The notes under the pieces were generated by a model. It ran no database searches. It was not told the origin of the DNA and was given only the letters and a program-made list of their open reading frames with translations. Shown here in pieces: positions 1 to 64,000 of a stretch of DNA of 64,000 nucleotides. This DNA is from Tilletia caries (taxonomy: Eukaryota > Basidiomycota > Exobasidiomycetes > Tilletiales > Tilletiaceae), in NCBI GenBank assembly GCA_032718865.1, contig JALUTQ010000003.1, forward strand, positions 464,001 through 528,000, written 5' to 3'. The translations under genes and the position numbers were made by a program. Numbering within the stretch: the stretch's first letter is position 1; every line of letters begins with the position of its first letter.

Positions 1-1032
1 CTGGAGCACAGAACGGATCCGCCTCGGTTGAATCACCACAAAGTTGGAGGGAGAAGCTGGTTACCTGTCTTTTACCCCCCTTCATGCGGCACGCATATAC
101 TCCAGCCTGCATTTCCCACAATACAAGTTGGCTTCAAGATCATCCTGATATTCATTTGCGATCAGGTCAGGAAGGACACGAAATTTGTCGGAAGGGCGCG
201 ATACAAGCCTGCATCACTCGTTGCGATTGCGATATTGCGATGGCATTTGCTGATCATTCTTTCCGCTGACGAATCTTTCCCCTATCTGAGGCTTTCCCTT
301 TCCTTTCCTCTCTTCCCCTTCCCTTGCCTCGTCAGACCAGTCCCACAGATTGCAAGTGCTTCGTCGGCGCAGGATCAAGAACACGGCCAAGGAGAACGTA
401 AATTCATCAAGTCACCGAACCCCGTACCGACCGACAAAGGAGGGTGCGGCCGGAAGAAGGCGATTGTCATAAAGTAAAGTGCGGACGGCCCTCTCTCCAA
501 GAGAGAAGTATTTGGGGGTAACGACGAGAAGGGAACACCCAAAGACGAGCAGAAAAAAAGAAGGAACAAAAGAGGAAGGTCGTCTTTGATCTTGAATTGT
601 GGTTGGTTGTACGAGTGAGAAAGTTGCGAGACACAAGCCAAGAAGCAGGATGGGATATGTAGAGAGATAAGAGGGAACCGGACTACTAAGTAGGTAAGGT
701 AAGGTAAGGCAAGGCCGAACCTGAAGGTCAAAAGAAGGTGGGCGGGTTGTAAATAGTGTAAAAATGAGCGAAAGGGGGGAGGGGCGGGAGGGGGGAATGA
801 TGAATGCAAACTGTAGTACGGGCCGTAACTGGAGCAGAGGTGGCGGGGGGAAGGTGGGCCGACGTGAAATAGAAGCTCGTGGGTAGGACGATGAGAATGA
901 AAGCAAAGGCGGGGAAGGGAGGGCAGCAGCCATGGCTGGAGGCGCACAGATAATGTCGACCATAGAGGGGGAGAACGAGGGGGGCTCGCATGTAGGTGGT
1001 GGGGCCTGGGAGGGGAAAGGTCTGGCGAGTTT
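1..1032. other. Intergenic region, no gene seen
   Basis: This stretch lies downstream of the minus-strand Rho exchange factor and should hold its 3' untranslated region. The open frames here are low-complexity Pro/Ser/Leu-rich readings of a purine-rich strand, with no domain and no convincing splice signals. I see no repeat or RNA gene. Confidence 0.5.
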
Positions 1033-4000
1033 TCAGCTCGTCACCGCAGCACCTTCTACAGTAAAACCGTTGTCCAGATGTGCCTCCGACTCTTCCGACG
1101 GCGTGGCGGGCAACGTCGGCAGCGGCGGTACCGGAGTCGTCATCCGATGCGAGCCCGATCCCAACCTCATGTTGATCCGAGGCCGTCGGCTCGAAAGGGA
1201 ACCCGAGCTAGACAGACCCACTCGTTCCGCGCCCTGCTTCTTGCTCGTCGAGAAGAAGATCGGACGTTCCGCACCCTCAGGCGGACTGCTGCCGCCCACG
1301 CTAGCCCCGCCAGCCGAAACAGATCCGGAACGGGAGGCTACCGGGCTGGGATCGCCTCCCGTGTTGCTGCCATCGGAAGAGTAGGACGAGGAGAATGGCG
1401 TGGGAAAAGTGGGAAGCGCCACGGCCGACTGGCTGCGCGCAGCAACGAAGCCATCGGTGCTCCTTCGGTTCAAATGGGGCTGAGGCCCAGCGACAGACAA
1501 GAAGCCAGAGCCACTCTCAGCCGGCTGTTGTCCTCCGAACCAGATCTTGCCCAAAGCCGTCCGGGATCGCTGCAGCGACGCGCGAGATAAGGACCGCCGT
1601 GGTGGAGGATTCGATGGAATCGACCCGTCCTCTTGCGAAATGTTGACTTGCAAAGACGCTTCTCCTTCATTATGCAAAAGCGAGTCTCGAGAAGCCGTGG
1701 CGGCCTCTCCGTCCGATTTTGGGGCTAGTCCTGTCGGAGCCGAACCCTTCAGCAGGCCCAATGCAGACTGCTGCTGTTCCGTGCTCGCGTCGACCTCAGG
1801 CGGCGCTGGCATACTCAACGTGCGTTCACGCTTGTAGCGTATACTGCCAAAAACCCGCCGTATCGAGTCCGTTCGGCCAGGTTTAGAAGCCCCATTCTCG
1901 GCCTCGCCGGTCACGGGAGTCAAGGCTAGGCCAGCATGAAGCGACGGCGACTGCTGCATCGAAGGAACATACGGCGTGTTGGCGCCCGAAGGCAGGCCCG
2001 AGCTTGCGGCGTCCGTCCCTGAGGGGGTGTGTGACTCCGACTCGACTTCCTGCGACGACTGAGAGCGCTGTCGACGTCCAAAGGAAACCGTCAGCGCATC
2101 GCGAAGGCTGGCCGCAAACGACTCGCGACGGGACGCGGAAGCACGCTGCGGGACGGACAGACTCTGCTGTCCTGTCGATGTAGACCCGTTCGTGTCACCC
2201 GTCGTTCCTCCGTCCATCGGGGCAGACGTCGGCATGGCCACGGCCGGAAGCTCGCTCATCGCCCGCACAGATGCTCGCGACGACGTCTTCAGAGACAGCT
2301 GGCGGAATGTTCTCATGGCACGGTTTGACATGCCGTTCGTGTTTCCGGTGGGAGTGTGCTGGGGGAACGGGACTGTGTGGGAGCCGATATTACCGTTGGA
2401 GCCGTCAGCCACCAAGGCCGCGTAAGACGACATGAGCGCGTCTGAGTTCGGTGGGATGAAGAGGCTTTCGACAGGATCGGCGTAGCTCTTCCGCCGTTGC
2501 ATTTTCAGCGTCGAAGTCTCCATCGAACCCATCCGACCCAAGCCGACGAGGGCGCCGAGAGACTGTTGCCAGCAGCCGGGCCCATGAGCAGGCGTCGCGA
2601 GAGCAAACGAATTGCTCAACGCCAGGGAACCCGACCCGCCAACGTAATCATGGGCGCTGCGAGGAGCACGCGCACCAACCACCGAGACCGAGAACGCCAT
2701 GGAGCGGTCGATCACCGAGCGTTGGTAAGGTGAAGACCGTCGCACCTGAATCTCAGCTGTCTCCTCGAAGTACTGCTGCAAGACGTCATCGCTGTTTCCA
2801 CCTTGAGCTGGCGAGTTCAGGTTGAAGTTCGCAGATGACGGCGTCAATGGGGACGATGGCGTTGACAACGCTCCGACGGGCGAGTGCCCTTGTCCACGTG
2901 TAGCGAATCGTCCTTTCCGAGGGCTTGCTTCGAACCGACCCATGCTCTCGGCCGCTGGGTCCATCTCTTCGATCATTCCAGCGTCCAGACTGCCAGGTAC
3001 GGCAGGAGCCGCATAATTTGACAGCCGGAAGGATGCGCGCTGAGTAGCTCGGCTCGAGGGCCGACTAGAGCTCTCACCAGTCCCAGCCGAGTCGACGTGC
3101 AGGCTACTAGGGAATGCCGCCTCCGTGCCTGGAGGGTGAATAAGCGCCTGGGAGATCGTCTCGCCCAACGCGTCGACCCAGAGCTTGCGTTCCCGCGCAT
3201 TAGAAGCAACCAGCTCGAAATGGTGATCGCGGACGCTCAGTCGGAATGCATGCGGCAGGAACCTGGACTCCTCGGGCACGTCGCTCAGTTTGGCCAGCCA
3301 GAGCGGGAACCAGAACTTAGGCTCGTACGCGGCTGCCTTGCGGACTTTGAAGATAAGCATAAAGCCTTGGTAGAGAACGCAGCCCTGATACTTGAGTCGG
3401 AGGGGGGAAGTGAGCGGGTGACCGTTTCGCTGGTGGTACATCACATCGAGGGTGCCGGCCACAACACAGTGCCCGAGCGAGTGTAGGAACGAGGGCGTCA
3501 CATTCTAGAATGGCCCAACAGGAGATCATATCCAAGGAGGTGAGTCCAGTCCAAACCAAAACGATGCGCATTTGCAGGCTTCGCTGTACTCACGTAGTGG
3601 GTTTCAATCCTGTCTACAATCGTCTGTGACAGCCGCTCCTCGTGGCGAAGTCGACCGGCCTCATTGACATGCTCAACGACACCAACAAGCGCGGCAACAG
3701 CCCCAAACACCGCCTCCCGGTCCTTGCCTTTACTTGGCCTGCTCTGACCCATCTGCGACACGCCGTCCACGCCTGGTCCGTCATCAAGGCTACCATCCTC
3801 CTCCCCGCTGGCAGGCGGACTGACTGGATGGCAGTACTTGAGCAAGCTCTGGAGCAAGAGGGGGTACAGTGCGATCCGCTGGATAGGCTTCACAAAGTAA
3901 TCGTGGAAGACGAGTCGGTGTGGTCGATTGCCCTTGTTCAACAGCGGCGCGATCGGACTCGAGGTCGGGTGAGCACCCGGCGTAGCAGAGGCGGAGATCG

Positions 4001-7000
4001 AGACCAAGTTGGCATTGGCAGCTGTCGAAGTTGGCACATCAGCCGCTGTCGCCGCTTCTTGTTGTACCGGAGAAGGAAGCGTCGGCGACATCCTCGCCGC
4101 AACAACCTGCAACGTCTCCGCACACATCCGCTCATACGCGACCCATTCAGCCGCACCCCTCCTCTCGGCGTCTTTGACGATCGAGAGAGCCTCCATGTGG
4201 CGCGAACAGAAGCGCGCGTACAAGTCGCGTAAGGCTGGAGCCAGCGTATTGGTGAGGTATTCAGCCACTTTACGCGTGCCTTCCTCAAGCGCCGCAGGTG
4301 ATACCTTCACCTTCACGTTCGGATCAGACTCGGGGTGGTCGAGCCCGTACTGAGAGACAATGGCCTCAAGACGCCATGCCGCCGATTGATGCAGACTGAG
4401 CAACTCCTCGGCATTGCGCGTGACCAGATCAAGTCGCTCCAAGGCAGGATCGGAGGAATTGCGAGAAAAGGCAGCGGACATCGGTGATGCTCCTGCACCA
4501 CTTCCGCTTGCAGTTGGCTGATACGAGGACGAGCGAGAGTGCGGCGGTGCAGGGGGTTGGAGCGTAGTGCTTCCAGATCCGATAGCAGAACTGGTCGCGC
4601 CGGGATTCGCCGAGACGACAGCTGAGCCACTCCCTTCATCCGAACTCGCCATCAGCACCTCTGGATCATCACTGCCTTCCTGGGTCTCCGATAACCGCGA
4701 CCCCGGCCGGTCTATGTCCCCGTTCGTACCAGCGACGCTCCCATTACTACTGCCGCCACCGTTGTTCACAGCAGGTGCGAAAGCTGGCAGCACCACCAGG
4801 TTCTCGAAGAAGACCATGACGAGTAACGCGAGATCGTCCGCATACGAGCGCTCCGTCCGGACGAGCTCTAATAGCGCATACCGCTGCAACTCGCGCCGAT
4901 GTTCCGCGCGCGCCAATGCCACTTGCAGCCGTTGTTGTGCAGTCTCGCCTTGCTCCTCCACCCCGCCGTTCGCAGGCGCATCGGCACCGGTCGAGGAGAA
5001 AGGCACGTCCGACTCGAGCACCGGCGTGGTGGGCACGACCGTCGCAACCCCAGGAACGACAGTCGCAGGCGTCGAATGTGCCGAAGACGCGCCCATAGGG
5101 AGCGCTCGGCTCGGAGGCGTGAAGACACCTGCAAGCGGCAGACCGAAACGGGCCTCTTCGAACGGACCTTCGAGTGAGGCGGGCGACGCCACCAGTCCTG
5201 AGGGGAACATGGATTGTTCCCCAATTCCGACGTGTGCATCTTGGACCTCGACTGCACCGGGAGCGCCCGTTTCCATTCTATCGTGAGACAAGAAAGCATC
5301 TCGTTGTGTTTGGCGCATGGTCGTGTTTAGCGACAACAAAGACGGACGATGACCCAGCTTTTCCGTCACGTCGACAGACTCGTCAGCATTTTCCGAGGAA
5401 GACGAAGGAGATGCCGATGACGATGCCATGTCCACCAGCCCAAGTCCCAGCATGAGCGCGTCGGAGCCGGCCATCGCTGACGCCGAGGAGACTCCAACAG
5501 CGTCTGAAAGGCCCGAAGACGAAGGGACCGACGAGGAAGGTGTGCGGGACATCACTCCCTGCGAGAGTGGGACACCGGCGTGCGGAGGAAGAGGTGTCAG
5601 GGCGAGAGAGCCATCGGCAATGATGGGAGAAGGCAGTAAGACACGCTGTGGTTCTTGCACTTCTTCAGCTTGTCGTCCCTCCACCACCGGAATGTCGAAT
5701 TCTAAGGACGACAACCGTGGCGGGAACGTAGGCCGAATCGACCGCTGCTCGTCGTGCCCAGAGGAAGGCGGCGGGAAGACGGAGCTGACGCTGAAAAAAG
5801 AAGATTGCTGCCGTTGATGACCTTCTTTTCTTCTCCGCCGTCTGCGCTGTTGTTGTTGTGTAGGGTCCTCTGCATTCTCTACCGCCATAGCCGACGAAGA
5901 AGGAACGTCCTCGTTAGCGTGTGCGTGTACAGGCACCGCCACTTCATTGAGCCTCTGTTGCTGTTCCTCATCCTCGTACGGATGGATCACCATGTCAATG
6001 CCCCTTCGCTGCCGCTCCTCGTCCTCGTCCGACGAGTCAGGCTCCCAATCCGAATCAGAGGCCGGCGCTGTTTCGTGAACATGCACGACAGACGCCAACC
6101 CGCCCGAAGGCCGTTTTGCGACATTCCTGATATACTCTCGCTCCCGCTCATCCTCCTCCTCATCCGCCGAAGTTGACGAATGGGGACTAGCTGTCGATAG
6201 GGATCGCATCAGCGCAGCAGCCGCTGATGTCCTCTCGCCACCGACACTTGGTTGATGGTCGGTCCCGCTCGCAGATGCGTCCTGTCCGATGGCAAGCATG
6301 ACGCCCATCTCGGGCGTCTGCCATGCCGTCACTGCACCAGAATCGAGTCCATCGTCCTCCGCTTCCCCTCCTTCTTCTTCTTCGATACCGCTACTATTCC
6401 TCAATCTGCTCTCTTTCATAGTGTGAACTATGGCCGGCGTCATAGTGAGATCACTGTCGAGACTGGTAGGAGCTGAACTGGGCGGCGAGGTGTCTGTGCT
6501 TGCTCCGAGACCAGGAGAGACGTTGAGCAGGCTGGGCAAGGCGGCCGCCAATGCGCGATACGGCGCCATGCTCGCATTTCGCGCTGCGGCCGTCCATGAA
6601 GACGAAGACGAGGAACCGGAAGCGGCGGATGTGGTGGAGTATGATCGGGACATTGCGGCCTTCCCGTCGGGTTGCGAGACTGGGTCGGGACGGGATACAG
6701 AGGGGCGGCTTTCGCTCGTCGGTTCCGAGGGTAGGGAGGAATGTGCTGCCGATGTGGTGCCTTCCGGAGCCGCAAATAGAGGAAGCGACGTCGTGTTGGC
6801 GCCGACCTTGGTTGCAGCCGGCGAAGAACTTGCGCGAATAGTTCCATCGTTTGTTACCGTAGTGGCGCGAGAAGACGCATGTATAGGCGTCAGTCTAGCA
6901 TTTGACCCAAGCTGAGTGCCATCGGTTGGGGACGGTGCGTTGAAGAGCGCAGAGAGGGCGTCTGCGCCCATCCTGCTGAATCTGGAGGCGGCCGCGGAAC

Positions 7001-7046
7001 TCGCAGAGGGTGGCGTAGGAGCCGGGGCCGTTGCTGCTGATGCCAT
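1033..7046 (-). CDS. DH-PH Rho guanine-nucleotide exchange factor
   Basis: Predicted 1,974-residue protein from two exons, 7046-3594 and 3504-1033. The intron at 3505-3593 (89 nt, GTGAGT...CTAG, phase 0) joins the end of the DH domain to the PH domain. The first ~700 residues are Ser/Pro/Glu-rich and look disordered. The DH (RhoGEF) domain spans about residues 715-1150. It starts with an ELVRTERSYADDL helix, has a Ser/Gly-rich insert of over 100 residues after that helix, and ends with the conserved KPIQRIALYPLLLQSLL helix near residue 1050. A PH domain follows at about 1165-1275 (LVASNARERKLWVDAL near its end), then a ~700-residue Ser-rich tail. Such proteins catalyse GDP/GTP exchange on Rho-family GTPases, usually controlling the cell wall and actin. 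There is no CNH domain in the tail, unlike Rom2-type factors. The start is the first ATG of a long open frame. Upstream exons cannot be excluded. Confidence 0.85.
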
Positions 7047-9444
7047 TTTTCGTCCAGTTTTTTTTTGGTCTGCGGCAGATTCTTGTCTTGGGGAGAAGAT
7101 GTTCGCGAGAGTGCGTGATAGTGACGGGGTATATGTTCCTTGAGAAGACCGTGTGGTATAGACGGTAAGGTCACGGGTGATCGTGGTGAAATCGAGCGTT
7201 CAACTCCAAAAACTTCAGAGGGGAAGAACGTCCATGTCGCGTTGGGGGGTATCCAGGTATATGCTTTTTGAGGATGACAGAACAGGATTTGAAGACAGGT
7301 CAGCATGTAGTCAGGGCGAGGTTGCAAATGTGGTGATACGATCGTACCTTAGAGGAGCGAGCCAAGGGCAGGAGAGTTGCCTGATACAAAGCTGGGCGGA
7401 ATGTCTGTGAAGGACAAGGATTGAGGAGATGGCGATGTCGAATTTTGATTGTGAGAGGGGATCTGATGAGATGAGCATAAAGACGCGAGTTGCCAGCGTA
7501 CGACGTTGGCGGGCGTATGAACGAGATCAAGGGCAGTACGTATGTAGTAAGGAGGTCGACGGGAGATCAAATTGGAAGACACGCCGGCATTTGCGATGCG
7601 TAGCAGAGGGATATTTTCGTGTGTTCAAACCAAGAGGAATGGGAAGATGAGGGTAACGGGCAACGAGATGGGGAGAAGACGGTGAGAAGAGCGGACAACG
7701 CCAACGCATAAAGAAAGGACCCTGATGATCTCACCTTGAGCGCGATGGACAACTCGTGATCGAGAACGTCAACCCCAGCGATGACGAGGTCAAAATCTGA
7801 GGTTGCGCAAGGACCGTTCAACGTGATGGGGCGATGGGGCCGAGATGAAGAAAACGCGCAGATCCCGGTCTGCTGCCCTTTTGGAGCTCGAGCGCCGGCC
7901 CTTCCAGGCACGGTAGCGGGGGCTGGAATCCAGATCTTCAACCAAGGCTAAAGAAGCAAACAGGTGCTCCGTGTTTGCCCTTTCCGTTTGCCTTCTTTCG
8001 GAGGCAAGTTCCCGCGGTTGCCGGCGACGAGGCGGGGGCAGGGCGAGGCGAGGCGAGAGGGTTGGTTTAGGGAGCAAGCGCAAGCGGGCCTTGGGGTTGC
8101 TTGCTGGCTTGCGTTGCGGAGGGAGAGGGGAGGGGGAGAGCGGGTGGTGGTGATGCTGTTCCTCCTGGCCCTGCGTGTATGGGAATAATAGGGCAAGAAG
8201 GAACTTGTTGAGGACAGCAAGCAAAAGCAGACGACGGGAGAGAGATTATCGGATCATGGTGAACGTGAGGATGAGTTGCCGGATAAACATTACGAAAGTT
8301 CTCATTTCATTACAGTTGTGCCTGAGATGCATACAAAGTCACCACCTCCAACTCTCCAAGCTCCAAGCCTCCAAGCGTCACGGAGTCGAGTTGACCAAAG
8401 CCGAAGACCCAAGGGCGTGGGGCGCTTGGCAGCCACAGCTGATTGCATGCAGAGCGTGCAGCATGCAGTGCGTCGAGCACGAAACCCGAAAAGGATGAGA
8501 CGATAACGCGCTTACCTCACGTTGTCGATTGTAGACAGCCGCCCTGGGCCCTGAACCCAAGATAGGATCTTGCTACTGCCGACTGCTGCCTAACCCTAAG
8601 TGCCAAGCAGGTGTCCACTTTCCCGTCCGATCGAGGAGCGAGCTCGCAAGCTTTCCTTGAGCGGTTGCTCCTTTTTCAGCCCTTTGACCTTGGATGCTCC
8701 TAAACAGGACAGCGTTGAAAGACCGGCAGTGCTCCCAATTGCCTCCGACTCCGACACAGCGACACCCCTCTTCCTGCCTTGGGCCGACGGTTGAGTATTG
8801 AGTGGGGAAGAGGAACATGAAGGATGAAGACCGATGCTCGGTCGAGCCCCAGCGGGGAAGAGAGAGCCGTGCGATGCTCTTCCGACTCCCGATGCTTCGT
8901 TCCTTTTCTCAGCGTCAGCATCTTATCAGACAGCATCAGTCTGTTGATATTGACGGACAGGGAGCAGGTCCGAGCGAGACGAGCAAAATCTTCCTGAGAC
9001 AAGCTGCAGGCGTTCGGCTTCCTTGCGAACACATACACGGTGCCGTTCATGGTGAGTTGAGAGTTAGGACCCTGCTTCATGCTGCCTCATGCCTCATGCT
9101 TCATGCTTCCAGTCTTGGGAGCTTGGGACCCTGCTGCCAGTCTTCCAAACTGCAGGCACCGGTCAGTAGTACAATGCATAGTCCCAGTGCCCTGCATCCA
9201 GAGAACATGGAGCCAGAAAGGCAGATCCCTCGCCATAGCAGCCCGCCTTCGCTCCCGGAACGCAAATGATTGTCCTTTCCCCTGACGCCTGACCAGTTGC
9301 GGAGTATTCAGAGGCCGCTGGATGTCATTGTCGGACGTGGAAAGCAAGGAATCTCGTGCTCACAGTTGTGTGAAGCAGCGTTTACAGGGAGAAGCAAGAG
9401 GATCGAGACCGCCCGGGAAGAACATGCGGGGGAGGAGAAGACGG
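7047..9444. other. Intergenic region with possible minus-strand exons
   Basis: No recognisable gene. On the minus strand there are two exon-like pieces with good splice signals. One ends at 7735 before GTGAG. The other is a 57-nt open piece at 7404-7348, framed by a CACAG acceptor and a GTACG donor. They could be 5' exons of the exchange factor or part of an unknown gene, but I could not join them in frame to its ATG at 7046. The remainder (8.2-9.4 kb) shows nothing clear. Confidence 0.3.
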
Positions 9445-9960
9445 TCAAACCCAGTCATCCGAGGGCGGCTTTGAGGGACGCAGCTTTGAGCACGTCGCCC
9501 CAGCGATCGGGCAGCACTCCTTTCCCGGAGGACAACACCATCCCTGCGCATACTTGCACTTGATTGCACACGTCGGAAGGGTATCGATGCCGTCGTCGCA
9601 CACGTCGTCGCACTTCGGCAGCGGTCCGTTGAGGGAGGAGGACTGGATGGTCATGAAGGAGCGAGGTTGAGACCAGGTCAGTGAAGGGGCGATGCAGATA
9701 AGGAGGGGAAGGAGGGAAATCCGAGAACGTACCAGAAAGCCATCGCCCTGGAACGTCTGGCACTTCAGACAATTGGACACGCAGGTCCGAGAGCCATTGT
9801 CGCACGAAACCTTGCAGGGCGGCTGTGGGAACCATCATTTGTCAGTATCTACGATGCACGTCGGTCGAGGGGAGGGATGGTTACTCACGACTTTGACTGC
9901 CGAAGCGACTACTGCGAGCATGGACAGGACCATGAGTAGGTTGAACACCGCGGTGGTCAT
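9445..9960 (-). CDS. Small secreted cysteine-rich protein
   Basis: Three exons (9960-9889, 9822-9733, 9642-9445) with phase-0 introns of 66 and 90 nt give a 119-residue protein. The first ~20 residues form a classical signal peptide (MTTAVFNLLMVLSMLAVVAS), so export is expected. The mature part of about 95 residues has 14 cysteines, including two CC pairs in WCCPPGKECCP, which suggests up to seven disulphides. Exon 2 holds a C-x3-C-x6-C-x3-C-x2-C pattern. The CC spacing resembles other small fungal secreted proteins (effector-like or knottin-like), but I recognise no named family. It lies between the DH-PH gene and the CNH gene on the same strand. Splice signals are canonical and all three exons agree in phase and in cysteine richness, so the model is well supported although the function is unknown. 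Confidence 0.75.
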
Positions 9961-10364
9961 TGTCTCGTATGGAAGGCGCGGGTAGGTGGAGAAGGGTGGG
10001 GGCAGAGGAAAGGGATGTGGGTAATGGGTATGGAGGACATAAACTGGAAGGAAAAGGGGAAGCACCCTTTATACACCGCGTCCCTGTCAGCTGCAGAGAA
10101 AGAAAACGGGAGGACATGTTAGCAAAAGCAGAGGAGAAAGGATTAGCCGTGCGATCACAGGATGCCCGCTCGCGAACGGCGAATCCCTTCCGGAGTAGCT
10201 GCGAAGGACCTATCGCTGTATGTACACTTTTCTTCTCAGGACTCAATGAGGTCGTCACTGGTTCCCGAGGAAAGCGGTAGAAGGCTTCTGCCGAGGATGT
10301 TCCGCCGAGATTGAACGAAGTGGGTAGGATGTCTGATATCGGAAGAAGAGAATCATATCGCTTA

Positions 10365-10736
10365 TTATGCCACCAATCGTCCATCACGCCTGCCTACCCA
10401 GCCAGAAAGACACACAAAGCCAGGTGATGATCCCGAATTCCCAACCTTGTGATGCGGTGGTGCGGGTGCGAAAGGGCGTGTATGTACCTCGACGAAAAAG
10501 TCCATTGTCGCAGAAAGAAGTGTCCGAGTGAGACGATGAGATCTTGCACATGAAGTGTCCTGAGTGTGCCGAGTGCAAGAAGATACGAGGATGTTCGCCA
10601 GGTTTGGTCTGTAGTACTTGTAGACATTCATACCTCTGCGCCCACGAAAAAGAGTCTGCACGGAAATAAAAGGTGAACATGCACAATCTGAACATCAGCG
10701 CAGCTCTTCGTTATCGACAAAGTGTCAACCACTCAC
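10365..10736 (-). other. Probable unresolved 3' exons of the CNH-like gene
   Basis: The upstream long exon reaches a strong donor (ACAG|GTGAGT, last exon base 10737) just before its in-frame TGA. The natural C-terminus is therefore probably spliced on from here. Candidate acceptors and donors include TTCCGTGCAG near 10662, TACTACAG near 10612 and CGAG|GTACAT near 10490. Open pieces such as MDFFVEV resemble the last strand of CNH domains (usually D-F-[VI]-E-[VI]). Several exon chains are possible and I could not choose between them. Confidence 0.4.
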
Positions 10737-13700
10737 CTGTAATCTCTCCCTCCTCGCCAATCCCAGCCCAAGACACCGCCATTGCCCCGCATCTCCCACG
10801 GCCGACACACATCCACCGCGGCGATACTCGCAGCCCTCACCCCGCCCCGATGAGGCAGACCGACAAGCGAGCCCGACAGGTATTCGAACTCCTGCTCGGC
10901 CCGTCCGTGTGGCTCGGCCAGAGAGCGCCGTCGAGCGGCATCAGAGGCGGACGAATTAGAACCGACGACTCGGGGTGGATCGGCGCAGATGCACAAGTCG
11001 TTGGCGCGGCTGACGCCCAAGGCATACGCGCGTGGGTTCATCTTCATCTTGATGCCCATCTCTGGCTGATGGGATCCGTTCTCGGCGCCTCCGCCACTTT
11101 GCGTTCGTTGATGGTGAGCAGGCAGACGAACAGCTGTCGGGACCGGAGTTGGCAGAAGCGCATCCAACACCGGCAAGAGCTCGATCTCCGCATCTCGAAG
11201 GAGTGGGAACGAGAGCGAGACGTGGACACGCACTCGGGTCCGTTGGGACTCCACTTTGCTCGCCATGAAAGCAAGAGCCGTGACGCTGAGGTGAAGTATG
11301 ATAGTGCTCGTCGCCCCATAATCATCTCCGCTCCCTCGAGGGGGCATCGCACGACCATTGGATCGGCTTCCGATGTCCGCTGTGCTCACTGCTCCAGTCG
11401 TCCGCTCGCGTTCGAGCCCGACTACCCGAGCCCAAGCACTCACGGCATTGGGAACTCCGCTCCAGTTGAGCACGTCAAGAGCCTTGGGCTTGCACAGATC
11501 CGCCGGGAGGGGAAGTGGCAAGATCTGCGTAGTGGGCCCTTTTGTTATCAGCACGATCGACGTTGATACCAACTTGCCCGGATTGTCCGTCTCGCCCTGC
11601 TTCTCCCGGTCACGGCGGCGAAGGGCTGCGTTGCGTTTGGGCAGTGCGACGGCCTCTCGCGGAGTGGGCCCGCCTGCTCGGTCGACAACTGTCAGGGTGG
11701 GGTCGGATCGCGAACCAGATGTAAGATGTACGGATCGATCCCGAAGGGCGACAGCTCTGCGGCCCGTTGCGGTGTAAATGACCTCACTACGATCGAGGTC
11801 CTCGTTGTTCCCATCCGCGGAGTCGTCGTCTTCGTTGGTGGTCGTCGATTCGCTCTCGCCAGTGGACGAAGAAGATCTTGAGGGTTGCATGGTCGAAGGG
11901 CGAGGAGGGCTCCGATGTGCGCCCAAATCGAACGCATGTTGCTCAGAAGCCGCATTTGGACTGAGAACACTAGTGAAAACTGGGGTTGGTCGCATGTCCA
12001 GGTTCCCCCGACCGTTTTCGGCGCCTCCAGATCGTCCAAATGTGGTTTCCGCACTATGACTTGCAGCCATCGGCACTCCACCCTCGAAGGCGCTGAGATC
12101 TTGGGCGAGATTGGGTGAGGGACTCTGCTTGAGCATGATTTTGACATCGACCGTTTGCATTCCGATCCAGTTCTGCCTCTCTACCATCTGGCTCTGAGAA
12201 GAACTAGATGTGCGGCGGTGTTGAGAATTCGAAGTTGCGCCTCGACCGCCCACAGAACTGTGAGGATCCAGGGCGAAATTGCTCGCGTCGTCCGCTAGAG
12301 CACTTCCACGCAAGTCTGGAGACGTGCGTTGTTGCCAAACTTGGGGCGGAAGGGTGAAGTTGGAAGCAAGGTCAAAGTCGCGTACGTTGAGATCCGTCAG
12401 CCGGATGACCACCGCTCGGTTTCCAAAGGTGACCAGTACACTCAAGTCGGCACCCATCCAACCTCGCGGACCAGCCATCCCGCCGGAGAATTGGGGCTGA
12501 AGCACGCTATCACTACGCATGCCACCACCCTTCTCCTTGGCCGTGAGCGGAATGTCAGTCGTGCTCGCTTGGGCAAAGGAGATTGCCTTCGGGGCCTGGG
12601 GCGTGTACAGTTCCCGCAGCAAGCTCCAAGAGCGTGCCTCACCCATCCCTCCGGCGGGAGTCCGCCCATCTTGGGCCCAGCTGTGCCCTGTACTCGGTCC
12701 ACCCCTCTGCAGTGACATGGGAAGAAATGAAGAAGTCGTGCGTTGGTCGTTCTTAGGTGGTCGCGCTTCGTAGACCGTGATCGTCTTCGTAGTTGCCAGG
12801 GCAAGGTACCAAGTTCCAGCACCTTTGGCCCCAGGAGCAGCTTCATGCACGGCGTAGAAGATCACAGGCTTGGGTGAGCCGGAGCTGCTGGTGACCGGTC
12901 CAATCCCGCTACCGGAAGGCGTGTTCGTTGAGTTGCCCAACCCTGAATTGCCTCCAGCCGATGAAGTTCCTCCACGGTCGTACCCAGCACGCTCCTTGCC
13001 CTTCCCTTGACCACCGTTCCGATCATCTTCCAAGCCTGGAAGAGAAGGTCCTGGGAACGTACCAGCCGTACTGGCCGAGCCCGAGCCCGCGGGGATGACG
13101 ACCGAGCTGAGCGCAAGTCGGAAGGCAGCCCTCCTCGATGCTTCTTGAGCCACCATAGCCGGGTCCTCAAACATGCCGCTCCCGCCAGCATCAGGGCTCA
13201 GCGGCGACATCGCTCGTCGATCCTCCTCAAAGCTCCGGCCATACGTGCCCACAGAACGGATCGACCCTTCGTATCCAGCCCCATGTCCGGACTCACTTTC
13301 CAGATCGGCGGGCGTCGCAATACTGGTCGGCGACGCGGCGTCCAAGCCATCAATAACCGTCCAAGTGCTGCTGACAACGCTACCATCGCTGGCTGTGCGC
13401 TGGCCGAGCCGTCGTTTCCGCTCTTCGTCTCGGTCTTTACCCTCTCTGCCCTTGCCCTTCCCATGCGTCGCTGCGCTGGTCTTGGCCAACGTTTCGACTG
13501 CGTCTAGCGAGCCGGGGTCAGAGAGGCCGGGTCGGGCTGGGCCTTTGCTAGGGGAGCCAGAGTCGCCCAGCACGCCGAACACCTTCTTAAAGGCACGAGA
13601 AAGCCTATTCCGGGCATGTTTGTGAGGTTTCTTTCCTCCTAATCCATCGCGGTTCGAGAGGTCGAGAGGATCACATGGTTGCTGAGTTGAAAGAAAGTCA

Positions 13701-16148
13701 AGTGAGCAACGACAAAGAGTCAATCCGCTTAGGTGGCCTAAATGTGGAGAAATATCTCACCTGAGAATCTAGAGCCCACGCGACGCATCCCCTCAACGCT
13801 TCCAAGTTCCACATTCTGACCTGTCCGTTTGGAGTTCCAGTGCCCCCTGCCGACAGCGTGGCAATGGTGGCCGCTGCCGCTGCGGAAGCGCTAGCATCTG
13901 AGGCATTGATTCCCGCAGCTGCTGCCGCTGGTAAGCTTGCGACGTGAGCTGCCAACGACGAAGACAGCGTCGTAGGTACAGCGCGACCTGGTCCGCCGCC
14001 CGAATCCGTGCCGAACGAGCCAGGCGCAACATTCCGTGCCAGATTCATACCAACGGAAAGTCCCTTGCCGCCGCCGCCTCCCACTCCAGCCTTGTAAGAC
14101 TCGGCGAGACCATCTTCGTGACCGTGCGCATGAGAGTGTGACCGCGCATGGTGTGGATAATGATGAGCCACACCTGAACCAGCTGCGGAGTTTTCCAACA
14201 ACGCGTTGGGGAACGGGCTGACGCGAGTGAGCGGCGGACACGGTGCGTAGGAAGGAGGAGCGGGAGCCGTCAAGGCGAGTAAGATAGCGCCACTCGGCGC
14301 GCTGTCTCCTCCTCCTTGTACCGGAGCAGCGTTCATGGGGGAGAATCCTGCGCCAAAGCCGCCCATGAATGCGTTGCCGCTCCTGCGAGAAAGCGAAGAA
14401 TTCGTGACCCCGTCGGGACCAAAGATGGAGGAGGGGGTTGGACGAGACCGTAAGATGGAGAGCTGGAAGACACCTAGTCCACTCCAGACTTGCACAACGC
14501 GGATTCCACCATTCCAGCCAGACCTCTGATCCTCATTCTCATCCCCTAGCCTGTCGTCACCTTGTCCCTCTTCCGTATCCGAACCTGCCCTTCGTCCCAC
14601 ATTGGAATATCTGGCGGAGGCAAAGGTTGGCGTTTCCATCTCTCCATCACTCGTGGAGTGCCTGCCGTTCGGGCCGGGTTGGACATCACCGTCCCTGTTC
14701 CGTCTTCTTTTCCTCCTGACGGGTCGGGCAAGCTCGACCGCGAATAGCCCCTCCGCCGTGCCGATCAAGATGGCAGTCCTCCGCTGCGGTGGGCGCGTCT
14801 TTCCCCGCGCCTCCTTTACCTTCGCATCCCGATTCCAAAGCCGCGCTCCGCCAGACGGACCTGCTGTCGGACTGGGATCCTGGACCATAGATGGCGCAGC
14901 CGCGACCGCTAAAATTGGGGTAATAGGCTTCGGCGGGATGTCAAGGAAGGCAGCACAGAGCGGCTGAGAGGGTAGATGTGGGAGGAATCGGGACCCAAAG
15001 TGATGCGTGTGGAGGGGAGGAGAGGGGCCTGTCCTGGGATGCTTGCGTGAGCGTGCTGCTGGGCGCGAGTCTTGACTCTCGGCATGGAATCCGGCACTAG
15101 TCGTCGAATCATTATACGCATGTGCTCTCCGGCGCTGCTGATCGTGTCCCTCACGATCTTCGCCATCGCCGTCACTGCCACCCTCGCTATCATCGTCGTC
15201 GTCTATTTCCTCATCGTACTCGTCGTCGTCTTCGTCATCGTCTTCGCCATCATACGGCAGCGCATCAGCATCGTGAACGCCCGCTCCCCAGCTCTTCTTC
15301 CGTGCAGGCCTGCCTTCCGCCGCAGCCAGAGCAGCCTCCTCCACGGCCGCGTACCTTCGCTCCAAGTCCCGCTTTTCGAGCCAACCCCGCCAGCGCGGGA
15401 ACCTGCCGCCCGTAGCTGGCGCTGCCCCAGAAGCATCGGCGAAGTCGGGAGGTAAATTTTCCGTGTCTGGCAAGGAAGCGTATGAGGGCGGCTCGACGAC
15501 CGTGGCTGGGCCTCTGCGCGTTTCGGGAAGGCCGAATTCGGCAGGGTGACTCGGGACCGGGATTTCAACTTTAGGTCGCTGCGGAGTCGGTGCGAACGGC
15601 GGAATCTGTGGCGATCTGGAAATCATTCCGGATGGTGATGATACTGCGGTGATTTCCCAGTTTGGCTGGTTCGATGTATTCCTGGATGAGCTGGGCAAAG
15701 ATGTGTCTTGCGATCGAGTGGGGGGGCCACCAGATCCCGACGCGCCAAAATTGAAATCACTGTCTGGTGGAGGCGGAGGCGGTAGCGGCTTGCTCGAGTA
15801 CCCTGCAGCTTTCGCGGAAGACCGCGTAAAGCCGTACGCTGCCGACGATGGTGAGGCATACTGCTGCTGCTGCTGAATGGGAGACGCCGACGAAGAAGAG
15901 GGCGGGAGGTGGAACTGGGGAATCGACATCTGTGAGAGTCTTGATCCCGGCGCGGGCCGGCCGCCAAAAGCAGGAGCTGATGGTCCAGCGGAGGGACCCG
16001 CATCAGCGCTGTGATACGTCCGCGTCATGGCGGGACTGTCGGCCCCGTCATCGTCGTCGTCGTGGGTGAAGTTGGCCGCTCCGGCTGGTGTGGTCGAGTG
16101 CATGGCCGGGGCGAAGAGGTCGTCGCCGATGGGCTTATTTGCGTCCAT
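10733..16148 (-). CDS. Large protein with citron-homology (CNH)-like domain
   Basis: Exon 1 (16148-13761) and exon 2 (13681 to about 10737) are joined by a phase-0 intron at 13682-13760 (79 nt). This gives roughly 1,780 residues plus a probable extra C-terminal exon. Residues 1-350 are low-complexity with an acidic run. A CNH-like beta-propeller begins near residue 460 with TAILIGTAEGLFAVEL, continues with VVQVWSGLGVFQLSIL and GQVRMWNLEALRGCVAW, and after long disordered inserts has GTWYLALATTKTITVYEAR and DLSVLVTFGNRAVVIRL. CNH domains bind small GTPases and occur in Rom2-type Rho exchange factors, citron-type kinases and Vps39-type tethers. This protein shows no kinase, DH or PH domain. Its position near a DH-PH gene that lacks CNH suggests, but does not prove, work in the same Rho pathway. 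The domain call rests on pattern resemblance only. Confidence 0.65.
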
Positions 16149-16593
16149 GGCGAGGGTGGCTCGAGATTTCGTCGCCTACGATCTGAGTGCGAGGCACCAG
16201 AAGCTCGATACCCGATGCTCGTGCGTTCTTGTCCGCGACGTTCCACAGGCAGCAGGTCCGAACGGGATGCTGGGCGTCTGGCGGGTGAAGGAATGAAGGG
16301 AAGCCGATTCTTGCGCTGTCGCCAGCACTTATCCGCAGCTGGCGCGCCTCTTCTCCAAACACTCTCGCTCTCGCTCTCGCTGAATTCTGTCCTGAAGATG
16401 ATGAGGTCGTCGTAAGTAGGAAGTCAGCGGAGGCAGTGATGCCCAGTGGGACGTGGGTCGTGTGAGATCTCGCCCGATCACAGGTCAATCGTGTTGTCAT
16501 GCAGCAGTCATCCACACGCACAGCCCCAAGAAGCAAGGCAAACACCATGGTCCATTCATTTCTGAGAACGTGAACTGTCCAAGGCTCGCAGCT

Positions 16594-17484
16594 TCACGCC
16601 TTGAGCGCAGCGTCGAGCTCAGGGTAGAAGCGGAAGATGCCGTTCGAGAAAGGCTTGCGCCGGTCCGAGTTCAGGTAGGCCTTGATGCCGGGAATGGCGG
16701 CCACCTGGTCCCGAAGCGCATACAAGTGCTTGTAGTCACCTCCATCTTGAAGGGACTTGCTGAGCTTGGGAAAGGCGAAGGAGAGCCCCTCAAGCACCTG
16801 GAACAGTACCACATCGGCCGTCGTGACGTGCTTGCTGATGAGGAAACCTGACTTGTATGGGTTCTTGGCAATGGTGGCCTCGAAGATCTTGAGGAACTTC
16901 GGGATCCGGTTGTTGCGAAGATCCTCCGCCCGACGAGCAGCTTCGTCCTTCTGGTCTTCGTAGTAGGCTCCAGCTGCTATAGGGTGATGCGTCTATTGAG
17001 GAAGGAGAAAGATATTTGAGCTGGAGAGCTGAGTTTCGAGATTCTGATGAGATCTGCTCACATCATGGATTTCGTTGCTCAGGTCGAGAACAGTGGCGGT
17101 CAACTGAGAGACGTGCGCTCTTCGGATCTCTGCTTCTTCGATGCTGAGATCTTCCTCCTCCTGCGTTCCATCAAGCTTGAGTTTGGGCGCCAGATACGCG
17201 AGAATGACGGGTGTTTGAGAGATGTAGAAAGTTGACCCTTTAGTCGCGTCTTGAGCTCCGTCTGTCTTGCCACTCCCGCCAGATGCATTCGAGACCTCCA
17301 GAAGTGGGCACGCAAAGTGATATGGGTGCCCTGTCTCGCCTTGAGGCCCAATGTGCTTGACAAGCGCGCCGACCTCGCCTTCCGAATTGTCCGTGAACGC
17401 AACTTCGGCAGCTGCGAAGGCCAGACGCACATATTCGCCTCGCCCCGGGATGCTCGGCCAGTACCAAAGCGTGTAGGAGACCAT
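16594..17484 (-). CDS. Glutathione S-transferase
   Basis: Two exons, 17484-17062 and 16992-16594, with a 69-nt phase-0 intron (GTGAGC...CAATAG), encode 273 residues. The N-terminal thioredoxin-like half starts MVSYTLWYWPSIPGRGEY. The SIPGRGEYVRLAF stretch resembles the sigma/mu/alpha-type glutathione-binding helix, with a Tyr near residue 8 as likely catalytic residue. It ends with ISQTPVILAYLAPKL at the usual 'glutamine-serine' position. The all-alpha C-terminal half has SGFLISKHVTTADVVLFQVLEGL, the conserved Asp of the GST N-capping box, and ends PFSNGIFRFYPELDAALKA. It should conjugate glutathione to electrophiles in the cytosol. The length is at the high end for cytosolic GSTs. A 25-residue Gly/Ser/Asp-rich loop near residues 70-90 explains the excess. 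The intron cuts the usual SRSHHPI-like region cleanly. Confidence 0.88.
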
Positions 17485-17612
17485 GGCAGCAAGGGATCAG
17501 CAAAGGGGTTAGCTACTGTCTTCAGCGAAATGAGTACGCTGTCGATGTGGTTCGTGGCTTATGCGTTCACTGTCCGCGGGTGAGTTATCCGCCCTCATCC
17601 ACGCCTCAACCG

Positions 17613-17660
17613 GGTAATTCTAATCCACTCCTCCGGGCGAACATCAAAAACGTTCGCCCC
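17613..17660. repeat. GGGCGAAC/GTTCGCCC hairpin repeat, copy 1
   Basis: An 8-bp inverted repeat (GGGCGAAC, 17635-17642, and GTTCGCCC, 17652-17659) with a 9-nt loop, preceded by GGTAATTCTAATCCACTCC. The same flank and similar arms occur in opposite orientation at 55885-55962, and related arms at 52476-52510. It looks like a dispersed fold-back repeat. Confidence 0.55.
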
Positions 17661-18161
17661 AGTAGTCTCAACAGAGACCGCCCCGCGAACTCAAACATTC
17701 CTAGCCTCAGAAACTCAGGCGTGTGTGTGTACTGTAATGTCGCTCACGTGATGCTCTCTCGGCCGTAATGAATTGCTCAATGGCCAGAAGCCGCGGCGTG
17801 CACAAACACGCCTGAGCACACTTGCAAGGAGCGACTCGGACTGCCATTTCCACACAGAACTTAGACGAGATAGACCGCAATCCACCACTGTCTACCTAGT
17901 ACATTTCTAGCTTGCTTCTGCTCCTTACTCTCAGCCTTCAGACAGCATATTGGACATTGAAAACGATGAAGTGGATTGCAGATAAATGCTATGCCAAGTG
18001 CCAACAATGAATAGGTGAAAGACGTTCTTCTGGCTCGAGAAGTGAGAACGAGTGTGCTGTGTAAGTGGGAGGCCGGAGGACCGACAGCGGCTCGCTCGAG
18101 ATTGCAGGAGAACACCGGTCATGGCTAGCCTGGTTGATGAGTCTGTCAACGTGAACGAGAA

Positions 18162-18186
18162 GTGAGTGAGTGAGTGAGTGAGTGAG
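18162..18186. repeat. GTGA microsatellite
   Basis: About six tandem GTGA units within a non-coding stretch. Confidence 0.9.
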
Positions 18187-19160
18187 AAGATCCGCGGCAG
18201 CCGAACTGCCGAAGGTGGATGGGCACACATACCTTGAAGTTGTGGAGGGCCCTGCAATCGGTGTAAGAAGGGCAAACTGCAAAGGGAGAGAAGCAAGTAG
18301 ACGTTGTGACCTGTGAGAGGAATGCAGAAGGGGAGGACAAGGAAGACGAGATCATTGAGCAAGCAGCGACATCTAGGTACGCGTCGTGTTGGGCGCGAGA
18401 GGCAAAGGGCTCAAAGAAGATAAGCGGAAGTGTAGCAGATGTTAGCTGTATGGGTCATGGGAAAGGAAACAAAAGTGGGACTTGGGAGCTGTCAGCTGGA
18501 TGTGAGGAGTTTGAATACTGCGCACTGCGGAGACAAGAGGAGGAGGTCAGTGGACGCAATCCTCCGAACTAACCAAGCAGCAGCGCGCAGATAGGATGCT
18601 TGAGAGGATGACAGTATGCGTATGTGCTCATCGTGAGTTTGGTCGAGGTGCGAGGATGAAGTGTGACGAGGGGTCAGGATGTGAGTGGTGGATTCGGTCA
18701 ATTTCGTCTAAGTCCCCTGCGGAGGTGGCAGTCCGGGTAGCTCCTTACAAGTGTTCTCAGGCTGTCTATCGCGGTGTCTCTGTCTGCTCTCTAATTGAAT
18801 TCATCTCGGCCGATAAATTTGCCACGTGACACTGCGGCAACGCCGTTGCCGCGACCGCATAGACACGCCTGAGTCAATGAGGCTAAAACATTCCCCAGAC
18901 TTTAGTATGGGGTTATATCTGCCCCTTAGATTTTTACGGCCGAGAAAAAGTGTTGCAACATCCCTCGTATGAAATTCTTCAGAACTCCTTTAAATCTTCT
19001 CAAACTTCGCCTGGGTGTCCGTGTTCTAAGCATCCATCGACGCTCTCGATTTCTCCCAGTTTTCTTTATGAAGATAGCAATTTGCTGTTCACATGCCGTC
19101 CTTGCGCCGTTCGTTGCCCGTTTCTGTCTGTCTTCTACCTCCACTTTTCCCACGCCTTCG

Positions 19161-19238
19161 ATAGCCATAGTCAAAAGTCAAAACCCTCCGAGGAAGTTCA
19201 TAGCCATAGTCAAAACTCAAAACCCTCCGAGAAAGTTG
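19161..19238. repeat. Tandem duplication of a 39-bp unit
   Basis: Two adjacent copies (19161-19199 and 19200-19238) of a unit starting ATAGCCATAGTCAAAA and ending GAAGTT. They differ at about four positions. No coding role is apparent. Confidence 0.85.
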
Positions 19239-19627
19239 AAAGGTCTTCAACTTTTTTCCCCAGTCTCTTTAGAGATTGGGGTTACTGGAACCAGTTTTCT
19301 TACGGCCGTAAGCGTCTGAACCAACATCAATAGAAAAAATATTTTCCCTCTCAAGGAAAGACGTGCTGGAGGTCAGAACGACTAGGGTCCAAATCCTGAA
19401 CTCTTTCAGGCTGCAAACTTACAGCTGGTCAGGTTGTGTGGTTGATGCTGTGGAAGCTGTTTCTGACTTTTTCTGCTTATGTAATTCTAGAAACTTAACT
19501 CCGCTCACCAAACACGAACCAAAAGAAACATCCCACCATCATCGATACTCTTTCCTTCCTACATCTTCCTTGCACAACCGCAAAGGATAGAGATAATGCC
19601 AGGTGTCAGCCTGGCGGGCAAGGCGAA

Positions 19628-19644
19628 GGGTGGCTGCGCCACCC
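19628..19644. repeat. GGGTGGC palindrome in CGAA...TGAG context, copy 1
   Basis: GGGTGGC-TGC-GCCACCC: 7-bp arms and a 3-nt loop, preceded by CGAA and followed by TGAG. The same layout recurs at 27529-27545 (loop GAC) and 44432-44448 (GGGTAGC-GAA-GCTACCC). The arm change G to A is matched by a C to T change in the other arm, which suggests a selected or copied hairpin. Confidence 0.6.
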
Positions 19645-20264
19645 TGAGCGCGAGACCGCGCGTACCTGCTTAAGCCTCAGTAGCCTTCCTATTTCTCTTC
19701 CTCGACAGGCAGCGCCCTACTTCCCCCTCAGCTCATCAGCATCCTTATTCCTGCTCACCAATCGCACCTGCAGAGAACATCGGCATGGCGAAGCGGGCGA
19801 AGCAGTGATCATTATGATGCATATATGACAATTTTTTGGGCGATGTCATATATCTGCATTATGACAATCTAGTTTTGGGAAGGCGATGTCATATATATGC
19901 ATTATGCAAATGTCATTTTTCTGTCATATGAAGTCATAAAATTGTCATATTTCTGTCATATTACGTAAGCAAACTTTCCGCCTCTGAGTTGACCGTAATA
20001 TCGCGTGGCGAAGCGCGTCTCGCCATGTGGTGAACCGCGAAGCGCGTCAAGCCGCGTCGCCGCGTTCCCTCTTTCAGGTTGGCGCAGTTTTTCACCTCAT
20101 ATCCAGCCATTCAGAACAGGCGCGTGAAGCTTGCTGCGGAACATGTAACATGTTGGGAGCCATTTTGAGCTCCGGAGCGTTTTTTTGTATCGGGAGAAGG
20201 GGCAGGGCCCAGGGGGATGCTGGAGACACGGAAGATGCCAAAACGCTTAATTTTATTCTGAAAA

Positions 20265-20553
20265 TGTGCTAGACGGGTCAGGCCTTTCTTTCTTTCTTTT
20301 TCTCTACTGCTCTCGCTTCCGGAGATAGTGGCTCCACGTGGCAACTCCACGTGGACTCACTATCTTATCTCCCTTTCTCTCTTATCTTTCTTGCTCGCTC
20401 CCCTCACGTCGCTACCTTTCCCTTTGTCCTCTCTCGGCCGAGTGCCTTCCCTCTCTCGTGCTCGTCACCTTCTCGCTGCTCCCTGCACTTGTACTTACTT
20501 GCTCCGGACATGGAATCACAACTCTGAAGCACTTGTATAGCTAGTCTATTACA
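20265..20553 (+). repeat. 5' LTR of the gypsy element
   Basis: A 289-bp terminal repeat from TGTGCTAGACGGG to CTATTACA, identical as far as I can read to 26824-27112. The element is flanked by the 5-bp duplication GAAAA (20260-20264 and 27113-27117). It contains two CCACGTGG E-box-like palindromes 15 nt apart (about 20333-20355) and a pyrimidine-rich tract, possible promoter elements. Confidence 0.93.
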
Positions 20554-20571
20554 TGGTGATGAGAGTATAGA
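20554..20571 (+). other. Probable primer-binding site of the gypsy element
   Basis: The bases directly after the 5' LTR start TGGTGATGAGAG, as expected for a site complementary to a tRNA 3' end (…CCA). I cannot name the tRNA from memory. Confidence 0.5.
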
Positions 20572-20639
20572 TTCCAAGTTTACACTGAACGACAGAAGGA
20601 ACACACCCACCCCCAGCCATCTCCCCACTCACATTCGCC

Positions 20640-22030
20640 ATGCCAAAAGGATCCGGCAAGTCTAAGGAAGAGCCGACCACCTCTCGGTCCGGTTCTCCTT
20701 TGTCCGACCCACCCGCCATCACCCTCGAAGATGTTGCCTCGACTCTGGCTTCGTTCATGACCAGGATGGACTCCCGGATGGACGCTGTGGACTACAAGCT
20801 GGCCACGTTGGCCACCCCAGCTCAACCGCCCATCGCTGCGGCTGCGGTTGCTCCCGACACCTCCACCAACGTCGCACCCGACGTGGCCACCAAATCCCCC
20901 TCTGACGACGCTCGATCGGTCTCGTCCCCTACCGAGCAGGCAGCCGCACGACTCGCCGCGCAACATCCGGCGTTGTGGTCGCGTCTGCCTTCCGATTCCC
21001 GAAGTGTCGTCACTTCCGCGCTTGGTCGCGCGGGATACACCCTCACCGATCTCGACTCGCGCCCTCCGACAGCGGCCCCTCCCGTGTCGCGTCCGCTCAA
21101 GTGCCAGCGGGAGCTCATTGGCTCCTACGACGGCGAGCCCACCCGCTTGGAGCGGTTCCTCAGTCGGGTTGCCGATATGGCTCGCTCCAACTCCGATCCC
21201 GCGTGGGAACCTGCGGTCGTGGTGGCGATTCCCCAGGCGCTGGAAGGGATCGCGGCTCGCTGGCATGCAGGCCTGCCAACGACGACTGTGCGCGGCCTCC
21301 GCACGGTGGAGGATTACGCGCGTCTGATGCGTCGCGCCTTTGCTGTAAACCGGGCGCAGCTTCGTCAGGACGCGCATGATCGCCGGTGGCAAGAGTCTCA
21401 GGAGTCTGGAATGGCTTACCTGTTTGACAAGGTCCAGCTCTTGCGTTACGCGTTCGGCGATTCGTACACGGAGAGCGTTCTGGTGCAAGAGGTGGCCGAC
21501 AAGTTGCCGCCCTCCATGTATGCGTACATTCGCTTGCCGGAGGAAGGTGCCGTCCTCGATGATCTTCAGGACGCCATCATCCGTTGGGAGCCAGTCTGGA
21601 GGAAGGTGCACAACATTCCTCTCCTCGACTCGAGCTCGATGTCGTCGGACAAGGTCGTCAAAACCCCGTCAGCTCCGGTTTCTGCCCCGATCCGGCAGGC
21701 TCCGACGTCCGCGCCCCCTCCTCGTCCTCCCCGTGCGGTGCATCACACCGTTCCTCCCGCATCGGTGACGGCCCCGGGCCCGCAGACCTCCTTGCCGGCG
21801 ACATACGATCCCGCTCGGATCGTGCCGGCCGCGAATGGGCTGCCGCGCATGTACCGCCGGCCCAACTCCAATAAGGTGTTGCGGCTGGGTTGGAACTGCA
21901 ATCGCTGTGGGGGGGAGAGCATTTTGACTTTGAGCACGAACATCTGCTCCAAGCCGGCCAAATCAACACACTCACGGTCGCCGACTATCCGGAGATCGAT
22001 GAGGCTGATCTTGGCCTGGCCCCTTTTTGA
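20640..22030 (+). pseudogene. Gypsy gag (capsid) with one-base frame break
   Basis: ATG at 20640 opens a Gag of about 460 residues. A Ser/Pro-rich start is followed by a capsid-like core (RELIGSYDGEPTRLERFL, then WQESQESGMAYLFDKVQLLRY) and a Pro-rich stretch. The C-terminus should hold a metal-binding CNRC...H...H motif. In the sequence as given the G7 run at 21909-21915 throws the frame, and the open frame continues wrongly to 22049. Taking the run as six G restores a reading that ends at TGA 22028-22030, exactly at the frameshift signal. Gag packages the element RNA into particles. Whether the extra G is real or a base-call artefact cannot be told here. Confidence 0.8.
22021..22030 (+). promoter_or_regulatory. 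Programmed -1 frameshift signal at gag end
   Basis: CCCTTTT (22021-22027), read C CCT TTT in the gag frame, is a canonical X XXY YYZ slippery heptamer directly followed by the gag stop TGA. Slipping back one base leads straight into the pol frame, which opens there and has no good ATG of its own. This would set the Gag to Gag-Pol ratio. Confidence 0.65.
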
Positions 22031-25000
22031 GCGTCCGCAACGACGGTAAACTAGTGGCGGGCACCGACGTCGAACGGGCCCGCCCGCCTCCTCACCCTCC
22101 CGATGCGCCCGTCGTACATGCTGCGGTCGTGGAGAGCTTGGAAGTGACGGAGACGGAGTCTGATTCAGTCTCATTTGTCCGTGACGACGTTAAACTATCG
22201 ACCAATACTCACTGGTCCATCCCACATCCTTCCTCTAACCAGACTGACGCAGGGCCCTATGCCAGCCCTGTCGAAGCTGCGGTGAGGCTGGATCTTGGAA
22301 GGGAGGGAAGCGCCCCTCCGCTGCCAAGCAGCAAGGATGGTCAGCACGACTGTCCTGACGAGCTCGCGCCGGAGACAGCTCGTCGTAGCCCCTGGACTCA
22401 CACTGAGACCAGATTCAAGAGCGGCAGGGAGAGGGCTACGTCCCCCTCTGGTCCAAGACGGGACCTCCCTGCCGGGTACCATGTAGGCATGACCATGTGT
22501 GGAGATGACAGGGAGATTGGACCACTCCCTGATCTGAGACCCCATGGGCACCTTTCTAGGGGAGTACAGTCTCCCCTTTCTGCTGAGTTGGAACGGCCTA
22601 ATAAGCACGTTTCTCCATTTACAGATTTAGAATGCACAGTCAGAGATGAAGCTGTGAACGCACCTGAGGATGGGGAGGGACAACCGTCCACAAGTGGAAA
22701 CGCGCCCATACCGGCGCTTGCTTTACGCATCGAACCTCTGCCGCAGTTCTTCACTGCGCGGGCGTTCCCTGTGAACCGAGAGAATAGACCATTGCGTCAG
22801 AAGACGCGACGCATTGGAAAGATCGTGACAATTGCTCCTGGACCGGAGGTGGGCACGGGGACAGCATACAGACATCATGTGCCACTTACCATGCACATTC
22901 GCATTAATGACGCCTCTGGTAACCCCCTGTCCTCCCTCCTGGACACTGGCTCATCTCTCTCCATAATCGATCGCCAGCTGCTCGAGACGTTGGGAGGCAC
23001 GGTCCAAGGCCAACCCCTGCCTATCCACGGCATCGGCTCCAAGTCGTCCTTGGGGTGGAGTACGATGACGTTCTTCGTCGCCGTCGATGATGCCGTCGGC
23101 CAGTCCTTGTGCATGGAGTGCACCGTCGACTTCCATGTGCTCGAGGCGTTCGCGCCCGGACTGTGTTTGGGGCAGGATTTCATTAGCACACATGGAATCG
23201 CCATCCACTCTCGTCGTGGCACTGCCGTGCTGGAGCACAATGGGAATCCACTCACGTTTCCAGTGCGTGAGCACATGCCGGGGCCCTATGCCCGTCAAGC
23301 CGAGCTTTGCACGACGCGCGACATCGTTATTCCCGCTCGTTCCCATGCCTGGGTCCCCGTCGACACCGCCCCATTGGCTCCCGGTCTCGACTACACCGCG
23401 TTTCCTCGACTGATGTCCAACGCCGCGGAGACCGTGCGCTTGGCGGGGCCACTGGCTGTGATCGACTCCCGGACGGCGCATGTCCTCCTGACCAATGTCG
23501 GTACCCTCTCCACCTCTCTTTCTCGCCGTACTCCGGTCGCCGACGCTGTGGTCGCCCAACTTGGTGAGGTGGGGGTGCATGCGGCGCACGTCTTCGACTT
23601 GCCTGCGGCCATGCCGGGAGAGGCGTATCATGCGGCCGGCTCGTCCTTGTCTTTCTCTGTCGAGGTCGACATCGACCCGCTGGACGTGTGTGAATCGGTC
23701 GATGGGTCCGATCTCCCGTCGCCGACGGAGGAGGTGTCCGTTGCGATGGTCGACGGTGTGTTCAAAGTCGGGCTTGACGCTGAGGGTCGTCCGCATCCGG
23801 ACATTGTTGCGGTACTGGGTCGTCATTCGGCAGCGTTTGCTCTTGACGGTCGGCCTGGTCGAGTTGTCGGCCATGAGATGTCCATTGATCTTGACGACGA
23901 TCGCAACGTTCACCCCGAGGCCCCGCGCCGCGCGAGTCCGGAGAAGCAGCGCGCCATGGATGCAACGATTGATCAGCTGTTGGAGTGGGAGGTGATCGAG
24001 CCCAGCTCCAGTTCGGTCTCCTTCCCCGTCTTGATGGTCCGCCAGGGCGAGAAGTGGCGCTTTTGCGTGGATTATCGAAAGCTGAATGCGCATACGGTGG
24101 CGGACGCGTATCCTCTTCCGACCACTGATGCCATCTTCAACTCGTTGGCAGGGAAGCGAGTGTACAGTTCACTGGACGCCCTGCGGGGGTATCATCAGCT
24201 CGGTGTGCGGGAAAGCGACCGGTGGAAGACGGCGTTCACGTGTCACCGTGGCCTTTTTCCAATACCGCACCGTGCCCTTCGGCTTGCGCAATGCGCCCGC
24301 GGTGTTCCAGCGGCTGATGGACTCGCTGCTTGGGGATCTGCGATGGAAGGTGGCTGTGGTTTACATTGACGATGTCGTTGTGGCGACGAACACCATGGAC
24401 GAGCATGTACACGCGTTAGAGACCTTGCTGGCTCGCGCGGAAGACGTCGGTCTTCGCTTCAGCCAAGCGAAGTGCACCTTCGGCGTGCCGTCCCTGACGC
24501 TACTCGGGAGGAAGGTGTCCGGCGCGGGGGTGGCGGTCTGGTCCGATCGTGCTCGTGCTGTGTTGGATTTGGCTCGACCAAAGACGTTGCGGCAACTGTA
24601 CCATGCCATGGGGCTCTTTGGGTACTACCGCTCGTTCATTCCTCGATTTGCAACCGTTGCGGCCCCATTGACCGCCTTGACACGGGGATGGCGGTATGAG
24701 CGGTGTGGGGATCGCACTCGGCTCGTCGCGACCGATGGGTCCCCTGCCTCTGCGGATAGGGTCGAGATTCCGTGGGGTGACGAGCAGGACGCCGCGTTCG
24801 AGACGTTGAAGAGGGCGATTGCTTCTCCGCCGGTCCTCGCGCATCCGGATCCCGCTCGGCCTTATGTGCTTTACGTGGACGCGAGTAAGGATGGTTTTGG
24901 TGCGGTATTGCACCAGGTCTTTGAGGTGGATGATCCGGCACCGGCTGTGTCGCTTTCCGCTGCGGCGATTCCCGTGCAGCAGTCCTCGTTGCTTCCATCC

Positions 25001-26831
25001 ACGGTCGCACGCGAGCGTTGGCATGCCTGGCTATGTCGAGACCGCCACTTTGGCCCAATCCTTCGCGCTCTGGATGCTGGTGTTGAGGAGCCTGAGTGGG
25101 TGATGCAGGATGGTCTCCTCATTCGCCGCCAAGATGGGCTGCTCGCGCTACCCGAAGGCGGTGTTCCGGACATCCTTCGCACCGTCCATGATCAACGCGG
25201 TCACTTCGGATTCACCAAGACGTATCTGGCTGTTCGGCGACATTTCTGGCGTCCGGCGCTGTCAGTTGCTGTTCGAGCCTGGGTTAAGCATTGCCCACCT
25301 TGCGTTGCAACGAAGTTGGCACGCCGGACCGGACGGTTAGATGTCGAGGATGACGCCTCCCTCCCGTTCCAGTCCATCTCGGTGGACTTATTGCTGGGTT
25401 TCCCGCGGTCGAGGGCTGGTAATGATGCCGTCCTTGTGGTGTTGGACCTGTTCTCGCGCATGATCCTGCTCGAGCCGTGCGCCGCGTCGGTCACGGCTGA
25501 GGGTGTCGCCGCTATCCTCAGCGACCGCGTGCTCCGTTACGGATGGCGACCGAGTCGCTTGATCCCGGACTCGGAAGCGCGGTTGTCCGGCGTCGTTATG
25601 TCTGCCTTAGCGACGTCGCTGGGAGCTGTGTTGTCGCCGTCGGTCCCTCATCACCACCAAGCCAACCCGGTCGAACGGTCTATCCAGACCGTCAAGCGCG
25701 TCCTGCAGACGTTGTGCTTGGACTCCCGTGCTCATTGGGACAAGCGCGCCGTACCTGCCGCGGAGTTGGCGATGAATTCCACCCCGTCCGTGTCCACCGG
25801 CGTTTGTCCGTTCGACCTGGTCTTCGTTGCCCATCCGGATGTGGTACACGCCGTCTTTGATGCGCAAGAGCATGAGGGTGTCGGATCATTTGTTGAGCGG
25901 TTGACGGCGGCGGGAGCGCGGTTGGAGGATGCTCGTGCCTCGCTGGCGGAAGCTCGTCGCGCTCAAAAAGCGCGCTATGATGCGGTCCGGGCGCCGTTGC
26001 CCTCGTATGCTGTAGGGGATGCCGTCTTTGTGCGTTTGCCGGATCGACCGATTCCGGGTTCCCAGGAGAATAAGCTGGCGCCGCAGAAGATGGGTCCTTT
26101 CCGGATCAGTGCGGTCCTTAGTGACCACCGGGTGCGGTTGGAGCTGCCGGCGGACCTGAGGATTGGAGACACGTTTGCGGTCAGTCAGTTGGATGCTGTC
26201 CCTGGGGATGAGGATCCGTACGTCACTCACCGTGCGGGTTCGCCCGTCGAGGACGCTGATCGGGTTGCGCCTGCTTCTCCTTTCGCACCGTCTTCTCGTG
26301 CTTCCTCTCCGGTTCCTCGTCCCCCGCGGGCTCGGCGCACTCCGGGTGTGTTGCGAGAGTATGACGTGTCGGCGCGCGTCCATGCTATGTCGTCCTCGTT
26401 GTACGATGCTTTGCGTGGTCCGCTCCATCGCGCTCGGCGTCTCGAGGTTGATGGCCGGACGGTGATCTTGACGGAGCGACCTGTCGCCTTCTTGTCCCGG
26501 TTGACCATGCCATCGGAGCAAAAGCTTGTCGCGCCTGAGCTGGAGCTGTCGTGCCTTGCGTGGGCTTTTGGGCGATTCCTCCACTTGTTGGAGGGGGGGG
26601 GCCGACGTAACCGTGGTGACGGATCACGCTCCGTTGGGGGCGATGCTCACGAGTTCGGCCGGGGCGCGCTATGGACCGGTGATTTCGCGTTGCCGGGCGC
26701 AGCTGATGCCGCATCTCGCGCATCTGCGCTTCGTTCATCGGCCAGGCACCACACACACCAATGCTGATGCGTTGTCCAGGCTGGTCGTTCGTCCCGAGAC
26801 GGACGTTCTGCTCGACGCGGGGATGTGCTAG
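22027..26831 (+). pseudogene. Gypsy pol polyprotein with split RNase H
   Basis: Read from the frameshift site. After a ~250-residue linker comes an aspartic protease (LLDTGSSLSIID, near 22940). The reverse transcriptase follows, with KWRFCVDYRKLN (24054-24090) and the catalytic YIDD (24362-24373), then the first RNase H strand (YVLYVDASKDGFGAVL, about 24862-24910). The frame then passes straight to the integrase: an HHCC zinc motif (H-x3-H...C-x2-C, 25190-25310) and catalytic D, D and E near 25385, 25570 and 25672 (NPVERS). A GPF module follows (KMGPFRI). The other RNase H pieces come last: PSEQKLVAPELELSC, VVTDHAPLG and NADALSR (26500-26780). Frame breaks are extra T at 24254-24258 and extra G at 26593-26601. 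The final stop TAG lies in the 3' LTR. Confidence 0.88.
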
Positions 26832-27112
26832 ACGGGTCAGGCCTTTCTTTCTTTCTTTTTCTCTACTGCTCTCGCTTCCGGAGATAGTGGCTCCACGTGG
26901 CAACTCCACGTGGACTCACTATCTTATCTCCCTTTCTCTCTTATCTTTCTTGCTCGCTCCCCTCACGTCGCTACCTTTCCCTTTGTCCTCTCTCGGCCGA
27001 GTGCCTTCCCTCTCTCGTGCTCGTCACCTTCTCGCTGCTCCCTGCACTTGTACTTACTTGCTCCGGACATGGAATCACAACTCTGAAGCACTTGTATAGC
27101 TAGTCTATTACA
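26824..27112 (+). repeat. 3' LTR of the gypsy element
   Basis: Identical to the 5' LTR at 20265-20553, with TG...CA ends. The preceding GCGGGGA is a short purine tract that could prime plus-strand synthesis. The pol stop codon (26829-26831) falls inside the LTR. Confidence 0.93.
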
Positions 27113-27528
27113 GAAAATGCCAGGCACTCGGCGCCTGAGCGGTGAGCCTGACCAGAATTTAGAGCTCAGGTCATATAAAATGTCAGATTTGCCAAGAATA
27201 TGACATGATTATGCACGACCATATGACAGAATTATGCATCTTTTCGGCCCGGCTGTGGACGTTTTGTCAGAATACTGTCATACATAAGGCATATGTTCTG
27301 CATTGTCATATGACAGAATATGACAGAATTTAGGGTGGGAAAATTATGTCATATTTCTGTCATAAAGCTGTCATATGACAGCCACGGGAGGCATTATGGC
27401 CATAAATATGACAATGAGACTCTGTCATAAACCTGTCATATGACTATGACAATTTTTTTGTCATAATTCTGTCATATGCATAATATGACTTCATATGTAT
27501 GACAAAAGGTGATGATCACTGGGGCGAA

Positions 27529-27545
27529 GGGTGGCGACGCCACCC
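27529..27545. repeat. GGGTGGC palindrome in CGAA...TGAG context, copy 2
   Basis: GGGTGGC-GAC-GCCACCC with CGAA before and TGAG after. It abuts the right target duplication of the hAT-like element (27522-27529), so that element landed at this hairpin. Confidence 0.6.
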
Positions 27546-28901
27546 TGAGTCGCGCGCAGCCATGCCCATACGACAAACTCTCACAACCCAGTCGCCCTAG
27601 TTCAGCATTTCTTTCAGCAGCGCAGTCTCCAGTTTGTCATAGTTGCCTCCGCTGATTGGAAAACGTTGCCGGCCAATTGTGCTGATCGCTGATCCTCGTT
27701 ATTCATTCTTACTTGCGCTCCCTTCCCTTCTGGTCGCGCTTTTTCATGCCTGCGATCCCGCTCAGCAGTCTAACACTTCACTGGTATGTTGATGTCATTG
27801 CTTCTATCTTTTTCGCCCTGTAGCTCGTACTGACTCATGCTGACCCTCCTGTCACCTGATAAGGCCAGCAGAGAGTATCATACGAACCTCACACAAGATA
27901 AGAACAGGAAAAAGGAGACTGACATCGTTTCCTTCCTAAGTCCTAACCAGCGCCTTTCCCAAGTTACCCTCACCAGTTCAACTTCGACGTGCATCCGCCT
28001 CTTGGTGAGTATCTCCTCTCTCTCTCTTCCTTTTGATGTGCTTTCCACGCTCACACTCTTGATTACATGCGTATACATTGGCAGGAAAAATGCTCGTCGG
28101 TCTCGCAGGCCACGTCTCCTACTACGATGGAAACCACGAGCTCGACTCCGGGGCCACATGTCCCGCAGACGTTAACTATGTTACACCCATCGGCATGTTT
28201 CGTCTCCACTGCAACCGGACCAAGACTCGCACATTTCCAGGCAGTCATCCGATTGCCGTACATCGACGAACATCTACAAGAACGATTCAAGCAGTACGTG
28301 GTAGCCAGTCTCCTCGACACAGTCTCCTGGCCTAATGGATACGCCTTTTTCTTCCACAGTCTGGCGCGATCTCGGACATCTCGCCGCGGTTTACGGTTCT
28401 GGAACTCGGACCATAGTCGACATCGACAGCGTGTTGGGACCTGCCATCGTGTTCCCCGGTTCCCACATGCTCGACAGTTGGAACGGCGTCGTCGCAACGC
28501 TAGCACAGTCGGTTTACAAACCGGTGTACCGATGATCCTTGGCATCTTGATCTTTGACCGTTCTGCAGAATTGCAGACTGTACGGGCTCCAGTTTGCAGA
28601 GGACGGCACACCACAGTCACTATAGGTGTAAGGTGCGTCCTGTCAACTTGAGCGTAATTTACGTCCGTCCAGCTGACCTCATCTCCTTCTCGCCCTCTCT
28701 CTTTCCAGCTCCTTCGGTTGTCCTCGCTCGTCTTCTTCGGAGTCAGCTTCTTCATAGGCACCGCACGGTCTTTTGCCTCCCGCCCCTGTCCCTCCACTTC
28801 CAGCTTCCCTCAGGATCAGACGCACTCAGCTCGTTTTCTGACCCTCTCACCTCTCTCATGACCCATACATCCACCACCACACACACACACACTCAGTAAC
28901 G
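27546..28901. other. Region with exon-like fragments of unknown function
   Basis: No recognisable protein. A plus-strand intron-like stretch lies at 28294-28359 (GTACGT...TTCCACAG). The open sequence around it (about 28085-28535) includes WRDLGHLAAVYGSGTRTIV, which I could not assign. It may be a relic or an unrecognised small gene. CA-rich sequence precedes the next ATG at 28902. Confidence 0.3.
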
Positions 28902-30751
28902 ATGCTGTCCCGCTCTGCTGCTGGTGCCGCCGTCGCCGGTCTCGCCAGCGCGCTTCAAAATCGTCTCTGTGAACCACTGCTCTTCCTTCGGCTCTGTGCG
29001 GCCTCACTTCGACTCCTTTCAGCCCAGAATGAAACGCACCCACGCATCACGACTCCACGACTTCCCCAGCCCCGGCTTCCAACAATGTCCTTAGCCGCGC
29101 GAATGGCGCCAATCCTCGGCCTGCCTCTTCTCAAACCCGTAGCGCGACTAGTTACCCATCTGATTCCCGACGCAGTCACGCCCGCGCCCCGCTCCTTACT
29201 CAGCACACCCCTCGTTCTTCCGCCGCGCTCGCCCAGTCACACACGGCGCACACTGGCGCACACTTCTCTTACCTGACCCCGCTCCCCGCAGAGTTCCCCT
29301 ATGACATCCTCGTCTCATCCCCGTCTGGCGCTGACTCCCAGATCGACGAGGAGGACCGCAGCAGGATGCGCATGGTACAAATGGAGGAACATACAAAGCA
29401 GTGGGAGATCGAGCACGAACACTGCGCCCGCTTCCCACTCCCTTTGCCTCTTCATCCCGCAAGGCAGAACAAACGCACCGCCCTTCGACTTAAGGTTGTC
29501 CCCGGAGTAACGCGGAGGGCTCCGCCTCCGCACTTCCAAATTCCGCCGGAATTTTGACTTTTTGAGGCGAGCTCCGCCTCCGCAGACTAAGACAGAGCTG
29601 AAAAAACTCAGCTCCGCGTTCCGACGGAATTATACAAAAGTTGAAATCCCAGCTCCGCGCTCCGCGTTTTTTCTGTGCGTTTTCATAATGCTCCTCCGTG
29701 CTCCGTGTATGCGGAGCTCGGAATTCCGCGGAATTCCGTCGGAGCGCAGTGGTGGTATAATTTGCTCTCAGAATGACTCTAACACAATCAGAGCTATACA
29801 TTCACCATCCGACATTGTTGCGGTATTGACTCCAGTGCTATTCTGAAGCTCTCAACGGATGATGATGCCTGTTTTTATCTCCTGCGCGTGTCTCGGCGAT
29901 GCCTATTTTTCTCGGAATTCCGCACATTTCCGCGGAACTTGGACGGAATTCCGGCGGAGCGCACCCAAAAATAAGGTCACGTGACCCCTATTTTCGACGA
30001 TCACGTGACCTCACAGCTCTGACGGAATTCCGCGGAAATTCCGCCGGAATTTTCGCACAATTTTGACGACTCCGCGCTCCGTACTTTTTGACTAGTGGGC
30101 CCAGGATTGGGCTCCGCGCTCCGCGTAAATTCCGGCGGAGTCCTCCAGGCGGACTCCGTGCTTTTTTAAGGTCAAAAATCTCTCAAAAGTGAGCTCCGCG
30201 CTCCGCCTCCGGCGGAGCCCTCCGTCGGAGGAGTACGGAGTCCGCAAAACCCCAGCTCCGCGTCAACTCCGGGGACAACCTTACTTCGACTCCTTCCGCT
30301 TGCTCGGCAGGCATCTCCCCCGCAGCCTTGCCTCAGCTCGACATCGGAGATACACGCGATCTCATTCTCTCCCACTCTGGTCAGCCCTCCACTCGGCACA
30401 CCATCACCTCGGGTCCAGACGTACCCGCGCCTGACACTTGGCGAGGTCCTCAGCGGGAGAGGCATTGCCGCCCATTTCTCCTCCAGCCATAACGGCGGCG
30501 GCGATGACGAGGTCGAACCCGTCGGAGTCGCCCTTCTCCGCAAGCAAGCACAAGCAGCATTGGCGCGCACCCAGGCAGCCAAAGGTGGCGACAGCAGCGG
30601 CAGTGCAAAGGCAGAACCCGAGTTGAAAGAGACTCTTGCCCGTCTCGATGCACTCGCACAGCGCAAACGCAAGGCAGAAAAGTTGCACGCCGATATCGAC
30701 ATCATGCCATGGCACAGGTATATGCCGACCACCCGTTCGGAGAATGGGTAG
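28902..30751 (+). pseudogene. Unidentified gene split by a hAT-like insertion
   Basis: The ATG at 28902 starts MLSRSAAGAAVAGLASALQ, which resembles a mitochondrial targeting peptide. An exon probably begins after the CCCCGCAG acceptor at 29291 and contains PYDILVSSPSGADSQIDEED. It is cut at 29490 by a 793-bp element. Past the element (after 30291) the same frame is open again to the stop at 30749-30751, through a Lys/Glu/Ala-rich helical end (ELKETLARLDALAQRKRKAE). Skipping the insertion and one 8-bp repeat copy keeps the frame exactly, with no stop between 29292 and 30748. The first intron is unresolved, since the ATG frame and the later exon frame differ. I do not recognise the family. The protein was probably functional until recently. 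Confidence 0.55.
29491..30283. mobile_element. hAT-like short element inserted in an exon
   Basis: A 793-bp element with perfect 18-bp terminal inverted repeats (TAAGGTTGTCCCCGGAGT at the left and its reverse complement at the right), flanked by the 8-bp duplication CTTCGACT (29483-29490 and 30284-30291). The ends fit hAT YARNG. The interior is dense in GCTCCGC and GGAATTCCG motifs in both orientations and encodes no transposase. The perfect repeats suggest a young insertion. Confidence 0.85.
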
Positions 30752-30846
30752 GACAGCTTGAAGAAGGCCGAGCGACCAGTCACCAGTCTTTGTGAGTGTC
30801 TTCATTGCCCAAAATCAAGTATTACCCTTCACCGACTCATCATATC

Positions 30847-30926
30847 TGTTGTGAACATTCTACCACTATACTAAAAGGTGAGACCAGTCTCGACCCAAGT
30901 GTCATGGATGATGCATATATCCAACA
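30847..30926. repeat. 80-bp TGTTG...CAACA unit, copy 1 (copia left end)
   Basis: Starts TGTTGTGAACATTC and ends ATATCCAACA. Copies at 31126-31205 and 35920-35999 differ by at most one base. Copy 1 has the 5-bp sequence ATATC on its left (30842-30846), matching ATATC on the right of copy 3 (36000-36004). Confidence 0.85.
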
Positions 30927-31065
30927 CTCCCTCTCATCATCATGACCCTTTGGTCTGAGACGCGAGACCCCATAGGACTAGGGGTGAGACTCTTTCGGCC
31001 CGGAGTACCCGGAGCACGTGCTGTGGAAAAAAAACCCGACAAGCACCCGACAAGAAAATGGTCGG

Positions 31066-31205
31066 AAAAGAAGTCTGGAGATACCGGGAATCGAACTCAC
31101 GACAGAGTCGATCAGACTCTTAATCTGTTGTGAACATTCTACCACTATACTAAAAGGTGAGACCAGTCTCGACCCAAGTGTCATGGATGATGCATATATC
31201 CAACA
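31066..31205. repeat. 140-bp LTR-shared block, copy in the 5' end
   Basis: Begins AAAAGAAGTCTGGAG and ends with 80-bp unit copy 2 (31126-31205). It matches 35860-35999 with a single G/A difference near 31167. It contains the antisense tRNA-like sequence. Confidence 0.85.
31076..31152 (-). tRNA. tRNA-like sequence with broken acceptor stem, copy 1
   Basis: On the minus strand an A-box (TAGTATAGTGG, 31152-31142) and a B-box (GTTCGATTC, near 31095) are spaced as in a tRNA gene, with a TTTT stretch just beyond. The presumed 3' acceptor strand TATCTCC has no matching 5' partner, because the bases before the A-box are CACCTTT. No clean anticodon arm can be drawn. The plus strand contains CAGACTCTTAATCTG, a Lys(CTT)-like anticodon arm. 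I call it a tRNA-derived relic within the LTR, not a working tRNA. Confidence 0.4.
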
Positions 31206-31269
31206 TACCTCCGATCCTCTTCTTTCTTCGGCCCTCGGTCTTCTTCCTTCTCTGCCTCTCTTCTTCGGC

Positions 31270-34200
31270 ATGGACGACACCAACTCCTCCGCCATCTCCG
31301 GCATTCCTGCCCTCGTCGGCCTCGAAAACTTCTTCGCCTGGCGAGAGGCAATCGAGCCCGTCTTCATCGGCATCCGCGCGTTCGACATTGTCCGCGGCGT
31401 CGAGACTCAGCCAACTCTGCCGCCCAACGCCACCTCCACCGATGTGCGCCTGTCCGAGTCCTGGAAGGACAGGGACGCCAAGGCCATGTCCTACCTCCGC
31501 AAGACGGTCAGCGGGGCCCTCAAGGCCATGATTCGAGACCTCTCCTCGTCCGCCGACATGTGGTCCCTCCTCGCCAGTCTTCACGACTTGGGTTCCTCGG
31601 ATCATCGGAGCGCCATCAACCGCAAGATGGCGAACCTCTTTCTCGACGAGGGCGGAGACATGGTCCAGCACCTCAACTCCTACATGGAGCTGGTGGCTGA
31701 GGCGAGCGCGGCGGGTCTTCCTTGGGGCACGGAGGACAAAGACAAGTGCGACCGTTTCCTCGACACCCTTCCTCATTCGCTCAGGGTTGTCAGGACGGAG
31801 TGGCGGCAGCTTCCGAAGGACGAGCGGACCTTTTTTTGCAGCTCGTCCGGGTCTACAACGAGGAGAACGCTTCTCAGAAGCACACGGCGGAGCGCAGCGC
31901 CAACGCCATGGCAATGGCCGCTGCCAGCCAACATCTCCACATCGCCATCAAGGGCGTGGCAAACAAGGCCCGCTCCGGCAAGTCCTCTTCGGGTGGCGGC
32001 AAGAAGAAGTCTTCTTCTTCGCCTTCTTCTTCTCAGGCGACCTCCGGCAGCAGCAAGGGCAAGGGCAACAGCAACGGCAACAGCAAGCGTCTGCTCTGCT
32101 ACGGCTGTGGTGCTCGCGACCACGAACGTCCTGACTGTCCAGTCGCGAGCCACCTTCTTCCCGGCAATGGTCCGATCTGCTGGACATGTCACAAGCAAGG
32201 CCACGTCAAGTCCGAGTGTCCCAAGTCGACTTCGTCGTCCGGAAAGGCTGCCGCCGCCCTCGAGTCTTATCCAGACGCCGACGAGATGCTCGCAGCCATG
32301 TTTGAGCCCTCCGTTCTTGCCGCCTCCACGACGTCGACCTTGATTCCCTTCATGATCGACTCTGGTGCATCACAGCACATTGTCGACCGACCCGAGCTGC
32401 TCCTCAACTCTCGGAAAGCGGACAAGACCTTGACCTTCAAGACGGTTGGCTCCAAGCAGGCATCCGACCACATCGGCGATGTCACTGGACTTCTTCCCTC
32501 CGGCCGCCGCGTCACTTTCCTGGACGTTGTGCTTCTCCCCGGCGCCGGAGTCAACTTGCTTTCGGAGGAACTGCTGCGCGAGCGTGGCTGGATCAAAGTC
32601 ATCGACGAGGATGACAACGCCCACCTCCAGCACAAGGACAACGCCTCTTGGCGCATGTCTTTGACCAAGCGTGGTCGAGCTCGATGGCTGCTGTTACACG
32701 TCGACCTTGCGGCCTCCACATCGTCTCCCTCAGCAATGCTGGCACCAATGCAGCCCGCTCAGCGCGATCCCGCTCTCGAGGTTCACATTCGCCTCGGTCA
32801 CTTGGGCTTCAGCACCATCAAGAAGCTCGTCCGTTCGGGTCATCTTCCTCCCATTCCTGGGCTGAACGATGCCACGCCTTGGTGCGATAGCTGCGAAGCT
32901 ACCAAGGCTACCCGTCGACCGTTCAACGACGCGCCTCTCCACGCGAGTTCTCCGCTGGAGATCATCCTCACGGATGTTGGCGGTCCCTTGGTGACTTGTT
33001 TTTGGTGGTTTCCAGTACTACGCGACCTTCATTGACGAGTACACGGACTACACCAAGGTCGACTTACTCCGCTCCAAGGCCGAGGTTTTTGCTCGCCTTG
33101 TTGAGTTCGTCAAGGTAGCCGAACGGACTTTCGGCACCAAGGTGCAAGTCATTCGCACCGACGGCGGCGGCGAGTACGTCAACAAGCACATGTCCACCTG
33201 GACTGCTTCTCAGGGCATCCTCCACCACATCACAACGCCCCACACCCCGGAACTCAACGGTGTGGCTGAGCGCAAGAATCGTACCCTCAAGGAGATGACC
33301 GCCGCCATGCTTCACAGTAGCGGCCTCCCGGTTCAGTGGTGGGGACATGCGATTTTATTCGCTGCGGTGTTGCTCATGAAGGTAACCTTCGTCAAAGACG
33401 GTCGGACGGTTTGGGAGTGGGTACACAAGCGCAAACCCTCCCTTGGCAAGACTCGAGCATTCGGTTCTCCATGCTGGGTTCATATTCCCGCCGCTAACCG
33501 CACCAAGTCGGACCTCACCACTCCCAAGGCCTGGAAGGGACGTTTGGTCAGCTGGCCGACACAGCGCAGCGGCTGGGGGGTGCACAACGAGACCACGGGG
33601 AAGATTGTCTTCTCCCGCAACGTCTCTTTCGGCCCCAAGCTCTCGTCCAAAGTCACCGAGGTCTCCGAGCCTTCCAACATCGTCCAGCTGAACGTGGAGC
33701 CTGGTGATCCCGGCTTCCTCGAGTACGACGAGGAAGACATTTCCGACGATGACGCGGAGCCAGGTCCCGACGCCAATAATGTCGAACTTCTTCCTCTTGG
33801 CCGCAAACGCCCTGAGCCCGAGGGGGTGAATCATGCGCCCGGCAACAGTCCTGCCGTGGCCGATCGACCTCAAGGCATTCGCCGGCTTCCCCCGCGCGCG
33901 CTGGCCGCGGTCAACGTTCGTCTGCTTTTCGGGACACGTACGCAGCGTTCATGCAGGAGTCGGAAGGGTTTCTTTGCAAGATTGCCCTCGTCGACGACGA
34001 CCCCACAAGCTACGGCGACGCCATGTCGAGTCCTGAACGTCAGCAGTGGGCCAAGGCTTTCGAAGCGGAGCTGGAGTCTCTGATCAAGAACGAGACGCTC
34101 GAGGAGGTGGTCCTCCCTCCCGGCGCCAAGGTCGTATCGACCAAGTGGGTCTGCAAGACTAAGAGGGACGCAGACGGCAACTACCTCAAGCACAAGGCTC

Positions 34201-35567
34201 GTCTTGTTGGTCGTGGCTTCACTCAGCGCTACGGCATCGATTACGACGAGACATATGCGCCAGTCGGACGCATGACGAGCTTGAGGATCTTCTTTGTCGA
34301 AGCTGCGGTCCAGGGACTTATGGTCTGGCAGATGGACGCCGAGACAGCCTTTCTCAACCCCAAAATGGATCGCGTCCTCTACATCAGCTTTCCGGAGGGG
34401 TGGAAGCAGCAAGATCCCAAGGCGACTGGGCTTCTTGTCCGCAAGGGACTCTACGGCTTCAAGCAGTCAGCTCGCCTCTGGTGGCTCGATGTCGTTTCCA
34501 AACTACGCGACCTCGGGTTTGTTCACAGCGACGCCGATTGGGGCATTTTTCGTTCGCGTCGAACCCAACGGCAACCGCACGATCGTTTTTCGTCTACGTC
34601 GACGACTTCCTGATCGCTGCGAAGACTCAGGCCCTCATCGACTCCGTTCGCGAAGGCCTCAAGGCCTCCTACAGAATGACCGACATTGGTCTCGTCAGCT
34701 CGGTACTTGGAATCAAGGTCCAGCAGCTCGACAACGGCTTCGCCCTCAGCCAAGGTCATTACATCGACACAGTCCTGGAGCGTTTCAACATGACCAACTG
34801 TCGCCCGGAGTCCTCTCCTATGGCGGTCGGAACTAAGCTCGTCCCAGAGGGAGTGCCTTTGACGGACGCCCAGCTTTTTCCAAGCCCTGATCGGTTGCTT
34901 GATGTGGATCGCCCTCTCCACCAGGCCTGACATCAGCTTTGTCGTCAGCGCGCTCTCCCGTTTCAATGGCTGCCCGACTCAGGCTCATTACCAAGCTGCC
35001 CTTCGCGTCCTCCGCTACCTCAAGGCAACGCGAGACTTGGCACTGGTCCTCGCTCCCGTCAAGATCGACGGACAGCCCGAGCTTACTGGCTACTCCGACG
35101 CCGACTGGGCCGGAAACGTCGAAGACCGCCGCTCTCAGTCTGGGTACGTCTTCAAGCTGTACGGCGCAACCGTCAGCTGGGGTTCCCTTCGCCAGCAATG
35201 CGTTTCTCTGTCCTCAGTTGAGTCAGAGTACGTCGCCCTCACCGAGGCCGTCAAGGACGCCATCTGGCTTCGTACAGCCGTTCTCGCGTACGACCAGACC
35301 GCTCCTCAGGCTGTCGGCATTTTCCTGAAGGGCGACAACCAGGGTTCCATCGCCCTCGCACAGAACCCTGGATGGCATCGACGCACCAAGCACATCGACC
35401 TTCGCTACCACTTTGTCCGCTGGCAAGTTGAAGAAGGTGCGATCAAGCTTGAATACGTTGGTACTTCGGATCAAGTGGCCGACATCTTCACCAAGGCCAC
35501 TCCGACTCCCGTCCTCGTCAAGCATCGGAGCAGTCTTGGTCTGCTCGACCCCGCCAACGTCGTCTGA
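31270..35567 (+). pseudogene. Copia gag-pol with several frame breaks
   Basis: From ATG 31270 (MDDTNSSAISGIPALVGLEN). The copia Gag has two CCHC knuckles (CYGCGARDHERPDC and CWTCHKQGHVKSEC, 32099-32220). The protease has FMIDSGASQHIV (32350). The pre-integrase zinc motif has HIRLGHLGF and CDSC. The integrase has catalytic D (ILTDVGG), D (VIRTDGGGEYVN) and E (ELNGVAERKNR). The reverse transcriptase has KHKARLVGRGF, AETAFLNP and YVDD (34600). The RNase H has SDADWAG and ends SSLGLLDPANVV. Breaks that vanish if one T is ignored: T7 31831-31837, T5 32999-33003, T5 34546-34550, T5 34586-34590 and T5 34875-34879. A further break lies between 33780 and 33940 and is not located. All catalytic motifs are intact. 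Confidence 0.88.
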
Positions 35568-35612
35568 CGGTCATCACTCGACTTCAGCAACCACGCTGCG
35601 GTTGAGAGGGAG

Positions 35613-35999
35613 TGTTGAAGATTGCATCTTCATAGCAACCTCCACGTGGTTGTGACCTTTCCACAGTCTTTCCTATATAGATGAGACCCTTAGTCTCATT
35701 TGTGACTCCACTTCCAGTCTCATCGATTCCTGCGTTTGTGACACGAAATCGTTGCGCAACGATGTGGCACACATTGTTCATTGCGCAATGGCTGTCCTCC
35801 CCCTGTACCCACAAAGCTATATAAGCAGGCACTTTCCACCACCAAAAAAAAAAAAAAAAAAAAGAAGTCTGGAGATACCGGGAATCGAACTCACGACAGA
35901 GTCGATCAGACTCTTAATCTGTTGTGAACATTCTACCACTATACTAAAAGGTGAGACCAGTCTCAACCCAAGTGTCATGGATGATGCATATATCCAACA
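35613..35999 (+). repeat. 3' LTR of the copia element
   Basis: 387 bp from TGTTGAAGATTG to ATATCCAACA, preceded by the purine tract GAGAGGGAG. It has TATA-like boxes near 35672 and 35818 and a 20-A run at 35844-35863. It differs from the 5' block except in the last 140 bp. Confidence 0.75.
35870..35946 (-). tRNA. tRNA-like sequence with broken acceptor stem, copy 2
   Basis: Same A-box/B-box sequence as at 31076-31152. On the minus strand it is followed by a T20 run (35863-35844), which would terminate RNA polymerase III. It is probably a tRNA-derived relic carried in the LTR. Confidence 0.4.
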
Positions 36000-36004
36000 A
36001 TATC

Positions 36005-37455
36005 ATCATACACCAATCCCAAACTCCCAGTCGAAGTCGCCCTGCCCACCCCAATCACATCCACCCCAGCCTTCCCCACCCAACCCCCAACAGCCAAACA
36101 GGACCGTCATCCAACTCAAAGGCTCCGGACCGACCGTACTCTCACTTTGCTGACGGCCTCGCCACCTTGCAGTCCTCCCTTCGCGAGTTCCTCTGTGCGA
36201 GCTGTCGCGGGCTTGCGGTTGGAGTCTTTTTTACTAAGCCTGTGGCTGAATCGAGCAGCGATGAGGATGAGGTTGCGCAAGTGAGGTTTCGTGTCAGGAG
36301 GAAATGCTGGCATCGTAAGTCCGGACTCAATCACATGCCAGAGTGCCAGATTCTCGAAGCTGACTCCGGTCTCTTATGCACCTCTCCTAAAGCGACAGCC
36401 GTGATGACTCGTCTGCCCCCTGCTGGGTTCGCGTCGGCTCCTTCGAGCTTCGAGCGAGTCGCGCAGTATGGGAAAGCGTCCGCGTCCTGGGCGAGTACAT
36501 GGTCCGGTACCTGTTCCAGTGAGACACCTCCGCCGACCATGGGTCCGAGTCCGGGTCTTGACAGACCATGGGCCTCTTCGCCCTCCAGCACCTCGTCCTC
36601 GCGCTCTCCCCGCTCATCGGTTCAAACACACGCACGGCCCGGCTCCACTGTCGGGAGAGTTGGCGAGAGTGGAGGCGGAGGAGTTGAAGAGGTTGTCGGA
36701 TGTGGGATAGGGGGAGGGGAAGGAGGTCGTTAAGAAGTTGCATATGCGGACGCTTCGAAGGGAGTGGACGGTGCGTTGGCTTGCTCGGTTGGGTCTGGGG
36801 TCTGCTTCAGGAAATGGAGGGAATGAGCGCAGTGAGGGTGAGGATGAGAAGACTCAGCATGAGCTGATCGACACGCGTCTGGTCGTGCTCGAGCGTCTGG
36901 ACTTCAGCATCCATCTCCGCCGACTGGCCGACTTCCCCTGCCTTCCTGGCGGGCACGTCTCGGGTCCCAACCTATTCGCCCTGTTGAGGGCCTCGTACTC
37001 CGTTCAGTCCCTCACCTCTTTTCATGATCTGGAACTGACCAACTGACCGGCTGAACTTTTTATCCTGTCAGCAGAGATCAGTGGCTCTTTAAGCCCTGGA
37101 TCATAACGCGCTATCTACGACGGCATCGTGAGAGGTGTTAGAAGCAGCCTCCCTCAAGTCATTCGATAGCAGCGGCGAGGCTTCCAACTCGCGGTCTCGG
37201 AAGGGCACGACAGGCGCCGCGTCCAAAAAGCGAGACGTGCACCGAGGTTTTTCTTTTCTTCGCATCACGCGGTGTTCGTTAATCGCTGGGATGCAATTGC
37301 TCGTCCTGTACTCGCTGGCTTATCTAGCTATCTACCCTCCTTTCAGTGATTCCTTCCCTCCTTCCCATCCCTTCTGCCCCCTTCACAGGCCTCTCTCTTC
37401 TCTCTTTAGCTTCTCACGGGAACCTCGCCCTCTGCCCAGGATGCGACTGCGAGCT
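36005..37455. other. Region without recognisable gene
   Basis: Open pieces in several frames (for example GELARVEAEELKRLSDVG near 36655-36708) suggest eroded coding sequence, but none shows a domain or coherent splice sites. Pyrimidine-rich sequence at 37330-37430 precedes the DOMON relic. Confidence 0.3.
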
Positions 37456-37794
37456 ATGATGTGAACAAAGAAGCTCGCCCCGTTTCTTGCGCTCGCTGCC
37501 CTCGCTCGAGCCAAAATCTTCAGGGACTCTTTCTGCAAGCGAGATTTGTGTATTACGGCGGTCTACGACAATGGAATTTCCTCCGTTAGCTACACGGCGG
37601 TAGCCTCACGCAAGGTTGGCTGGGTCGGTGTAGGACTAGGGGAGCAGATGGCCCGTGCAAAAGTGATGGTGAGGATTCGCTCATAAAATAACGTTTGGTT
37701 CTCAACACACATGCACTGTCTTTCATTCGAGCAGGTCGGATGGGCGCAACCAGGTGGAACGGTCGTCTTCTCTCAACGCTCGACTGTGTCACAC
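37456..37794 (+). pseudogene. DOMON-domain gene fragment
   Basis: ATG ATG at 37456 is followed at once by TGA. The same frame then reads TKKLAPFLALAALARA, a signal peptide. After it comes a DOMON-like (cytochrome-type) domain: KVGWVGVGLGEQMARAKVM up to 37668, then a 66-nt intron (37669-37734, GTGAGG...GAGCAG, phase 0), then VGWAQPGGTVVFSQRSTVSH. The W-x-G-x-G-x2-M and SQR...H pattern is typical of DOMON domains in secreted fungal redox proteins such as cellobiose-dehydrogenase cytochromes. The stop codon at position 3 and the loss of the frame after about 37794 argue for a broken gene. An unrecognised upstream exon could supply a start instead. It lies next to a Hsp70 relic. Confidence 0.5.
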
Positions 37795-38049
37795 GTATGC
37801 AGATTCAAGTTGAGGCCTTCGTTCCGGACCGAGCTGCGTCCATGTCAAGTATGTTGTCCTCTTTCACTGCGTCGTGAAATTACAGGCTCTACTTCTGACA
37901 TGCGTCTCACTTCGACGACGGCACCTACAGATGCATCGATGACAGTCTTGCGTTGGATGATTCCCGTTCGTGCTGATTTTACAAGTGACAGGAGTGCTAT
38001 TGTCGACAGACACAATGTGCGCCGCTTATACTCCTGACCCACTCCAGGC

Positions 38050-38454
38050 TACGTTCCGACAGACAAATTTAAGCTCTCCGGCATCGCGCCTGCTCCCCCT
38101 GGTGTCCCCCAGATCGAGGTCACCTTCGACGTCGACGCCAACTCTGTCTTCAACGTATCGGCCGCGGACAAGACTCCCGGCAAGTCGCAGAAGATTACCA
38201 TCAACAACGACAAGGCCCGACTGTCCAAAGACGACATCGAGCGCATGGTCAACGAGGCTGAGAAGTTCCGCGTATGTATTCGATCCCTTCCTCACGTGTT
38301 TGTAACAAACTGACCATTGCATTCACCTTCACGTCCACAGGCTGAGGACGAGGCCGCCACTGCCCGCATCACCGCCAAGAACGGCCTCGAGTCATACGCC
38401 TACAACCTCCGCAGCTCGCTCAACGAGGAGGCCTTTGCCTCCAAGTTCGAGCTG
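38050..38454 (+). pseudogene. Hsp70 fragment (substrate-binding domain)
   Basis: Only the end of the peptide-binding beta domain and the start of the helical lid of a cytosolic-type Hsp70 are present: [44 protein letters not shown] 69-nt intron (38272-38340, GTATGT...CACAG) splits EKFR from AEDEA, and the match fades after NEEAFASKFE. The ATPase domain is absent upstream, where a DOMON relic stands instead, and the C-terminal EEVD end is not seen. This is a displaced fragment of a chaperone gene and is unlikely to work. The unspaced junction with the DOMON relic suggests a rearranged segment. Confidence 0.75.
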
Positions 38455-41098
38455 ACGACAAGACTGTCCATCGTCCATTTCCAGGTAAGCGCAGCACTCA
38501 GCAAGCCAGCCGCCCAGCCCATCTTCCACACTGCCTCCTTCAGTCACCCACATCCGCTCTCTCCCCTTCCTCTCTGCAGAATGTCGAGATGACCAGCGCA
38601 ACTGCAAACTTCACTGACCCATACATCTTCCGCGTCACCTTTGAATGCATCTCTCCACTCACAGAGCTTGAGTGAGCCACGCCGATCCACAGGTAGCGAG
38701 CTCCTCCTGCCGCTGCTGCCCATGCTTATCTCTCTTCTCCCTCTTCTCCTCTCTTCCTCTCTCTCCCTATAGACATCGAGATGACTAACCCTTGTCAAAG
38801 CTTGGAAGTCGCTCCCTTCGCCTCATCATCCACATCCTTGTCTTCAGCTGATGAATCAAATATCAACGCTTCAATCTGTTCTGCGAGGGTGAATGCTGAC
38901 GGAGAATAAGAACACCCTTCATGCTTCTTTTTCGCCAGAGTTCGATGGTCAGAATCACCATCTCGCATTCACCTCTTTACTGCGCATGAAAGGCTTGGTG
39001 ACGATGATGGCCCACGCCCCAAGCGCCCCTTGTCATGCTGCAGCATGGTGAGTTGGGCTTGTTGCTCCAGAACAGCATACCTGTATACTGCGCAGACATA
39101 CTGACCTGGCTATGCCCTTCCTTCCCCTTCCACCGCTCTTCCCCATCAAATAGAATCTCGCAATCATGTCAACAGCTCTCCAACTCTCCCCCACCAGTCA
39201 CACGACATAATTGGTCGCTGTCGAGTCCGGTGCCAGTCCACCGGCCACACAGTTTCCCACTCGTGACTCGACTCACACGCGCCCATCCCTCCTCTCACCG
39301 TCGGCGCCAACGGAGTTCACGTTAACGTCCAGGTGCCGGCCCTCCAGAACGTTTGACTCGCATCCCAACTCCTCCACGTGCACTGGGATTTTGTGCGATC
39401 ACTTCACTCATTCGGAGGACAGAGTACTAATGAAGTGGGTGTTTCGATTTTCTGGCAGACACGTTCCAGGACCAACTGGCTGACATCTCTTACTCCACCC
39501 CTACCTCAGGTCTACTTCAACGAGATCGAGCTTCTCTTCAACACACACTGGCCTCTTGTCGAGCGCCTCATCGTTGTCGCTGCCAAGACCCTCCAAGCCT
39601 CTACATCAACATTCAGCGTCACCAATTCTCACAGGTCGACCAGGTTGGCATCGGCCTCTACATCTACAACGGCACTCGCTTATACGTCTTCACTGACCAG
39701 CCTCGGACCCCGCACCCGCAGCTGCCAACCCTGACTTCCCCATCATCTTTCAGTGATCCGGCGGCCGAGCTGAGGGTCTCGACCTTCTGACCGAAGCCAC
39801 TGGCGGGATCTCTATTTTCCTCGAGGTGAGAATTCCACTCCTTGCCTCTTCGCGTGGTCAATGTTTTGTTATGCTGACGAATGTCTCAATGGACAGCATC
39901 GATATTACGGTACCAGCAAGCCTCGACTCCATGATATCGGAAACACCCCATTTTGAACCGTCTGCGCAGCAAGACCAGCAGCAGCAGCGTCCCATGTTGC
40001 TGGCCCACGCAGAAGCCAACCAACTGACCGCCTCCAGCCTCTTCAACATCCGTTCGCGCTCAACGGAATACACCCCAGGTCCGCAGCTTGTCTCCTCTCT
40101 GCTGACGCTCTCTTACACAGCCTCGTACTGTTCTGAGGCATTTCCGCCTACCTCACTCACCTCCGGCGTCCCCGACCGGCCCGACATCAACGAAATCAAC
40201 CGTCTTGGCTCTTTTCTGGCAGGCCTTCACTCTCTCGCTACCCAACAGGGCGCGCCTCGCGGCACCGGTATAGGAAGTGTGGACCGACTGGCGATCATCG
40301 ACGATCATTTCGACCCTTGGCGCCCTGCAACCCCTCACTCGGGATGATTATGCAGAAGGAGGCTCGAGGACCGATACGCCGATGCGGCCATTCAAGTTGA
40401 TCCCGAATTGCTGGCAGCATTGCGACCAGAACTCACTTCCAACCCCAAGCGATGAGTGGAAGGCAGGGAAGGTACGGGAGAGGACTCGGAAGATTCATGA
40501 GGAGGAGGTTACTTTTCTTCGAGCTTGGTTGTTGCGCTGGGGCAAGTGACAGTCTCTCCATCGGAATCGTTCTGTCTACATGTAGCCTCCCTGAATAATC
40601 CTTGCTTTGCACTGGATATCACTTCTATTATGCGTAGTAGACACGCTATGTTTCAAGATACATCCGAGTAAGTACGATAGTCAATGAGCAGAATGAATCA
40701 ATCATTGAATGTTCCCGAACGCAACTAGACAAGGAACCTCCCTTACATTTTTGGACAGTTGTTCGGAAAGTTCTTCTGCTGTATGTGCATTCCGTGGCGC
40801 CTCGGCGAGGCAGGATTGCCAACCTGTCCAACCGACCGCCGTCCGCCTGGGTGGGATCTGCGAGGAGCGTGAGGAAATTGATTCCCATCTTCGATTGAAT
40901 TTTGTCGAGGTTGATCAGGGAGACGGAGAAGCCGAGACCGCCCTTAATGCTTCATTAACTGTGTCTAAACAGATCCCGGCGGACGAGCAAGGCGGACAAC
41001 CAAGCCTTGAGCGGTGAGCCAGAGCTGCAAAGAAAGGGAAAACCAAAGTCAGCCAGAAGTTCCCGCACCCCTTGAAAGAACGACAAATTTCTACTCAC
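38455..41098. other. Region of unassigned coding-like fragments
   Basis: Several plus-strand open pieces carry plausible splice signals, for example QVGIGLYIYNGTRLYVF near 39640-39700 and KIHEEEVTFLRAWLLRWGK ending 40549. No family is recognised and no consistent gene model can be built. It may be an eroded gene or several relics. Confidence 0.3.
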
Positions 41099-42655
41099 GT
41101 CAACGAACTCCGAAACAGGCATCGCCGCCAACGCCTTGTGGTCCTCAATAAGGGACATGATCTTGCTGTCGCGCGCCTCGTCAAAGTGGTCCTCGAGGTA
41201 CTTGCGCAGCTTCTTCGCAATGAGCGGCATGGCCTCCTCACGGCGACGGGCATAACCGACGGGCTGTTCGTCATTGAAGAAGAGACGCGTTCAGTCAGGG
41301 AGTCTGTACGAAAAGGGGAAGAGGGACACAACTCACGTAGTCAAACGCAATCGGCCCAATGGTGCTACCGTCCTTAAAGACGATCTCAACAGAGTTACCA
41401 ATGCTCCTCTTCTCCGGCTCCATGTACTCCTTCGTGTACCGACCCTCCTCCTTAACCTCCATCTTGGCCCGCAACTCTTCAATCTTCGGGTTCGCCGCAT
41501 AGTCATCGTTGTACATGTCAGGCGTCAACTTGCCATTCATGAGCGAGACAGCGACCATGTACTGGCGCGAGTGATCCCGGTCGGCGTAGGTGTGCAGCGT
41601 GCCCGCCTTGCTGATGATTCGCGCGGCAGCCTCTTGCGTCAGGAGCTTCACCTTCTCAATGTCGTCCGACGTCTTGCAGACCTTGGTCATCTCGGCGTGG
41701 GCGAGGGCGGCGGCCTCGCAGGCGGTGTGGGCGTGGAGCTCGGCGGGCACGAGCTTGAAGAGGCCGTTCTCCATCACGTAGGAGGTGTAAGGGCGCTGGA
41801 ATGCGAACTCATTGCCCTTGAAAAGGACGTCGTAGAAGCCCCAGACCTTGGCGGTGAGGACACTGGGCAGACCGGGCTGACCCTTCTGAACGAGCAGCCC
41901 AGGACTTACGTGAGGAATCGTTGGGCGCGTGACGGTAGGTGCGAAGACTCTGACCATCAACAAAGGCCTGGGAGATCACGTCGACAGTCTGGTCGCGGGA
42001 GTTACCGATCATCTTGGATTCGACGGCAGCGGAGGCGACCTTGACGAGTAGGACGTGGTCCAGACCGACACGGTTGAGCGAGTTCTCGATGGCGAGGGTG
42101 CCCTGGATCTCATGGGCCTGGATGGGGGCGGTGAGGATGTCCTGGACGGTGAGGGCTTCTTGCCGTTGGCGACTGCTGTGCGGGAGAGCCAGTCGGCGAC
42201 GGAGATGATGGTTCCAAGGTTGTCGGAGGGGTGGCCCCACTGTAAGATGCAAAAGCAGAGGATGAGGAAATGGTGAGACGCGTCCAGGCAGGGCGCAGGG
42301 CGCAGGTACTGTGGAAAAACGTACCTCGACAGCGAGCCAGGTGTCGTTGAAGTTGAGCCAGCGGATCAAAGCCCCCTTGTTGAAAGCGGCACGGATAGGG
42401 TCAAGGACGCGGTTGGTACCAATGACCTGTAACAGAAACAGAGGGAATGTCAGTCATTGGAGACGCGTTCGTATTGGAAGAAGATCATCTACCAACTCAC
42501 GCGAGCACCGTTGGGGACGGTGGTGCCGGGCACGACGGCGCCGAGGACGGAGACGGCCTGGGAGAAGTGGAGAGCCTCGACGGCGGATCCGACGGAGTCG
42601 AGGAGACACAGACGCGCAGTGTTGTAGGCGACCTCAAGAGACACTGTCGATATTC
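41099..42655 (-). pseudogene. prpD-like: 2-methylcitrate dehydratase (PrpD) pseudogene
   Basis: Exons from 5' to 3': about 42655-42501 (SVGSAVEALHFSQAVSVLG), about 42428-42325 (GALIRWLNFNDTWLAVE), 42239 to about 41340 and 41264-41099. The third has WGHPSDNLG, IQAHEIQGTLAIENS, NRVGLDHVLLVKVAS, AKVWGFYDVLFKGNEF, ADRDHSRQYMVAVSL and EKRSIGNSVEIVF. These are hallmark PrpD motifs. The enzyme dehydrates 2-methylcitrate in mitochondrial propionate breakdown. The copy is broken. One C is missing in the run at 42153-42155, shifting the frame before LTVQDIL. About 30 bp are lost near 41905 between SRKSWA and LLVQKGQPG. The N-terminal exon(s) are absent upstream of 42655. No clear final exon follows EFVD. 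A full copy presumably exists elsewhere. Confidence 0.8.
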
Positions 42656-43002
42656 GAGGGACGAGGATAGAATGGCAGGTCGGAGGTGACAGTGACAGGA
42701 GCGGATTCCGGGAGAGGGTGACCAATGAAGTGAATGTAACAGGCAACTTGATCTGCCAAGGGTTGAGGACTTGAGGTAGATGTGGTATAACTAAGTCTGG
42801 TGACTAGTCGTCAGCCGGAAGAAGGGTAACTGCGGTAGTCGGAGAAAAAGGGAAACGGAGAGAGGCGAGAGAAGTCAAAGTACAGACCAGAAGAGGTTAA
42901 GGGAGTCAAGAGAAGAATGTAAGGGTCAGTGAGAAAGAGGTGAGCGACAAGCAGGAGCGTGATTGCGCACTGGAGCACAAAGTGATCAGTCATGGACAGA
43001 AA
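42656..43002. other. Short non-coding stretch
   Basis: Expected site of the missing PrpD N-terminal exon, but no matching coding sequence is found. Purine-rich, no repeat seen. Confidence 0.4.
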
Positions 43003-43793
43003 TACAGTCCCCTATCACCCAGTGGAACACTTATCACCCAGTGGAACACCACCACAACACACCACAAAACAATGCTACAGAGCTGAAAATTTAGGACATT
43101 GTGCACTGTGTACTAGAGAGTAACCTCTCCAGGTTTGAAGTCGCTGCGAGGTGTCTACGGGGAGTTATGGTGTTCCGAAGGTGAAGAAGGGCCAGAATTC
43201 CATTAGTAGAAATTTGTACAGTCACTTTGAACACCACCGACAGAGAACTGACATGATAAACTAGCGCTGCGACTTCGACGGGAGTAGTAGCGACATACGC
43301 ATGGAGCACACTCCAAGTTAGAGACCTTGAAAAGGTTGGATGGTTAGGGTGCTATGGCTGTTGCAGTCTTAGGCAGTAAGGGCCACCGCCAAATCCACTG
43401 TCGGCATTTGCTTTCCTCGCTGAACGGGTATTTCACACGATGCTGAAAATTCTACCAGTGATTTCCTCCATAGCCTGACTCGTTGGCTCGCCAGGTCGTT
43501 CTGAAAACTAGCGGACACAATACGGCCTGGCATTTTGAAAATCGAAAGTGTTCCACTGGGTGATACGCCGTTAGTCTCATTTGTGCAACTTTTTTGACAC
43601 CACTCAAGGCCACCCTCCTGCTCGACCAGGAGACAAATTGACAAACGGAAAGCGGGAGCGGGTGCATCTATGGGAGGTGCATGATTCTTTCCAAGTGTCT
43701 GAATGTGGTTGCGTTGTGTTATTGTGACGGTTATCAGAGGGTTAGTGGTGCAAAACTGGTGCAAAGTGTTCCACTCGGTGATAGGGGACTGTA
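43003..43793. mobile_element. Tc1/mariner-like short inverted-repeat element
   Basis: Terminal inverted repeats of about 30 bp start TACAGTCCCCTATCACC at 43003 and are mirrored at the right end (…GGGGACTGTA, 43784-43793), with one mismatch. TA at both ends fits the TA target duplication of this superfamily. The motif CACCCAGTGGAACAC is repeated at 43017-43031 and 43035-43049 and in reverse near 43550. The interior (790 bp) encodes no transposase, so this is a non-autonomous element. Confidence 0.7.
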
Positions 43794-44239
43794 ACAACGA
43801 CTTCAAAGCAGACTTCCAGCGCTAAATTCACGCTCGACTGCAGCCTGGGTACGCCTTGACGAGAACGGTGAGCGATGAGCTGCTCGCAGACCATCCAAAA
43901 GTGAAAGGGAGAGGTGAAGGTGGTACGAAAGGGGCGCTTTATTACAAGCAGACGATGACTCGGCCATACGGCATACCATCCAGACTCGAGGAAGCTGTAG
44001 GCGTCGACGGCCGACGAGGCGTCCGAATAAATCCCGGAGGCAGAGACTGGGGAATCCTCCGGCCCACAGCCGGGTCACTATGACGAACGCATCACGATTC
44101 ACGCAGCTACCAACTGCCCAACTTACTCCAGCGTTCACCAACCTTCAACTCTGACCTGCCTAAAACTTACAAGTCGTGCCAGTGGTAAGTTGCTTGAGAT
44201 ACACGCCTACATCTACCAGGTGATGGTGCCCCAGAATGC

Positions 44240-44286
44240 TACTGACTACTGACTACTGACTACTGACTACTGACTACTGACTACTC
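44240..44286. repeat. Tandem repeat of a 7-bp unit (TACTGAC)
   Basis: About 6.5 consecutive TACTGAC units, near-perfect, in non-coding DNA. Confidence 0.95.
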
Positions 44287-44431
44287 GTCAGTCCATATTG
44301 ATCCATCAACTGTGGCCTGTGGGTCACCGATAAGGTACGCAATACACATATCACATTACACCTTTGGGCAGTTCTATCTGCTCAGTGCTCATCATCTATA
44401 TTGTGTGGAAAATCATGGCGGAGAGCTCGAA

Positions 44432-44448
44432 GGGTAGCGAAGCTACCC
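44432..44448. repeat. GGGTAGC palindrome in CGAA...TGAG context, copy 3
   Basis: GGGTAGC-GAA-GCTACCC with CGAA before and TGAG after. It is the third member of the hairpin family at 19628 and 27529, and carries a compensated arm substitution. Confidence 0.6.
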
Positions 44449-45776
44449 TGAGAGCGAGGCGCGGAGGGCGTCTATGTGATTTGAATGATTGACTGTGCTT
44501 CTGGGCCATTGTTTTAGGTATGCAATCCACATCCGACAGGTCACTGCATTGAGCACGCCTTTTTGAGAATTCGAGTCTAAGATATCCAGACCAAGCATTA
44601 AGCAACATCAGTCATCAAGAGTCAAGACATGCATGTTTCTTGGTACTTTTCATTTCCCGTTCATATTCTAATTTCTATAAACTCATGGCCTCAAAAAGCC
44701 TGGGGAACACTCTGGCTCAAAAGCCAGGCCGGTGGGATCGTTTGCGCCGGGGCGGTCTCACAAAATAAGGGTCTGATTTTGGCAGCACCCTCGACCAGCA
44801 GCCCTCACCAAGTCACCACATATGAGCAATTGCCCTTCAACTCTTCAACACCCACCAGCCTTCTGTGAGTGACCCATTGCTTCCTATCCCTGTCTCTCTA
44901 CGCTACTCAACTACTGCTTCCTTCCTTTCTGGTTCTTCTATTTCCAGTCTTAGGGTCCTCGCCTTACTCTCACGGCTCAGCTGAGCTTCATCAAGCGGCT
45001 CAATCTGGTGCGCGTCTCTCCTGCATGCTCCCCACGCCTGCATACGCGGCCTTACTGACTACCAAACTCTCTCATTCTCTCCTTTCTGCCCCAGCAGCAT
45101 CAGCGCGAGCCAGGTACTGGTTTCTCCCTGCCTACCAAGGGTGGTACGGTCGTGTTCCGCGCTCGCAGTGAGTCCAGTGATTCCAACCCTACTTTACGTC
45201 TTCTCACTATCTAAACGCAGCTGCTGACTGTTTTCTACGTCGGCAGCATCTCCATATCAGCCCACAACTACGGCAAGGCTCGTTCAGCGACTGTTGGGCC
45301 GTTGATTGTCGTGCGCCTCTTGTTTCTGCCGTCCTGCCGGTACGAACCCGGGCAGGCAATCCTTCTCGCATCATTACCAGTGAGTACCCTCAATTCCTAT
45401 CATGATCCTCACAGACGTGAATTGTTCTATCATCTGACAACATGTCATACCTACTCTCTTCACATCTATAGCACCCGCCAATTCATACCTGCGCAATCTA
45501 CATTCGACTAAGCAATACACCGTCTTCAAATACCCTTTTTCCCGAGTCCGAAGGTTCAGCTATCCAGCAGCGAGTAGTCTTAGGCAACTAATAAGTGAGT
45601 TCGAGTGAAGACTATGCTCCGCACGTTCGATCTTGCAGCGTGCCGCACATACATGATCCATCAGAATATCGCTGAGGGTGCTTATTGCTGAATAAATTCC
45701 TACCAACCCTTGACGCAACAGCACTGCAACGTGCGAATACACCAGCAGTTATCGGTCAATTCACATCTGTCTTTTC

Positions 45777-48690
45777 ATGTCTAGCCAGCAGCAGCATGCG
45801 GAACGCATTCAAGGCGTGTTTCAGCAACTGTCTCCGCATCACTTGAGCTTCGGAAAATTCGTGCGCGGAGCGCTTCGGTCTCAGGACAGCATAATTCGCA
45901 GCACTGTTACCAAATGGATGCGAATACCAGAGCCAGGCCCGACAAGCAACGCCGAAGAAGCTTCGACAAATGGTGGGGACGTTGTGCATAAATATGGACC
46001 GGAAGATTTTTTGAACACTCTCGTCCTCGAGACATACGCCAGAGGCAACAGCGACGGAATTAAACGTCTCAAACAGGCCCTCCTGCAGCATGCGGTCCCG
46101 CTTTTGGTGGAAGAGGTCGAGCTCTTTTCCAGCAACGACAGTCAGTACCTACGCGTCTCAGCACCCGATGTGGACACCTGCTCTGCCTTGCCCGACTCTC
46201 TTGGACCCCTCGTCGATTTATATCGAGCGAAGCTTCCCGCCCTTTTCCGACTGTTCTCTCTGCTCCTCTCCGCCAGTGCGACTATCAGCAACAGTGACGC
46301 AGTCACAGTATTGACCGCTGAGGAGAGAGTGAGTGATTTCGTCTCTTCTCTGCCACGTCGTTTACGTTTTCAGCTCGCATCATTGACATTCATCCTTCAC
46401 ACAGATCATTGTACCTTGCATGTCGGCGATGCTCTTTGCCCGCAATAGACTCTTCAATCGCTTTCAAATGCTCGTTGGCGTCTTCCTCGCTGTGACCGAT
46501 ACTCCCGACGTGGTGAAAGCGTTCCTTCATCACTGTGGCTTGGCGGTATCGCAACCCACAACTCGTACGACGTTGGAAAGCATCTCGGAGGCAGCCATTC
46601 CCAGCGCCCGGAAGCTGTTTGCGGACAAGGCTCTCATCAAAGTCTTTCTCTTTGATAACATCAATATATACATGCGCCGACGCCAAACGCGGCTCACGGA
46701 CTACAGCACCGCCGCCGCGTTGACTATGCGGACCATCTTTGCCCTTCCCTCTTTCTGTGACCCCTCGCACTTCACCAAAGAGCACATACGACAGCTCCGC
46801 GACGCAGACCGGTCACTTGTCAGCATGTCCGACGCCCTCCCCGAAGAGCATTTTCTCGAACGAGCGGCTGAAATCCACATCGCTCAAAGCCTTCTCGACG
46901 TGGTCGAATGCTCAGATCGAACACGTTCATCCATCAAGAAACGTCTAGAAACGCTCTGCAGTGAGCATGCAATGGACCTTGTTGCACCTGAAGCAACCAA
47001 GCTGGTCTGTCTGAAGCTTCTCCGCCAGAATGAAGGAACTCTCGAAGGCATTCAGACTGTTTTAACGGAGACTACAGGAGACGTGAACAGCGATGTGGAT
47101 CCATATCTGGTTGCGGGAGACCTGTTGACGGTCCGAAATACACAAGCAGTACAGGATGCCGGTCAATACAAAGACGACGATGCGCTCCAACGTCTCGACT
47201 ATGCCTGGGCGATAAGCGGACCATGGCACCTCCTTCAGAGCTGGGTCTACCTTATCTTCAAAGCGCACTTTTCTGCGACCAAGGCAGGCAAAGATGCTTG
47301 CCTTGACCGCGTGCGAGAGGTCCTTCGCCGGGGACGGACCGCACTGCGTGAAGACAAACCCCTCTTCAATGAGGGGTGGGAGTTTGGGAAACAAGTGTGG
47401 GCTGGAAGATTGCGGGCAATTCTAGAGTGAGCATCTCGACAGTTCTTGGGTTTCAAGTGCCCTAACCCAAAGCACTCACGCATTGATCTTCTCCAGTATG
47501 GAGCGCGGAGTCGAACCAAACAAGGAAACGGAACCATGGTGCCCCAGCACAAAGAAGTTCTTTGCCATGTGTAGGCATGTGTACCGCAAGTACCTGACCG
47601 CGACGGCAACAGAGCGAGCTCGAGAAGCAGGTGATGAAGTCCATGCTGCTGCCTGTTGCTTCATGCGCGACTGGCTCATCGATATGGAATATGCTGCCGC
47701 AACGAAGAATGGAGACTTAGGGAGAATGAGATCAACGGAGCTCTTCATGGGGATGGCTTTCTTTGGAGCAGGTCAACACAACTATGCGCACCTGATTTTG
47801 GACCGCCTACTTGCTGACAAGGTGCTGCCAAGCTCGACCTCGAGAATCCTACGTATTGCCCAGCTGGTCAACCGCAGAGGGAAGGAAGGGGCGTTTGAGG
47901 GCGCCGATCATTTCCAGGAGACTATGAACAAAGAGATTCAGGTTAGTATGGCAAAAGGGGCACGACTATCCTCCAGAAACTAGGACTGACCATGAGTACT
48001 ACCCCCTGACTTCGGCAGAGGGCGGACACCAGCAGAGCGAGCCATCATGTGTTGGATCGACTTGAGGATCGCCTCTCCGCCATTGCGGAACACTCACGTC
48101 ACGTCAAAGAGACGTTTGCATCGGCTTGGAACACACCACTGTATGATCGACAACGCAAGACAAAGGGAGCTGAGAAAGATATCGAACAGATAAAACGCTT
48201 TGCTTCGGACACGCACCTCTTTGACACCATTCCAAACAGAAGGATCATGGTCACGGCATCAAACCCAACACACGGCAAGGACGACAAGTTGACGGCAAAG
48301 GAAGCGGCCAACAGGGATGCGGAGCACGGTGCGCCGCCGTTCCTTTTGCTCGACGTGCTCGAGCGAGGCTATGTGAAGCTGAGGAAGGGAAGTCTGGCAA
48401 AGTGGCAAGGCAGAAACAGTGGTATGGAGATCCGTCAGCTCCTGCTCGAGAATTTGGCCGAGGAGGACGCGGAAGACTACGAAGCTCTCACCGATGAAAC
48501 TGACAATAGCCGGGCCCAAGCAGCTGGCATCAAGGTTGCGGCAGGGTATCGTGAGGCTCGTTCCTTCATACGCTCGAAAGAGGTGTGGAACGAAGATGAT
48601 CTGGGTGTCGTGGGCGAGGCGGAAGAGAGAGCTGGCGATTGCGCGCACGACGAGGCCACTGCGCGTATGCCGAGGCCTAAGAACTTGTAA
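45777..48690 (+). CDS. DUF6589-like protein
   Basis: Four exons (45777-46328, 46405-47426, 47497-47941, 48019-48690) with introns of 76, 70 and 77 nt (GTGAGT, GTGAGC and GTTAGT donors, all AG acceptors) give 896 residues without a break. The centre, about residues 260-600, resembles DUF6589: a buried FDNINIYMRRRQTRL segment, then alternating helices, and WHLLQSWVYLIFKAHF near residue 460. The C-terminal 220 residues are charged and helical (EEDAEDYEALTDE). DUF6589 proteins are numerous in basidiomycetes and have no established biochemical role. The gene is tail to tail with a RecQ-like helicase relic 300 bp away, a pairing that suggests both came as one mobile or subtelomeric unit. The family call is by motif memory only, but the gene model is solid. 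Confidence 0.7.
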
Positions 48691-48992
48691 CGAGCTGAAG
48701 CAGAGAGTCAGAATCAGATCAAGCATCCGGTTGTGTAGCTGGGCACTGAGTGGGCAGTGTGCTGCTGAGCTCAAAGATATCTCAACGCGGACACAACTCA
48801 CAAAGTCACAAGCCAAAAAGCACACTGTGATCGACACGCACGAGCGCCTGAGCGTGGGGTGTGACCCGTGGGAACTAGCAGCGGAGGCGAGATGATGTGT
48901 ATTGTGGGAATCTGAAGAGAACTGAGGAGGTCAGTCATAACTCATAGTCGAGTATGGGGGTGATTGACGAAGAGCACTGAGACACTCACCAA
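48691..48992. other. Convergent intergenic spacer
   Basis: About 300 bp between the tail-to-tail DUF6589-like gene and helicase relic. It should hold both 3' ends. No repeat or terminator structure stands out. Confidence 0.4.
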
Positions 48993-50929
48993 TCATTGAG
49001 CTGTCGATGATGTGCTGGTGGATGCGAGCTGGGACGCGCGAGTCCGTGGCACCTCCCCCATGGGCGTGAGGTGGTGTTCTAGCACAAGGTGCCGGTATTT
49101 GACTTCGGCCTCATCCAACCACAAGCGCAGATGATCCATCAGCGCTTCGATATCATCGTCATCAAAGAGCACATGTTCGGCTTGGAGGAGCGAGCGGGTG
49201 TATGCCGGCCTGAGTATGGACCCTTGTACACGCTGCGCGAGTATGCGGACGGCTTGGGCAACGAGATTGATGATGGCCTGTTCTGACAAAAGTGTAGAAG
49301 CATTGAGATAAGAGGCGCGAGGACGCTTGGTGAAGGTCGTACGTCTCCACAATCGCAAGCTGGCTGCAAACTCGCGGCGCACGACGCCGAAGTCATCAGG
49401 GGGGATGCGAGGAACGTATGCATGTTTGACCACTGATGCTTCAGTGCTGACGGTAGATGGCTGCTGCTGAGTGCTTGACTGCTGGTGCTGGGTGCTTGGG
49501 ACAGCAGAGTTGATTCGTAGGGCATGAGGCGGAGAGTCTGAATGTGATGCCGAGGATGCAGAGCACAAGTCACAACAGATATCGGCATGACCTCTGCGCG
49601 AGGAAGGAGAGTCGCATTGGAGAACCACCAGATCCCACATCTGATTCGAACGAGAGGATGGATCTTCGGATGGGTCCAAATGCGGGCGAGAGACGAGAAG
49701 GCAGTTGTCGATACTGGGTGGTGAGGAAAGAACATCAACCATGCGAAGGGCTCGATTAGGAAGATGCGAGGCAAGGATGGTGGTGTCGAGCCGCATAGAG
49801 TCAACAAGAACTTGACGACGGCATCGACAGTGATTGATGAAATCGTTGAGGCCAGCATCCAGTATGGCCCGGCGTGCCGCAGCGTCCTTGTCCTTTGCAA
49901 CCTTGACTCCGAGGGCGCGGCTGGCATTGGACTGCGGATCGAACGCCCACTGCGGCGCCAAAAGCAAGGCGCGTCCCGTTCGCAATGGATCCCGCATAGC
50001 GCGGCCAAAGTGCTGAGCTAGCCCTTTGAGGTCTGGAGGAAGGGAAAATTGAACAATACGAGCAATATCTGGGATGTCTATTCCCATACCACCTGCCTCG
50101 GTAGCCACAATTACTCTCACCGGTCCTGTCCGAAAACTCCTCTGCATGATGTTGGCTTTGTATGCGTCGGAGGATAGGGAAGTGAAGGGACGAACAACGC
50201 CTGTGAGTGGACGGCCGAAGAAGTTCCAGAGGAGGTTGCAGGCACGATACGCCTCCATGCGGGTGCGTACGTAGATGACGGTTTTGGGAATGTCATTGAG
50301 AGAATTGTATCGGGGCTCGAAGAGGCGAAGCAGGTCGAGCATCTCGGTCACGTTCGATCGCATGGAATGGACCTCGTAGCTGATATTGGATCGGTCCGTG
50401 CCCGCATCGATGGCCAGCAGATCGCGCCTGCCGAGTTCCAGCGAAGCACATACTGACGAGAGTGTCGAGGAGGGAAGCGCGCCCTCCTTCCTCGGAATCT
50501 TGGCTCCCGCAGAGTGAACACCGCGGACCATGATGTCCTTTCCCTTTCCTCCGCTCTCTCCGGTTCCCTTTCGCATCCCCATCTCCGTTATGTGCTGAGT
50601 GCTCTGCGCTGCTGCTGATTAAGTAGCTGGATACCCTCCCAACTCCAGCTACTTATCAGTAGGCTCATAGACCTCGCACACCAATTCCCTTTCTCGGCTC
50701 TCCCCTCCTGCATCTTCTCGTCGTTCTGAATGCTCATGAGCAATGAGCCGTGCTCCTGGCCCCTTCGCGGACGTCCTGTGGAGTGCGAGTGTGGGAGGTG
50801 GCCGCCGCTAAAGCAGAGCGGTTGTTGTGCTACTGGCCGTGTTTTCATTTGCTCGTGCTGCGTATAGCGTGCTCTGTGTTGACGCTCGTACCTCCAAAAT
50901 TCACATACTTTGCGTTCCATACAGCTCTC

Positions 50930-51069
50930 ACACCATGCCGTCAGCTTCCGACCTTTCTACAGCTCGCGCTCCCACCGCAAAGGAAGCGCGCAAAAGGCTT
51001 CGAGAGGAACTTGCGCGCGGTCAATATCAGCTCGTCTTCGCGTCTCCCGAGCTTCTGCTCGAAAATCCC
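50930..51069 (+). pseudogene. Inverted internal fragment of the helicase gene
   Basis: Reads PTAKEARKRLREELARG, then QYQLVFASPELLLENP, the stretch that normally lies between motif Ia and the DEAH box of RecQ-like helicases. It follows an acceptor-like CATACAG at 50923-50929. It lies on the opposite strand to the rest of the helicase and stops at a GGGGTAGGGTAGGGTAGG tract (51070-51087). Confidence 0.7.
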
Positions 51070-51087
51070 GGGGTAGGGTAGGGTAGG
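51070..51087. repeat. TAGGG tract at a rearrangement breakpoint
   Basis: GGGGTAGGGTAGGGTAGG, a telomere-like pentamer repeat (about 3.5 units) exactly where the inverted helicase fragment ends. It might be a repair scar or just simple sequence. Confidence 0.5.
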
Positions 51088-52475
51088 AGGGGAGAAGGAA
51101 GGTTTAGAGAGACTCACGATGTGGTTGTAGCCTGTGCTTGATGGCCCTGCGCATCAGCGCGACCGTTGATGACGCTTTGGCTGAGTGCTACTGCGGATAT
51201 GGAAGTCTTCTCGTACTTCGATACCTGATGGAAGAAAAGAAGAGGTACAAGTTTTGAGCCATCAGTGATCAGAAGCTGAAAATCAACACCATCATAATGA
51301 ATATGCACAAAGGCCAAACAGTCGACTTGCCTGATCAATTTCAATAGCCTGTAAAGGAACGATGATGAGAAAGACCTTGTCGGGATGAAGCAACGCTGCG
51401 ATCTCCCAAAGCAGGCTCTTCCCTCTACCGGTCCCCGCAACAACTTCAGCATCCCATTTGTCAGCCAGCCGACATATTACCTCAACCTGCCAAAGTTCTG
51501 GGGTGAAGTCAGGATCTTTGCGAAATTCCCGCAACTTTTGAACGATGTCCTTATGACGCATTGCAGGGCGGCCATCTGAGGGTAGGTCGTCCTGGTCTTG
51601 AGACGATGCACTGCCGGAGGAGGTGGGACAAGAGGGTGCCTGAGCTGAAGAAGGGAGGAGGGAAGGTTGAGTGTCACCTGTACTGATATGGGCACCTTGA
51701 CGATGACGCTTGCGCTTGTGTTTGCGCTTGCGCTTGCGGGAAGAGCTGGGTCTCGACTCCGCATCGCCGACAAGGGCCGACGAGGAAGACACGGCAGTTG
51801 GGTGATCTTGTGGTTGTTGCGCACCGTTGGGAAGCTCCGCCAGTGGCTGACGCTTTCGCTTGCGAGCGTTCCTTTGCGCGGTACTGCAAGACGGGTCATG
51901 GGTGGGACAGGACATTTTCTTAGCGCTGATGGTACTATGGTAGTAGAAAGGAAGGAAAATCAATTGCTTCTGACGCGTCGACGGACGACGCGTCGAGAGT
52001 CAAGACTCGAGAGACAATCTGACTTCGGCGCCGATGCTCATCTCGCGTGCTGCCTGATGCGCTATGACGTCATCACACATCGCTTTCGTTCGCTTTGAAT
52101 CAACTGACACTGGCGAAGTGCAGGAAACCTCGCCCTCACTCAGAATCTGGTCGAGGGTGGCTCTCAATTGACATAGAGAGGCCATTGGGAATCGCAGAAA
52201 ATCATGGAAATCGAAACGGTTGTGGACCATCTTGCTCATCAACCACCTGAACAACACGGTTACTGAAAGCTGGAGATGGCGGAACAGTCCTCGTGCTGCA
52301 GGACATCGAAGTTTGAGATCATGGGCTCGCGTTGTCAGTGATATTGGCAAGGAGCGTAAACAGGGCATTTTGAGATTTTCGGTCGAGGGTGCACTCAGAA
52401 ATCGACCCTTATTTCGCGAGACCGACCACGCCCTGTCGGGTCTGTGGTCGTTCGAGTGTCGAGACTATCGCCCCA

Positions 52476-52510
52476 GGGGCGAACGCTTGAAATTTTCAAC
52501 GCTTCGCCCC
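52476..52510. repeat. GGGGCGAA/TTCGCCCC hairpin repeat, copy 2
   Basis: Arms GGGGCGAA (52476-52483) and TTCGCCCC (52503-52510) plus inner TTGAAA/TTTCAA pairing. Related to 17613-17660 and 55885-55962. Confidence 0.55.
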
Positions 52511-53239
52511 CCACCTTATTTTCATATTTTCAGTATGTTTCAGAGCCTTCCAGTTCCACTTTCAGAGCCTTCCGGTTCCATGACTGAACCAGTCAGTCGG
52601 TGGGTCAAAACTTGAAATTCAACGCACCACCACACAAAACTGACTTCCACAACACAACTTGAGCATAAGAAGGGAGTTGTGGACGGTAGCGTCAGAAAGC
52701 CGCTCCCACTTCCAGATCTGAGATTGGAGTTGTATTGACTGAGGTCACCCACTGAGGAGTGCTCTTTCTGAAATGTGCAAATGGGCCAATATTTTGATTT
52801 AAAAAATACCAGTCGGTGGGTCGGATGAAACCTCGGGCACTTTGGCACAGGTTGGACAACTCTTCTCAAAAACAGACCAGGCACCTTCTTGAGGTTCGCA
52901 GAACCAACAGAAGTACCCCTCACCAACAGCGACACAGCTCAGCAGGATCTCAACATTTTTCTGATGAATCAAAGCGCTCTGTTTCCTTCTTCTATATACC
53001 AGTCTATCATCTCTATGCTTCAAATCCAGTTTCCTTGCTGCTCTGCGTGGTGTTCGTGGTGGAAGAGATTGCACATTTTTTCTTCGATTGTTTCCGTCGA
53101 TTCAAGCAGACCTCACCAAACTTCTTTCACCACAGCACCGAAGCGGTCTGAACGAATGATGCTGAGATTTCAAGGGTACAGTGGTGCTATTAGGGGTTGT
53201 CATGCAGACGGCGAGGCCATGAAGAATGCCACGTTTAAC

Positions 53240-54391
53240 AGGCAAACAGGAAATGGTTGACCGTGGTTGACCATCGTAATTCCCAACAGCACCCTCCGAT
53301 TTATTTCGCGAAGGCCAAATCTGATTTTGCGGTAACTCCCGTGTGGTCACCAGACCAACCACATTTGCGACAGACGCTGTGTTTGCCCTCACTTATGCTG
53401 GCAAGAGTAATGTGCAGCTACTGCAAAGGAAAGAAAGGCTTGATGTGTATATGAATGCGTGTCGAAGTTAAGTACAAAGGGTAGAAAGAAGGCGAAGATG
53501 ATCAGGAGTGCGGAAGACTCTCGGCCGACAGAGAGGGAAGGGATGAGAAAAGTGGGAGAGGAAGATAATAGATAAGATAAGGAGAAAGCCACATGGCGGT
53601 GCCACGTGTAGTTGGCCACTGCCAGCACATCACTTGCGCGTGACATGATTCTTTTTCTCAACGACCGCACCACCGCTAGTTACCCAGCGTACGCAGTGAG
53701 GACGAGAGAGTACCTGATTCGATGGAGATAGTATAGGAATCATACACGAAAGAGAGAGCTGAGTTGAGCGAGTGGCAAAGGCAGAGAGAGGGAAAGGGAA
53801 ATGGGACAAAATGGAAGTGAAACGGTGACAGGACAGACAGGGAACGGCAAGAGGAAAAGAAAAGACAGAAGCAATTGCACCACAACTGTGGCACACAGTG
53901 CCATCAAACACCCGACAGACCTTAGGGAAATGCTCAGCATGCGCATTATCAGCTACCATGCCGCTACTACCAGGTCGAATCGCACAAAATGGTGAAGAAC
54001 TCGTTGAGTTTTGTTGCTGTTGGTGGTACGCAGCTACGTACATAAGGGAGTTTCCTCCTCTTTCCATCCGCAGCTTGACCGTAAACACCTCACACCATCA
54101 CAACTGCTTCAAACACCTCGAAACTCGGCAGAGATGGTATCCTGGACATTCGCTAGCATTCCGTAAAATCTTGTGCGATGTCTATCATTCGGAAATTCAA
54201 GCATGATGATACAGTCTGTTGAATGTTGAGTTGATGTCAGGGCCAGTTGATGGAGGGTCTCATCAATTGATCATGGTCTCTGTAGCAAAATCGGAAGGTC
54301 TGCCTCCTTTTCATTGCGTCGCGTTTTCGAAAAGAAACTTTGAAGCTTCAAAAATTTTTTGGGCCTACGGTCAACCATTTCCTGTTTGACT
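53240..54391. repeat. 22-bp inverted repeat pair, possible eroded transposon
   Basis: CAAACAGGAAATGGTTGACC plus GT near 53240-53261 matches in reverse at about 54370-54391. The spacing is 1.15 kb with no transposase. No convincing target duplication is seen, so the class is open. Confidence 0.5.
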
Positions 54392-54524
54392 GTATATTCA
54401 AAAGGTCAGGAAATAGAGCTCGAATGTGGCTTGAAGATCCCTCCTGCATGACAAGCCCCATCAGATGAAGACCTCCCGCAAAGACGTGTGTCTGTGGTTG
54501 TTGCTATGCGGAGGTAAAATTTTC

Positions 54525-54992
54525 GCCGTTTCGCAGTGCGAAGAAGCGGCGAAGAAGGTGCGGCGAACCTGTGCTAGCATTGACCAGCTAGACAGGGCAT
54601 CTACATATATCCTCTTTCCCTTTGTTCCACTCCGTTCCGTTCCGACCCGGTTCCGTTCTCACTCCACTTCCCACTCTCGGCTCTTCTCGCCTTTCCACAG
54701 CTCTCAAATCGTTACGCAATGGTCGGGCATCTCTCTCACTCTTTCTCGCTCCCTTACCATTGCGACCAATTCCTCTATTCCTCCCCGAAGCTACCAAGCA
54801 CGCTGAATGTATATAGCGACTCGATCTTCTTCTCTTCCTTCCTTTGCAATGCAGCTTCTCACACACACATTTTCCTCACCCTTCACTCTAGTCTTTAGAA
54901 CTTCCCTTGCAGGTGAATACCTTTGCTATCATAGAACCTCTGCAGGTTCGCCGTTTCGCGAGGCCTTCTTTGCCCTGCGAAACGGCGAAAAC
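54525..54992. repeat. 16-bp inverted pair with nested hairpin
   Basis: TTTTCGCCGTTTCGCA (about 54525-54540) and its reverse complement (about 54977-54992) frame about 470 bp. A second 13-bp match to the right arm (TTCGCCGTTTCGC, near 54948-54960) forms a strong hairpin with it. Possibly a short inverted-repeat element with a duplicated end. Confidence 0.5.
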
Positions 54993-55149
54993 CTCGCTTA
55001 GAGCATTTCTTTGGGTTTATTACCACTTTCACCGTCTGCATGACAACCCCTATTGTCAGGAATCCATTGCATGTCTCCGAACAAGATTTGGTTATGGTGT
55101 TGGTCAGTTATCGGCGTGTTTGACCCACCGACTGGTTAGTCTCTGTATG

Positions 55150-55805
55150 CACTGCTACCATGGGGGTTGCTTTAAGGGGTGTAAAGCGCTTCTGGAACGC
55201 ACGTGTTTACCCCATGTTATAATTTTCTATTTTGTTCCGCTGATTTGGGTGTTAAAACACCTTTCTAATAGTGTTAAAACCCAGTAGGCATAGTGATCAC
55301 GTGACTGCTGCAGCGACCCGGGAAGTGAGACTGGGCGTCTCCAGACGCCTTCCTCACCGCCACCACCCTGCTCGACACCACGGCCCTCACCACACCCACC
55401 CGCCATGCCCAGCCAACCTCAACATGTCATCCACGGGTAGCAATACTGTAAATCGAGGGTTTCTGTCTTCAGAGAGCAGCATCAATTGAGTGTGGAAGCA
55501 GCTGTGAACCTTTTGAGATGCAGGGCAGAGACTCTGAGACCACCGAGCAGACCCATTCTAATTAGAGAAACTGAAAGTCTATCTTGTCTTCGGTTCTAGC
55601 AGCCGTAGAACAACCTCCCAGGGGGGGGGTCCAATACGTCATTGTTTTCAGACATGATTCCGCACCACGTAAAACGCTGCGGTTTTTGCCGAGCCCTTAA
55701 AACTCCTGCACAACAGGGATGTTTTGAGAGAACCGTAAAATCATTGTAAAACAAATTATTACGAAGCGCTTTACACCCCTTAAAACAACCCCCATGGTAG
55801 CAGTG
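55150..55805. mobile_element. CACTA-like short inverted-repeat element
   Basis: A 656-bp element with ends CACTGCTACCATGGGGGTTG... at 55150 and the mirror image ending CAGTG at 55805. About 40 bp of arm match with one mismatch. The flanking ATG on both sides (55147-55149 and 55806-55808) fits the 3-bp duplication of CACTA/EnSpm elements, whose ends start CACT[AG]. No transposase is present. Confidence 0.65.
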
Positions 55806-56706
55806 ATGTCTGAGACGAATTCTGTGCATTTGGCTTGCATAACACAACAGAGCTCGAGGCGAACATGGTCACGATCGTCGCTGTGTTCGCCCCGGGCGAA
55901 GATGAAAATGCTTCGCCCCGGGGGGGCGAACCTTCGCCCGGGGGAGTGGATTAGAATTACCCCGCCTCAACCGGGAAGCTTTCCGCCATTTCCCGAATCT
56001 CATCGCCTCATCACCATCCAGAGGACCGAGGACCACGATTCCACAATGTGACCTTCCTAGACACGTACTGGCGGCGAGACATGCTGCCCTTACCATGAAA
56101 TGGACGTGTGATGGGTGTTGAGAAATGGTGAACGAAGTTGGTACCGCGCGGTGGATGCTGCGCAAACGGGCTCGGAGTCCCTGGGAACGCGCAGTCAGCC
56201 AAGGAGCCAAGAGAAGCCTCGATGAGAATTCTCTCCGTCGCGGCGTCGCCGGCGCCTTGACCGAGCTCACGGAGGATTAGCGCCCGCCGCCCATAGCCCA
56301 TGCGGTGGTTGCAAACGTCCGCTGTGGTTTTGGGTCCGCAGCTGTATGCGCTGAGGTCAGAGCTGCGCTTTTTGACTTTGCGCATGCTTCCAACAACCTC
56401 AGACCTCGAGTCATCTGCCGACTGCCGTTCCTTCCCACCAGCGTTTCCCCTGAAGAGGACGGCGGAGTGCGGACGTTACTCGTACATATAAAGACTCTCG
56501 CCAGTCCGCAAATCTCATCACAGACTGCCGAAGCGGGAAAACCTACAGCCGCCTCATTTTGTTTCTTCTCGGTCCGAAACAACCTGACGGTCCCAACCGC
56601 GAACTACCATCTCCTGACGCCGCCGTCAAAAGGAAAGAAAGGTGAGTGCTTCAATTGCGTTGTGTGAAGTGGTGGTGCTGACTATCCGTGTCTTGCCTCT
56701 CCAGTC
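55806..56706. other. Upstream region of the ABC transporter gene
   Basis: Contains the third GGGCGAAG hairpin (55885-55962) and the likely promoter and 5' leader of the transporter. A leader intron is likely at 56642-56704 (GTGAGT...CTCCAG), ending two bases before the ATG. No other gene is seen. Confidence 0.5.
55885..55962. repeat. GGGCGAAG/CTTCGCCC hairpin repeat, copy 3
   Basis: Arms GGGCGAAG and CTTCGCCC around ATGAAAATG (55894-55919). A further GGGGCGAA and the flank GGAGTGGATTAGAATTACC follow, which is the reverse complement of the flank at 17613. Confidence 0.55.
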
Positions 56707-59700
56707 ATGGTGTCCGAAATTCTGGCCACCAGCGCGGCTTCTGCCTCGCCCTCCTCCAATTCGGAATCAAGTGCCGTCGAAACACCTCCGGTCAACGAGA
56801 AGGATGTCGCTCTCGCCACCAGTCCACGCAAGACAAACCTAGAAAAGCTTTCCCGCCACCAAACTAAGGCTCCGCTTTTTCTCTACCTCTTCACCTTCGG
56901 TCCACCCATCTCGCTCCGCTCGCCGAGCGCCTTTTTCACCCACCCGAGAACATTGTACTTCATCGGCTTTGTATCAGCCATCATCGCCGCAGGAACCATT
57001 CCCTCCCTCGACTTGAATTACGGTTACTGGGTCAACGCTCTGTCGCGCGTCGACATCACCAATGACGAACGGACCTCAATCTCAAATCGAACGGCTGGCG
57101 TGTCTGCCGCTCTCGGTTTGGCCAACGCTATCTTCACTACCATCTATTTTACCGCTTTCTGCCTCGCCTCGGAGCGGCTAAGTTCCGACTTGCGAGAGAC
57201 GTACGTCGCCGCCACGCTCGCTCAGGACGTGAGCTTCTTTGACCTTCACGGTCCCGGTGAGGTCGCATCACGGGTCAGCAAGGATGTCAATAATGTCCGG
57301 GTCGCTTTCGGAGAAAAGACGGCTTATTTGATCTACGGCGTCAGTAATTTGGTCGTTGCTCTCTCTTTTGCGTTCGCTCGTTCACCCAAGGTAGCTGGGA
57401 TCATGTTTGGACTCATTCCCGTAAGTTCCTCGATATATGTAAACAGACAGGACTTTTCAATTCTGACCAAAAAGCTATTCCCCTTCTTCAGCTCACCATC
57501 GCTGCCTTCGCAATCCTCGGCATATTCAGCGAGAAGATTGGGGCACCCGCCGCTGCCATGGAAGGTCGAGTCGCCACCTACGTCGAGCAGATGCTCAGTA
57601 GTCCGCGAGTGGTCCAAGCGTTCTCAATGCAAGCCGCTCTGGTTCAACGACTCGAGAAAGCCATGCTCTCGCCATTGAGAGTTCTAGGCCGTCGCCGCGC
57701 CGCTATCCGAGGCGCCGAAGTCTCAACGCTGTTCTTTATCATTTTCGGAGCGTACGCCCTGTTCTTCGCCTGGGGAGCATTCCTCATCTCTCACGGGTAT
57801 ACGAGCGTCGGCGCCTCTACGACTGCGTTCTGGTCAGCTATCAACTCGATCTTCGGTCTGGCTAATGTGGTGCCGCACGTACCTGGCATCATCAACGGCT
57901 TCCTCTCCCTCCGGACACTCCGCACCACCATCGAGCGTCAACCCAAAATAGATGTGCGCGATGAGGGCGGTGTCACCCTTCCCCCCGGCTCCTTTGAGTC
58001 CTCCTTCGAGCTGAAGGACGTCACCTTCGCCTATGCGGCTCGCCCAGCGCACGCCAGTCTACGAGACGTCAGCCTAAAGATTGAACCGGGGAAGATGACT
58101 GCGCTGGTCGGACCGAGCGGATCAGGCAAGTCGACCATCGCCAGTCTTCTAATCCGCGAAGCCGACCCAGAGACATCTAACGTCCTCTCCGAAGAAGATG
58201 CCGCTCTGATGGCTTTCATTGCGGAAAGCAACAAGAGGGAGAAGAACAAAGGAGAAAAGGATGACAAGAAGGCCGACAAGAAAGCCAAGGGCAAGAACGA
58301 TAGCGCGAGCGAAAGCGAGAAGCCCGAATTGGATGTCGAGGTGGCTGATCGAGTCAAAGGTCACGGCGTTGTCTGTTATGCCGGTCACGACCTTCGCACG
58401 CTGAACGTCAAATGGCTCCGATCCCAGGTTGCAGTTGTCCAACAGCATCCTCAACTGTTCACCGGAACAGTTTTCGCCAACGTCGCCGCAGGTTTAGTCA
58501 GCACTCCTTATGAATGGATCGACGATGGCAAATCCGAAATCGACTTGAGCAAGGAGGAGAAGGAACGCTACGACGCTACTCGTGCCAAAGTTCAGTCTGC
58601 GCTGGAGAAGGCACAAGCGTGGGAATTTGTCCAGCGCTTGCCACAAGGTGTCGACACCGTTATCTCTGGTGGTCGAACTGGCGTCCTTTCGGGTGGCCAA
58701 AGACAGAGAGTCGCCATCGCACGCGCTCTCGTCTCCGAACCGATGATGCTTGCCCTAGACGAAGCCACTTCAGCCCTTGACTCGTCGACAGAGGAACGTA
58801 TCCGGCTAATGCTCGAAGAAGAGCAGCGCACACGAGGAATGACTGTCGTCACCATCGCACATCGGCTTTCGACGGTCGAGAAGGCGGACCGAATCCTGGT
58901 CATCGATCAAGGACGGGTCGTCGATGATGGAACGCATGAGGAACTTATGCAATCTGGCCGGAAGAATCGGACATACCGCAAGATGGTGCTCCGACAGCGG
59001 GCTGTGGCGCAAGGCGACGAGCCGGACGATGTGGAGGTTGAGGCTCTCACCAGTGCAGGCACCGAGACGGAGAGTGGTGACATGCTAACCAGGGTGGCTT
59101 CGGCTTCCTACGGCCACGAGCGCGACGAGAGGCCAGGACTCCAAACTGCGAATTCGGGCATAGGAAGCTCGGCCCTTGCCCTGGCCGCTGATTCACACAC
59201 TGCCATTCAGAGGCTGAACTCACGATCGGCATCGACGCCGCACGGCCATCAGACCGCAGAGCCATCCTCGACGCCTGCCCAGCACGCCGCTGCTCGTCGA
59301 CGGTATCAAGCCGCTGCGTTGAGCTGGGGTGGGATCGTAGCTGTCCCCGCACCGACGTCGTCCCAGCACCACGGTCCCACAGATGTGCCAACGATGAAAC
59401 GGCTCGGTCGGACGCTCTGGGCTCGAGCTCGGCCGCAGATGTCGTTCTTCGCGATCGGATGCATCGCCAGTGTTTTCGTCGGTGTGGCTTTCCCGCTCAT
59501 CTCCTGGTTGACAGGCCACGGCATCGCCGCCCTCGGCCTTCCGGATCCCGTCGAGCTCCGACGCCAGTCGTACAAGTGGTCGCTCTACCTGCTCCTGATA
59601 GCATTTGTCGTCTTCATTGCGTGCGGGATGCAAGGATGGTTCCTCGAAGTCGCTAGTGATCGGACGCTGCGTCTGTTTCAGCGGGACACCCTCGAATCCT

Positions 59701-61453
59701 TGCTGTCGCAGGAGATTGGCTACTTCGATGCAGAGGACCAGGCCAGCGGTGGGTTGACGGCTGCTTTGACCTCCCACCCGGAAAAAGTCGGCAATGCGTC
59801 TGGTATAATCTTCGGCCAATTGTTGATGAGCATCGTCAATGTCTTCGGCTCTGTTCTCCTCGCTTTCCTGCTCAACTGGCGTGGTGCCGTCGTTGAGTTG
59901 AGCCCCCTTATCCTGGTCGCCATCTTTGCGTACACTAACGTCGTCTTCCTGGAAAAGTACGAGACCATGGCGACCAGGCCCGTGCAGCATGCTTCCGCGT
60001 ACGTCTCCGAGCAGATCGACGGAATTCGTACAGTGGCGGCGCTGGGACGCCAAGAAGCCGTGCTGCACACATTCCGGACGAAGAACAAGCGACTGCGGAA
60101 TCGGATCAAGTATCTCGTCAATGGCGCGTTCGGATACTCAATGAACACGGCCTCCATGCTTTTCATCGCCAGTCTCGTCTTTTACTGGTCCGGCGTCCTC
60201 CTCAACCGGGGCCAGGCGACCAACGTGGAGGTTTTTGGAGGCATGGAGGCGGTCATCGTCGGATCGTTCAGTTTGATGCGCCTGGCCTCTCTCCTGCCAG
60301 ACTATGCGCGCGGACTGAGTTCGCTCCGGGTCTTGACCGACTGGCTGGAGCGTGTTCCGAAGATTGCCAAGTATGTGCTCGTCAAGCCTTCGGAGGGCGA
60401 CGACAACAGGACTGATCAGCCGAAGAAACATGACGGATCATCCGGCGCCGGGTCCGAGGACTATAAGAAGGACGAGGGCATGTTCGACAGCGTTGCTCAG
60501 GACATTGTCTTCTCGGACGTAGAGATGCGGTACCCTCAACGGCCGGACCATCCCGCCTTGCGATCGCTCGATCTGACCATCAAGGCGGGCGAGACGACTG
60601 CGTTCGTAGGCACGAGTGGGAGTGGCAAGTCGTCGTGCCTCAATCTGCTCTCGCGCTTTTACGACCCGGTGGCTGGATCGATCACGTGTGGAGGGATCGA
60701 TATTCGGGCCATGCCGCTGGATGAGTGGAGGGGCCGGGCGGCGCTGGTGTCGCAGGATCCCGTGCTGTACGAAGGCTCCGTGCGCTGGAACTTAAAGGTG
60801 AGTGGCTGCGATTCAACGCTAAGCAAGGGGAATCCCAAGCCTGATCTCTTTATTTCTTCTTCTTCGCAGCTTGGCGCCATCGACCCGGAGAGTGTTACGG
60901 ACGAGGAGATCCGGTTCGCATGCGAGCAAGCGTGCATCTTGGACTTCATCCTCTCGCTTCCAGGCGGCTTTGACGAGGACCTGGGCATGAAGGGCATGAA
61001 CCTCAGTGGCGGTCAGAAGCAGCGATTGTGTATCGCTCGCGCGCTGCTGAGGAAGCCTGAGATTCTGCTGCTGGACGAGGCTACGTCGGCGCTGGATGCG
61101 GAGTCGGAGGCGACAGTGCAGCTTGCGCTGGAGCGGGCATCGAAGGGAAGGTGAGTACACTCTGATCTGGCTCGTAACGTGTTGTGATGCTGACTTTTTG
61201 CCCCACCGTCGCCCTGTTGTAGAACCACGGTCGTGATAGCGCACCGCCTGTCGACCATTCGCAAGGCGGACACGATCCACGTCGTCGAGGATGGACGTAT
61301 CGTCGAAAGTGGCTCGCACGCGGAGTTGCTGGCTCGGAAGGGTCGCTACCTCGAGGTGAGCTGCATGTCTTTTCCACCTTTCCGACCTTGGACGACCCTT
61401 GCTGACTCCCAGAGCATTTTCTCCCCTCATAGCTGATCGAGGCTCAACTTTGA
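56707..61453 (+). CDS. ABCB-type full ABC transporter (MDR/Ste6-like)
   Basis: Five coding exons (56707-57420, 57492-60797, 60870-61150, 61223-61355, 61433-61453) with introns of 71, 72, 72 and 77 nt give 1,484 residues. The layout is TMD1-NBD1-TMD2-NBD2. NBD1 has Walker [10 protein letters not shown] (~444), signature LSGGQRQR (~637) and Walker [17 protein letters not shown]2 has GTSGSGKSS (~1278), LSGGQKQR (~1383) and [12 protein letters not shown]. Both ATP sites are canonical. Membrane helices start near residue 85 ([17 protein letters not shown]). Such pumps export drugs, lipids or the farnesylated mating pheromone at the plasma membrane. NBD1 carries a ~75-residue Lys/Glu-rich insert between Walker A and the Q-loop ([20 protein letters not shown]), as some fungal Ste6-like proteins do. 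The last exon encodes only LIEAQL. Which substrate it moves cannot be told. Confidence 0.9.
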
Positions 61454-62224
61454 ACGGCGGCCTCTCCCCATGGATCTTTGCTTTTTCACGAACGCTTTTT
61501 ATCAGTTCCCTACGTACCTACTTAGACTTGGACACTTCCTCGGCCCTACACTACTTCAAACGGGATACAGAAGACAGGGCCGCCCGGAAGGGTGAAGACT
61601 TTGTACTTTTTCTTTCCACCTTGACCTTGGGCACCTGTAAGATGTCTACGCAATGACAAGCTTCTGCAAGCCCCAAATGAACGGGTCGCCTTGCGGGCCA
61701 CGGGCCCACGGCTGGCACCGTCGGCGTCGACGTGGCAACTGCACAGCTGCGAGAGATGTTGCCGGGCGTGTCTTCGCCGCACGGCTTCTTGGACTTCTTG
61801 GGTGTGGGAAGACTCGCTCGAGACCTTGCGACATCTTGGTCTCTCTGTGTGGAGAGCTCAGCCAGAAGCGAAGTCTGCACGGGAGTCTGAGGGGTTTCCC
61901 CAACATTTGGCGGGTGACGTAGTCTGGTCACACCAGACCGTCGACGCACGTGATGAGAGGACACAAGATCCCGTGGAGACGGTCTGGCACCACTCGACTC
62001 GATTTCATTGGGCACCTCCCTCACTCAGAGCCAAAGTTGTCTACCTCATTTCGTCGCCCATCTCGCGCTTCCAGAGGGCTCGCGCACGGGCCCTCACTCA
62101 CTCAAAACTCCCTTCGACTGACTGAGCAAGGCTGTTGCTATGCAGAGGAGTGGAAAAACTAGGGCTGAGGTAGCAGATAAAGGAAGAGACCAGAAATGCG
62201 GTTGACAGAAGCGTCAGCTACGAC
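61454..62224. other. Intergenic region with an inverted-repeat arm
   Basis: Downstream of the transporter gene. AGTCTGGTCACACCAGACCG (about 61922-61941) is repeated in exact reverse complement near 62757-62776, on the far side of the hAT-like element. GCGGGTGACGT accompanies both copies. No gene is seen. Confidence 0.45.
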
Positions 62225-62542
62225 CAGTGTTGTGAGTACGGGCCCCGCCCGAACGGGTGACCGTTCGGATAATGGCTTCGGGCGGGTAAAATTGCCACAC
62301 GGAGTCGCGCGGGCGGGTAGCATTCTCACAGAAAAAATTCCGGGCATTTCGGGGGGCAACCCGACGACGATTTTGCAGCGCTCGAAGCTGTCGGGCCCTA
62401 GTCGTGCCTGCCCCAGCAGCGGGCCGGGCGGGTGGTGACTGTGAGGATTTTCAAATCGGGCGGGTACAAAAACAGTGAAAACGCCACGTTACCCGGCACT
62501 ACCCGGTCCGAACCCGCCCGTTACCCGAAACTAACAACACTG
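62225..62542. mobile_element. hAT-like short element (318 bp)
   Basis: Ends CAGTGTTGTGAGT (62225) and its near mirror ending AACAACACTG (62542), framed by the perfect 8-bp duplication GCTACGAC (62217-62224 and 62543-62550). CAGTGTTG is a common hAT terminus. The interior is rich in CGGGCGGGT and CCCGCCCG motifs in both orientations and has no coding capacity. Confidence 0.85.
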
Positions 62543-62550
62543 GCTACGAC

Positions 62551-63475
62551 CATGGGAAGTGCCGGAATACCAAAACAACACCTGGACTGTGTACTTTGGG
62601 TGTAACCCTCACAAGGCCGATGACTTTGTTCTGACATTGGTTGATGAGTAAAGGTGCTGTGAGGCATGGAAGTGTGCGTTGGTTGGATGCAAAAGGAAAA
62701 TTTTGCGGGAGGTGTCACTCAAATTTCGTCGAGTGGAGCCAGACCGCGCACAGCGCGGTCTGGTGTGACCAGACTAGCGGGTGACGTTAGTAGTGATGGT
62801 CTCGCATTTTGGGACAGGGGAACGGGAACGGACGCTGAGCCTCCTTTCCTTCTCATCCCGCTCTCAAGTCTCAACGACATCGACCTCGCTCTCCACCACC
62901 TGCCTCAGCTTCCCATTCATCTCCGCTCGTTTTCCAGGACAGTTCAAGCTCAGCCTTCTACCAGCGCGACTCCGACAGCGAACGACTACAGCAGCAACAG
63001 CAGCAGCAGCAGCAGGAAGGAGCGACAGCAACACTTCCTCCTCCCAACCTTGGACTCTCGTCTCCCGCGCCAGCAAGGACGGCCCTCTGCCATCGAGCCT
63101 AGACCTCCCTCTCTCTCTCATCTACTGCGAATAGTCTTCTCAGTGGGAGCAGCAAGCAAACCACCACCCCTTTCTTCCGGCCCCACTCAGACAGCGAGCG
63201 AAGGTCCCGTCCCACACGACCACGTCCCCCCCGCCCCGCCTTTTCGCAACACCCGTCAAATTTCCCGCCCGGAAGCACCGCCTTCAGGAATTCACTTCCC
63301 TTGGCAAAGTCAACCAAAAGTCGCATAGAAAAACACGCGACACACACCCTAACATATACACGTTACCCATATACGTCACTGCGTGATCAACAGCCAGCCA
63401 ACACCTTCCCCCTGTTTTCTCTCCGACCCGGTTCTCCGACTCGAAACCCCCCAACAACCCAACACCCAGTATCAA
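62551..63475. other. Upstream region of the Sec14-like gene
   Basis: Contains the perfect hairpin CCAGACCGCGC-ACA-GCGCGGTCTGG (about 62744-62768) and, further on, a pyrimidine-rich leader with a CAG/CAGCAG tract (about 62988-63015). No other gene is seen. The promoter should lie here. Confidence 0.45.
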
Positions 63476-64000
63476 ATGGCCCTCTGGCGCACGAACTCGA
63501 ACACGTCTACAGCCTCGAAGGCCTCGAAAGCGTCTAAATACAGCAAGAAGGACAAGGAGAAGGATAACGGAATGGATCTGTTTCGTCAGGATGAACATCT
63601 GCGTGGACGACCGGGCCATCTGGATCCGGGACAGCAGCATCAGCTGAAGAAGCTGCGCCAGTTGGTGAGTTTTCTTGGGGTTCTCTTTCGCGGACATGTG
63701 TGTGCGCGCGCGCCTGTGTGTGTATGCTGTGCAACAAAGGGGTGGCACGACGCGCGGAATGTCTGCACCATACGAGTGGAAGATTCTAACCTAACTCTCC
63801 CCCTTCATTCTGTTTTGTCCAGGTCGAAGAAGAGAACCTCTACGTGCCCGCGCGCCACGACGACGCCTGCCTATGTCGGTTTCTGCGTGCCCGCAAATGG
63901 AACGCGGACGAAGCCTTGACGATGTTCACCGCGGCCGAGAAGTGGCGGAAGGAGTTTGGTGTCGACGAGCTGTATGAGAACTTTGACTACCCGGAGCAGG
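63476..64000 (+). CDS. Sec14-like CRAL-TRIO lipid-transfer protein (5' part)
   Basis: Exon 1 (63476-63664) has a Ser/Lys-rich start (MALWRTNSNTSTASKASKAS) and then the CRAL-TRIO N-terminal helices (LRGRPGHLDPGQQHQLKKLR). A 158-nt phase-0 intron (63665-63822, GTGAGT...GTCCAG) leads to exon 2, with DDACLCRFLRARKWNADEAL and AAEKWRKEFGVDELYENFDY. This is the classical Sec14 N-terminal lobe. The lipid-binding CRAL-TRIO lobe lies beyond the window edge. Such proteins exchange phosphatidylinositol and phosphatidylcholine between membranes and keep Golgi secretion going. The ATG is the first in the frame after a pyrimidine-rich leader. The N-terminal ~30 residues before the domain are longer than in yeast Sec14. 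Confidence 0.9.

What the first reader, a model, noticed from the sequence alone, without database searches (positions are those of the whole stretch)
24862..26831. RNase H of the gypsy element is split by the integrase
Directly seen: the first RNase H strand with its Asp (YVLYVDASKDGFGAVL) follows the reverse transcriptase. The Glu-bearing helix (PSEQKLVAPELELSC), TDHAPLG and NADALSR pieces sit after the integrase, at the very 3' end of pol. The usual Ty3/gypsy order is RT-RNase H-integrase. The two junctions share near-identical bases (GAGGTGGATG near 24925 and GAGGTTGATG near 26442), so a template switch or recombination could have moved the segment. LTR identity shows that a copy with this order was mobilised recently, perhaps as a working permuted polyprotein or helped by another element.
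Basis: partly seen in the sequence, partly recalled or inferred. Interest (0 to 1): 0.78.

Follow-up and report, generated by a model that had tools for sequence, protein, structure and literature searches.

The report
Integrase nested inside retrotransposon RNase H
A large family of jumping genes in smut fungi carries its DNA-inserting enzyme in the middle of its RNA-cutting enzyme, and this odd layout has been kept through long evolution, so it is most likely a working design and not a broken copy.

Summary
The element (LTRs 20265-20553 and 26824-27112, identical; target duplication GAAAA) encodes RT, the first two RNase H strands with the catalytic Asp, integrase, then the rest of RNase H up to the 3' LTR. 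Eleven near-identical copies and 19 of 19 divergent loci checked in this Tilletia genome share the order, beside standard elements with contiguous RNase H. The split also occurs in Parajaminaea phylloscopi (another order) and in unnamed sources, mostly with a chromodomain inside too. An RT+integrase tree and a tree of the C-terminal RNase H part both give one split clade with the same contiguous sister: the element's own RNase H was interrupted once, long ago. Catalytic residues are kept in nearly all of 137 proteins and both halves are under purifying selection. Two structure models let the C-terminal half align with RNase H of known reverse transcriptases. Best reading: integrase is a domain insertion in the beta2-beta3 hairpin of a discontinuous, working RNase H. 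Splicing, a foreign second RNase H, assembly error and the microhomology scar are not supported. No assay exists, and all 11 window-family copies have broken frames. Ten literature searches found no description.

The parts
20260..20264 (+). target-site duplication GAAAA (left)
20265..20553 (+). 5' LTR (TGTG...TACA, 289 nt)
   Evidence: 100% identical pair
20554..20565 (+). putative primer-binding site TGGTGATGAGAG (same or near-identical stretch after the 5' LTR of L059-L062)
   Evidence: function inferred
20640..22049 (+). gag-like ORF, 469 aa; frame broken near its Zn-knuckle end at a G run
   Evidence: no gag Pfam match, identity inferred from position
22900..23046 (+). aspartic protease (Asp_protease_2)
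   Evidence: E 1.3e-4, 23.1 bits, cut-off 24.3
24049..24508 (+). reverse transcriptase core (RVT_1), in two frames because of a homopolymer run near 24252
24860..24928 (+). RHa: RNase H strands beta1-beta2 with the first catalytic Asp (PF17919 stretch is 24773-24931)
   Evidence: relatives
24929..25162 (+). first linker and integrase N-terminal extension
   Evidence: inferred
25163..26194 (+). integrase: H2C2 (25163-25315), rve core (25364-25654), Tf2-1-like SH3 (26015-26194)
26195..26452 (+). second linker; position of the chromodomain in relatives outside Tilletia
26453..26828 (+). RHb: rest of RNase H (beta3, Glu helix, TDHAPLG, NADALSR); frame changes near 26592
   Evidence: relatives
26814..26823 (+). 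putative polypurine tract GACGCGGGGA, overlapping the end of RHb
   Evidence: function inferred
26824..27112 (+). 3' LTR; the pol stop codon (26829-26831) lies inside it
27113..27117 (+). target-site duplication GAAAA (right)

Best explanation
This is a Ty3/gypsy (chromovirus-derived) LTR retrotransposon lineage whose integrase, with a chromodomain in most relatives outside Tilletia, is a domain insertion in the beta2-beta3 hairpin of the element's own RNase H. Pol is made as protease-RT-RHa-integrase-RHb. After translation RHb folds back onto RHa, which is fused to the RT connection, and the two rebuild one RNase H with its D-E-D-D site; integrase and its linkers are looped out at the hairpin tip, whose two ends are adjacent in the fold. 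RNase H then acts in reverse transcription as in Ty3. Shown: order, conservation, one clade, catalytic residues, purifying selection, compatible structure models. Inferred: enzymatic activity, folding in cis, and whether the protease later cuts the linkers.
Against: No activity has been measured. None of the 11 window-family copies carries RHa through the end of RHb in one frame in this assembly; they differ mainly in homopolymer lengths. Whole-model pTM is low (0.39 and 0.46), coordinates could not be inspected, and AlphaFold may rebuild a familiar RNase H fold from memory. The RH pieces alone match Ty3 only weakly (2.9 and -0.2 bits). Of 120 listed database proteins, 11 lack RHb and 2 lack RHa by profile, and 2 of 137 split proteins have Asn for the first Asp.
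Confidence: 0.82

Rival explanations
1. The protease cuts the linkers on both sides of integrase, so RHb becomes a free C-terminal peptide that binds RT-RHa non-covalently: a two-piece RNase H, with free integrase as in Ty3. (A variant of the best explanation: both need the two halves to meet.)
For: Both linkers contain low-confidence stretches in the models (pLDDT under 50 at 352-366 and in most of 775-827; 198-204 and 693-734), and linker length varies. Ty3-type elements free their integrase (recalled).
Against: No cleavage site could be tested. A single covalent chain needs no extra step to hold the halves together.
Confidence: 0.35
2. The integrase stretch is an intron: splicing joins RHa to RHb, and the unspliced RNA gives RT-integrase.
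For: In the window GAG|GT...GAG|GT would give an in-frame junction; 12 of 15 copies tested have an NAG/GT 48 nt after the start of the LYVDAS motif.
Against: In 15 of the 30 loci (one per group; L048, L052 and L055 left out because the motif pattern missed them), 0 of 15 have a GTRNGT donor 18-140 nt after the motif start; 0 of 15 have an in-frame GTRNGT/YAG pair, 2 of 15 with a lax NAG/GT donor (consensus recalled). The NAG/GT spells conserved Gln-Val codons.
Confidence: 0.03
3. RHb is part of a second RNase H acquired downstream of integrase, as in dual-RNase-H elements, and RHa is a decaying native one.
For: Additional RNase H domains were gained by plant Tat elements and retroviruses (PMC10508981, start of abstract; PMC12440569, passages).
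Against: RHb has no beta1-beta2 of its own and RHa has no beta3 onward: the Pfam stretches complement each other. RHa keeps its Asp in 135 of 137 and is under purifying selection. RHb groups with the same contiguous sister as RT+integrase.
Confidence: 0.02
4. A single dead or misassembled copy, mobilised by a helper element.
For: The window copy's frame is broken at homopolymer runs, as are those of its 10 sister copies, and standard elements coexist.
Against: Both junctions at 11 places, 19 of 19 divergent loci with the same order, open pol frames of 1533, 1522 and 1450 aa in three other families, and other species. A helper could still have moved this particular copy.
Confidence: 0.02
5. RNase H of this lineage is dispensable and the elements rely on host RNase H.
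For: None direct.
Against: Four catalytic residues kept in nearly all of 137 proteins; dN/dS of both halves is like that of RT and integrase.
Confidence: 0.04

Closest known systems
Ty3/gypsy chromoviruses (standard order)
   Same: LTRs, 5-bp TSD, protease-RT-RNase H-integrase domain set, Tf2-1-like SH3, chromodomain in 11 of 13 scanned split relatives outside Tilletia; the RT+integrase tree places the split clade beside elements that mostly list a chromodomain
   Different: RNase H is contiguous and precedes integrase there; here integrase lies inside RNase H
Gmr1-type Ty3/gypsy elements (Ty1/copia-like integrase order)
   Same: A Ty3/gypsy lineage with a changed place of integrase (PMC2774666, one passage)
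   Different: Integrase stands before RT and RNase H is whole; three proteins of my set with integrase before RNase H (P0199, P0204, P0216; calling them Gmr1-like is my inference) form a separate clade
Dual-RNase-H elements (retroviruses, plant Tat, oomycete aRNH elements)
   Same: RNase H region rearranged (abstract starts; passages)
   Different: They gained another RNase H; in retroviruses the original one became the tether. Here there is one RNase H in two complementary pieces
Discontinuous domains with a nested domain in other proteins
   Same: Insertion at a hairpin tip whose ends are adjacent (general knowledge, recalled)
   Different: I know of no retroelement RNase H with a nested integrase (recall; searches in Tried and rejected)

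Membership tests
Ty3/gypsy (Metaviridae) LTR retrotransposon | LTRs with TG..CA ends and short target-site duplication | tested here: met
Ty3/gypsy (Metaviridae) LTR retrotransposon | RT closest to Ty3-type RT | tested here: met
   best solved-structure sequence match of relative P0081 is Ty3 Gag-Pol, E 8.2e-71; copia-type elements were not put in a tree
Ty3/gypsy (Metaviridae) LTR retrotransposon | order RT-RNase H-integrase (typical; Gmr1 shows it is not required) | tested here: not met
Chromovirus | chromodomain at the C-terminal side of integrase | tested here: inconclusive
   present in P0144, P0147, P0148 and 8 of 8 further relatives, not matched in P0140 and P0142; no Pfam match in the window element
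Gmr1 clade | integrase upstream of RT | tested here: not met
Dual RNase H elements (Tat, retroviruses) | two RNase H domains, each with its own beta1 strand | tested here: not met
Spliced pol | conserved donor and acceptor around integrase | tested here: not met
   sequence only; no RNA data
Active RNase H | D-E-D-D catalytic residues present | tested here: met
Active RNase H | cuts RNA in RNA/DNA hybrid | not testable with these tools
   needs an assay

The most novel reading that the evidence does not exclude
The nesting is functional and not merely tolerated: RT, RNase H and integrase (with chromodomain) stay one interlocked enzyme that cannot be cut into the usual RT and integrase without severing RNase H. 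RNase H becomes active only once the whole Pol, including integrase, has been made, and reverse transcription is physically tied to integration. This would be a third way to lay out a retroelement polymerase, next to the gypsy and the copia order.
Probability: 0.3. Interest if true: 0.88.

Novelty: new variant of a known kind. Interest (0 to 1): 0.78.

Why it matters
Domain order in Pol is used to classify LTR retrotransposons, and polyprotein processing is usually described as cutting between RNase H and integrase (recalled). A long-lived clade with recently inserted members that breaks RNase H in two and puts integrase inside departs from that. It makes testable whether RNase H can work as a discontinuous domain, whether integrase can stay fused to RT, and how a protease deals with it. 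Annotation tools that expect RT-RNase H-integrase would see two partial RNase H hits and may score such elements as broken.

Tried and rejected
Microhomology as the scar of a template switch: the 10-mer is seen in the window family only. Intron. Foreign second RNase H. Single dead copy or assembly error. A homolog search with the L059 pol gave 327 hits (7993 candidates scored) whose listed 120 all bear Tilletia names; a search with the divergent P0125 reached other taxa. Foldseek alone matched RT and integrase chains but does not show whether RHb is included, so I rely. The viral structure library added nothing. Literature: ten full-text searches gave no title or abstract start on an RNase H split by integrase; I saw passages, not whole texts, of six papers. 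The library lacks most subscription journals, so this is not proof of novelty. A fungal survey (PMC3248453, passages) reports RT and RNase H clustering alike; no such split is mentioned in the passages I saw. Two translations with wrong minus-strand coordinates were discarded and redone; one script failed on a pattern and was redone.
Full report
WHAT IS THERE. The element lies at 20265-27112: 289-nt LTRs, 100% identical, 5-bp target duplication GAAAA, a gag-like ORF, aspartic protease, RT, then the first part of RNase H (RHa, 24860-24928), integrase (25163-26194), and the rest of RNase H (RHb, 26453-26828) abutting the 3' LTR; the pol stop codon lies inside that LTR. The frame is continuous through both junctions. 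The window copy's frame is broken at homopolymer runs in gag, RT and RHb. Over 2478 aligned columns from RT to RHb its family of 11 copies differs at 2 substitution columns and 15 indel columns, the latter in 6 homopolymer runs, and none of the 11 carries RHa through the end of RHb in one frame. This looks like sequencing error or slippage, but I cannot tell which.

THE GENOME. The window lies in a 38.1-Mb, 40-contig assembly. DNA searches find the same 11 places, window copy included, with junction 1 (100%, rounded) and junction 2 (99-100%). A protein query over RT end-RHa-integrase-RHb gives 76 matching stretches: the 11 of this family, one partial relative at 86%, the others at 53-65% identity (69 of 389 candidates were scored). 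In the 30 loci fetched (11 of this family, 19 divergent), RHa-integrase-RHb stand in this order on one strand in 30 of 30; 29 of 30 also show the RT piece upstream. Of the 19 divergent loci, 15 carry RHa through the end of RHb in one open frame (with positions). Four divergent elements were fetched whole: terminal repeats 100%, 100%, 99.4% and 100% identical over 146, 260, 313 and 400 nt, TSDs visible in three (GCAGT, AGGTC, AGCTT), and pol frames of 1533, 1522, 1526 and 1450 aa, of which the 1526-aa one ends early inside RHb. Standard elements coexist. With PF17917, 150 of 315 candidates were scored; a block of 69 (counted by eye) begins at profile position 27-30 with at most 56.1 bits, and 75 of the other 81 begin at position 1-5; PF17919 shows the mirror image. 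These rows were not checked one by one. Of nine standard stretches fetched, eight show a contiguous RNase H in frame, judged by eye, and one frame ended before it (L063-L071).

THE BREAK. Against Ty3 Gag-Pol, relative P0081 aligns 298-344 with Ty3 860-906, 858-908 with Ty3 916-966, and its integrase 419-759 with Ty3 1090-1439. The break falls between two strands that the models show as RNase H strands 2 and 3 (strand names recalled), and RHa and RHb complement each other. The RH pieces score low by themselves in that search (2.9 and -0.2 bits); the Pfam matches are the stronger evidence.

OTHER SPECIES. All 120 listed hits of an element of this genome bear Tilletia names (T. controversa, caries, laevis, indica, walkeri; best 95%, T. 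controversa), so I infer a Tilletia species; which one I did not determine. By best blastp hit, 106 of the 120 have RT-RHa-integrase-RHb, 11 lack RHb, 3 lack RHa; by profile 107, 11 and 2. A search with the divergent P0125 reached Parajaminaea phylloscopi (Microstromatales; Tilletia is in Tilletiales) and unnamed sources. Pfam shows the split in P0140, P0142, P0144, P0147 and P0148 (5 of 6 scanned; P0149 is contiguous) and in 8 of 8 further relatives; identity to P0125 is 35% for P0140 and 32% for P0147 over the compared region. A chromodomain stands between integrase and RHb in 11 of these 13. My RHa, integrase and RHb profiles on 226 proteins give 137 split, 60 contiguous, 3 with integrase first, and 26 incomplete. 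The queries were split elements and many hits are close copies, so these numbers say nothing about abundance. The gap between the halves is 279-637 aa in the split set (median 517) and a median of 5 aa in the contiguous set (range -3 to 54).

ORIGIN. In an RT+integrase tree of 81 proteins, without RNase H columns, the 23 split rows form one clade (SH-aLRT 99); its sister is the contiguous P0149 (94), next to elements that mostly list a chromodomain. A tree of RHb alone (76 rows, 98 columns) gives the split clade at 97 with the same sister at 91. A smaller RT tree against 7 standard elements of the same genome also gives one split clade (100/98). The simplest account is a single relocation within one chromovirus-like pol. 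The direction (integrase moved in, or RHb moved out) and the mechanism cannot be told; the junction 10-mer of the window is not seen in the 16 divergent loci shown.

FUNCTION. The four RNase H acidic residues are kept in 135, 137, 134 and 129 of 137 split proteins (for the last, 7 of the 8 missing are gaps). Pairwise dN/dS is low in both halves: L043/L044 RHa 0.029, RHb 0.024, integrase 0.062, RT 0.022; L051/L058 RHa 0.015 (31 codons), RHb 0 (63 codons). Medians over pairs with dS under 2 are RT 0.112 (30 pairs), RHa 0.169 (35), integrase 0.181 (33), RHb 0.173 (27), out of 134 pairs; most pairs are saturated at silent sites. AlphaFold models of P0081 (79-row alignment, pLDDT 75.5, pTM 0.39) and P0152 (38 rows, pLDDT 75.7, pTM 0.46) give confident RHa strands and RHb sheet and helices, with low-confidence linkers. 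Structural alignment of P0152 to XMRV, MMLV, CaMV and Ty3 reverse transcriptases runs from residue 1 to 826-840 with 225-276 residues at 4.4-4.7 A. RHa ends at residue 195 of that model, so at least 30 to 81 aligned residues come from beyond it and the ranges end in RHb. P0081 aligns to Ty3 RT over 367 of 390 residues, model range 3-941, but at 7.1 A.

HOW IT LIKELY WORKS. Pol folds with integrase as an insertion at a hairpin tip; RHa and RHb make one RNase H on the RT. Whether the protease then frees integrase, leaving a two-piece RNase H, or RT and integrase stay fused, is open. Splicing out integrase is unlikely: of 15 loci tested, 0 have a GTRNGT donor in the window searched, 0 an in-frame consensus pair, and 2 a pair with a lax donor; no RNA data were at hand.

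NOVELTY. Ten searches of an open-access library and passages of six papers gave no description of such a layout. Gmr1 elements and dual-RNase-H elements are the closest known rearrangements. I file this as a new variant of Ty3/gypsy elements; the trees fit a single and old origin.

Noticed in passing
window 20640-26596: The window copy's frames break at homopolymer runs in gag, RT and RHb, and the 11 copies differ almost only in such run lengths; this may be long-read error.
   Followed up: partly
L061 2864-7444: A divergent split element has its pol frame end inside RHb at about the same LLEG site as the window copy.
   Followed up: no
window 27304-27445: Three copies of TGTCATATGACA (one with a mismatch; 0.08 expected) in an AT-rich stretch right after the element; similar TGTCATAT sequence stands before it near 19820-19960. 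Perhaps a small transposon into which the element inserted.
   Followed up: no
window 30844-30926 and 31123-31205: Perfect 83-nt direct repeat beside an ORF with a copia-type gag domain (31018-32343).
   Followed up: no
window 46420-47430: ORF with DUF6589 (E 3.4e-20), a family of unknown function.
   Followed up: no
P0162: Contiguous-RNase-H pol of a source without organism name, named and listed with a dUTPase domain (PF00692).
   Followed up: no
P0144, P0147, P0148, P0150-P0154, P0156, P0159, P0160: Chromodomain lies between integrase and RHb; none of the 120 listed Tilletia proteins lists PF00385, and they show instead a conserved LRDF...LRGP..RPR stretch.
   Followed up: partly
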